38,037 nucleotides of DNA, taken from Alphaproteobacteria bacterium (GTDB lineage Bacteria > Pseudomonadota > Alphaproteobacteria > JAJFIK01). Shown piece by piece: positions 1 through 38,037 of the stretch. A program made the position numbers and the translations under genes. The stretch lies in NCBI GenBank assembly GCA_028280665.1, contig JANQLJ010000103.1, forward strand, positions 1 through 38,037, written 5' to 3'. How positions within the stretch are numbered: position 1 is the stretch's first letter; every line of letters begins with the position of its first letter. Below the pieces are notes generated by a model that worked only from the letters and a program-made list of their open reading frames with translations, had not been told where the DNA came from and searched no databases.

Positions 1-629
1 AGCGGCACCGCGTCTTCACGGCCCACCAGCGCGCGGCCGTGACCGGCGGAAAGGCGGCCATCGGCGAGCATCACCTGCACGCCTTCCGGTAACGTCAGCA
101 GGCGGAGGGTGTTGGCAATGTGGCTCCGCGATTTGCCGATAAACTTGGCAAGCGCATCCTGGGTGTAACTGAACTCATCCATCAGGCGCTTATAGCCGCG
201 CGCTTCTTCAATTGAATTTAAATCCGTGCGCTGAACATTTTCGACAATTGCGATTTCAAGCGCTTGCGCGTCGTCGAAATCACGCACGCGCACCGGCACC
301 TCGTGCAGTTGCACCGCTTGCGCCGCGCGCCAGCGGCGTTCGCCGGCAATGATCTGATAACGCCCCTCGCCGCCTGGTTTGGCGCGCACGATGATGGGCT
401 GAATGATGCCGCGCTCTTTCACGCTCGCCGTAAGGTCTTTCAAATCTTCTTCGGAAAATGTGCGCCGCGGCTGAAAGGGATTGGGCTCCAAAAACTCAAC
501 TGGCACTTCTACTTGGTCCGTAGGCGGATGAATTGCCCCCTCGCGCGCCTCACCCTCCACCTGCGCTGCTGCGTCTTCCTCGCCCATAAGCGCCGAAAGC
601 CCGCGGCCCAGTCCTCTTTTGTCGGCCAT
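1..629 (-). CDS. parB: Chromosome partitioning protein ParB (3' end beyond window)
   Basis: This is the centromere-binding CTP switch of the ParABS chromosome segregation system; it loads at parS and spreads along DNA. Reading the minus strand from ATG at 629 gives an N-terminus with the GLGRGLSAL motif used to contact ParA, then a ParB/Srx-type domain with the GERRWRAA signature near residue 90, ENVQRTDLN near 130, and the start of a helix-turn-helix (KSRSHIANTLRLL). The gene runs off the left edge after about 209 codons, so the C-terminal dimerisation domain is not seen. An in-frame ATG at 635 also exists, but the AGGA on the minus strand is about 7 nt from the 629 start and only 1 nt from the other. 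It follows parA by 12 nt, so both are probably one transcript. Two parS sites lie nearby at 2113 and 4093. Confidence 0.96.
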   Translation of the reverse strand, partial: MADKRGLGRGLSALMGEEDAAAQVEGEAREGAIHPPTDQVEVPVEFLEPNPFQPRRTFSEEDLKDLTASVKERGIIQPIIVRAKPGGEGRYQIIAGERRWRAAQAVQLHEVPVRVRDFDDAQALEIAIVENVQRTDLNSIEEARGYKRLMDEFSYTQDALAKFIGKSRSHIANTLRLLTLPEGVQVMLADGRLSAGHGRALVGREDAVP

Positions 630-641
630 TTTCATGTCCTC

Positions 642-1478
642 TTAAGCAGCGCGCAGTTCGCGCTCGCGCTGAATGAGTTCGCTCGCAAGCCGCATATACG
701 CCTTGCTGCCCGCGCAGCGGTGGTCATAGACAAGCGCCGGCTTGCCGTGGCTTGGCGCTTCGCTGACGCGCACGTTGCGCGGGATCACGGTCTTGTAGAC
801 TTTCTCGCCCATGAACTCGCGCACGTCTTTCGCCACCTGATCCGACAAATTATTCCGCCGGTCGAACATGGTGAGCACCACGCCCTGGATTTCGAGATCC
901 GGGTTGAGCGAGGTTTTGACGAGATCGATGGTGCGCAAAAGCTGCGACAGCCCTTCGAGGGCGAAAAACTCGCACTGCAGCGGCACCAGCACCGCGTTCG
1001 CCGCGGTCATGGCGTTCACGGTGATCAGATTGAGCGAGGGCGGGCAATCGATCAGCACATAATCAAAGGCCACCGCGCCCGGGGCCATGGCTTGAAAATA
1101 TCCGGTGAGCGCATCGCGCAGGCGGAATGAGCGCCGCGGCACATTGATCAGCTCAAGCTCAGCGCCCGCCAGGTCCACCGTCGAGGGCACAATATGAAGA
1201 TTGGGGATGGTGGTCTCAAGGATGGCACTTGCCAGCGGCGCTTCGTCGATCATCACGTCATAAGTGGCGACCTGCCGCGCCGCGCGCGGAATACCAAGGC
1301 CCGTGGAGGCGTTGCCTTGGGGGTCGAGATCGATGATCAGCACCTTGGCCCCCACCGCGGCAAGGCCGGTGCCGAGATTAATGGCGGTGGTGGTCTTGCC
1401 CACCCCGCCTTTCTGGTTGGCGACCGCCAGAATCCGGGGGTTTTGGAGCTGCGGTATGGGAGCTTGGTGAACGGTCAT
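642..1478 (-). CDS. parA: Chromosome partitioning ATPase ParA
   Basis: ParA is the DNA-binding ATPase whose gradient moves ParB-parS complexes, and so the chromosome origin, across the cell. The 278-residue protein has a deviant Walker A motif KGGVGKTT at residues 23-30, a Walker A' stretch (LIIDLDPQGNAS) near 48-59 and a Walker B region (YVLIDCPPSLN) near 140. This is the chromosomal (short, no N-terminal HTH) ParA type, also called Soj. It is followed 12 nt later by parB and preceded by rsmG, the standard alphaproteobacterial order. The family assignment is secure. Confidence 0.97.
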   Translation of the reverse strand: MTVHQAPIPQLQNPRILAVANQKGGVGKTTTAINLGTGLAAVGAKVLIIDLDPQGNASTGLGIPRAARQVATYDVMIDEAPLASAILETTIPNLHIVPSTVDLAGAELELINVPRRSFRLRDALTGYFQAMAPGAVAFDYVLIDCPPSLNLITVNAMTAANAVLVPLQCEFFALEGLSQLLRTIDLVKTSLNPDLEIQGVVLTMFDRRNNLSDQVAKDVREFMGEKVYKTVIPRNVRVSEAPSHGKPALVYDHRCAGSKAYMRLASELIQRERELRAA

Positions 1479-1518
1479 ACGTGGGGCCAGTCCTGAGCTA
1501 AAGGTGGTACGCAGGGCG

Positions 1519-2178
1519 TTATCGCGGGCTTTCCGCAGGGGTGAGACGGGAAAGCCTAAGGATTTTTCCGCTTTCTCCGGTGCGGCTGGGGATCACGTCC
1601 GCTTCGAATGTTCCCCAGGCGCACGCTGCCGTCAATTCGGTACCTGCGCTTTTTCCCTTCAAGAATAAGGCGATTCCCTCCGGTTTGAGAAACGGTATGG
1701 CCAAGGGTAGCAGTTTTTTGAGCGGCGCGAGCCCCCGGGCGGTTACCACGTCCGAGGGCCAGGGCGCGAGCGCCTCGATGCGGCTATTGTGAACTTCCGC
1801 GGGCGCCCCGGTGGCGCGGATCGCCTCGCGCAGAAAGGCGCATTTGCGCCCATCGCTTTCGATCAAATGGACCTTGAAAGCCCCAGTTTCCCTCGCCAAA
1901 ACCGCCAGCACCAGGCCCGGGAACCCGGCACCAGCCCCGAGGTCGGTGATGACGCGCGCACTCTCGTGAGGTCTTTGGGGCAGCAAGGGCCAGAGCTGCG
2001 CGGAATCGACCACATGGCGGCTCCAGGCGTCTTTCAGGGAGGCGCTGCTAACCAGATTGATGCGCGCTTGCCATTTGGTGAGTAGAGCGAGGTAGTCCGC
2101 GAGTGCCGTCAGTGTTTCACGTGAAACACCGGCAATCTCCTCAAGCGCCGCCTCGGCCTCAGGCGGAACGGCGGACAT
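1519..2178 (-). CDS. rsmG: 16S rRNA (guanine527-N7)-methyltransferase RsmG
   Basis: RsmG (GidB) uses S-adenosylmethionine to methylate N7 of G527 in 16S rRNA. The 219-residue product carries the SAM-binding motif [14 protein letters not shown] near residues 78-91 and the family's [15 protein letters not shown] and [14 protein letters not shown] stretches. ATG at 2178 overlaps the end of mnmG by 20 bp, so translation of the two is probably coupled. A perfect parS site is embedded in the codons for VSRET (2113-2128), so this coding sequence doubles as part of the centromere. Length and order with mnmG are normal for the family. Confidence 0.96.
2113..2128. promoter_or_regulatory. parS centromere site 1 (inside rsmG)
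   Basis: The sequence TGTTTCACGTGAAACA is a perfect 16-bp palindrome and an exact match to the near-universal bacterial parS consensus bound by ParB. It lies in the 5' part of the rsmG coding sequence, about 1.5 kb from parB and about 14 kb from the proposed origin. Confidence 0.95.
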
Positions 2179-4024
2179 CGGCCTTTCGCACCACTTTGAG
2201 AAGGATGGTGAGCGCCGCCGGGGTCATGCCGTCAAGGCGCGCGGCCTGGCCCAGGGTGGCGGGGCGCGCGGCCGTAAGCTTAGCGCGCACTTCGTTGGAA
2301 AGCCCAGGGATCGTGCCGAAATCAAGGTCATCGGGCAGGGTGAGCGCTTCGTCTTTGCGGAAGGCGAGGATGTCCGCCTCCTGCCGGTCGAGATAACCGG
2401 CATACTGGGCGTCGATCTCGATCTGTTCCACGACGTCAGGAGCAAAGCGCCCGAGCGCGGGCCAGATGGCGGCGAGGTCCGCAAAGCCAATATCGTCATA
2501 AGCGAGCAAATCCAGCGCCGAGCGGCGGCGGCCGTCCTGATTCACCTTGAACCCATGATCGCGGGCCGCACCAGGGGTCAGGGCTTGGGTCTCCATGATC
2601 CGCCGGGCTTCCTTGAGCCGTTTCGATTTAGAAACAAATAAAGCGCCCCGCGCCCCGGAAATACAACCCAGATTGAGCCCCAAAGGCGTCAAGCGCTGGT
2701 CCGCATTGTCGGCCCGCAAGGAAAGGCGGTATTCGGCGCGGGAGGTGAACATGCGATAGGGCTCGGCGACCCCGCGCGTCACAAGATCGTCGATCATGAC
2801 CCCGATATAGGCATCGGCCCGGTCGAGGATGAACGGGGTACTACCGGCAGCTTTCAGCGCCGCGTTGAGCCCGGCCATGAGGCCCTGGGCCGCCGCTTCC
2901 TCATAGCCGGTAGTGCCGTTGATCTGGCCGGCAAGAAAAAGCCCAGGCGCCACCTTGACTTCCAGGGTGGGACGCAGCTCGCGCGGGTCCACATAGTCAT
3001 ACTCGATGGCATAGCCGGGCCGGACAATTTTCGCCCGCTCAAGGCCGGGAATGGTAGAAATAAAGGCTTTTTGGACCTCTTCCGGCAAGGACGAGGAAAT
3101 CCCGTTGGGATAGACCGTGGTATCGTCAAGGCCCTCGGGCTCAAGAAAGATCTGATGGCTCGCGCGGTCCGTAAAGCGCACCACCTTGTCCTCGATGGCG
3201 GGGCAATAGCGCGGCCCCACCCCTTCGATTTGGCCCGCGTAAACCGGCGCTTTATCCAGGTTTTCTGCGATAATCCGGTGGGTCTCAGTGGTCGTGCGGG
3301 TGATATGGCAGGGGATCTGGGGCACGATGATGCGGTCGGTCATGAACGAGAAAGGCACCGGCGGCTCATCGCCGGGCTGCTCATCGAGGCCCTCCCAATC
3401 GATGGTACGGCCGTCAAGCCGCGCGGGGGTCCCGGTCTTGAGGCGGCCCATCTTGAGGCCGAGCCCGTAGAGCCGGTCCGAAAGCCCCATCGCAGGCGCT
3501 TCGCCCACTCTGCCTGCGGGAATCCGCTGCTCACCAATGTGAATAAGCCCCTTCAAGAAGGTGCCGGTGGTGAGCACTATGGCACCGGCGCGGTATTCCG
3601 CACCCTCGCCCGTTTTCACCCCGACGGCGCGACCTTGTTCGAAGATAAGATCCTCAACCGCCGCCACAATCAGCGAAAGCTCGGAAACCCTGCGCATTTC
3701 GGCCTGCATGGCCTCGCGGTAGAGCTTGCGGTCCGACTGGCAGCGGGGCCCGCGCACGGCGGGGCCCTTACGGCGATTGAGCATGCGGAACTGGATACCG
3801 CTCGCGTCCGCTACCCGCCCCATGACCCCGTCAAGGGCGTCGATCTCCCGCACCAAATGGCCTTTCCCGAGCCCGCCAATGGCCGGGTTGCAGGACATTT
3901 CCCCAATGGTTTCAAGCTTGTGGGTGATAAGCGCAGTACGCGCGCCCAGGCGCGCGGCAGCGCTGGCGGCCTCGCAACCTGCGTGCCCTCCTCCGATAAC
4001 GATGACATCGAAATCCGCGCTCAA
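2159..4024 (-). CDS. mnmG: tRNA uridine-5-carboxymethylaminomethyl modification enzyme MnmG
   Basis: MnmG (GidA) is the FAD- and folate-dependent partner of MnmE. Together they install the 5-(carboxymethyl)aminomethyl group on wobble uridine 34 of several tRNAs. The FAD dinucleotide-binding motif [12 protein letters not shown] sits at the N-terminus; [27 protein letters not shown] and [15 protein letters not shown] are characteristic MnmG blocks. The reading frame is open back to a TTG at 4060. I prefer the TTG at 4024 because AGGAGA lies 6 nt upstream of it and the protein (621 residues) then begins just before the FAD motif, as in relatives. Parter mnmE lies upstream across a 91-bp gap holding a parS site; rsmG overlaps the 3' end. 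Confidence 0.96.
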
Positions 4025-4092
4025 AACAACTCTCCTCTCGCGCGGGGTATGTAGCGCCAAACCCCAACTAATCCAAGGCCTTTTGCAGGGAA

Positions 4093-4108
4093 TGTTTCAC
4101 GTGAAACA
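4093..4108. promoter_or_regulatory. parS centromere site 2 (mnmE-mnmG intergenic)
   Basis: A second exact TGTTTCACGTGAAACA palindrome lies between the mnmE stop (4116) and the mnmG start. It is 1,980 bp from the first copy. Two identical 16-bp sites so close together and next to parAB leave little doubt that this is the chromosomal centromere region. Confidence 0.95.
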
Positions 4109-4115
4109 GTGCCGT

Positions 4116-5426
4116 TCATTTGCCGATGCAGAACTCCGCAAAAATCACATCAAGCAAGTCTTCCACGTCCACCTTGCCGAGAAGCCGCTCCAGCGCCCGG
4201 GCGGCGAGGCGCAAGTCCTCCCCGCAAAGCTCGGCTTCTTCTTGGGTTTCCGCGCGCGCGAGCGCCGTAATGGCGTCTTCGAGCGCCCTTCTGTGGCGCG
4301 CGCGGGTGATGGTGGCGGTTTCCGGCAGCCCTGCCCGCGCCGTCACTTCTTCCAAAAGCCGCGCTTCCAGTGCCTTGAGCCCCTCGCCGGTCTTGACGCT
4401 CACATGGAGGAACTGCTTGGGCGTGTCGTCATTCAAATCCGCCTTGGAAATCAAGACCATATCGCCCTCGCGCACCTGGGCCTTGGCGGCGGGATCCGGG
4501 GGCAGGCAGGCATCGAAAAGCACCAGGCGCAAATCCGCTTCCTCGGCGCGGGCGAGGGCGCGGGCAACACCTTCGGTCTCGATCTCGTCCGCCGCTTCAC
4601 GCAAACCCGCAGTATCGGCGAGGGTCACGGGATAGCCGCCAAGGTCCATATGAACCTCCACGATGTCCCGGGTGGTGCCCGCTTGGGCTGAGACGATGGC
4701 CGCCTCGCGCCCGGCTAAGGTATTGAGAAGGCTTGATTTTCCCGCATTAGGCGCGCCCAGGATGGCCACTTCGAGCCCGCGGCGCAGGCGCCTTGCGGTC
4801 TCCCCCGCCGCGAGCTGGGCTTCAAGGTCGGCCTTAAGCGCGGCAATACCGGGCCGCGCTTTGGCGATCAGCCCGCCGGGCACGTCCTCTTCATCGGGAA
4901 AATCGATGTCGGCGGCCACGAGCACGGCGAGTTCAATGAGTTTCGCCCGCCAGCCCTCAACAACCGCCGAAAGCCCCCCTTCCATCTGCCGTAGAGCCTG
5001 TTTGCGCTGGGCCGCGGTTTCCGCCTCGATGAGATCCGCGAGGCCCTCCACCTGGGCAAGGTCCATGCGGCCGTTTTCAAAGGCGCGGCGGGCAAACTCG
5101 CCGGGCTCGGCGGGACGCAAATCCTCAAGCCTGCCAAGGGCTTGGAGCACCGCATCCACCGTGGCGCGACTGCCGTGAACGTGAAACTCCGCCACGTCCT
5201 CGCCGGTAAAACTGTTGGGGGCAGGGGCCCAAAGTATGACTCCCTGGTCCAGAATCTCATTCGTTTCGGGATCGTAAATATCGCAGAAATGGGCGAATCG
5301 AGGTTTAGGTAGCGCCCCGGTCAGACTTTCAAGCGCTACGCCCGCCCGAGGCCCGGAAACGCGCACCATGGCCACCCCGGCGCGGCCTTGCGCTGTCGAA
5401 AGCGCGAATATGGTGCCCCCGGCCAT
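4116..5426 (-). CDS. mnmE: tRNA modification GTPase MnmE
   Basis: MnmE (TrmE) is a potassium-activated GTPase that binds a formyl-tetrahydrofolate and works with MnmG on wobble-uridine modification. The 436-residue protein has the N-terminal folate/dimerisation domain, a helical domain ([19 protein letters not shown] near 105-123), an inserted G domain with G1 GAPNAGKSS near 224-232 and G3 DTAG near 271-274, and the invariant C-terminal tail ending in FCIGK, whose cysteine is conserved in the family. It starts with ATG at 5426. The minus-strand DUF6489-like gene lies 9 bp upstream, so the two may be cotranscribed. Confidence 0.97.
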
Positions 5427-5435
5427 GAAAGAGGC

Positions 5436-5690
5436 TCAGTCCTTGCTGCCTGCTTGCGTGCCCCCCACCTCTCTCATGGCGGAAAAGAACATCTCTTGCA
5501 TCTTCTCAAGCCCCGCCCCGCCCGGCATCCAGGCGCGCATGAAGCTCTCGGGGTCCATGGCTTTGGCCGCCGCTTCCATGCGGTCCTTCATTTGGGCGGT
5601 CACCGCGTCGTGGATCGGCTCAAGGTCCGGCAGCCCGAAAAAGCTCCGCGCTTCCCCCGGGGTGCAGTCAATTTCGATCTTGATTTTCAT
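5436..5690 (-). CDS. Small DUF6489-like conserved alphaproteobacterial protein
   Basis: An 84-residue acidic protein that begins [20 protein letters not shown] and continues with a DLEPIHDAV helix and a C-terminal MEKMQEMF-like amphipathic helix. From memory this matches the small DUF6489 family found in alphaproteobacteria, whose biochemical role is unknown to me. It reads in the same direction as mnmE, 9 bp upstream, and has no signal peptide or membrane segment. It probably opens the mnmE-mnmG-rsmG-parA-parB transcript. The divergent gene at 5854 starts 163 bp away. Confidence 0.8.
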
Positions 5691-5853
5691 GGGGTTTCAT
5701 CCTCTCGGCTCCAGCTCAAAACTAGTGCGCGCGCCCGCGCTTCGCCAGCCTTTGTTTCACCCGCCCATTGACAAGCTCACTAACACACCCGTTGACACAC
5801 AAGAGCCGTTCGTGACACTTGCCCGGCCTTTGACACGAACCAGTTCTTTCTCC
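5691..5853. promoter_or_regulatory. Divergent intergenic region with repeated TTGACA motifs
   Basis: This 163-bp gap separates the DUF6489-like gene (minus) from the thioredoxin-fold gene (plus). It carries TTGACA at 5768, TTGACAC at 5792, GTGACAC at 5812 and TTGACAC at 5830. TTGACA is the sigma-70 -35 consensus, but no convincing paired -10 boxes are visible, so promoter positions are not assigned. It must hold the promoters for both flanking genes. Confidence 0.45.
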
Positions 5854-7890
5854 ATGCCCGAAAACCGTCTCGCCCAGGAAACCAGCCTCTACCTCCGTCA
5901 GCACAAGGACAATCCCGTGGACTGGTGGCCGTGGGGGGCGGAGGCATTGGCCGCCGCCAAAGCGGAAAACAAACCGATCCTCGTCTCGGTGGGTTATGCC
6001 GCGTGCCACTGGTGCCACGTCATGGCCCATGAAAGCTTCGAGGACGAAGAGACCGCCAAGCTCATGAACGCGGAGTTCGTCTGCATCAAGGTCGACCGCG
6101 AGGAACGGCCCGATGTGGACGCGCTGTGCATGGATGCGCTGCGCGTCATGCGCAAGCAGCAAGGCTGGCCGATTACTTTGTTCATGTCCCCGGACGGAGT
6201 ACCGTTTTTCGGGGGCACTTATTTCCCCAAAGCATCGCAACAGGGCATGCCCTCGTTCGAGGAGCTGCTCACCCGCGTCGCCACCGTCTTCAAGGACCAG
6301 CCCGAAGAGATCGCCACCCATGCCGAGGCGGTCACTGCCGGGCTGACCGCCGCCGCCGCTCACGATGGCTCGGGTGACATGACGCCCGACGTGGTTGAAG
6401 AGATTATGCTCAAGGTGGGCCCGGTGGCCGACCGGGTGTCGGGCGGTTTCGGCCGGGGGCAGAAGTTTCCTTATACCACCATGCTCGACTTTCTCTGGCG
6501 CAACGGGCTCCGCATAAACGACACCATCCGCCAGCAGTTTGTGATGCATACGCTGACGCAAATGTGCCACGGCGGTATTTTCGACCATCTTGGCGGCGGT
6601 TTTGCGCGTTACACGGTCGACACCAACTGGATGGTGCCGCATTTCGAAAAAATGCTCTACGACAATGCACTTATCGTCAGCACCCTGACCGATGTCTGGA
6701 AAGGAACGGGCGATGCGCTCTACACTGAGCGCATCGAAGAGACCGTGAATTGGGTCTTGCGCGAAATGACGCTGCCGGACGGGGGCTTTGCCGCATCCCT
6801 CGACGCCGACAGCGAAGGCGAAGAGGGCAAATACTACGTCTGGGACGAAGCGGAGGTCGATGCGCTTCTGGGCACCGGCGAAGACGCCAAGCTCTTTAAG
6901 TCCACCTATGCGGTGGGGCCCGGCGGCAACTGGGAAGGGGCGACGATTCTCAATCAGCTCGGCCCCCGGCCCGAGATGACTCCGCAAAACGCGGCCTCCC
7001 TTGCCGCAAGCCGCGCCAAGCTCTTCGAGGCGCGCGAGAAGCGCCCGCGTCCGGCACGGGATGAAAAAGTGCTCGCTGACTGGAACGGGCTGATGATTGC
7101 GGCGCTTGCCGAGGCGGGCATGACCTTCGAACGGCAAGACTGGCTTGGCGCGGCGGAGACCGCCTACCGTTTCGTGAGCGAAACCATGAGCGACGGCGAC
7201 CGGCTTTATCACACGGCGGTGGGCCAGACGTCCCGGCACGGCGGTGTCGCCACCGACTACGCCAACATGATCGGCGCGGCGCTCGCGCTTTACGAAGCGA
7301 CCGGGCGGCAGGATTGTTTTGATCAGGCGCGCGCGTGGGAACGGACGCTCGCGGATCAATTCTGGGACGAAGAGCGCGGCAGCTATTACTTCACGCCGGA
7401 AGACGGCGAAGCGCTCGCCGTGCGCGTACGCGGGGCCATGGACGAATCCACCCCGTCCACGAACGGCACCATGCTAGCTCATCTGATCCGCTTTTGGCTG
7501 CTCACGGGTGAGAGCCAATATCAAGCCCGCGCCGACAAGCTTCTGCGCGCGTTCGGCGCCGAGGCCCTGGAACAGCCCATGGGTTTCGGTTCCTATCTCG
7601 CCAGCACCGAGTTTTATTTCCACCCCATTCAGGTGGCGATCATCGGCCGCCGCGATCAGGCGGGCACCCAGGCCCTCGTGGGCGAGGTCTACCGCGCGCC
7701 CATGGTCACGCGCGTCCTACAGGTGGTGGAGCCGGGGCAGAAACTGCCGGAGGGCCATCCAGCGCAAGGCAAAAAACAAGAGGGGCACAAGCCCACAGCG
7801 TATGTGTGCGTGGGGCAGACCTGCTCAGCCCCGGTCACCAGCGCCAAAAGCCTCGGCCATCTGCTGGCGGCACCGGCGTCCACGGCCTAA
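5854..7890 (+). CDS. YyaL/Spata20-type thioredoxin domain protein (DUF255)
   Basis: A 678-residue protein with an N-terminal thioredoxin-fold DUF255 domain, recognised from [21 protein letters not shown] and [15 protein letters not shown] (residues about 45-60), followed by a long all-alpha (alpha/alpha)6 barrel related to N-acylglucosamine epimerase and glycosidase folds ([38 protein letters not shown]). The CHWC pair has a redox-type CXXC spacing, but no substrate is established for the family. The open frame extends far upstream; ATG at 5854 is chosen because family members begin with this NRLA... stretch. No good Shine-Dalgarno is visible. It is followed 41 bp later by the dienelactone hydrolase. 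Confidence 0.9.
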
Positions 7891-7931
7891 ACTCAGGGGC
7901 AATTCTTTCCGGTAATTCAAGGAGCGCGCCC

Positions 7932-8636
7932 ATGAGCAGAACAAGCGGACAAGACATCACCATCCAAGGCCCCGATGGCGCCTTCTCGGGGTATCTGGCC
8001 ACACCGGCAAACGGCGCGGGGCCCGGCATCGTGGTGGCGCAGGAAATTTTCGGCGTCAATCAGGTGATGCGCGAGGTGGCCAACTGGCTCGCCGCAGAAG
8101 GGTTCGTCGCGCTGGTGCCCGATCTTTTCTGGCGCATCGAGCCGGGCATTCAGATCACGGATCAAACCGAAGAGGAATGGAAAAAGGCCTTCGAGCTCTT
8201 CGGCAAGTTCGACCCCGATAAAGGCATGGAGGACATCCAAGCCGCCATCTCGCATTTGCGGAGGCACGAGGCCTGCACCGGCAAGGTGGGGGCCGTGGGC
8301 TATTGCCTGGGCGGGTTTCTTGCTTACCTCGTCGCCACGCGCACCGACAGCGACGCTTCGGTGGGCTACTACGGCGTGCGCATCCCCGAGCGCCTGGACG
8401 AAGCGGCAAAGATCGCAAAGCCGCTCATGCTTCACATCGCCACCAAGGACGAGTTCGTGCCACCCGAAGCCCAAGCGCAAATGCACGGCGCCCTCGACGG
8501 CAATGATCTCGTGACGCTTTACGATTACGAGGGCAACGATCACGCCTTCGCCCGGGTGGGCGGCGCGCACTATGACGCGGCGGCGGCGAACCTCGCCAAT
8601 GGCCGCACCCTTGCGTTCTTCAAGGAAAACCTGTGA
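7932..8636 (+). CDS. Dienelactone hydrolase family protein
   Basis: An alpha/beta hydrolase of 234 residues that, in characterised relatives, opens the lactone ring of dienelactone in chloroaromatic degradation; many homologues act on other esters. The expected triad is visible: nucleophile Cys125 in GYCLGG, Asp173 in ATKDEF and His204 in GNDHAF; Glu38 in QEIFG corresponds to the residue that activates the cysteine. ATG at 7932 has GGAG seven bases upstream. There is no signal peptide, so it acts in the cytoplasm. The next gene begins within 10 bp, suggesting a four-gene plus-strand transcript from 5854 to 10103. The true substrate cannot be read from the sequence. Confidence 0.92.
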   Translation: MSRTSGQDITIQGPDGAFSGYLATPANGAGPGIVVAQEIFGVNQVMREVANWLAAEGFVALVPDLFWRIEPGIQITDQTEEEWKKAFELFGKFDPDKGMEDIQAAISHLRRHEACTGKVGAVGYCLGGFLAYLVATRTDSDASVGYYGVRIPERLDEAAKIAKPLMLHIATKDEFVPPEAQAQMHGALDGNDLVTLYDYEGNDHAFARVGGAHYDAAAANLANGRTLAFFKENL

Positions 8637-8644
8637 GGACCGGC

Positions 8645-9121
8645 ATGAAATATGTTGTGGCGGTTTTCGCGGGCCTGATCGCTACGGCCGCGCACGCCGC
8701 TAGCCTGGAAGATCTTACTTGGATGGAAGGGCGGTGGGATTCCCAAGACGGCACCATCTCCGAATGGTGGATGCCGCCCGCGGGCGGCACCATGGCCGGC
8801 GCCTTCCGCTGGGCCATGGCGGAACGAACGGTACTCGAGTTCATCATCATCGAGGAAACGGCTGAAGGGCCCATCTACCGCTTCAAGCACTTCAATCCCA
8901 ATTATGAGACCTGGGAGGCGGATGCGCCACTCATCTTCGAGCTTGCGGAACATGCGGAAGGGTTCGCCGTCTTCCGCGCCGTTGATCCCCCCGAAGGCGC
9001 GCCCAGGCATCTGGTTTACCGCCGCGCAGGAGAGACGCTGTTCATTTGCGTCGAAGGGGTTGCGCGCCCCGCAGAAGGTTGTGGCGGGTTTGAGCTTGAA
9101 CTCATGCGGCAAGGGAACTGA
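8645..9121 (+). CDS. Secreted DUF6265-like protein
   Basis: A 158-residue protein with a clear signal peptide (MKYVVAVFAGLIATAAHA, cut before ASLEDL). The mature part begins LEDLTWMEGRWDSQDGTISEWWMPPAGGTMAGAFRW, which resembles the lipocalin-like DUF6265 family of periplasmic proteins; its function is unknown. A GTG at 8633 overlapping the upstream stop is possible, but ATG at 8645 has GAGGA at the right distance and gives the normal signal sequence. The quinone oxidoreductase gene follows after 4 bp, so translation is likely linked. Confidence 0.85.
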   Translation: MKYVVAVFAGLIATAAHAASLEDLTWMEGRWDSQDGTISEWWMPPAGGTMAGAFRWAMAERTVLEFIIIEETAEGPIYRFKHFNPNYETWEADAPLIFELAEHAEGFAVFRAVDPPEGAPRHLVYRRAGETLFICVEGVARPAEGCGGFELELMRQGN

Positions 9122-9125
9122 CCTC

Positions 9126-10103
9126 ATGACCGCCGTCAAAGCCGTCCGCATCGCCGAGACCGGCGGACCGGAGGTGATGAAGCTTGAACAGATCGATCTG
9201 CCGCCCCCCGCGCCCGGCGAAGTGCGTGTGCGGCACAGGGCCATCGGGCTCAATTTCATCGACACGTATCAGCGCTCGGGCCTTTACCCGGTGCAGCTCC
9301 CGTGCGGGCTGGGGCTAGAGGCCGCGGGCGTGGTGGAGGAACTAGGCGAAGGGGTTACCACCCTCAAGCCCGGCGACCGGGTGGCTTACGGCACGGGCCC
9401 GCAAGGGGCTTATGCGGAGGCACATAACGTTCATTCGTCGCGGGTGGTCAAACTGCCTGATGCGATTGGCGATCAAACCGCCGCGGCCATGATGCTCAAG
9501 GGCATGACCGCGCAATATCTCTTGCGCCAGACCTACCGCGTCAAAAAAGGCGAGACCATCCTCATCCACGCCGCCGCCGGGGGCGTGGGGCTTATCGCTT
9601 GTCAGTGGGCAAAACATCTGGGCGCCACGGTCATCGGCACAGCGGGCTCAGAAGAAAAGGCAGCGCTTGCCCGCGCCCATGGCGCGGAACACGTCATCCT
9701 ATACCGCACCGAAGACGTGGCGGCGCGCGTCAAGGAAATCACGAACGGCGCGGGCGTTCCGGTTGTGTACGACGCGGTGGGAAAAGACACGTGGGAAACA
9801 TCGCTCGCCTGCCTTGCTCCGCGCGGGCTCATGGTTTCCTACGGCAACGCATCGGGCCCTGTGGGCAAGGTGGATTTGCTTTCGCTCATGCCGGGCTCGT
9901 TTTACGTGACGCGGCCGACGCTCTTTCACTACACCATGACGCCCGAAGCGTTGCTCAATACTGCAAGCGATTTGATGGATGTGGTCTCATCGGGTGCTGT
10001 GAAAATCGAAGTGAACCAGACTTACGCGCTCGATGACGTAGTTCAGGCGCACAAAGAGCTCGAAGCGCGTAAGACCACGGGCTCATCGGTACTTATTCCT
10101 TAA
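9126..10103 (+). CDS. NADPH:quinone oxidoreductase (zinc-independent MDR family)
   Basis: A 325-residue member of the medium-chain dehydrogenase/reductase superfamily, quinone reductase (QorA) branch, which reduces quinones with one electron from NADPH. The N-terminal GroES-like domain contains GLNFIDTYQRSGLYP, the catalytic-domain signature of QOR enzymes. The Rossmann motif is AAAGGVGLIACQWAKHLGATVIGT near residues 147-170. There are no structural-zinc cysteines, as expected for this branch. It starts 4 bp after the DUF6265-like gene and its stop overlaps the 3' end of the convergent SRPBCC gene by 4 bp. The assignment to QOR is good; the physiological acceptor is not known. Confidence 0.92.
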   Translation: MTAVKAVRIAETGGPEVMKLEQIDLPPPAPGEVRVRHRAIGLNFIDTYQRSGLYPVQLPCGLGLEAAGVVEELGEGVTTLKPGDRVAYGTGPQGAYAEAHNVHSSRVVKLPDAIGDQTAAAMMLKGMTAQYLLRQTYRVKKGETILIHAAAGGVGLIACQWAKHLGATVIGTAGSEEKAALARAHGAEHVILYRTEDVAARVKEITNGAGVPVVYDAVGKDTWETSLACLAPRGLMVSYGNASGPVGKVDLLSLMPGSFYVTRPTLFHYTMTPEALLNTASDLMDVVSSGAVKIEVNQTYALDDVVQAHKELEARKTTGSSVLIP

Positions 10104-10555
10104 GCGGATTGTCCGTTTCCTGACGAAAAAAGTCCTTGCGCCAAGGGGTCTTCCCCCGGCGCACCGCCGGTGGCGGTAACGGCGAGCCGCGCCAGGTGAT
10201 GATCCCAGGTCCGTGCGGCAAGGCTTGCTCCCGCATCGTCATCAAACCCGGAATGGCTGAGCGTCAGCCGCGTGCCGCCGCCTTCTTCCTCGAAGGCCAT
10301 GCGAATGTGGCTGCCGCGGGCGCCTGCTCCATCAGAGACCGTGTGATGGACAAAACGCGGGCGTTCGAATTCTAGAACTTCGCCCGTCACCGTGCCGGCG
10401 GTGCCCATGTCGAGGCGGTACGCACCGCCTTCGAAAGGTTCGAGCACAAGTGCCATGCCGAGCCACGCCACCGCGCGGGTGCCGTCGCAATAAAGCTCGA
10501 ACACCTCGTCCCGCGGTGCGGCAATCCAGAACGATTTGTCGACACGGCCCGCCAT
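10100..10555 (-). CDS. SRPBCC (AHSA1-like) domain protein
   Basis: A 151-residue single-domain protein of the START/Bet v1 ligand-binding fold. The pattern DKSFWIAAPRDEVFELYCDGTRAVAWLG, followed by GGAYRLDMG.AGTVTGEVLEFERPRFVHHTV and a C-terminal SHSGFDDDAGASLAARTWDHHLARLA helix, is typical of AHSA1-type proteins, which bind hydrophobic ligands. ATG at 10555 is preferred over an upstream in-frame ATG at 10573 because GGAGG lies just before it. It is convergent with the quinone reductase gene (4-bp overlap) and divergent from the Cys-rich secreted protein. Confidence 0.82.
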   Translation of the reverse strand: MAGRVDKSFWIAAPRDEVFELYCDGTRAVAWLGMALVLEPFEGGAYRLDMGTAGTVTGEVLEFERPRFVHHTVSDGAGARGSHIRMAFEEEGGGTRLTLSHSGFDDDAGASLAARTWDHHLARLAVTATGGAPGEDPLAQGLFSSGNGQSA

Positions 10556-10685
10556 GCACCCTCCAGGGCGCAAGCCTGTGCCTCCGCCAGTGCAAACCCG
10601 TCATCACGAGTGCTTGATGCCAGGCTGGCCCGACCCGACCCCAAGGTTCTTGAAAAACCCCCTTCGCGCCGCCACACTCCGCCCC

Positions 10686-11030
10686 ATGGCGCGCCTTGCG
10701 ACACGGATTTGGGGGCCTATGGCCCTTTGGCTGATGACCGGGCTCATCGCCGCGGCAATTGCCGGGCCGGCGGCGGGTGCGGTGCCCAGCGGAGAAGCGC
10801 CCCATGAGCCCGCCGTATTGAACCAGCCTTCAATGCTACCGCCTGTGTCCGGCGCGGAGATTTGCGATTGCTGCATTGCCAGTATTTGCCCACCCGCGGC
10901 CGCTAAAGTCCTTGCCGGGGAGGCGGCACTTTTTGCTCTGCCAGTGACAAGGCACGCAATACCGGCCCGCGGTTATGGGTCATACCGGGATGCGCTTCGC
11001 CAGATTCCAACGCCTCCGCCCAAAGTCTGA
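10686..11030 (+). CDS. Hypothetical secreted Cys-rich protein upstream of DoxX-like gene
   Basis: I do not recognise this 114-residue protein. It has a positively charged start and a hydrophobic segment (MALWLMTGLIAAAIAGPAAGA) that looks like a signal peptide or anchor, then a short region with a dense cysteine cluster, EICDCCIASICPP, around residues 58-70. That spacing (C-X-C-C-X4-C) could bind a metal or form disulfides. The remainder ends in a proline-rich tail. The frame is open upstream to 10536, but the 10686 ATG places the hydrophobic segment at the N-terminus. It precedes the DoxX-like gene by 89 bp on the same strand, so they may act together in the envelope. No clear ribosome-binding site was found. 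Confidence 0.6.
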   Translation: MARLATRIWGPMALWLMTGLIAAAIAGPAAGAVPSGEAPHEPAVLNQPSMLPPVSGAEICDCCIASICPPAAAKVLAGEAALFALPVTRHAIPARGYGSYRDALRQIPTPPPKV

Positions 11031-11119
11031 TCCATCTTCGCAGAATTGAGCGGGCAATGCCCGAAACCGCAGCGGCCGTCCCTTGAGAAAGGGTCCGGCC
11101 ATGCAATGGAGATGAATCA

Positions 11120-12025
11120 ATGACTTTACGAGACTTTGAAACGCGAGCCACGCTCGCAACCCTTATCCGTGTTGGCATGGCGCTTTTGTTCGTATCGGGG
11201 GGCTGGAACAAACTTTATCAGTTGCTCGATCCAGCCCTTCAGGAAGGCATCCTCAATTCCTATTTGGGGGCGCACGGTTACATCAATACGTTCTTTGTCA
11301 GTTACCTGTTCGAGGCAACAAATGCCGTTCTGACGCCGTGGGCGTTCTTGACGATACTTTCGACCTTTGAGTTGGTGACGGGATTGCTTCTGCTGGCGGG
11401 ACTGCTGGTACGGCCTATCGCACTTATCTATGCGTTCCTGCTTTGGAGCTTTGTGGTCGCCTTGCCGGTGGTCAATGCGCCGGGCGCCACTATCGAAGCG
11501 CAAGCGTTCACCACGCCGGCGATCCTTGTGCAGATCCGCGACATCGGACTATCGGGGCTCATGTTCCTGCTCTTCAACCTCGGCGCGGGGCGCTATGCCC
11601 TCGATGCAAAACTGTTTCCGGGGATGACGGGCAGAACCGCCGCTGAATGGAACGGGCTCGGGCTTTTGTTGCGATTCTCGCTCGCCGCACCCTTGATCGT
11701 CGGCGGCCTCTTCGCGGGTTATGCGGACATCCCCACCTTTGGAACGCCGGGCATCATTTTGTTCGTGACCGGACTGTGGGTTTTGTCAGGTGAGTTTCCG
11801 CGCTTTGCGGGCGCCGCCTTCGCCGCCATCTTGCTGTGGTTCATGGTGCAGAAGATCGGTTTTGACAAAAGCCTGATCGCCAATCTGAACGGCATCAAGC
11901 GCGAGTTCGCGTTCCTTGCCGCGGCCATCGGCTATGGCCTTTTGGGCGGCGGAAGCGTCTATACGTTACGCGACTCCTTGCGCCGGACCATTGGCGCCTT
12001 CGCGCGGCGCACGCCACAGACCTGA
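11120..12025 (+). CDS. DoxX/TQO-like multi-pass membrane protein
   Basis: A 301-residue integral membrane protein with about eight hydrophobic segments. The N-terminal part (LIRVGMALLFVSGGWNKLYQLLD ... FLTILSTFELVTGLLLLAGLLVRP) matches the DoxX/DoxD pattern of a GxxxLxxG helix followed by an ExxxGxxLLxG helix, found in membrane subunits of thiosulfate:quinone oxidoreductases and in many uncharacterised redox-linked proteins. The C-terminal half repeats weakly the four-helix unit. ATG at 11120 has GGAG eight bases upstream. A hairpin after the stop lies between it and the convergent rho gene. Function beyond membership of the DoxX-like group is inference. Confidence 0.75.
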   Translation: MTLRDFETRATLATLIRVGMALLFVSGGWNKLYQLLDPALQEGILNSYLGAHGYINTFFVSYLFEATNAVLTPWAFLTILSTFELVTGLLLLAGLLVRPIALIYAFLLWSFVVALPVVNAPGATIEAQAFTTPAILVQIRDIGLSGLMFLLFNLGAGRYALDAKLFPGMTGRTAAEWNGLGLLLRFSLAAPLIVGGLFAGYADIPTFGTPGIILFVTGLWVLSGEFPRFAGAAFAAILLWFMVQKIGFDKSLIANLNGIKREFAFLAAAIGYGLLGGGSVYTLRDSLRRTIGAFARRTPQT

Positions 12026-12044
12026 CGTGCTTTTCCAAAAAACA

Positions 12045-12070
12045 AAGGGCGGCCCAATGGGGCCGCCCTT
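12045..12070 (-). terminator. Intrinsic terminator of rho (bidirectional hairpin)
   Basis: Perfect 11-bp arms AAGGGCGGCCC (12045-12055) and GGGCCGCCCTT (12060-12070) flank a 4-nt loop. Read on the minus strand, downstream of rho, the stem is followed by TTTGTTTTTT, a classic T-tract. On the plus strand the tract is only ..TTAT, so termination of the DoxX-like gene would be weaker. Confidence 0.88.
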
Positions 12071-12092
12071 ATGATCTGGCAATTGCCAACTT

Positions 12093-13379
12093 TTACGTAT
12101 TCATATTGTCGAAAAACTCGGCATTCGATTTGGTCTGCTTGAGCTTGTCGATCAGGAACTCGATGGCATCCACCGTGCCCATGGGGTTTAAAATGCGCCG
12201 CAGCACAAAGACCTTCTGCAGCTCGTCCTTGGGCACGATCAGCTCTTCCTTCCGCGTGCCCGACTTCAAGATGTCCATGGCGGGATAGACGCGCTTGTCC
12301 GAGGCCTTGCGGTCGAGCACAATCTCCGAGTTACCGGTACCCTTGAACTCTTCAAAGATCACCTCGTCCATGCGGGAGCCGGTGTCGATCAACGCCGTCG
12401 CCACAATGGTCAGCGAGCCGCCCTCTTCGATGTTGCGCGCCGCGCCAAAAAAGCGCTTGGGGCGCTGGAGCGCATTGGCATCGACGCCGCCGGTCAGCAC
12501 CTTGCCTGAACTTGGCACCACCGTGTTGTAGGCGCGGCCGAGGCGGGTAATAGAATCGAGCAGGATCACAACATCGCGGCCGTGCTCAACCAAGCGTTTC
12601 GCCTTTTCGATCACCATTTCCGCTACCGCTACGTGGCGCGAGGCGGGCTCGTCGAACGTCGAAGAGACCACTTCGCCATCCACCGTGCGCTGCATGTCGG
12701 TCACTTCTTCCGGGCGCTCATCGATCAGCAGCACAAGCAAGTAGCACTCGGGATGGTTCTTGGAGATCGACTTGGCGATGTTCTGCAAAAAGACCGTCTT
12801 ACCGGTGCGGGGAGGGGCCACGATCAACGCGCGCTGGCCCTTGCCGAGCGGCGCGACCAGGTCGATCACTCGGGCCGAGAGATCCTTGATCTTGGGGTCT
12901 TCGATTTCTAGGTTGATGCGCTCGTCCGGATAAAGCGGCGTCAGGTTGTCGAAATGAACCTTGTGACGGGTTTTTTCGGGGTCCTCGAAATTGATCGCGC
13001 CAACTTTCAACAGCGCGAAGTAGCGCTCACCATCCTTGGGCGCGCGAATCTGGCCTTCCACCGTGTCGCCGGTGCGCAAGGAAAAGCGCCGGATCTGGCT
13101 AGGCGAAACATAAATGTCGTCGGGCCCGGGCAGGTAGTTCGCTTCCGGCGCGCGCAAGAAGCCGAAGCCGTCCTGCAGCACTTCCAGAACGCCGCCGCCG
13201 GTGATTTCCACATTGCGGTCCGCGAGCTGCTTGAGGATCGCGAACATCATGTCCTGCTTGCGCAAGGTGGAGGCGTTTTCGACCTCGAGAGATTCAGCAA
13301 AATCCAGAAGGTCCGTGGGCGACTTCGCCTTGAGCTCGGCGAGTTTCAAATCTTTGAGTTTCAGGTCTTGTGCAGTCAT
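12093..13379 (-). CDS. rho: Transcription termination factor Rho
   Basis: Rho is the hexameric RNA helicase that terminates untranslated transcripts. The 428-residue protein has an N-terminal helical domain with [17 protein letters not shown]-type sequence, the RNA-binding cold-shock-like fold ([43 protein letters not shown], residues about 63-105) and the RecA-like motor with Walker A PPRTGKT near 189-195 and Walker [14 protein letters not shown] near 214-226. Length is normal and no inserted domain is seen. Its own transcript ends in a Rho-independent terminator. A 321-bp leader separates it from hemJ. Confidence 0.98.
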
Positions 13380-13700
13380 TGGTTTTCAGGTCGCTTGAAG
13401 GCCTGCCGGTCTCGATCGGTGCGGGTGACGGGGATCGGAAAGGCAGGGAAGAAAGGAAAGGCTGCCACGAGCGGGCGGGGGCTTTTGAATCGCGCCCTTA
13501 AGGCCACGATGGCCGCAAGAGCCTTACCAATCCTTAAAGCCGTATTCGCCCGAAAGGCGCCCGCCGATCCACCAAGTCCAGATTGTCGGAAATCCCCTAA
13601 AACCCTCTGGGGCGGGCACAAGACAGCCCCGGCCAAGGCCGGTACTGGCGCCTATATGGTCCAAAAGGCCCGTGAATGCAAGGGGTTATTCGTGAAGGAT
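13380..13700 (-). promoter_or_regulatory. Long rho leader / hemJ-rho intergenic region
   Basis: This 321-bp gap carries no credible gene. On the minus strand it includes a C/U-rich, G-poor run (13437-13461, CCTTTCCTTTCTTCCCTGCC...) 58 bp before the rho start, and a GC-rich palindrome CCGGCC-AA-GGCCGG (13629-13642) shortly after hemJ. In several bacteria rho represses its own expression through Rho-dependent termination in the leader; the pyrimidine run would suit that, but this is inference. No T-tract follows the palindrome. Confidence 0.5.
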
Positions 13701-14147
13701 TTAGAACGGTTTCACGATGACGAGGATCACCACCAGGATCATCAGCACCGTGGGGACCTCGTTGAGAAGGCGGTAAACCCGCGGGGAATGCCGGATTTCG
13801 TCCCGCTCAAAGCGCCTGCGCTCAGCGGCAAGCCAGCCGTGAAACCCGGAAAGGCCGAAAAACACGAGAAAGAGCTTGGCGTGCAGCCAGCCGCCTGCCG
13901 AAAGCCCGATCCCGCCCCAGGCGGGCGGCATGAAGATCATCAAAAGCCCGAAAACCCAGGCCGCCCCCATGGCGGGGTTCACGATAAAGCGCAGGAGCTT
14001 GCGTTCCATCACTTTGAAGGTCTCGGCCTGGGGGGACCCCGCGCCCGCCTCGGCGTGATAAACGTAAAGCCGGGGCAGGTAGAGCATCCCCGCCATCCAG
14101 GCAATCACCGAAATCACGTGCAGGGCTTTGATCCAGAGAAACAACAA
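13701..14147 (-). CDS. hemJ: Protoporphyrinogen oxidase HemJ
   Basis: HemJ converts protoporphyrinogen IX to protoporphyrin IX in the inner membrane in bacteria that lack HemG and HemY. The sequence has four hydrophobic segments with the family pattern WIKALHVISVIAWMAGMLYLPRLYVYH (conserved His and Trp near residues 9-16), MERKLLRFIVNPAM, WLHAKLFLVFFGLSGFHG and a C-terminal RLLNEVPTVLMILVVILVIVKPF. The frame is open up to 14231, which would overlap hemH by 73 bp, but TTG at 14147 gives a 148-residue protein of normal HemJ length with AAGGA eight bases upstream. It follows hemH closely, consistent with a hemE-hemH-hemJ operon. Confidence 0.92.
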   Translation of the reverse strand: MLFLWIKALHVISVIAWMAGMLYLPRLYVYHAEAGAGSPQAETFKVMERKLLRFIVNPAMGAAWVFGLLMIFMPPAWGGIGLSAGGWLHAKLFLVFFGLSGFHGWLAAERRRFERDEIRHSPRVYRLLNEVPTVLMILVVILVIVKPF

Positions 14148-14158
14148 AGCGCCTTTCC

Positions 14159-15244
14159 TTAAGCTGTTGAAGCCACCGCGCAGCGGCTGAACCGGGCGGG
14201 GCAAAGTCGCGCCTCCGCGCCGCCGGGGCAAGTCTCTTGTTTACTCATTTGTCCGCTTTCCTGCCCCCACCGCGCCGCCGCCAGGGCCATAGTCGCAAGC
14301 GCCTCGATGTACCCGGGCGCGGTGCCAAGAGCTGGAACGCGGACGTAGCGAGGCACGCCTGCTTCTTCCGCAAGCTTGCGGTATTCGATATCGAGTTCGA
14401 CAAGAGTTTCGGAATGCTCCGAGACAAAGGCGATGGGCACCAGCACCACGTTCTTGCCCTCGGCGCCCGCGCGCTCAATTTCCGCATCGGTGGAAGGCCC
14501 GATCCATTCAAGAGGGCCCACGCGGCTCTGATAACAGACGGTCCAGTCAAGCGGGCCGATGCCAAGTGCTGAGGCTACGGCCTCGGCGGTTTGTTCCACC
14601 TGCCACTGATAAGGATCGCCTTTTTCGATCACGCGCTTGGGCAGTCCGTGAGCTGAAAAAAGCACCCGCGTGCCTTCCGGCCCGCCCGCGCGCTCAAGCG
14701 CTGCTTTGAGCAGCGCCGCGTGTGTCCTGATAAAGTTTTCTTCCAAAGGATGGCAGCACACTGCGGCACTCGGCGCGGCAAGGGCCACTTTGGCGGCCGC
14801 TTCGCGCCATTCCTTGAGCGAAGAGGCGGAAGTGGTTGTGGAGAACTGCGGATAAAGCGGCAGCAGCACTACTTGATCCGGCGCATTGGCGGCAACCTCT
14901 TGCGCCACCTCGCTTGCCCGCGGATGCCAATAACGCATGGCCACGAAAACGCGCACCTCCTCCCATGAACCCTCTGCCGCAAGCCGGGCTTCAAGCGCAC
15001 CCGCTTGTTCCTGGGTGAGCGGAAGAATAGGCGAGCGCCCGCCGATTTCCCCATAGATCGATTGGGCAAGCGGCGCGCGGCGCCGCGAGATCAGTTGCGC
15101 CAACGCCCAGCGGACTGGGGCAGGGGCGCCGATAATCGCTGGGTCATTGAAGAGATTGAACAAAAAGGGTTGCACTGCCTCGGGGCTGTCCGGCCCGCCG
15201 AGATTAAACAGCACCACGGCAAGGCGTTTGCCACCCGCGCTCAT
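14159..15244 (-). CDS. hemH: Ferrochelatase
   Basis: HemH inserts iron into protoporphyrin IX, the last step of protohaem synthesis. The 361-residue protein has the active-site His in LFSAHGLP (residue about 199), the acidic partner in SEHSETL (Glu276/Glu279) and the family's LPLYPQFSTTT block. Unusually, three cysteines (about 339, 348 and 355) sit in the last 25 residues, where some bacterial ferrochelatases carry ligands for a [2Fe-2S] cluster, so a cluster is possible but unproven. Its ATG overlaps the hemE stop in an ATGA, so translation is coupled; hemJ begins 11 bp after its stop. Confidence 0.96.
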   Translation of the reverse strand: MSAGGKRLAVVLFNLGGPDSPEAVQPFLFNLFNDPAIIGAPAPVRWALAQLISRRRAPLAQSIYGEIGGRSPILPLTQEQAGALEARLAAEGSWEEVRVFVAMRYWHPRASEVAQEVAANAPDQVVLLPLYPQFSTTTSASSLKEWREAAAKVALAAPSAAVCCHPLEENFIRTHAALLKAALERAGGPEGTRVLFSAHGLPKRVIEKGDPYQWQVEQTAEAVASALGIGPLDWTVCYQSRVGPLEWIGPSTDAEIERAGAEGKNVVLVPIAFVSEHSETLVELDIEYRKLAEEAGVPRYVRVPALGTAPGYIEALATMALAAARWGQESGQMSKQETCPGGAEARLCPARFSRCAVASTA

Positions 15245-16287
15245 GAGTTTTTCCAGCTTGTGACTATATCGACGAGCCTTGCCACGTTTTCAGGCGGCGT
15301 CTCGGGAACAATGCCATGGCCTAGATTGAAGATGTGAGGGCCATTCCCAAACCCCGTGAGGATACGCCTTGCTTCTCCTTCGAGGGCCGTACCCCCCGCA
15401 ACGAGGGTCAATGGGTCGAGATTGCCTTGGACCGGCAAGCGGTTCTGGAGGTTCTCCCGCGCCCAAGCGATGGGGGTGCCTGTGTCGAGACCGATGGCGG
15501 TCACACCTGTTTCCGCTGCATAGCGTACCCCCGCCGCGCCTGCGCCGCGCGGGAACCCAATAATGGGAACATCGGGGTGGCTTTCGTTGAGCCCGGCTAC
15601 AATCTTCGCCGTGGGCGCAATCACCCAACAGTCGAACTCGTGATCTGGAAGCTGCGCCGCCCAGCTATCGAAAAGCTGGATGACTTCCGCACCTGCATCA
15701 ATTTGTTGCTGTAGGTAAAGCACCGTCGCCTCGGTCACGAGATCGATGAGTTTGGCGAAGCCGTCCGGGTCCCGGTACGCCCACACCCGCGCCGCGCGCT
15801 GATCCGGGCTACCGCGCCCGCCCACCATATAGGTAGCAACTGTCCAGGGACTTCCCGCGAACCCGATGAGGGCCACGTCGTTGGGCAATGTCGCCGATAG
15901 TTTTGCGACAGTCTCAAACACCGGCGCGAGATGGGCTTCGACATTCGCAAGACTCAACGCTGTGAGCCCCGCCTCGTCGGTAATGGCGCCAAGCACCGGG
16001 CCTTCGCCTTCCTTGAAGGCAACGCCCTGGCCAAGGGCATCGGGAACCAGAAGAATATCCGCGAATAGGATTGCGGCATCAAAGGCAAAGCGCCGTAAGG
16101 GCTGGTGTGTGACTTCCGCAGCCAGATTCGGCGAATAACAAAGGTCGAGAAAACCCTTCGCCTTGGCCCGCGTCTCCCGGTATTCAGGGAGGTACCGTCC
16201 TGCCTGGCGCATGAGCCAGATTGGAGGCCGGTCGAGAACCTCGCCTCTAAGTGCTCTTAAGAGCCGTTTGTCGCTGACCTGTGCCAA
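15241..16287 (-). CDS. hemE: Uroporphyrinogen decarboxylase
   Basis: HemE decarboxylates the four acetate side chains of uroporphyrinogen III to give coproporphyrinogen III in haem synthesis. The 348-residue protein has the N-terminal signature PPIWLMRQAGRYLPEYRETR (residues 21-40) with the substrate-binding arginines, FADILLVPDALG near 79-90 and GFAGSPWTVATYMVGG near 139-154. The start is TTG at 16287 with GGAG about ten bases upstream on the minus strand. It is the first gene left of the proposed origin, the same neighbourhood seen for hemE in Caulobacter and Rickettsia, and overlaps hemH by 4 bp. Confidence 0.97.
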   Translation of the reverse strand: MAQVSDKRLLRALRGEVLDRPPIWLMRQAGRYLPEYRETRAKAKGFLDLCYSPNLAAEVTHQPLRRFAFDAAILFADILLVPDALGQGVAFKEGEGPVLGAITDEAGLTALSLANVEAHLAPVFETVAKLSATLPNDVALIGFAGSPWTVATYMVGGRGSPDQRAARVWAYRDPDGFAKLIDLVTEATVLYLQQQIDAGAEVIQLFDSWAAQLPDHEFDCWVIAPTAKIVAGLNESHPDVPIIGFPRGAGAAGVRYAAETGVTAIGLDTGTPIAWARENLQNRLPVQGNLDPLTLVAGGTALEGEARRILTGFGNGPHIFNLGHGIVPETPPENVARLVDIVTSWKNS

Positions 16288-16504
16288 GGATACTCAGCTC
16301 CTCTCTCTAATCATTACTAGATTCAAGGATGTTGAAGTAGGACACGGGAAAACGGGGATCAAATGTTTTGGGGGATTTTATTGGCTATCCCAGGGAAAAA
16401 GGAAAGTTCGGTTTGAGAATTCCGGGATTGGGGAGAGAAAAAACGTGATTGGCAGATTCTTAGGCCCATATCGCTGATTAGAAGGAATATTGAGCAGGAA
16501 GTAC

Positions 16505-16513
16505 TGTGCAAAA
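16505..16513 (-). promoter_or_regulatory. DnaA box (TTTTGCACA)
   Basis: The minus strand reads TTTTGCACA, a full match to the relaxed DnaA-box consensus TTWTNCACA. It lies within the proposed origin, about 170 bp from the consensus box next to ppsR. Confidence 0.6.
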
Positions 16514-16611
16514 CCATCAGATAGTCTGGGAGAACCCTCATCTGTGCACGTGATTTCGCAGATTGAGCAGTTTGGAGGAGCCGCAAGCGAAAAAGTGAGA
16601 GTCCGGTATAA

Positions 16612-16631
16612 GCCTGACGTAAACGTCAGGC
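16612..16631. repeat. 20-bp palindrome in the origin candidate
   Basis: Arms GCCTGACGT (16612-16620) and ACGTCAGGC (16623-16631) are perfectly inverted around the 2-bp spacer AA. No T-tract follows, so a terminator is unlikely; dimeric-protein binding is more probable. It does not match parS. Confidence 0.8.
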
Positions 16632-16682
16632 GCTGGGCTCTAGGCGAGACCAGCAGGGTAGAACTGGACTTTTTGCGGCCCG

Positions 16683-16691
16683 TTATCCACA
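16683..16691 (+). promoter_or_regulatory. Consensus DnaA box (TTATCCACA)
   Basis: TTATCCACA is an exact match to the high-affinity DnaA box. It ends only 9 bp before the ppsR ATG, so DnaA binding here could also affect ppsR expression. Confidence 0.75.
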
Positions 16692-16700
16692 ACATTGTTC

Positions 16701-17531
16701 ATGACCGAGGGAACGCGAGGGCCATTTCATTTGCATCTCATCTCCGATGCCACCGGGGAAACCCTGGCTTCGGTGGCGAAGGCGGCTTGCGCGCAGTTCG
16801 AAGACGCCGACCCCATTGAGCATCTTTATGCCCTTGTCCGGACGGGCCGTCAGCTTGACCGGGCGCTCAGGGAAATCGAAGCGGCCCCCGGCCTTGTCAT
16901 GTTCACGCTGATGAACGAGGACTTGCGCGCGCGGCTCGAAGAGCGCTGCCGGAAGATGGCAATGCCGTGCGTGGCGGTGCTCGACGGAACCCTGGGCGAG
17001 CTGTCGCGCTATCTCGGCCGGGAGCAGACCCACAGAACCGCCGGGCAGCACCAGCTCGATGAGGCCTATTTTCAGCGTATCGAAGCTCTCAACTACACAA
17101 TGGCCCACGACGATGGGCAGAACCTCGAAGGGCTCGGCGAGGCGGATGTGATTCTGGTTGGCGTGAGCCGCACGTCGAAAACGCCCACCTGCATGTATCT
17201 CGCAAACCGGGGCGTTAAAGCCGCGAATGTGCCGCTTGTCCCGGATGTGCCGCTGCCGGAAGAGCTTTATCAGGCCAAAGGTCCGCTCATTATCGGCATC
17301 ACCGTCAGCGCGGACCGGCTGATCCAAGTGCGGCGCAACCGGCTTCTGTCGCTCAACGAGTCGGCGGAAACCGGTTACACCGACCCCGATGAGGTGAAGC
17401 GCGAGGTGGTCGGGGCCCGGCGGCTTTTTACCAAGGCGGGCTGGCCGGTGATTGATGTCTCGCGCCGCTCGATCGAAGAAACCGCCGCCGCCGCGTTCAA
17501 CCTCCTCCAAGATGCACGGACGGAAACATGA
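16701..17531 (+). CDS. ppsR: Pyruvate, phosphate dikinase regulatory protein (kinase/pyrophosphorylase)
   Basis: A DUF299 protein of about 276 residues. Relatives switch pyruvate phosphate dikinase or PEP synthase off by ADP-dependent phosphorylation and on by Pi-dependent dephosphorylation, yielding PPi. It shows the N-terminal FHLHLISDATGETL motif, a P-loop-like GVSRTSKTPTCMYLA near 151-165 and the PLVPDVPLPEEL block. A TTG six bases upstream is in frame, but ATG at 16701 is preferred. It is the first gene to the right of the proposed origin and its stop overlaps the maf ATG (ATGA). Which dikinase it controls here cannot be told; no target gene lies in the window. Confidence 0.93.
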   Translation: MTEGTRGPFHLHLISDATGETLASVAKAACAQFEDADPIEHLYALVRTGRQLDRALREIEAAPGLVMFTLMNEDLRARLEERCRKMAMPCVAVLDGTLGELSRYLGREQTHRTAGQHQLDEAYFQRIEALNYTMAHDDGQNLEGLGEADVILVGVSRTSKTPTCMYLANRGVKAANVPLVPDVPLPEELYQAKGPLIIGITVSADRLIQVRRNRLLSLNESAETGYTDPDEVKREVVGARRLFTKAGWPVIDVSRRSIEETAAAAFNLLQDARTET

Positions 17532-18130
17532 GCGCGCTGCGTCTTGTTCTTGCGTCAGCAAGCCCGGCGCGCGCCGCCATGCTGAAAGGTGCAGGGCTGA
17601 ACGTCGAAGTAAGGCCCGCAAGCATCGACGAGACGGCCTTGCGCGAGCATCTCATCCAGGAAGGCGCGGCGCTTTCGGATATCGCCGCGCTACTTGCCGA
17701 AGCCAAAGCGAAAATCATTGCGCGGGAAGAACCGGAGGCCCTTGTCATCGGTGCCGATCAGCTTTTGGTTCTGGGCCATGAGATTTTCGCAAAACCCGGC
17801 GATATTGCCGCTGCGCGCGAAACGCTCCAACGCCTGCGCGGCAAGACCCACGAGCTTATCTCGGCGGCGGTGCTGGTGCGGGGCCTGGATCTTCTCTGGC
17901 GCGGCAGCGACGCGGCGCGGCTGACCATGCGCGCTTTCTCCGATGGGTTTCTGGAGGGTTATCTCGAAGCCGAAGGCGAAGATGTGCTCACAAGCGTGGG
18001 CGCCTACCGCCTTGAAGGGCGCGGCGCGCAGCTTTTCTCGCAAGTCGAAGGCGATTACTTCACTATCTTGGGGCTCCCGCTTTTTATGCTGTTGGATGTC
18101 TTGCGCGAAGCGGGAGTGCTGCCGTCATGA
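17528..18130 (+). CDS. maf: Maf-like nucleoside triphosphate pyrophosphatase
   Basis: Maf proteins hydrolyse non-canonical or excess nucleoside triphosphates to the monophosphate and PPi. The 200-residue sequence opens with the signature LRLVLASASPARAAMLKGAGL, has the catalytic-acid region VIGADQLLVLGHEIFAKPGD near 73-92 and VGAYRLEGRGAQLF near 157-170. Its ATG overlaps the ppsR stop and its stop overlaps the aroE ATG, both as ATGA, so the four-gene chain to coaE is translationally coupled. The YhdE versus YceF substrate group cannot be assigned with confidence. Confidence 0.93.
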   Translation: MSALRLVLASASPARAAMLKGAGLNVEVRPASIDETALREHLIQEGAALSDIAALLAEAKAKIIAREEPEALVIGADQLLVLGHEIFAKPGDIAAARETLQRLRGKTHELISAAVLVRGLDLLWRGSDAARLTMRAFSDGFLEGYLEAEGEDVLTSVGAYRLEGRGAQLFSQVEGDYFTILGLPLFMLLDVLREAGVLPS

Positions 18131-18972
18131 GTGTTTCAAGGAAAAAAGCCGGCGTCATGGGCTGGCCCGTGGCCCATTCGCTTTCGCCGGCGCTTCACGG
18201 CTATTGGCTCCGGCAATATGGGGTTGACGGCTCTTACGAGCACATGGCCGTGCCGCCCGAAGAACTCGGCAGCGCGATCCGTGAGCTGAGCGCAAAAGGA
18301 TTCGCGGGCGCAAACGTAACCGTTCCTCATAAGGAAGCCGCGGCGCGCCTGATGGACCGGCTTGATGACGCGGCGCGCGCCCTCGGTGCTGTCAATCTCA
18401 TCATTGCGCACGAAGACAGCACCCTCGAAGGCCGCAACACAGACGGCTTTGGATTTGTGGAGAACTTAAAAGCCTGCACCCCTGGTTTCGCATTCAACGG
18501 CGTGCGCGCCGTCGTTCTCGGCGCGGGCGGCACTGCAAAAGCGGTGGCTCATGCGCTGACACACGAAGGCTCTTCGGTGACGGTTGCAAACCGCACCGAA
18601 GAACGGGCCCATGATCTTGCGCGGCGGATTGCCAATGTAAGCGTTGTTCCGTGGACAGAACGAAATACAGCGCTCGAGGGTGCAACCCTTCTGGTCAACA
18701 CAACCCTTCTCGGGATGGCGGGCCAACCACCGCTTGAGATAGACCTTGCGGGCCTTGCAGCGGGCGCCGTGGTGGCGGACTGCGTTTATGCACCGCTTGA
18801 AACAGAACTCTTGCGCACAGCGAGGGAGAAAGGCCTTGTTACCGCCGACGGCCTTGGCATGCTCATTCATCAGGCCCGGCCTGCGTTCAAAGCCTGGTTC
18901 GGCGTTGACCCCGAGGTGATGGAAGGCCTACGCACATATCTCGTGGAAGCGCAAAAGGAGATGGGATCATGA
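18127..18972 (+). CDS. aroE: Shikimate dehydrogenase
   Basis: AroE reduces 3-dehydroshikimate to shikimate with NADPH in aromatic amino acid synthesis. The 281-residue protein has the substrate site GWPVAHSLSPALHGYW near 12-27, catalytic Lys69 in NVTVPHKE, Asp106 in NTDGFGF, and the NADP-binding GAGGTAKAV near 136-144 with NRTEERA. It sits in the ppsR-maf-aroE-coaE chain with ATGA overlaps on both sides. Confidence 0.97.
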   Translation: MSVSRKKAGVMGWPVAHSLSPALHGYWLRQYGVDGSYEHMAVPPEELGSAIRELSAKGFAGANVTVPHKEAAARLMDRLDDAARALGAVNLIIAHEDSTLEGRNTDGFGFVENLKACTPGFAFNGVRAVVLGAGGTAKAVAHALTHEGSSVTVANRTEERAHDLARRIANVSVVPWTERNTALEGATLLVNTTLLGMAGQPPLEIDLAGLAAGAVVADCVYAPLETELLRTAREKGLVTADGLGMLIHQARPAFKAWFGVDPEVMEGLRTYLVEAQKEMGS

Positions 18973-19568
18973 TGCTCGTTGGGCTGACCGGCTCCATCGG
19001 CATGGGCAAAACCGCGACGGCAAAACTCTTTGCCGAGCTGGGCGTGCCGGTCTATGACGCGGATGCGGCGGTGCACGAGCTTTACGACAAAGACCCGGGC
19101 GCTGCGGAAGCCATTGGCGCGGCATTTCCCGGCGCCATCAAGGGAGGCGTGGTCGACCGCGCAGCCCTCTCAAAGATCGTTACGGATGACCCCGAAGCCT
19201 TCAAGGTGCTCGAAGGTATCATCCATCCGTTGGTCGCCAAGAAACAGCAAGACTGGCTCGCCGCCCGGCGGGCGGAAGGCACGGATCTCGTGGTGCTCGA
19301 CATTCCGCTCCTTTATGAGACGGGCGGGGAGGCCCGCGTGGACAAGGTCGTGGTAGTGAGCGCGCCTGTGGAGCTTCAGCGCGGCCGCGTGCTTGAACGG
19401 GAAGGCATGACCGAGGAAAAGCTCGCCGCCATATTGGCGCGTCAGGTACCGGACGAGGAAAAGTGCAAGCGCGCCGACTACATCGTGGAGACCTCGGGCG
19501 GGCTCGATAACGCGCGCGAACAAGTGCGCGCCGTGATCAGAGATTTAAGGCGGAAAATTCCAAGTTAG
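18969..19568 (+). CDS. coaE: Dephospho-CoA kinase
   Basis: CoaE phosphorylates the 3'-hydroxyl of dephospho-CoA, the last step of coenzyme A synthesis. The 199-residue product has the P-loop [11 protein letters not shown] (residues 5-15), [12 protein letters not shown] near 28-39 and the lid-region [15 protein letters not shown] pattern. ATG at 18969 overlaps the aroE stop as ATGA; an adjacent ATG at 18972 could be used instead. dnaQ follows 64 bp later. Confidence 0.96.
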
Positions 19569-19632
19569 GCGCTGGACGGAAGCGCGGCGCATTTGTCATG
19601 ATGGCGCCCGGGCAAAAAGGGGCACTCACCTG

Positions 19633-20316
19633 ATGCGCGAAATTGTTCTCGATACGGAAACCACGGGCTTCGACCCCGAGACCGGCGACCGCGTTGTGGA
19701 AATCGGCGCGCTTGAGCTCATCCATCATGTGCCCACGGGCAAAAGCTATCACCAATACATCAACCCCGAGCGCGACATGCCCCAAAGCGCCTTCGAGGTG
19801 CACGGACTTTCCGAGGAGTTCTTGTCAGACAAACCCTTGTTCGCCGACGTGGTGGACGGATTTTTGGACTTTGCGGGTGATGCGCCGCTGGTCATCCACA
19901 ACGCAGCGTTCGATATGAAGTTCCTGAATGCGGAATTGAAGCTTGCGGCCCACGCGCCTCTTCCCCTTGGCCGCGCGGTGGACACGCTGTTGATCGCGCG
20001 GCGCAAATATCCTGGCGCCCCGGCAAGTCTCGATGCGCTCTGTAAGCGCTTTGGCGTCGATGCGAGCGAGCGCACGCTGCACGGCGCGCTTTTGGATGCG
20101 CAGCTCTTGGCCGAGGTCTATCTTGAGCTTGTGGGGGGCCGCGAGCCTGGGCTGACGCTTTCCGAAGACGACGATGCGCCGGCGGCGCATGAGGGCGAAG
20201 GCGCCCGGCGCGAGCCCCGTCCACGCGCCCTTGCTTCGCGTCTTACAGGCGATGAAGCCGCCGCCCATGCCGCCTTTGTCGAACGGCTCGGTGAGGCCGC
20301 GCTCTGGAAAAGCTAG
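19633..20316 (+). CDS. dnaQ: DNA polymerase III epsilon subunit (proofreading exonuclease)
   Basis: DnaQ is the 3'-5' proofreading exonuclease of the replicative polymerase. The 227-residue protein shows ExoI DTETTG with Asp7 and Glu9, ExoII around [16 protein letters not shown] near 92-107, and ExoIII-type [18 protein letters not shown] near 151-168. The C-terminal segment is alanine- and charge-rich, as in other alphaproteobacterial epsilon subunits that bind the alpha subunit. It is convergent with secB, with 3 bp between stops. Confidence 0.96.
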
Positions 20317-20319
20317 CGC

Positions 20320-20880
20320 TTAGTTTTCTTCGGCTTGTGCCGCGGCTTTGGGCGCCTCTCCTTGCGCGCCGCTTTCTTCGGATTGCTGGGCAAGGCGCTG
20401 GCGGTAGAGGCTCTCGAAATCCATGTAATCAAGCGCAAGCGGCGGGAAGCCGCCATCGCGGGTCATGTCCGACATGACGCGGCGAGCAAAGGGGAACAGG
20501 AACCGCGGGGCTTCAATCAGCAAAAGCGGCTGCAAATGCTCGTCGGGAATGTTGGAGATGGAAAAAAGCCCGGCATAAAGAAGCTCGGCGATAAAGGCGA
20601 CGTTTTCCCCGCGCGTTGCCTTGGCCGTGAGTTGCAAGGCGATTTCATACTGCCCCTCGCCGAATTTGCGCGGTATCACATCGACGATGATGTCGATCGC
20701 GGGCTGAGGCAGGCCGGTTCCGAGGGATTGGGGCGCATTGGGGCTTTCGAAGGACTGGTCCTTCACATATTGCGAGACGATGCGGAATTGACCCCCTTGC
20801 CCCCCTTGGGCGGTTCCGCCTTTGTTACCATCCTCTGCACCTGCGCTGCCGGCGCCTTCCGCGCCATCCTGATTGCTCAT
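20320..20880 (-). CDS. secB: Protein-export chaperone SecB
   Basis: SecB is the homotetrameric chaperone that keeps preproteins unfolded and hands them to SecA. The core FRIVSQYVKDQSFESPNAPQSL, followed by GQYEIALQLTAKATRGENVAFIAELLYAGLF and APRFLFPFARRVMSDMTRDGGFPPLALDYMDFESLY, is diagnostic. The frame is open upstream to 20910, but ATG at 20880 has a purine-rich site (GGGGGAC) before it and gives a 186-residue protein with a Gly/Ala-rich low-complexity N-terminus and an alanine/glutamate-rich C-terminus. It is convergent with dnaQ and precedes fxsA in the usual alphaproteobacterial order. Confidence 0.96.
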   Translation of the reverse strand: MSNQDGAEGAGSAGAEDGNKGGTAQGGQGGQFRIVSQYVKDQSFESPNAPQSLGTGLPQPAIDIIVDVIPRKFGEGQYEIALQLTAKATRGENVAFIAELLYAGLFSISNIPDEHLQPLLLIEAPRFLFPFARRVMSDMTRDGGFPPLALDYMDFESLYRQRLAQQSEESGAQGEAPKAAAQAEEN

Positions 20881-20959
20881 GTCCCCCGCTCTTTCCCTAG
20901 CTGGTCTCAATGAATTGCGGGGCCTCTAGCATGTCTCGCCGGGGGGCACAAGAAATCGC

Positions 20960-21397
20960 CTAGTCGTCCCGCTCCCGCGCGTCGCCTTCAATAGTGGGCC
21001 CTGCGCCCGGGTCTTGCGGCCGTACCACATGAACGTCCATGCGGGCACGCAAATGGCGGAACACCACTTGGGCGAGCCAGCGGCGCAGCGGCGGCACCAG
21101 CAGCAGGAACCCGATAGCGTCGGTCACGAGCCCCGGCGTCAGCAACAACGCGCCCGCCACCAGAAGAAAAGCGCCGTCGGTCACCTCGCGCACGGGCAAT
21201 TCCCCCGCCCGCAGGGTTTCTTGCGCCCGGGCCCAGGTTGATAGCCCTTGCGCACGCCAAAGTGCGGCACCCAGGACGGCGGTAAGGATCACCACGCCCA
21301 AGGTGGGCCACAGCCCGATGAGACTGCCCACCTCGATAAAGACCGCAATCTCAATAAGGGGCGTCAGCAGAAAAAGAAGAAAGAGGATCAGTGCCAT
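20960..21397 (-). CDS. fxsA: FxsA family membrane protein
   Basis: A 145-residue FxsA protein, a small inner-membrane family whose E. coli member affects exclusion of phage T7 by the F plasmid; the molecular role is unclear. It begins MALILFLLFLLTPLIEIAVFIEVGSLIGLWPTLGVVILTAVLGAALWRAQG, with two membrane segments typical of FxsA, and has a further hydrophobic pair (GAFLLVAGALLLTPGLVTDAIGFLLLVPPLR, residues 75-105) before a charged C-terminal tail. It lies upstream of secB on the same strand and diverges from timA. Confidence 0.92.
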   Translation of the reverse strand: MALILFLLFLLTPLIEIAVFIEVGSLIGLWPTLGVVILTAVLGAALWRAQGLSTWARAQETLRAGELPVREVTDGAFLLVAGALLLTPGLVTDAIGFLLLVPPLRRWLAQVVFRHLRARMDVHVVRPQDPGAGPTIEGDARERDD

Positions 21398-21636
21398 ATC
21401 ATCGCCGTTTGATTTGCTTATTCCGCGAATTCGCCCTATTTCCTTGTCAAAACCAGCCTGCTTTAAGGGCGTTTTGCGCTTCGGCTGGACCGCGCCCCGC
21501 CCTCAAGAGTAAGCTTGGCAGGAATGGGGCCCGGCGGCTCGGGGCGCGAGGTGGTACGCAAGGGCCCTGAACCCCATATAGGGGCTGCGGATACGGAATT
21601 CAGCCTTTTTGCCACGCAGCGGAGTTAGGCAAGATC
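21398..21636. promoter_or_regulatory. Divergent fxsA-timA intergenic region
   Basis: This 239-bp gap must hold promoters for fxsA (minus) and timA (plus). A short palindrome CCCC-ATATA-GGGG sits at 21572-21584, about 50 bp before timA. No confident -35/-10 pairs were found. Confidence 0.35.
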
Positions 21637-22311
21637 TTGGCTTACATCGATATCATTCTTCTGGCGGTCATCGCGGCTTTCATCATCTGGCGGCTGTGGG
21701 GCGTATTGGGCCGCCGCGAGGGTCATGAAAATCCCACCGATGCTTTCGGCGGCCGCCGCGCGCCCGCAAGCCACCGGTCGGGCAACGACAACGTGGTGCC
21801 GCTGCCGGGCGCGCCCGAGACGGCCGGTGCCGGTGATGCGGGTGCAGCGCCCGAAAACGCGAATGTCGCTCAGGGACTCATGGAACTGCAACTCGCCGAC
21901 CGCCATTTCGATGCGGGCGTGTTTTTGGGCGGCGCGCGGCAGGCCTACGAGATGATCGTCACCGCGTTTGCCGCGGGCGACCGGCGCGAGTTGCGCACCC
22001 TTCTTTCCGATGAAGTCTATGAAGATTTCGATGCGGCGCTCAGTGCCCGTGATGAGGAGGGGCTCACCGTTGAGACCACGTTCGTGGGGCTCGACGATGC
22101 GGAAATCACCGCCGCCGGTATGCGCGGCCGCATGGCCGAAGCGACAGTGCGGTTCGTGAGCGAGATCATTTCGCTGACCAAGAACATGGACGGTGTCGTT
22201 GTCGAGGGCGACCCGACCACCGTGCGTAAAGTCACCGACATCTGGACGTTCGCCCGCGATACCTCGTCAACCGATCCCAACTGGCTTTTGATCGCCACAG
22301 ACGAAGGCTAA
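21637..22311 (+). CDS. Tim44-domain protein (TimA-like)
   Basis: A 224-residue inner-membrane protein with an N-terminal anchor (YIDIILLAVIAAFIIWRLWGVLGRR) and a C-terminal Tim44-like domain (GARQAYEMIVTAFAAGDRRELRTLLSDEVYEDFDAAL ... VRFVSEIISLTKN...VTDIWTFARDTSSTDPNWLLIATDE). Alphaproteobacterial relatives are the bacterial counterparts of the mitochondrial import factor Tim44. The start is TTG at 21637, before the anchor, with AGG seven bases upstream. Order timA-mltA-smr next to fxsA-secB is conserved in the class and suggests an envelope or export role, which is inference. Confidence 0.9.
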   Translation: MAYIDIILLAVIAAFIIWRLWGVLGRREGHENPTDAFGGRRAPASHRSGNDNVVPLPGAPETAGAGDAGAAPENANVAQGLMELQLADRHFDAGVFLGGARQAYEMIVTAFAAGDRRELRTLLSDEVYEDFDAALSARDEEGLTVETTFVGLDDAEITAAGMRGRMAEATVRFVSEIISLTKNMDGVVVEGDPTTVRKVTDIWTFARDTSSTDPNWLLIATDEG

Positions 22312-22318
22312 GCCGCCC

Positions 22319-23503
22319 ATGCGTGCGGCGGGCTACGCTGTTGTAGGCATCGGCGCGGCGGCGCTTCTTTTCTATGCGGTGTTTTTCGCGCCAAGGCCCG
22401 AGGCGCCCGACCAGCTTGTCTTTGACGTCGCCAGCTTTGATGACTTGCCCGGTTGGGAAAGCGCTGAGCTATCCGAATCCCTGACGGCCTTTCAGCGCTC
22501 TTGCGATCTTTTCCGCGCGCGCACCCTTGCTTTGGGCGATGCCAATGGCGAGGCGTGGATTGGGGCCTGCATGGCGGCGGACAGCGCCATGGTGGCGGCC
22601 ATGGATATGGAAGTAATTGCGCGTAATTTCTTTGAAAGCAGCTTCACACCCCTCCGCATACGGAATAATCGAAAGAGGCGCGGGCTTTTTACTGGCTATT
22701 ATGAACCTGAGCTGCGGGGGAGCCTCACGCGGACGGCGGAATTCACGGCGCCCTTGCTCGCCCGGCCCGGCGATCTTGTCATGGTGAACCTTTCGGCGTT
22801 TCCGGGTGATCATACCGGCCGTATCGCGGGCCGGGTTGCGGACGGGCACTTGCAGCCTTTTGAAGATCGCGCCGCCATTGAAGACGGTGCGTTTGAGGGC
22901 GCGGACGTGCTCGCCTGGGTAGCGCCGGTGGATGCGTTCTTTCTGCATATCCAAGGCTCGGGCCGGGTGGTGCTTCCCGGTGGCGCGGTGTTGCGCGTGG
23001 GCTACGCGGGCCAGAACGGGCACCCTTACACCGCCATTGGCCGCGTGCTGGTGGAACGGGGCGAGATGACCCTTGATGAGGCGTCCATGCAGTCGATCCG
23101 CGCCTGGCTTGCTGCTAACCCGGACGAAGCGGCAGACGTGATGCGCGAGAATGCGTCTTATGTGTTCTTTCGTGAACTTGATGTGCCGAACCCAAATCTC
23201 GGGCCCCTCGGCGCGGGCGGCACGGCCTTGACGCCCGGCTACTCCCTTGCGGTGGATTTGAACTTTCATGCCCTCGGCGCGCCCGTCTTTGTGGCGACGG
23301 AACTGCCCGATGGCACGACCTTCCGTCGGCTGATGATCATGCAGGACACCGGCGGTGCCATCAGGGGCCCTGTGCGCGGGGACATCTTTTTCGGCTTTGG
23401 CGGGGGCGCGGGCGAGGTTGCCGGGCGGATGCGTAGCCAGGGCGAAATGTGGGTACTGGTGCCCAATGCGGTGGCCGCGCGCATAAGAGCGGCCCAGCAA
23501 TGA
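22319..23503 (+). CDS. mltA: Membrane-bound lytic murein transglycosylase A
   Basis: MltA cleaves the glycan strands of peptidoglycan to 1,6-anhydromuropeptides. The 394-residue protein has the barwin-like MltA domain (GLFTGYYEPELRGSLTRTAEF near 121-141, then FFLHIQGSGRVVLPGGAVLRVGYAGQNGHPYTAIGRVL near 211-248) and the C-terminal 3D domain (RLMIMQDTGGAIRGPVRGDIFFGFG..AGEVAGRM) with its conserved aspartates. Unlike the E. coli enzyme it has no lipobox cysteine; an N-terminal hydrophobic segment (residues about 8-26) would anchor it. It is 8 bp after timA, and its stop overlaps the smr ATG (ATGA). Confidence 0.95.
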   Translation: MRAAGYAVVGIGAAALLFYAVFFAPRPEAPDQLVFDVASFDDLPGWESAELSESLTAFQRSCDLFRARTLALGDANGEAWIGACMAADSAMVAAMDMEVIARNFFESSFTPLRIRNNRKRRGLFTGYYEPELRGSLTRTAEFTAPLLARPGDLVMVNLSAFPGDHTGRIAGRVADGHLQPFEDRAAIEDGAFEGADVLAWVAPVDAFFLHIQGSGRVVLPGGAVLRVGYAGQNGHPYTAIGRVLVERGEMTLDEASMQSIRAWLAANPDEAADVMRENASYVFFRELDVPNPNLGPLGAGGTALTPGYSLAVDLNFHALGAPVFVATELPDGTTFRRLMIMQDTGGAIRGPVRGDIFFGFGGGAGEVAGRMRSQGEMWVLVPNAVAARIRAAQQ

Positions 23504-24042
23504 CGCGCCGTCCCCTAAAGCCCGAAGAACAAAAGCTCTGGCGGGAAGTTACGCGCGGGGTCAGCCGTCTTGAGCATGAGCCGCAGCGTGATAGCGAAGA
23601 ACCTGCTGGGAAATCTGTGCGGAAGAGACCGCAATCTTTCCCGCAGCCAACGCCGTCTCCCCTGCGAGATATGCCGCCTGCGGAACAAATGGCGCTTGAT
23701 GCGGCGACGCAGAGAAAACTCAGGCGCGGCCGCGCGGCAATCGATGGCACCATCGATCTTCATGGGCTGCGCCAGGCCGAAGCCCACGCCGTGCTTACGG
23801 CGTTTATTCTCCAATCAAGGGAGCGCGGGCACCGCTGCGTTCTGGTGATCACCGGCAAGGGCACAAAGGGCGAGCGGGCGGAAAGCCCTTACGAAGCGCC
23901 CGGCCCCGGCATCCTGCGCACGCGGTTAAGGCAGTGGCTCGCCGAGCCGCCCTTGCGCGGACTTGTCTTTGGCATTGAGGAAGCCCATCCCCGCCACGGC
24001 GGCGCGGGCGCTTTTTACGTCTTTATACGGAGGAAAATTTGA
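23500..24042 (+). CDS. Smr/MutS2-type endonuclease domain protein
   Basis: A 180-residue protein with a charged, proline-rich N-terminal half and a C-terminal Smr domain: IDGTIDLHGLRQAEAHAVLTAFI near 87-108 with the conserved DLHG, then CVLVITGKGTKGE near 117-129, and the LVFGIEEAHPRHGGAGAFYVFIRRK terminus. Smr domains are DNA- or RNA-nicking domains; the free-standing type here has no MutS part. Its ATG overlaps the mltA stop, so it is coupled to the timA-mltA series. A palindromic repeat element begins 3 bp past the stop. Confidence 0.92.
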   Translation: MTRRPLKPEEQKLWREVTRGVSRLEHEPQRDSEEPAGKSVRKRPQSFPQPTPSPLRDMPPAEQMALDAATQRKLRRGRAAIDGTIDLHGLRQAEAHAVLTAFILQSRERGHRCVLVITGKGTKGERAESPYEAPGPGILRTRLRQWLAEPPLRGLVFGIEEAHPRHGGAGAFYVFIRRKI

Positions 24043-24044
24043 AT

Positions 24045-24174
24045 CGTCATTCCGGGCGTTACGGGACGCCCAAAGCCGAAGGCTTTGGCTGCGGACCGTT
24101 AGACCCGGAATCTTGCTCCACGACTCGCCGTTCGAGATTCCGGGCTCCTCACTTCGTTCGGCCCCGGAATGACG
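24045..24174. repeat. 130-bp palindromic repeat element with terminal inverted repeats
   Basis: The element lies between smr and hslU. Its ends are perfect 12-bp inverted repeats, CGTCATTCCGGG (24045-24056) and CCCGGAATGACG (24163-24174). Inside are a hairpin CCAAAGCC-GAA-GGCTTTGG (24070-24088) and a second inverted pair CCCGGAATC (24104-24112) with GATTCCGGG (24136-24144). GTCATTCCGGG-type palindromes are dispersed intergenic repeats in many alphaproteobacteria. It carries no gene and separates two convergent genes, where it could act as a bidirectional barrier to transcription. No other full copy was seen in the window. Confidence 0.88.
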
Positions 24175-24181
24175 GCAGAGG

Positions 24182-25486
24182 TTACAGCACAAACTTGCTC
24201 AAATCCGCGTTCTTCGCCAACTCGCCCAGATTTTCATTCACGTAAGCCGCGTCGATGGTAAGGCTTTCGCCGGAACGGTCGGTGGCGGTAAAGCTCACCT
24301 CGTCGAGCACCCGTTCGAGCACCGTGTGGAGCCGCCGCGCGCCGATGTTCTCCACTGTCGCGTTCACCTCCGCGGCGATATCGGCGATGGCGTCGATGCC
24401 GTCTTCTGTGAAAGTGAGCGTAAAGCCCTCGGTTCCCATCAGCGCCGTGTATTGCTTGATCAGGCTGGCTTCCGGTTCGGTCAGGATACGGACGAAATCA
24501 TCGCGGGCAAGCGCGCCCAGCTCCACGCGGATGGGAAGGCGGCCCTGCAACTCGGGCAACAGGTCCGAAGGCTTCGCCAGATGAAACGCGCCGGACGCGA
24601 TAAAGAGGATATGATCGGTCTTCACCGGCCCATGCTTGGTGGCAACGGTGGTGCCCTCGATGAGCGGCAGAAGATCGCGCTGCACCCCTTCGCGGGAGAC
24701 ATCGCCGCCGCGCGCCTCGGACCGCGCGGTGATCTTGTCGATCTCGTCGAGGAACACGATGCCATGGTTTTCAACCGCAAAGATCGCCTCGCGGATAAGT
24801 GTTTCTTCATCGAGCAGCTTGTCGCTTTCCTCGGCGATCAGGGGCGCGAAGGCATCGGCCACGGTCAGCCGCCGGGTCTTGGTGCGGCCCGCGCCCTTAC
24901 CGAAAATGTCGCCCAGATTGAGCATTCCCACTTGCGCGCCGGGCATGCCGGGAATCTCGAAGTTGCCGAAGGGGTTGGCGGTGTCGGCCACTTCGAGTTC
25001 GATTTCTTTCTCATTCAGTTCGCCCGCGCGGAGCTTGGCGCGGAAGCTCTCGCGCGTCGCCTGCCCCGCCTCGGTGCCGACGAGCGCGTCGAGCACGCGG
25101 GTCTCGGCGGCGGCATGGGCGTGGGCTTCCACCTCTTTGCGTTTTTTGTCGCGGGCAAGGCCGATGGATATTTCCACAAGGTCGCGCACGATTTGTTCCA
25201 CGTCGCGGCCCACATAGCCCACTTCCGTGAACTTGGTGGCTTCGACTTTCAGGAACGGTGCGCCCGCAAGTTTCGCAAGGCGCCGGGAAATCTCGGTCTT
25301 GCCCACCCCCGTGGGGCCGATCATCAAAATGTTCTTGGGCAGGACTTCCTCGCGCAGTTCCTCGGGTAATTGCTGCCGCCGCCAACGGTTGCGGAGCGCG
25401 ATGGCGACGGCGCGCTTGGCGTCCTTTTGGCCGACGATGAAACGGTCAAGCTCGGAGACGATCTCGCGGGGGGAAAAGGTGGTCAT
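24182..25486 (-). CDS. hslU: HslU ATPase of the HslUV (ClpYQ) protease
   Basis: HslU is the hexameric AAA+ unfoldase that feeds proteins to HslV. The 434-residue protein has the Walker A motif GPTGVGKT at residues 57-64, the pore loop GYVGRD at 90-95, an I-domain insertion (about 105-225) and Walker [12 protein letters not shown] near 243. The C-terminal tail ([17 protein letters not shown]) carries the hydrophobic end that docks into HslV. It starts 5 bp after the hslV stop, so hslVU form one operon. Family members are often heat-induced; I saw no convincing heat-shock promoter. Confidence 0.97.
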
Positions 25487-25491
25487 GGGGT

Positions 25492-26055
25492 TTACGCGCT
25501 CAACTTTTCAACGGTCAGGTTTTCGTTCGTATAGACACAAATCTCGGCGGCGATGGCCATGGCCTTGCGGGCGATGGCTTCGGCGTCCGCGTCCGTCTCC
25601 AGCAGCGCCTTTGCGGCGGCGAGCGCGTAGGTCCCGCCCGAGCCGATCCCCGCAACGCCCGCTTCGGGCTCCAGCACGTCGCCGGTGCCGGTCAGCACCA
25701 GGGTGGTTTTGGCGTCCGCCACGATCATCATGGCTTCGAGACGGCGCAAGTAACGGTCCGTGCGCCAGTCCTTGGCAAGCTCGACGCAGGCGCGCAGCAA
25801 TTGATCCGGGTATTGCTCAAGCTTGGCTTCCAGCCGCTCGAACAGGGTGAAGGCATCGGCCGTTGCCCCGGCAAACCCGCCGATGACTTTATGCCCTTCT
25901 GGGCCCCCCGCGCCGAGCGGCCGCACCTTGCGCGCGGAGGCCTTGATGACGGTCTGGCCGAGCGTCACTTGCCCGTCGCCCGCGATCACGACGTCCGGGC
26001 CTTTGCGAACCGTCAGGATGGTGGTGCCGTGGAATTGGTCATTGCTGGCGCTCAT
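25492..26055 (-). CDS. hslV: HslV peptidase of the HslUV protease
   Basis: HslV is the proteasome-like peptidase chamber of HslUV. In the 187-residue protein the propeptide [10 protein letters not shown] is removed to expose the catalytic N-terminal threonine (Thr11) of [29 protein letters not shown] and [22 protein letters not shown] are family motifs. The frame is open upstream to 26220, but ATG at 26055 gives the normal short propeptide. It precedes hslU by 5 bp. Confidence 0.96.
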
Positions 26056-26315
26056 GCGGGGCCTCGTGGGTGGAATTTGCCCCCTCCATGTGGCGAAGCG
26101 GGGCGCAAGGTCAACCCCGGCCATCGGGGCCATCGCCGGTTTCTTGAGGATTTGTGCTACTTTCAGGGGCAGAACGCCTGTGCGCATTCCCATAAAGCCT
26201 GCATGGTAAATTGGGAGCATGAGGGATAGAATGCCGCCCGGCAGCGCGGGGCTGTCCGGGCTAGGATCAGCTCAAGCGCTTGGAACTTTGGGGTTTCAGG
26301 AGAGAGGGGACCCAA
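26056..26315. promoter_or_regulatory. Divergent hslV-OMP intergenic region
   Basis: This 260-bp gap carries the promoters for hslVU (minus) and the barrel protein (plus). I found no credible gene. No confident sigma-32 or sigma-70 element could be assigned, although the minus strand shows a CTTG...CCACATGG stretch about 20-55 bp before hslV that is only a weak heat-shock match. Confidence 0.35.
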
Positions 26316-26897
26316 ATGACTTTGAAATCTTTTTTGACCTTGGCGGCGGCGTCGCTTTTGGCCGTAGGGCTAACGGCAACCCCGGCGGCAGCGGACGGCT
26401 CGCAGCTTTATCTCGGGATCGGCGGAAGCATCGTCTATGGCGACGGGTGCGAGCTTAGCGATTGCTCTGATGACTTTGACGATTGGACCTGGGGCGCGCG
26501 CGGCACGGCGGGCTGGCAGTTCAACGACTGGCTGGCGGCCGAAGTGGGCGGCCACTATTTCGGCGAGATCACGGACGACGACATCACCGAAGAAGATAAA
26601 TTCACCGCCTATGGCGGCAGTCTGTCACTGGTTGCGCAAACCCAGCGCCGCGACAGTTGGAATTTCTTCGCCCGCGGCGGCGTGTTCTACGGCCGTATGG
26701 ACGAAGACGAAGGCGGCGGAGGCGGCAGTGACGACACCAGCGTTTCCTTGCTCGTGGGCGTTGGCGCCAATTACTACCTTGCCAATGGTGGGTCCATCCG
26801 GGGCGAGATCGAGTACATCCCCGATGTGGGCAACCCGAGCCCCGCTGGCGAGATCGACTACCTGGTCTTCACGGTGTCCTACATTTTCGGGCTCTGA
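26316..26897 (+). CDS. Outer-membrane beta-barrel protein
   Basis: A 193-residue protein with a signal peptide (MTLKSFLTLAAASLLAVGLTATPAAA, cut near residue 26) and a mature part with alternating aromatic/hydrophobic strands: QLYLGIGGSIVYG, WTWGARGTAGWQFNDWLAAEVGGHYFGEI, FTAYGGSLSLVAQT, WNFFARGGVFYGRM, VSLLVGVGANYYL, IRGEIEYIPDV, YLVFTVSYIFGL, ending in an aromatic-containing strand as in OmpA-like eight-stranded porins. Acidic extracellular-type loops include DEDEGGGGGSDD. GGAGAGAGGGG precedes the ATG. It resembles opacity-type or OmpW-like barrels in size; ligand unknown. Confidence 0.85.
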   Translation: MTLKSFLTLAAASLLAVGLTATPAAADGSQLYLGIGGSIVYGDGCELSDCSDDFDDWTWGARGTAGWQFNDWLAAEVGGHYFGEITDDDITEEDKFTAYGGSLSLVAQTQRRDSWNFFARGGVFYGRMDEDEGGGGGSDDTSVSLLVGVGANYYLANGGSIRGEIEYIPDVGNPSPAGEIDYLVFTVSYIFGL

Positions 26898-26961
26898 TCC
26901 GCGCTAAGCGAGCGGCGGTACGCGCGTATTCCGCTGCTTGTTTCTCTTTGGTTCGACGGGC

Positions 26962-27006
26962 ATGCGCGGTAACATGGGGGCGGTCCTAGCCCGGGAGCCC
27001 CCATGA
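26962..27006 (+). CDS. Possible short leader ORF overlapping the hisA start
   Basis: An ATG at 26962 (or 26974) opens a 14-codon (10-codon) frame ending MGAVLAREPP, with its TGA stop (27004-27006) overlapping the hisA ATG as ATGA. The frame is open back to 26908. It could couple or attenuate hisA translation, or be a chance frame. No His run is present, so it is not a classic histidine attenuator. Confidence 0.25.
   Translation: MRGNMGAVLAREPP
26973..27005 (+). promoter_or_regulatory. Inverted repeat covering the hisA start codon
   Basis: CATGGGGGC (26973-26981) and GCCCCCATG (26997-27005) are perfect 9-bp inverted arms with a 15-nt loop. In mRNA this hairpin would bury the hisA ATG and the end of its GGGAG ribosome-binding site (26993-26997). 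Confidence 0.55.
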
Positions 27007-27722
27007 TCATCTATCCTGCGATCGACCTTAAAGACGGCGAGGCGGTGCGCCTTGAGGAAGGCGATCTGGGCCGTGCGCAGGTCTTCAATGCCGATCCGGT
27101 GGCCCAGGCGCAGATCTTTGAAAGCGCGGGCTTTGAATACCTTCACCTCACCGATCTCAATGGGGCGTTCAAAGGCGAGCCCGTGAACGGCGCGTGCGTC
27201 AAAGAAATCCTCAAGGCCACCAACATGAAAGCCCAGGTGGGGGGCGGGGTGCGCAGCCGCGCCACCATCGACATGCTGCTAGAGATGGGCGTCAGCCGCG
27301 TCATCCTCGGCACCGCGGCGCTCAATGACCCGTGGCTCGTCATGGACGCGGCCAAGGAGCTGCCGGGCAAGATCGTGGTCGCCATCGACGCGCGCGAGGG
27401 GCTGGTGGTGGTGGAAGGTTGGGCCACGGATTCCGACATGCCCGCGGTGGAACTGGCGCAGCGCTTTGAAGGTGCAGGGGTGGCGGCGATTATCTATACC
27501 GACATCCGCCGCGACGGGCAGCTCAAAGGGGTCAATGTCACCTCCACTGCCGAGATGGCCAAGGCGGTCTCGATCCCCGTACTCGCTTGCGGCGGGCTCA
27601 ACAGTGTGGCGGACATCACCGCGCTCAAGGCCCATGCCAATATCGAAGGCGCGGTGGTAGGCCGGGCGCTTTATGACGGCACGCTCAGCCCTCAGGCCGC
27701 GCTTGCGACAGCAGCGGAATAG
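27003..27722 (+). CDS. hisA: HisA isomerase (ProFAR isomerase)
   Basis: HisA converts ProFAR to PRFAR in histidine synthesis by an Amadori rearrangement. The 239-residue TIM-barrel has catalytic Asp8 in YPAIDL, Asp129 in VAIDAREG, and the duplicated phosphate-binding blocks (QVGGGVRSRATIDMLLEMGVSRVILGTAA; LACGGLNSVADI). This is the HisA rather than HisF pattern, with IIYTDIRRDGQLKGVN near 165-180. It stands alone here; hisB, hisH and hisF are not next to it as in many relatives. Its start lies in a hairpin and overlaps a short frame's stop. Confidence 0.94.
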   Translation: MIIYPAIDLKDGEAVRLEEGDLGRAQVFNADPVAQAQIFESAGFEYLHLTDLNGAFKGEPVNGACVKEILKATNMKAQVGGGVRSRATIDMLLEMGVSRVILGTAALNDPWLVMDAAKELPGKIVVAIDAREGLVVVEGWATDSDMPAVELAQRFEGAGVAAIIYTDIRRDGQLKGVNVTSTAEMAKAVSIPVLACGGLNSVADITALKAHANIEGAVVGRALYDGTLSPQAALATAAE

Positions 27723-27850
27723 GCCGCAAACCGCTGACATCCGCCGGCCGTTTTCCCCCGCTTAAGCTTGAGTTGAGAGCGCCATAGCCTCCGCCGCCCG
27801 GCGTGCTACACTTGGGTTTGTGGGGGCCAAAAGATGGGAAGGCCAGCGGA

Positions 27851-28786
27851 ATGGACGCAAAAACGGCGTCATTTCCCGAACCGGTAAGCGCCAAGAAAAT
27901 CCGTCTCGACCGCAAAGGGACGGTGGAGGACGCCTTTGTGCGCACGGTTTCGGGCTGCGCCACGCACTTTGAGGCGAACATGCCTGCGGTGCTGACCGCG
28001 CACGACCCCGAAGGCCTGCACCAGATGCGCGTGGCGCTCCGCCGGTTCCGCTCGGCGGTCTCGGTGTTCCGCCCGGCGCTTACCTCCCCCGGCATGGACG
28101 CGCTCACCGGTGAGGCAAAGAACCTTACGGGCGTCCTCGGCGCCGTGCGCGATCTCGATGTGTTTCGCGGCGAGCTCCTTCTGCCCGTTATCGAACACTA
28201 TGGCCGCACGGAAGGCCTGCGCACCCTGGACGAAGTGATCGAAGGCCGCCGCGTCGTTTCCTGGGCAAATGCGCTTGCTGCCGTGCGAGAGCCCAAGGTG
28301 ATGGATTTGGGCCCCGCCGCGCGCGCGCTGCTCGAACAAAAAGAATGGTACGGGGGCGACCGCAAGGGCTTCAAGCTGCCGGCGCGGAAATTCGCCCGCG
28401 AGGTTCTCAACCATCGCCTCGGCATGGTGCGCGCCCTTGCGGACAAGATGGACGAGTTACGGCTTGAAGACCGGCACAAGCTCCGTATACGTCTTAAGAA
28501 GTTACGCTACGCGGCGGAGTTTTTCGAAAGCCTTTACCCAAAGAAAAAAGCAAGGCCCTACATCGTCCGGCTGCGGCGCCTGCAAGATGTTTTTGGCTAC
28601 TTGAACGACGTGGCGACCGCCGAGCGTCTGCTTTCGGAAGTGACCGGCGGCAGCTTTCACCCCAAACCCTTGTTGCGCGCCGAAGGCCTCGTGCTCGGCT
28701 GGCACGGCTTTGCCGCGGACGACGCCTGGCCCAAGGTCAAAAGGCGCTGGAAAAAGCTCAAGAAAGAAAAACCGTTCTGGGCTTGA
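27851..28786 (+). CDS. CHAD domain protein
   Basis: A 311-residue all-helical CHAD domain protein. The histidine/arginine-rich signature HQMRVALRRFRSAVSVFRPAL (near 59-79) and HKLRIRLKKLRYAAEFFESLY (near 208-228) face a basic channel known from studied CHAD proteins to bind polyphosphate. There is no N-terminal CYTH triphosphatase domain, so it is a CHAD-only form. ATG at 27851 follows AAGG by nine bases; the frame is open further upstream to 27803. It is convergent with the adenosine kinase gene, 35 bp apart. The PolyP link is inferred from the family. Confidence 0.88.
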   Translation: MDAKTASFPEPVSAKKIRLDRKGTVEDAFVRTVSGCATHFEANMPAVLTAHDPEGLHQMRVALRRFRSAVSVFRPALTSPGMDALTGEAKNLTGVLGAVRDLDVFRGELLLPVIEHYGRTEGLRTLDEVIEGRRVVSWANALAAVREPKVMDLGPAARALLEQKEWYGGDRKGFKLPARKFAREVLNHRLGMVRALADKMDELRLEDRHKLRIRLKKLRYAAEFFESLYPKKKARPYIVRLRRLQDVFGYLNDVATAERLLSEVTGGSFHPKPLLRAEGLVLGWHGFAADDAWPKVKRRWKKLKKEKPFWA

Positions 28787-28821
28787 GGGGCGCTTAACCC
28801 TCCGCCTACGGATGTTTACAC

Positions 28822-29817
28822 CTAAAGCAACCCCGCTTTGCCCGCGAGCGCCTTCAAGTCCGCTTCGGGCCGAGCGCCGAAATGGCTGATCACTTCGGCG
28901 GCGGCGAGGGAGCCCAGGTGGCCGCAAGTCTGCGCATCTGCCCCCCGGGCAAAGCCATAAAGAAACCCGGCGGCGTAGCTGTCGCCCGCGCCGGTCGTAT
29001 CCACTACCTTCTTCACCGGCTTTGCGGAAATCACATGCACTTCGTCATGCCATAGGACCACCGAGCCGTGCTCGGACCGCGTGAGCGCCGCCACGGGGCA
29101 GTGACGCATGAGCGTTTGCATCCCCTCATCGAACGAGCTTGTCTGATAGAGCGACTTGAGCTCCGCCTCGTTGGCGAAAAGAATGTCCACTTCGGTGTCG
29201 ATCAGGTGCCGAAACTCGTCCCTGTACCGGTCAACGCAAAAAGGATCCGACAAGGTCAGCGCCACTTTGCGCCCCGCCACATGGGCAATGCCGGCGGCCT
29301 TGTAAAACGCCTCGCGCGCGGGCGCGGGGTCGAACAAATACCCTTCGAGATAAGTGATCTCGCTCGCGGCCACGTCGTCGCCTTTGACATCGGCGGGGGT
29401 GAGCGTGGCGGAGGCTCCCAGAAACGTGTTCATACTGCGCTGGGCATCGGGCGTTACAAGAATAAGGCAGCGCCCGGTGGGCTCGCCCTCGTGCGCCATT
29501 TCCCCATCGAAAGCGACCCCCGCCGCGCGAATGTCGTGGGCGAACACCTCGCCCAGTTGGTCGGCTTTCACCTTGCCGATATAGGCCGCCCGCCCGCCGA
29601 ACCCGGCAACGCCCACCATCGTGTTGGCCGCCGAGCCCCCTGAGATTTCCACCGCCGGCTCCATCCGGGCGTAGAGCTGGGTGGCGCGCTCCGCGTCAAT
29701 AAGGCTCATGGCGCCCTTGGCGATGCCGTTCTGGGCCAGAAATTCGTCCGAAGAATGGGCCAGCACGTCCACCATGGCATTGCCGATGCCCAGGACGTCA
29801 AAGCGTGCATCGCTCAT
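28822..29817 (-). CDS. Adenosine kinase (PfkB family)
   Basis: A 331-residue ribokinase-fold sugar/nucleoside kinase. It has the N-terminal PfkB pattern FDVLGIGNAMVDVL, ISGGSAANTMVGVAGFGGRAAYIGKV near 58-83 and the C-terminal signature DTTGAGDSYAAGFLYGFARG (near 286-305) with the catalytic Asp of GAGD. Proteins of this subgroup in alphaproteobacteria are usually called adenosine kinases; other nucleoside or sugar substrates remain possible. ATG at 29817 has GGAG five bases upstream; a TTG just before it is in frame. It diverges from the EI24-like gene. Confidence 0.9.
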   Translation of the reverse strand: MSDARFDVLGIGNAMVDVLAHSSDEFLAQNGIAKGAMSLIDAERATQLYARMEPAVEISGGSAANTMVGVAGFGGRAAYIGKVKADQLGEVFAHDIRAAGVAFDGEMAHEGEPTGRCLILVTPDAQRSMNTFLGASATLTPADVKGDDVAASEITYLEGYLFDPAPAREAFYKAAGIAHVAGRKVALTLSDPFCVDRYRDEFRHLIDTEVDILFANEAELKSLYQTSSFDEGMQTLMRHCPVAALTRSEHGSVVLWHDEVHVISAKPVKKVVDTTGAGDSYAAGFLYGFARGADAQTCGHLGSLAAAEVISHFGARPEADLKALAGKAGLL

Positions 29818-29938
29818 CAAGGCTCCTTTTGGTGTGTTCTTGGAAGTGTTACAATTGGGAGGTCAAATCGGGGCTGGGGCAAGTATAGTGGCTGGGGAGC
29901 GGCGGGCAATGGCGCGCCGCCCCGCGGGGGAGAGCTTT

Positions 29939-30619
29939 ATGCCGCAGCATATCGCCCGCGCTTTGGCGCAATTCGGCGACCCTGGGACCTGGGGCGTGAT
30001 CTTCAAGGCGATCGTGCTGACGGTGCTGTTGTTCATTGCACTTTTCTGGGGCGCCCAATGGGGCCTTGCGCAGATCCCCGAGTTCGCTTGGGGCTGGGTC
30101 AATGACGCGGTCCGGTTTCTGACGAGCTTGGGTCTTGCGGTCGGGCTTGTTTTTCTGGTGATCCCGGTCTCGGCGGTGGCGCTCGGCTTTTTTGTGGAAG
30201 AACTCGCGGCGCGGGTTGAAAAGCGGTGGTACGGGGGCACCGGGCGCCTGCGTGAGCCGGGCATCGGCGAGATGCTCACGGTCATGGCGCGCTTTTTCCT
30301 GAGCGTCATCGTACTGAACCTGCTTTTCCTTCCCTTCTACCTGGTGCCGGGGATCAACATCGCCATTTTCTATGTGCTCAACGGCATACTGGTGGGGCGG
30401 GAATATTTCGAGATGGTCTCACTCCGGCACCTGGCCCCGCGGGAGGTGAAAAAGCTCCGGCGCGCCAACGGGTTCAGAATTTTTCTGGCGGGCGTGGTGA
30501 CGACCCTTGCCCTGTCTGTGCCGGTGGCGAATTTCTTCGCGCCGGTGTTCGGCGCGGCGCTTATGGTGCACGTTTACAAAGAGGTAGCCGGTCATGGCAA
30601 GAAACACCGCAATCCCTAA
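29939..30619 (+). CDS. EI24/CysZ-like integral membrane protein
   Basis: A 226-residue membrane protein with four to five hydrophobic segments (near 17-45, 55-80, 120-150, 180-205) and a conserved core FVEELAARVEKRWYGG and LFLPFYLVPGINIAIFYVLNGILVGREYFEMVSLRH. The NGILVGREYFEMVSLRH pattern is typical of the EI24 domain found in CysZ sulfate permeases and uncharacterised relatives. No cys genes are near, so sulfate transport is not implied. ATG at 29939 is preceded by GGGGGAGAG; an ATG at 29909 is also in frame. It overlaps the next gene by 26 bp. Confidence 0.75.
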   Translation: MPQHIARALAQFGDPGTWGVIFKAIVLTVLLFIALFWGAQWGLAQIPEFAWGWVNDAVRFLTSLGLAVGLVFLVIPVSAVALGFFVEELAARVEKRWYGGTGRLREPGIGEMLTVMARFFLSVIVLNLLFLPFYLVPGINIAIFYVLNGILVGREYFEMVSLRHLAPREVKKLRRANGFRIFLAGVVTTLALSVPVANFFAPVFGAALMVHVYKEVAGHGKKHRNP

Positions 30620-31055
30620 AGCCCTGATGTTGGCCGCCTTGCTTGCCCTTGCGGCATGCGATGCGGCGAATATGCCGTCGCCGATCCCGGCAAACCGTGT
30701 GGGCACCAGCGTCAGCACGCCCACCAACACCATTGAATCCGTTACCGCGGCGCCGCAAGTCGAACCGGATTATATTCCGCGTACGGAAGACCTGATTGGC
30801 CTCGGCGAAGCGGAAACGGCAGGATATTTCGGCGAACCGTCCTTGCGCCGCACCGATCAGGACGCGCAAATCTGGCAGTACCAGGCCGATGAGTGCGTGC
30901 TGTTTTTGTTTTTCTACCTCGATGAGGACGAAACCCCTAGGGTCTCTTACATCACATCCAGCGGCGCGCGGTCAGGGCAGGCAAGCCCCGGCGATCAGGC
31001 TTGCATTGATGCGGTGACGCGGCTTGCGGTCAATGGGGGCGCGGTGACGGGTTAG
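30594..31055 (+). CDS. Hypothetical lipoprotein
   Basis: I do not recognise this 153-residue protein. It begins with a lipoprotein signal (MARNTAIPKALMLAALLALAAC) whose lipobox LAAC gives Cys22 as the modified residue; the following DAANMPS would favour the inner membrane if the +2 Asp rule applies. The mature part is proline/threonine-rich near the start, then a compact domain with ADECVLFLFFYLDEDETPRVSYI and a second cysteine in GDQACIDAVTRL, so one disulfide may form. It overlaps the EI24-like gene by 26 bp, so the two are probably cotranscribed, and its 3' end overlaps that of nth by 4 bp. Confidence 0.75.
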   Translation: MARNTAIPKALMLAALLALAACDAANMPSPIPANRVGTSVSTPTNTIESVTAAPQVEPDYIPRTEDLIGLGEAETAGYFGEPSLRRTDQDAQIWQYQADECVLFLFFYLDEDETPRVSYITSSGARSGQASPGDQACIDAVTRLAVNGGAVTG

Positions 31056-31753
31056 ACGTCTTCGGGCTCGAGCGGCGCTTTTTCGGGCCACAAACAATAT
31101 GTGTAAACCGCGCACTTGCCGCATTCGGGCTTGCGTGCCTTGCACACATAGCGCCCATGCAAGATGAGCCAGTGGTGGGCGTGGAGTTTGTAGTTTTCCG
31201 GCACTGCTTTTTCGAGGGCCAGTTCCACTGCCAGCGGATCTTTGCCCGGCGCAAGGCGTGTGCGGTTTGAGACGCGAAAGATGTGCGTGTCGACGGCGAT
31301 TGTCGGCTCGCCGAACGCCACATTCAGCACCACGTTCGCGGTTTTGCGCCCCACCCCGGGCAGGCTTTCAAGCGCTTCGCGGGAACGGGGCACCTCGCCG
31401 CCGAACTCGTCGATCAGCTTGCGGCTCAGCGCGATCACGTTCTTTGCCTTGTTGCGGTAAAGCCCGATGGTCTTGATCAGCTCGCGCACTTTGTCTTCGC
31501 CGAGGGCCACCATTTTTTCCGGCGTGTCCGCAAGTTTAAAAAGTTTTTCCGTGGCGAGATTGACGCCCTTGTCGGTCGCCTGCGCGGAAAGCGCTACTGC
31601 AACGACCAACGTATAAGGGCTTGTGTAGTTGAGTTCGGTAGTGGGGTGGGGCTCGGCCGCGCTCAGTGCCGCGAAAAACGGTTCCACCCAGTCCTTGGGC
31701 ATGCGCGCGGGGCGGCGCTTGGTTTTTGTTTTTGCGGGGGTTTTTCCAGCCAT
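31052..31753 (-). CDS. nth: Endonuclease III (DNA glycosylase/AP lyase)
   Basis: Nth removes oxidised pyrimidines and cleaves the abasic site in base-excision repair. The 233-residue protein has the helix-hairpin-helix LPGVGRKTANVV with catalytic Lys137, Asp155 in AVDTHIFRV, and a [4Fe-4S] cluster motif C204-X6-C211-X2-C214-X5-C220. A lysine-rich N-terminal tail precedes the core, so ATG at 31753 is a guess over an in-frame ATG at 31813. It is convergent with the lipoprotein gene and divergent from the adjacent repair gene at 31858. Confidence 0.95.
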   Translation of the reverse strand: MAGKTPAKTKTKRRPARMPKDWVEPFFAALSAAEPHPTTELNYTSPYTLVVAVALSAQATDKGVNLATEKLFKLADTPEKMVALGEDKVRELIKTIGLYRNKAKNVIALSRKLIDEFGGEVPRSREALESLPGVGRKTANVVLNVAFGEPTIAVDTHIFRVSNRTRLAPGKDPLAVELALEKAVPENYKLHAHHWLILHGRYVCKARKPECGKCAVYTYCLWPEKAPLEPEDV

Positions 31754-31857
31754 GGGGGCGGACGCTAGCGGGGTGGGGCCCCCCGCGCAAGCAGTGCAAG
31801 ACAAACATCGCAAGAACCGGGTGGCGGGCGCGGCGCGCGCGCCCTAATCTTGGCCTC

Positions 31858-32754
31858 ATGATGCTGACTGAGATAAACGACACCGACCAGATGACCCACG
31901 ACGGCGCCTTTGGCCCCGGCGCGCGGGATTATGCGCGCATGGCCGAAGCGATTTCTTTCATTGAGGAAAACCGCCTCTCGCAGCCGCGGCTTGAGGACGT
32001 GGCCGACGCCATGGGCCTTTCACCCCATCACGCCCAGCGCATCTTCTCGCGCTGGGCGGGGGTGAGCCCCAAGCGGCTTCTTGCGATCCTCACCCATGCG
32101 GAGGCGCGTGAAGCGCTGAATGAAGGCGAAAGCCTTCTTGACGCCACGTTCGAGGCGGGGCTTTCGGGGCCCGGCCGGCTTCACGATCTCTTTGTCACGG
32201 TCGAGGCGATGACGCCGGGTGAGGTGAAAAAGAAGGGCGAGGGGCTTGAGATTTGCTACGGCTGGCACGATACGCCCTTCGGCGCGGGCCTTTTCATGAC
32301 AACCCCGCGCGGGTTATGCGGGCTGGCTTTTGCGGACCCGGGCGCTGAAAGGACGGCGCTCACGGATATGCAGGGCCGCTGGCCACGGGCGGCATATGTG
32401 CATGACCCCGATGCCACCGCCGCCATCGCGGGCAAGGTGTTCAGCCAGGAAGCGCGGGATGAACCTTTAAAGTTGCTGCTCGGCGGCACACCCTTTCAGG
32501 TGCAGGTTTGGCGCGCGCTGCTTGAGATTTCCTTTGGCGAAACTGTTTCGTACACGGACATTGCTAAAAAGGTCTGTACGGCAAAGGCGGTGCGTGCGGT
32601 GGGCAGCGCGGTGGGGCGCAACCCCATCTCTTATCTTATTCCGTGCCACCGTGTGCTCAGGCAGACCAAAGCCCTCGGCGGCTATCATTGGGGGCTCACA
32701 CGCAAGAAGGCACTGCTCGCCTGGGAGGCGGCGCAAACCGAAGCACGCGCCTAA
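31858..32754 (+). CDS. AraC-HTH / O6-methylguanine-DNA methyltransferase fusion (Ada-like, no N-terminal domain)
   Basis: A 298-residue fusion. Residues about 25-110 form an AraC-type helix-turn-helix (RLEDVADAMGLSPHHAQRIFSRWAGVSPKRLL), followed by an O6-alkylguanine methyltransferase domain with TPFQVQVWRALLEISFGETVSYTDIA near 211-236 and the alkyl-acceptor cysteine Cys263 in IPCHRV. E. coli Ada also has an N-terminal zinc/methyl-phosphotriester domain with a sensor cysteine; that part is absent, so methylation-driven activation cannot work as in Ada. Whether it is a regulator, a repair enzyme or both is not clear. It diverges from nth and overlaps the dapB end by 4 bp. Confidence 0.92.
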   Translation: MMLTEINDTDQMTHDGAFGPGARDYARMAEAISFIEENRLSQPRLEDVADAMGLSPHHAQRIFSRWAGVSPKRLLAILTHAEAREALNEGESLLDATFEAGLSGPGRLHDLFVTVEAMTPGEVKKKGEGLEICYGWHDTPFGAGLFMTTPRGLCGLAFADPGAERTALTDMQGRWPRAAYVHDPDATAAIAGKVFSQEARDEPLKLLLGGTPFQVQVWRALLEISFGETVSYTDIAKKVCTAKAVRAVGSAVGRNPISYLIPCHRVLRQTKALGGYHWGLTRKKALLAWEAAQTEARA

Positions 32755-33560
32755 AGTCCCAAAACATCGAGCATGGAATAAAGCCCCGGCGGCTGGCCCT
32801 TGGCCCATACCGCGGCGGTGACCGCGCCGCCGGCAAAAAGCGCGCGGTCCGATGCGATATGTTTGAACTCAAGCCGTTCGGCAAGACCGCCGAAGATCAC
32901 CGTATGCTCGCCGATCACCTCGCCCGCGCGCACGCTTGAAAACCCGATGGCGCCTTTTTCGCGCGGGCCCGTGACCCCGTCGCGGGCGCGCACTGCGTGT
33001 TTGGCAAGATCGATACCGCGCGCGTCAGCTGCTGCGCGCCCCAGCATTAGTGCGGTGCCTGAGGGCGCATCGACCTTGTGGCGGTGATGGATTTCATTGA
33101 TCTCGATGTCATAGTCGGGGCCAAGGCGTTCGGCCACGGCTTTGGTCAAAGCGCAGAGTAAATTGACGCCAAGGGAAAAGTTCCCGGCCTTGACCATGCG
33201 CGCGCCTTCCGCGTTTTGCTTAAGGTGGGTTTCTTCAGGCGCGGTAAAGCCGGTCGTTCCCACAATGTGAACCGCGTTGCGCGCGCCTGTGTCGGCGGCG
33301 AAGGCAACGCTTGCTTCGGGGGCAGTGAAGTCCAAAAGCCCGTCGGCGAGGTCAAGCGCTTCTTTCACATCGCTGCCCACCGCGACCCCCACGGGCGCCA
33401 TGCCGGCGAGGGTTCCGGCATCAGTGCCTTGCACGTCTGCGCCCGGTTGGTCGAAAGCGGCGGCGAGCTGGCACCCGGGATGAGCGAGCACCGCTTTGAT
33501 CAGCATACGGCCCATGCGCCCGCCTGCGCCGGCGACGGCAAGTTTCAGGGGCTCTGCCAT
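32751..33560 (-). CDS. dapB: 4-hydroxy-tetrahydrodipicolinate reductase
   Basis: DapB reduces the dihydrodipicolinate-type intermediate of the diaminopimelate-lysine pathway with NAD(P)H. The 269-residue protein has the nucleotide-binding motif VAGAGGRMGRML near residues 9-20, VGTTGF near 100-105 and the active-site block EIHHRHKVDAPSGTAL (His158, His159 and Lys162). Its start directly abuts the stop of the upstream membrane-protein gene, with no gap, so the two share a transcript. It is convergent with the Ada-like gene (4-bp overlap). Confidence 0.96.
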   Translation of the reverse strand: MAEPLKLAVAGAGGRMGRMLIKAVLAHPGCQLAAAFDQPGADVQGTDAGTLAGMAPVGVAVGSDVKEALDLADGLLDFTAPEASVAFAADTGARNAVHIVGTTGFTAPEETHLKQNAEGARMVKAGNFSLGVNLLCALTKAVAERLGPDYDIEINEIHHRHKVDAPSGTALMLGRAAADARGIDLAKHAVRARDGVTGPREKGAIGFSSVRAGEVIGEHTVIFGGLAERLEFKHIASDRALFAGGAVTAAVWAKGQPPGLYSMLDVLGL

Positions 33561-34592
33561 TTATCCTCCTCCCCAGACGCGCGCGAGCAGGCTTTCGCCG
33601 TAAACGCCGGCGGCCCAGGTTGCGACCGGGATAAGAATGTATAGAGGCAAGCGGGCGGCGGTGGGAAGGTCCAGCGGCCAATCGCTTACGCCCTCGACGT
33701 GGCCCTCAAGGGCGACCAGGGCGGGAACCTCGGCGCCCGCGCTGCCGCTCTCTTTCATCTCCGCCCGCGCTTCTGCCAGCCGGTTCCGTATGGATTTAAG
33801 CTCGGCGTCCTTGGCGGCGCGGATCTTGCGCCGGATCGGCTGCATTGTGGAGACGAAATTGAAGGTAGCGATGGCGACGGAGATGGCGAGGGTGGGCTGG
33901 GCAAAAGCGGCCGACCCCCCTTCCGGAAATGAAAGCAGGATAATGCCGACAAAGATCAGCCAGATAAACGCGCCGCGCATGGCGATCAGTCCGAAGATGG
34001 CAAGCTCGTGATGGCGGTAAAGATCGATCACGAGCTCGTCGCGGATCAGCCGCGCCATGTACCGCGCGGAGATAAACGAGCCATAGACGCCGCGCGCGAG
34101 CAGCATCCACAAAAGCGGCGTCATGGGCATGAACCAAAGCCCCGCCGAAGATGCAAATGCCAAAACATCGCCGCGCGTATTGACCCAAACGATAAAGCCA
34201 AGAAACACGATCCCGGCTACCAGCCCCACCACGCTCGCCCGGCGCAGGCCGGCGCTGCCTTCCCGGTGGGAAGGAACCGTAAGCCCGAACTCGCGGGCAA
34301 GGACGGCGGCGTCGCGCCGGTCGGCTTGTTCGTCGAAATGGCTGACCAATAGCGCCGCGCAAAGAATAAGCGTTAAGACGAAAGCAACGCGGGCAAGGGA
34401 CCGCCCGCGTTCTGACCCCCAGAAGGCGGCGAAGTCTTCGGCCATCCAGACATTCAAGACAAAGAGGCCGTAGGCAACCGCGCCGATCAGAAGCGTTGTG
34501 ACGATGGGCCCGAGGGGCGACCAGCGGAAAAGCTTCAGGTCGAAAAGTTCGTTGCCGGAAGAGGGAGGCGTCACCAGGCGGTAACCTTTCAT
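33561..34592 (-). CDS. Hypothetical multi-pass membrane protein upstream of dapB
   Basis: I do not recognise this 343-residue protein. It has about six hydrophobic segments (near 27-50, 69-88, 121-140, 155-172, 206-224 and 318-336). Between the fifth and sixth lies a charged, probably cytoplasmic helix rich in Arg/Lys/Glu (MQPIRRKIRAAKDAELKSIRNRLAEARAEMKES, near 255-287) that could form a coiled coil, then a soluble stretch. Tryptophan, arginine and aromatic residues flank the segments as usual for inner-membrane proteins. It is the gene immediately before dapB (0-bp gap), and diverges from the G-tract gene at 34952. Confidence 0.75.
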   Translation of the reverse strand: MKGYRLVTPPSSGNELFDLKLFRWSPLGPIVTTLLIGAVAYGLFVLNVWMAEDFAAFWGSERGRSLARVAFVLTLILCAALLVSHFDEQADRRDAAVLAREFGLTVPSHREGSAGLRRASVVGLVAGIVFLGFIVWVNTRGDVLAFASSAGLWFMPMTPLLWMLLARGVYGSFISARYMARLIRDELVIDLYRHHELAIFGLIAMRGAFIWLIFVGIILLSFPEGGSAAFAQPTLAISVAIATFNFVSTMQPIRRKIRAAKDAELKSIRNRLAEARAEMKESGSAGAEVPALVALEGHVEGVSDWPLDLPTAARLPLYILIPVATWAAGVYGESLLARVWGGG

Positions 34593-34951
34593 TCAGAATC
34601 GGTGGGCGTGATCGTATGGGAAGGCGTGGGTGGCCGAAAGAGCCCCAAGGACCGGGGATGGGCCGCCGCCGCCTTTTTTGTGTGCCTTGGTCCCCGGGGG
34701 GAGAGGGCAGGCGATTCGCACCGATTCGCCCGAAAGCGGGCAGGGCAAAGTGTCTTGGGCCTCTGGGGTTGCTTGAAAAACCCAAGCAAGATCAGGGACT
34801 TGGTCCGGGGCGGGGGCCGCCGATTCGACACCCGGGGGGCCTTGTGTTTGGACTCAAGGGGGCCGCGCGCCTTGGGGGATAACGGGCGTGAGCCGGGGCG
34901 AAAGACCAAGGTGCATGGGAAGAGGGTGAAAGGGAAAAGGGGCAACGGGCG
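34593..34951. promoter_or_regulatory. 359-bp divergent intergenic region, G-rich on the plus strand
   Basis: It separates the membrane-protein gene (minus) from the 113-residue gene (plus). No credible gene is seen. A perfect stem TTGCTTG (34769-34775)/CAAGCAA (34783-34789) and a pair CCGGGGA/TCCCCGG (34653-34701 region) are visible. Near the plus-strand start is a regular run of G-tracts described separately. Promoters for both genes must lie here, but none can be assigned. Confidence 0.5.
34917..34949 (+). promoter_or_regulatory. G-quadruplex-type tract immediately before a start codon
   Basis: Five G-tracts occur at 34917-34919, 34924-34926, 34932-34934, 34939-34942 and 34947-34949, with spacers of 4, 5, 4 and 4 bases. 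This fits the intramolecular G-quadruplex pattern (G3+, loops 1-7). It ends 2 bp before the ATG at 34952, in the expected ribosome-binding region, where no ordinary spacing of a Shine-Dalgarno is clear. Confidence 0.65.
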
Positions 34952-35293
34952 ATGCAGCACGACGTGGTTCACTTCAAAGGCCGGTCGGGGAAGATGGTTC
35001 CCTTCACGCGCTTTCCCATCACGACGACGCTCCTCAAAGGCGGTGCCATTTACGTTCTTTTGTCCGAGATCGCGCCGCGCGCCTTTGAGGTGATTTCGAT
35101 TCACGAGACCGCGCATATCGGCGGCGATGATGTGAAAGACGTAACAACGCGCGCTATTTTTTCCGACAAGGGCAGCCACATCTGCGTTCACTTCGAAGAT
35201 GATGCGGACCTGCGCCGCGCCATTAAAGAAGATATCGCCCTTGAGTATTTTGGCGACGCGGCGCCGGTCTTCGCCGATCTTGCGGCGGAGTAA
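34952..35293 (+). CDS. Conserved-looking hypothetical protein (113 aa) behind the G-tract
   Basis: I do not recognise this 113-residue soluble protein. It has no signal peptide or membrane segment; it shows beta-rich stretches (KMVPFTRFPITTTLLKGGAIYVLLSEIAPRAFEVISIHETAHIGGDD) and an amphipathic C-terminal helix (ADLRRAIKEDIALEYFGDAAPVFADL). The reading frame, third-position G+C and composition look like a real gene. It is convergent with the SdpI-operon's last gene, with 2 bp between stops. A longer frame begins further upstream in another frame and is not preferred. The unusual G-tract precedes its ATG. Confidence 0.75.
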   Translation: MQHDVVHFKGRSGKMVPFTRFPITTTLLKGGAIYVLLSEIAPRAFEVISIHETAHIGGDDVKDVTTRAIFSDKGSHICVHFEDDADLRRAIKEDIALEYFGDAAPVFADLAAE

Positions 35294-35295
35294 GC

Positions 35296-35724
35296 TCACT
35301 CTTTATCCGTATCGGGGTCTTTCGCAGCAGCGTGTTCAAGACGCGCGCCAATGAAGTCAACAAAGGTGGCGATAAGCGCCACCAAAATAGCCATAATGGG
35401 CGTTGCGGTGAATTGACCTTCCGCGCCGGTGAGCCCCAGATTGTCGGTAACCGAAAACGCCAGTGCAGTTGCCAAGAGTACACCGGCGCCGACGAGAGCC
35501 GCGCGCAGGCCGCCACTAATCTTCGGCGCACGATCATGACTGCCGGTGCGTCTTGTCATGATGACAAGGCCCACAATAGCCGCCGGCAGAAATAGCATGA
35601 CCACAAGCCAAGCCCACAGATCTTCTGGCTCAAGCACCATCATCACAGCGGCGAGGGCAGCGACAAGAACAGCGCTACCGACCGTCAATGGTGTGATGAT
35701 CTTAACTTTTGGCCTTTGCATCAT
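35296..35724 (-). CDS. Small four-helix membrane protein, last gene of the sdpRI-like operon
   Basis: A 142-residue membrane protein with four hydrophobic segments (near 12-31, 36-55, 73-93 and 106-125) and a charged C-terminal tail (ARLEHAAAKDPDTDKE). I do not recognise a family. The first two segments (ITPLTVGSAVLVAALAAVMMVLEPEDLWAWLVVMLFLPAAIVGLVIM) parallel the start of the neighbouring SdpI-like protein (FPLVSIGAVAALAITVWFLERELAFVWIGVSLLLPVAWGALEV), and the next (SGGLRAALVGAGVLLATALAFSVTDNLGL) parallels its third segment, so it may be a diverged paralogue lacking the C-terminal part. It follows that gene by 27 bp on the same strand. Confidence 0.75.
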   Translation of the reverse strand: MMQRPKVKIITPLTVGSAVLVAALAAVMMVLEPEDLWAWLVVMLFLPAAIVGLVIMTRRTGSHDRAPKISGGLRAALVGAGVLLATALAFSVTDNLGLTGAEGQFTATPIMAILVALIATFVDFIGARLEHAAAKDPDTDKE

Positions 35725-35751
35725 GTGTTTTGCTTATTGCTCCAAGCTCAA

Positions 35752-36312
35752 TTACTTGAACCGCGTTAAGGCGCGCCGACCAACCACAAGCGCGGTGGCC
35801 AAGAGTACGAATCCCGATGCCACGACATTGGCGGGCGTTGCGGGCAGCACCAGCCACGCGGCCATATAGCCGATCCCGGCGATGACAAAGGCCCACCCGG
35901 CGAAACGATGCAGCATTTGCACTTTGCCAAGGTCATATTCAGTAGGGTCAAGGGGCGGCAGCCGCTTGGGCAGATAGTTGCCCATAAAGATCAGCACACT
36001 GCCCATAAGAATGCCGAACGCATTTGAGGCGATGGACTTGTCGTCCGCATCGTAGAACCCGAGCGAGTCGCCAATGGTGAAAAGAAGGGGAAAGGCGAGC
36101 AAGAGCCCGCCAAAAAAAATGGCACGCCGCACTTCATCCGACGGCTTGCGGCGGAACACTTCAAGCGCCCCCCAAGCGACCGGCAGCAAGAGAGAAACGC
36201 CGATCCAGACAAAGGCAAGCTCGCGCTCAAGAAACCAAACGGTTATGGCGAGCGCGGCAACGGCGCCGATACTGACAAGGGGAAAGATGGGCCGCATGAT
36301 TTGATCGCTCAT
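35752..36312 (-). CDS. SdpI-like membrane protein
   Basis: A 186-residue protein with five to six membrane segments. The stretch GSVLIFMGNYLPKRLPPLD, followed by VQMLHRFAGWAFVIAGIGYMAAW, resembles the SdpI family of Bacillus (GNYLPK and the HRxxGW-type helix), where SdpI gives immunity to the SdpC killing toxin and also sequesters the regulator SdpR. Unlike Bacillus SdpI, the N-terminal DUF1648-like part is not clearly recognised. It overlaps the upstream ArsR-type regulator by 4 bp (ATGA), matching the sdpRI arrangement. No sdpABC toxin genes are in the window, so immunity to a toxin is inference only. Confidence 0.75.
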   Translation of the reverse strand: MSDQIMRPIFPLVSIGAVAALAITVWFLERELAFVWIGVSLLLPVAWGALEVFRRKPSDEVRRAIFFGGLLLAFPLLFTIGDSLGFYDADDKSIASNAFGILMGSVLIFMGNYLPKRLPPLDPTEYDLGKVQMLHRFAGWAFVIAGIGYMAAWLVLPATPANVVASGFVLLATALVVGRRALTRFK

Positions 36313-36632
36313 GGCTTGACCTCCTTCTTGGTTTTCGCCCCGGCCGGATCATCCGTATCCGGAGCGCCTTCCGCCGCGATGCCGAAGATTTCGGCAAAGC
36401 CGAGCAGCGCGTCTTCGAGCACCGAAAGCTTGAGCCGGTAGATGATCGCCTTGCCGTTGCGCGTCGCCTCCACCAGGTCCGCCTCGCGCAACACCGTGAA
36501 ATGGGCCGACATGGTGGGCTTGGAGACGTCGAACGCGGCGGCCAACTCCCCGGCCGTCTTGGGGCCCTCGCGCAACATCTCCAGCACCTTGCGGCGCGTG
36601 GGATCAGCCAGGGCTTTGAAGACGCTGCTCAT
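36309..36632 (-). CDS. ArsR/SdpR-type winged-helix repressor
   Basis: A 107-residue ArsR-family DNA-binding protein. It reads SVFKALADPTRRKVLEMLREGPKTAGELAAAFDVSKPTMSAHFTVLREADLVEATRNGKAIIYRL, the winged-helix core, with no metal-binding cysteines, as in the SdpR autorepressor subgroup. The ATG at 36632 lies 3 bp from a 22-bp perfect palindrome at 36636-36657, which is the likely operator for autoregulation. Its stop overlaps the SdpI-like start in an ATGA. The last 20 residues are a charged tail of unclear use. The signal that releases repression is unknown; in Bacillus it is membrane sequestration by SdpI. Confidence 0.9.
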   Translation of the reverse strand: MSSVFKALADPTRRKVLEMLREGPKTAGELAAAFDVSKPTMSAHFTVLREADLVEATRNGKAIIYRLKLSVLEDALLGFAEIFGIAAEGAPDTDDPAGAKTKKEVKP

Positions 36633-36635
36633 GTA

Positions 36636-36657
36636 TAGATAATTAGCTAATTATCTA
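36636..36657. promoter_or_regulatory. 22-bp palindromic operator of the ArsR/SdpR-like repressor
   Basis: The half-site TAGATAATTAG (36636-36646) is followed directly by its exact inverted copy CTAATTATCTA (36647-36657), a perfect 22-bp dyad of two-fold symmetry. It is A+T-rich, with 4 G/C in 22, in a G+C-rich surrounding and lies 3 bp before the repressor ATG, where binding would block transcription or ribosome entry. Confidence 0.88.
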
Positions 36658-36768
36658 ATTGATGTCAAGCAGGGAGGGTCGAAGATGTGGAAAGGCGCAG
36701 AAACCTTGGGGAACTGGGCCTATGAGAAGCCCTGAACGGATGCGAAGGGAAGGATTGGTTTTGCCAGC

Positions 36769-37917
36769 TCACTCCGCCGCGCGTTTGAGGAAGCTTTCAA
36801 GGCGCTTTTTGAATTTGCCGAATTCGGGAAAGGCACTCTCACCACCCGCGCCATCAAACTCCCTGAGCAACTCTTTTTGTTTGGCGCTCAGTTTTGTCGG
36901 CACTTCCACGTGCACTTCGACGATCATGTCGCCGGTACGGTTCTGGCGCAGGATGGGCATGCCCTTGCCGCGCAGGCGGAACTGACGTCCGCTTTGCGTG
37001 CCTTCGGGGATTGAGACTTTCGCCTTGCCGCCGCCCAAGGTCGGCACCTCCACGTGGCCGCCCAGGGCCGCGGTCGTTAGCGGCACCGGCATGTCGAGAA
37101 AAAGATGCGGGCCCTCGCGCTGAAAAATCTCGTGATGCCGGACAGAGACGAAAAGATAAAGATCGCCCGCGGGCGCGCCGCGCAGCCCCGCTTGCCCTTT
37201 GCCGCCGAGCCGGATGCGCGTGCCGTCTTCCACGCCGGCGGGGATGGTTACCGCGAGGGTTTGTTCCTTTTCCTTGCGGCCCGCGCCGCCACAATCGCGG
37301 CACGGGGTTTTTACTTGCTGGCCGGTACCGCCGCAGGTGGGGCATGTACGCTCGACGGTGAAGAAACCTTGGGACGCGCGCACCCGCCCCGCCCCGCCGC
37401 ACATGCCGCAGGCCTCGGGCGAGGTGCCGGGCTCGGCGCCATTGCCGGTGCAGCGCTCGCAAGAAACGGTCGTCGGTATACGGATTTCCGCGTCTTTACC
37501 GGCGAAGGCTTCTTCGAGCGTGATTTCCATATTGTAGCGCAGGTCCGCGCCGCGGGAGCGGCCGCCCGGCCCCCGGCGCGCGCGTCCGCCCATGACCTCG
37601 CCGAATAGATCGTCGAAAATGTCTGAAAAGGCCGTGCCGAAGTCAGGGCCGAAACCGCCAAAGCCGCCCGCCCCGCCGGGTCCCCTGCCCCCTTCGAAGG
37701 CGGCGTGACCCATGCGGTCATAGGCCGCGCGCTTGTCCTTGTCTTTCAGGACCTCGTAGGCCTCGCCGATTTCCTTGAACTTTTTCTCCGCCTCCGGATC
37801 GTCCTGGGCCTTGTCCGGGTGATACTGCATGGCGAGCTTGCGGAACGCGGATTTGAGCTCCGCGTCGGTGGCGCTTTTTGAAACGCCCAGAACTTCGTAG
37901 TAGTCGCGCTTGCTCAT
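36769..37917 (-). CDS. dnaJ: Chaperone protein DnaJ
   Basis: DnaJ is the Hsp40 cochaperone that delivers substrates to DnaK and stimulates its ATPase. The 382-residue protein has the J domain with YHPDK (HPD near residues 33-35), a Gly/Phe-rich linker ([14 protein letters not shown]), the zinc-finger domain with four repeats ([32 protein letters not shown], near 152-217) and the C-terminal peptide-binding domains ([18 protein letters not shown]). It starts 68 bp after the dnaK stop, in the usual dnaK-dnaJ order. Confidence 0.97.
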
Positions 37918-37985
37918 AAGGCGGCTCGCTTTTTAAAGGCGGCGGTGGAGAGGCGCGCGAGCATGTCGCCTGCGCGCGCCTTGCC

Positions 37986-38037
37986 CTAGCCTTGCGCTTT
38001 CTTGTCGTCGTCGACTTCCTCGAACTCGGCGTCAACC
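37986..38037 (-). CDS. dnaK: Chaperone DnaK (C-terminal end only)
   Basis: The minus strand of the right edge encodes only the last 17 codons, VDAEFEEVDDDKKAQG then TAG. The acidic EFEEVDD tail is the conserved C-terminus of DnaK (Hsp70). The rest of the gene lies beyond the window. Its place just before dnaJ supports the identification. Confidence 0.9.
   Translation of the reverse strand, partial: VDAEFEEVDDDKKAQG

Follow-up and report, generated by a model that had tools for sequence, protein, structure and literature searches.

A predicted chromosomal replication origin between hemE and ppsR in an uncultured alphaproteobacterium

Origins that adjoin dnaA are a common arrangement among bacteria in general. 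Criteria for origins of the alphaproteobacterial hemE/COG1806 kind, together with their boundary genes in Caulobacter and Rickettsia, have been set out (PMC1914354), and the sequence TCCCCA has been described as a weak W-box in Caulobacter (PMC4285127). Origins other than that of Caulobacter do not in general show CtrA sites (PMC4468827). A basal unwinding system employing DnaA-trios is known from Bacillus subtilis and has been predicted widely (PMC8287927).

The stretch of DNA analysed here (the window, 38,037 nt) is contig C110 of a draft genome of 182 contigs and 2.35 Mb (2,353,593 bases) that is 91% complete. On sequence evidence this alphaproteobacterium very probably has its chromosomal origin (oriC), one of the hemE/ppsR type, in the gap at 16288-16700. 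The gap and its boundary genes are as follows.

16288..16700, no strand: predicted chromosomal replication origin (oriC), the hemE-ppsR intergenic gap; A+T-rich, with DnaA boxes, conserved divergent neighbours and a local skew turn
15241..16287, minus strand: hemE, left boundary gene (TIGR01464, NCBIfam)
16695..17531, plus strand: ppsR (COG1806/DUF299), right boundary gene (NF003742, NCBIfam)

An in-frame ATG of ppsR is also found at 16701, so the start is either 16695 or 16701; the gap is ~407-413 nt long and falls within the 200-1000 bp intergenic range of PMC1914354. The initial annotation described it as an A+T-rich gap between hemE on the minus and ppsR on the plus strand, and this was borne out, with a GC content of 0.48 against 0.60 for its locus (the window being mostly 0.60-0.65) and both genes confirmed by NCBIfam. 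Leftwards the gene order from the contig end is parB, parA, rsmG, mnmG, mnmE, several others, rho, hemH and hemE, and rightwards from the gap it is ppsR, maf, aroE, coaE and dnaQ, then secB, fxsA, timA, mltA, hslU and hslV. The minus-strand genes hemE, hemH and rho reach down to 12093 and the plus-strand genes ppsR to dnaQ up to 20316, so that gene direction diverges from the gap for ~4 kb each way, in keeping with the several kb first claimed. The promoters of hemE and ppsR must share the gap with the predicted origin and may account for some of its A+T richness; scans of the gap for sigma-70 promoters and terminators gave no match. In the window as a whole there was no Rfam match at the gathering threshold and no tRNA was found.

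Candidate DnaA sites were scored with a profile nine bases wide, built from the gaps of 23 relatives to the exclusion of the window and its congener (G001).

16683..16691, plus strand: strong DnaA box TTATCCACA, the best site of the whole window by this profile, 9 nt before the ppsR ATG
16695..16703, plus strand: weak second box TTGTTCATG, which overlaps the start of ppsR (profile score 6.7; alignment with the congener)
16505..16513, minus strand: DnaA box TTTTGCACA, mid-gap (profile score 9.3)
16353..16361, minus strand: degenerate DnaA or W-box-like site TGATCCCCG, beside a triplet run (score 5.9)
16429..16434, minus strand: W-box-like TCCCCA, a single short match that could be chance

The two matches originally proposed, at 16683-16691 (plus) and 16505-16513 (minus), lie exactly there, and with two gap sites scoring >=9 the remark that only two boxes are clear also holds. 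The congener carries TTATTCACA at the place aligned with 16683..16691, TTATCCATG at that aligned with 16695..16703 and TTGTCCACA mid-gap, and a block around 16353..16361, AACGGGGAT.AAATGTT, is common to both genomes. In the window alone TTWTNCACA is unremarkable (n=3 vs 1.04 expected). Across the assembly there are 69 copies, of which the gap holds the sole pair <=500 nt apart, and the probability of two falling in the gap is ~7e-5. TTATCCACA occurs eight times in the 2,353,593 bases, one copy being in the gap, where 0.0014 would be expected per 413-nt gap. The profile ranked 16683 first among all sites in the 38 kb window and the gap first among 413-nt bins; boxes are denser here than elsewhere, as described for such origins in PMC1914354, and in its place beside hemE/COG1806, size, boxes, A+T content and local GC-skew shift the gap agrees with the criteria of that study.

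Comparison across the class drew on 50 hemE-ppsR gaps (from L003-L028, L040-L044 and L164-L188). In a first set of 30 loci fetched around ppsR, the window included, a divergent hemE adjoins ppsR in 25, and a contig end truncates at least one of the remaining five; from a second set of 31 loci 25 hemE-ppsR gaps were recovered, of which one spans 3.8 kb. When no motif was supplied, the top enriched 9-mer in the first 25 gaps was TTATCCACA (11 gaps vs 0.1 expected), and TTATCCCC, for which no paper on its presence in origins was found in the literature searched, occurred in 16 of them vs 0.5 expected. The top two 9-mers in the second, held-out 25 gaps were TTATCCCCA (13/25) and TTATCCACA (11/25), and profile sites numbered 135 vs 17.7 in shuffles. 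Boxes in the relatives are many and spread across the whole gap. Each held-out gap has 1 to 10 sites scoring >=9; the two of the window place it at the low end but within the known range, so that the architecture is sparse, as the initial annotation had it. Across all 50 gaps TTATCCCCA, which ends in TCCCCA, roughly matches the classical DnaA box in frequency; this suggests that the W-boxes of Caulobacter may be the terminal part of a complete class of 9-mers. In a Micavibrionaceae genome (L044) hemE and ppsR are ~3.8 kb apart, which points to an insertion beside the presumed origin. Neither gene was found in G002, of the same genus and 97% complete; that assembly probably lacks the contig with the origin, though both genes could have been lost.

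The cumulative GC skew of the window is lowest at 16027, 261 nt from the gap, a local minimum in a chromosome that is in 182 contigs, and the right-minus-left skew difference has p 0.005 by block permutation. The skew minimum of 40 kb in the congener lies 143 nt from its gap and that of 120 kb in G042 ~450 nt from its own. The nearest closed relative within the first set is G010, for which sampling covered 32% of the chromosome, hole-free from 3493 kb across the record start to 114 kb; the cumulative minimum falls in bin kb 3606, with ppsR at 3605.8-3606.6 kb. Two relatives run counter to this: in G013 the hemE-ppsR gap and the turn of the skew are roughly 50-120 kb apart, G055 has no turn at its gap, and no exact parS was found in either. 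G013 (single contig; C1 2.07-2.27 Mb) has DnaA boxes in its gap despite the distant skew turn, which may reflect a relocated origin or a rearrangement of the region.

Partition genes and sites are present at the left end of the window.

21..515, minus strand: parB (matched part, at contig end; TIGR00180, E 4.8e-60, the only match in the assembly)
642..1478, minus strand: parA (ParA/MinD-family matches), adjoining parB
2113..2128, no strand: parS TGTTTCACGTGAAACA, exact
4093..4108, no strand: parS TGTTTCACGTGAAACA, exact

Exact GTTTCACGTGAAAC occurs only twice in the assembly, both times on this contig (2114 and 4094). parA, parB and both parS lie 12-16 kb from the gap, the parS sites themselves at 12-14 kb, which is the arrangement of a chromosomal parABS-linked origin (parS near the origin together with parAB). 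parS is ~6-18 kb from the gap in four relatives; in the congener it is on a different contig from the gap. The likely chromosome origin beside hemE that was initially put forward is thus supported by parABS linkage, the class-wide hemE-ppsR pair, motif enrichment and the local skew turn. That the gap is instead only the divergent hemE/ppsR promoter region, with DnaA regulating transcription there and replication starting elsewhere, would suit a gap between two divergent genes with a box (16683) just before the ppsR ATG, and G013 and G055 show no skew turn at theirs; it is nevertheless very unlikely in view of the skew, whose turning point is at the gap in the window, the congener and G042 and over the sampled chromosome of G010, of the linked parS, and of the many boxes that the relatives carry across the whole gap.

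On the hemE strand of many gaps a DnaA-like box is followed, after a spacer, by triplets (CTACTAC or CAACAACTA, for example) and then by A+T-rich DNA. The counterpart in the window is the following.

16329..16340, minus strand: DnaA-trio-like triplet run CTACTTCAACAT (3'-GAT GAA GTT GTA-5' on the opposite strand), separated by 12 nt from the weak box at 16353

A triplet run with a box 3-20 nt before it was found in 12 of the first 25 gaps vs 0.29 in shuffles, nearly confined to the hemE strand and side. The pattern was framed after eleven first-set gaps had been read, so a fair test has to come from the second set, where it occurs in 10/25 vs 0.3 in shuffles. In sequence this hemE-side box and triplet pattern looks like the DnaA-trio system of PMC8287927, for which a box within ~16 nt of 3'-NAN-5' triplets is the criterion; in the window the distance is within this limit and the first two triplets alone fit. 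Alignment places GGGGGATAACGGGGAT of the congener where the window has ACGGGAAAACGGGGAT, so that of the two box pairs the one in the window is weaker, and it is degraded relative to the congener (GGGATAACGGGGAT to GGGAAAACGGGGAT). This degradation, with a box count at the low end, would accord with an ancestral origin that has decayed in this lineage, initiation having moved to another site. Such a move is highly improbable, since the skew still turns at the gap, the strong box, mid-gap box, triplet run and both parS are kept, and the assembly has no other close pair of boxes.

Other regulators of origins were sought in the gap. No TTAA-N7-TTAA CtrA site with fewer than 2 mismatches was found there, and 1/25 first-set gaps has one; the genome encodes CtrA (NF045991) and GcrA. 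A Caulobacter-type CtrA-controlled origin is excluded by this absence, which is not evidence against an origin as such because CtrA sites are not general in other origins (PMC4468827). An IHF site is among the criteria of PMC1914354; the gap has a single match to the IHF consensus, and this is weak.

16467..16479, minus strand: possible IHF site AATCAGCGATATG, one match to WATCAN5WTR (~0.1 expected by chance from a simple base-count estimate)

A perfect inverted repeat of 20 nt, GCCTGACGT-AA-ACGTCAGGC, was seen at 16612-16631 within a larger hairpin at 16598-16641 (RNA fold of 16560-16660, z -2.7). It was rejected as a conserved origin element, being absent from the congener, and its core is nowhere else in the genome even at one mismatch. 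Possible roles are those of an operator, of a terminator-like stem or of a segment of a small RNA, such as the CcnA that Caulobacter encodes at its origin (PMC8959179).

The gene for DnaA itself is on contig C78, not on the contig of the window. An origin adjoining it, as in many other bacteria, has the commonness of that arrangement in its favour and is hardly credible here, for dnaA has no adjoining strong DnaA box, no TTWTNCACA nearby and, over 6 kb around it, three isolated profile sites >=9. A dnaA-linked origin with many boxes, which the initial annotation had named as evidence that would tell against the gap, therefore did not appear. A separate 133 aa protein with a DnaA C-terminal DNA-binding domain (PF08299) is encoded besides the full DnaA (L002 1387-1788, minus strand; G000:C27).

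For the hemE-ppsR gap as origin, a course of events can be predicted from the arrangement of its sites. DnaA would bind at 16683, the strong box, and also at 16505, the second, and would extend across weak TCCCC-type sites toward hemE. The filament would then capture the triplet run at 16329-16340 and the A+T-rich DNA would open on the hemE side, after which helicase would be loaded and two forks would leave. ParB on parS, 12-14 kb away, would then move the new origin. A more specific version is doubtful, though conceivable: that the hemE-side unwinding module has eroded (the box pair degraded and triplets partly lost relative to relatives), leaving an origin that starts replication with an unusually minimal complement of two strong DnaA boxes and no control by CtrA, and that class-wide TTATCCCCA sites are the full 9-mer counterparts of the Caulobacter 6-mer W-boxes.

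These observations place an origin in an uncultured alphaproteobacterium whose sampled relatives beyond the genus share only its class, and with the origin placed growth-rate estimates from read coverage become possible. From the comparison of 50 gaps there also emerges a testable anatomy for the class: TTATCCACA and TTATCCCCA sites and, on the side of hemE, a triplet run that is strand-specific.

The place is the same as that of the Caulobacter and Rickettsia origins, and the gap, almost certainly where replication of the chromosome begins, is therefore a well-supported but ordinary origin of a known kind, poorer than most in strong DnaA boxes. Cori of Caulobacter crescentus (hemE / CC0001 = COG1806) has the same boundary genes, is likewise ~400 nt and A+T-rich, and shares with the window gap few strong plus weak TCCCC-type DnaA sites and linked parABS. 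The two differ in the strong box, TTATCCACA in the window and TGATCCACA (the G-box) in Cori, and in that the window gap is without a TTAA-N7-TTAA site although CtrA and GcrA are encoded. The origin of Rickettsia prowazekii (hemE / RP001) has the same boundary genes and a similar gap length, but its gap is ~82% A+T in a 71% genome (PMC1914354), whereas that of the window is 52% in a 40% region. With the DnaA-trio system the window has in common a box, a 12-nt spacer and 3'-GAT-type triplets beside A+T-richer DNA, and it departs from that system in that the run adjoins a weak box and the triplets past the second are 3'-GTT/GTA.
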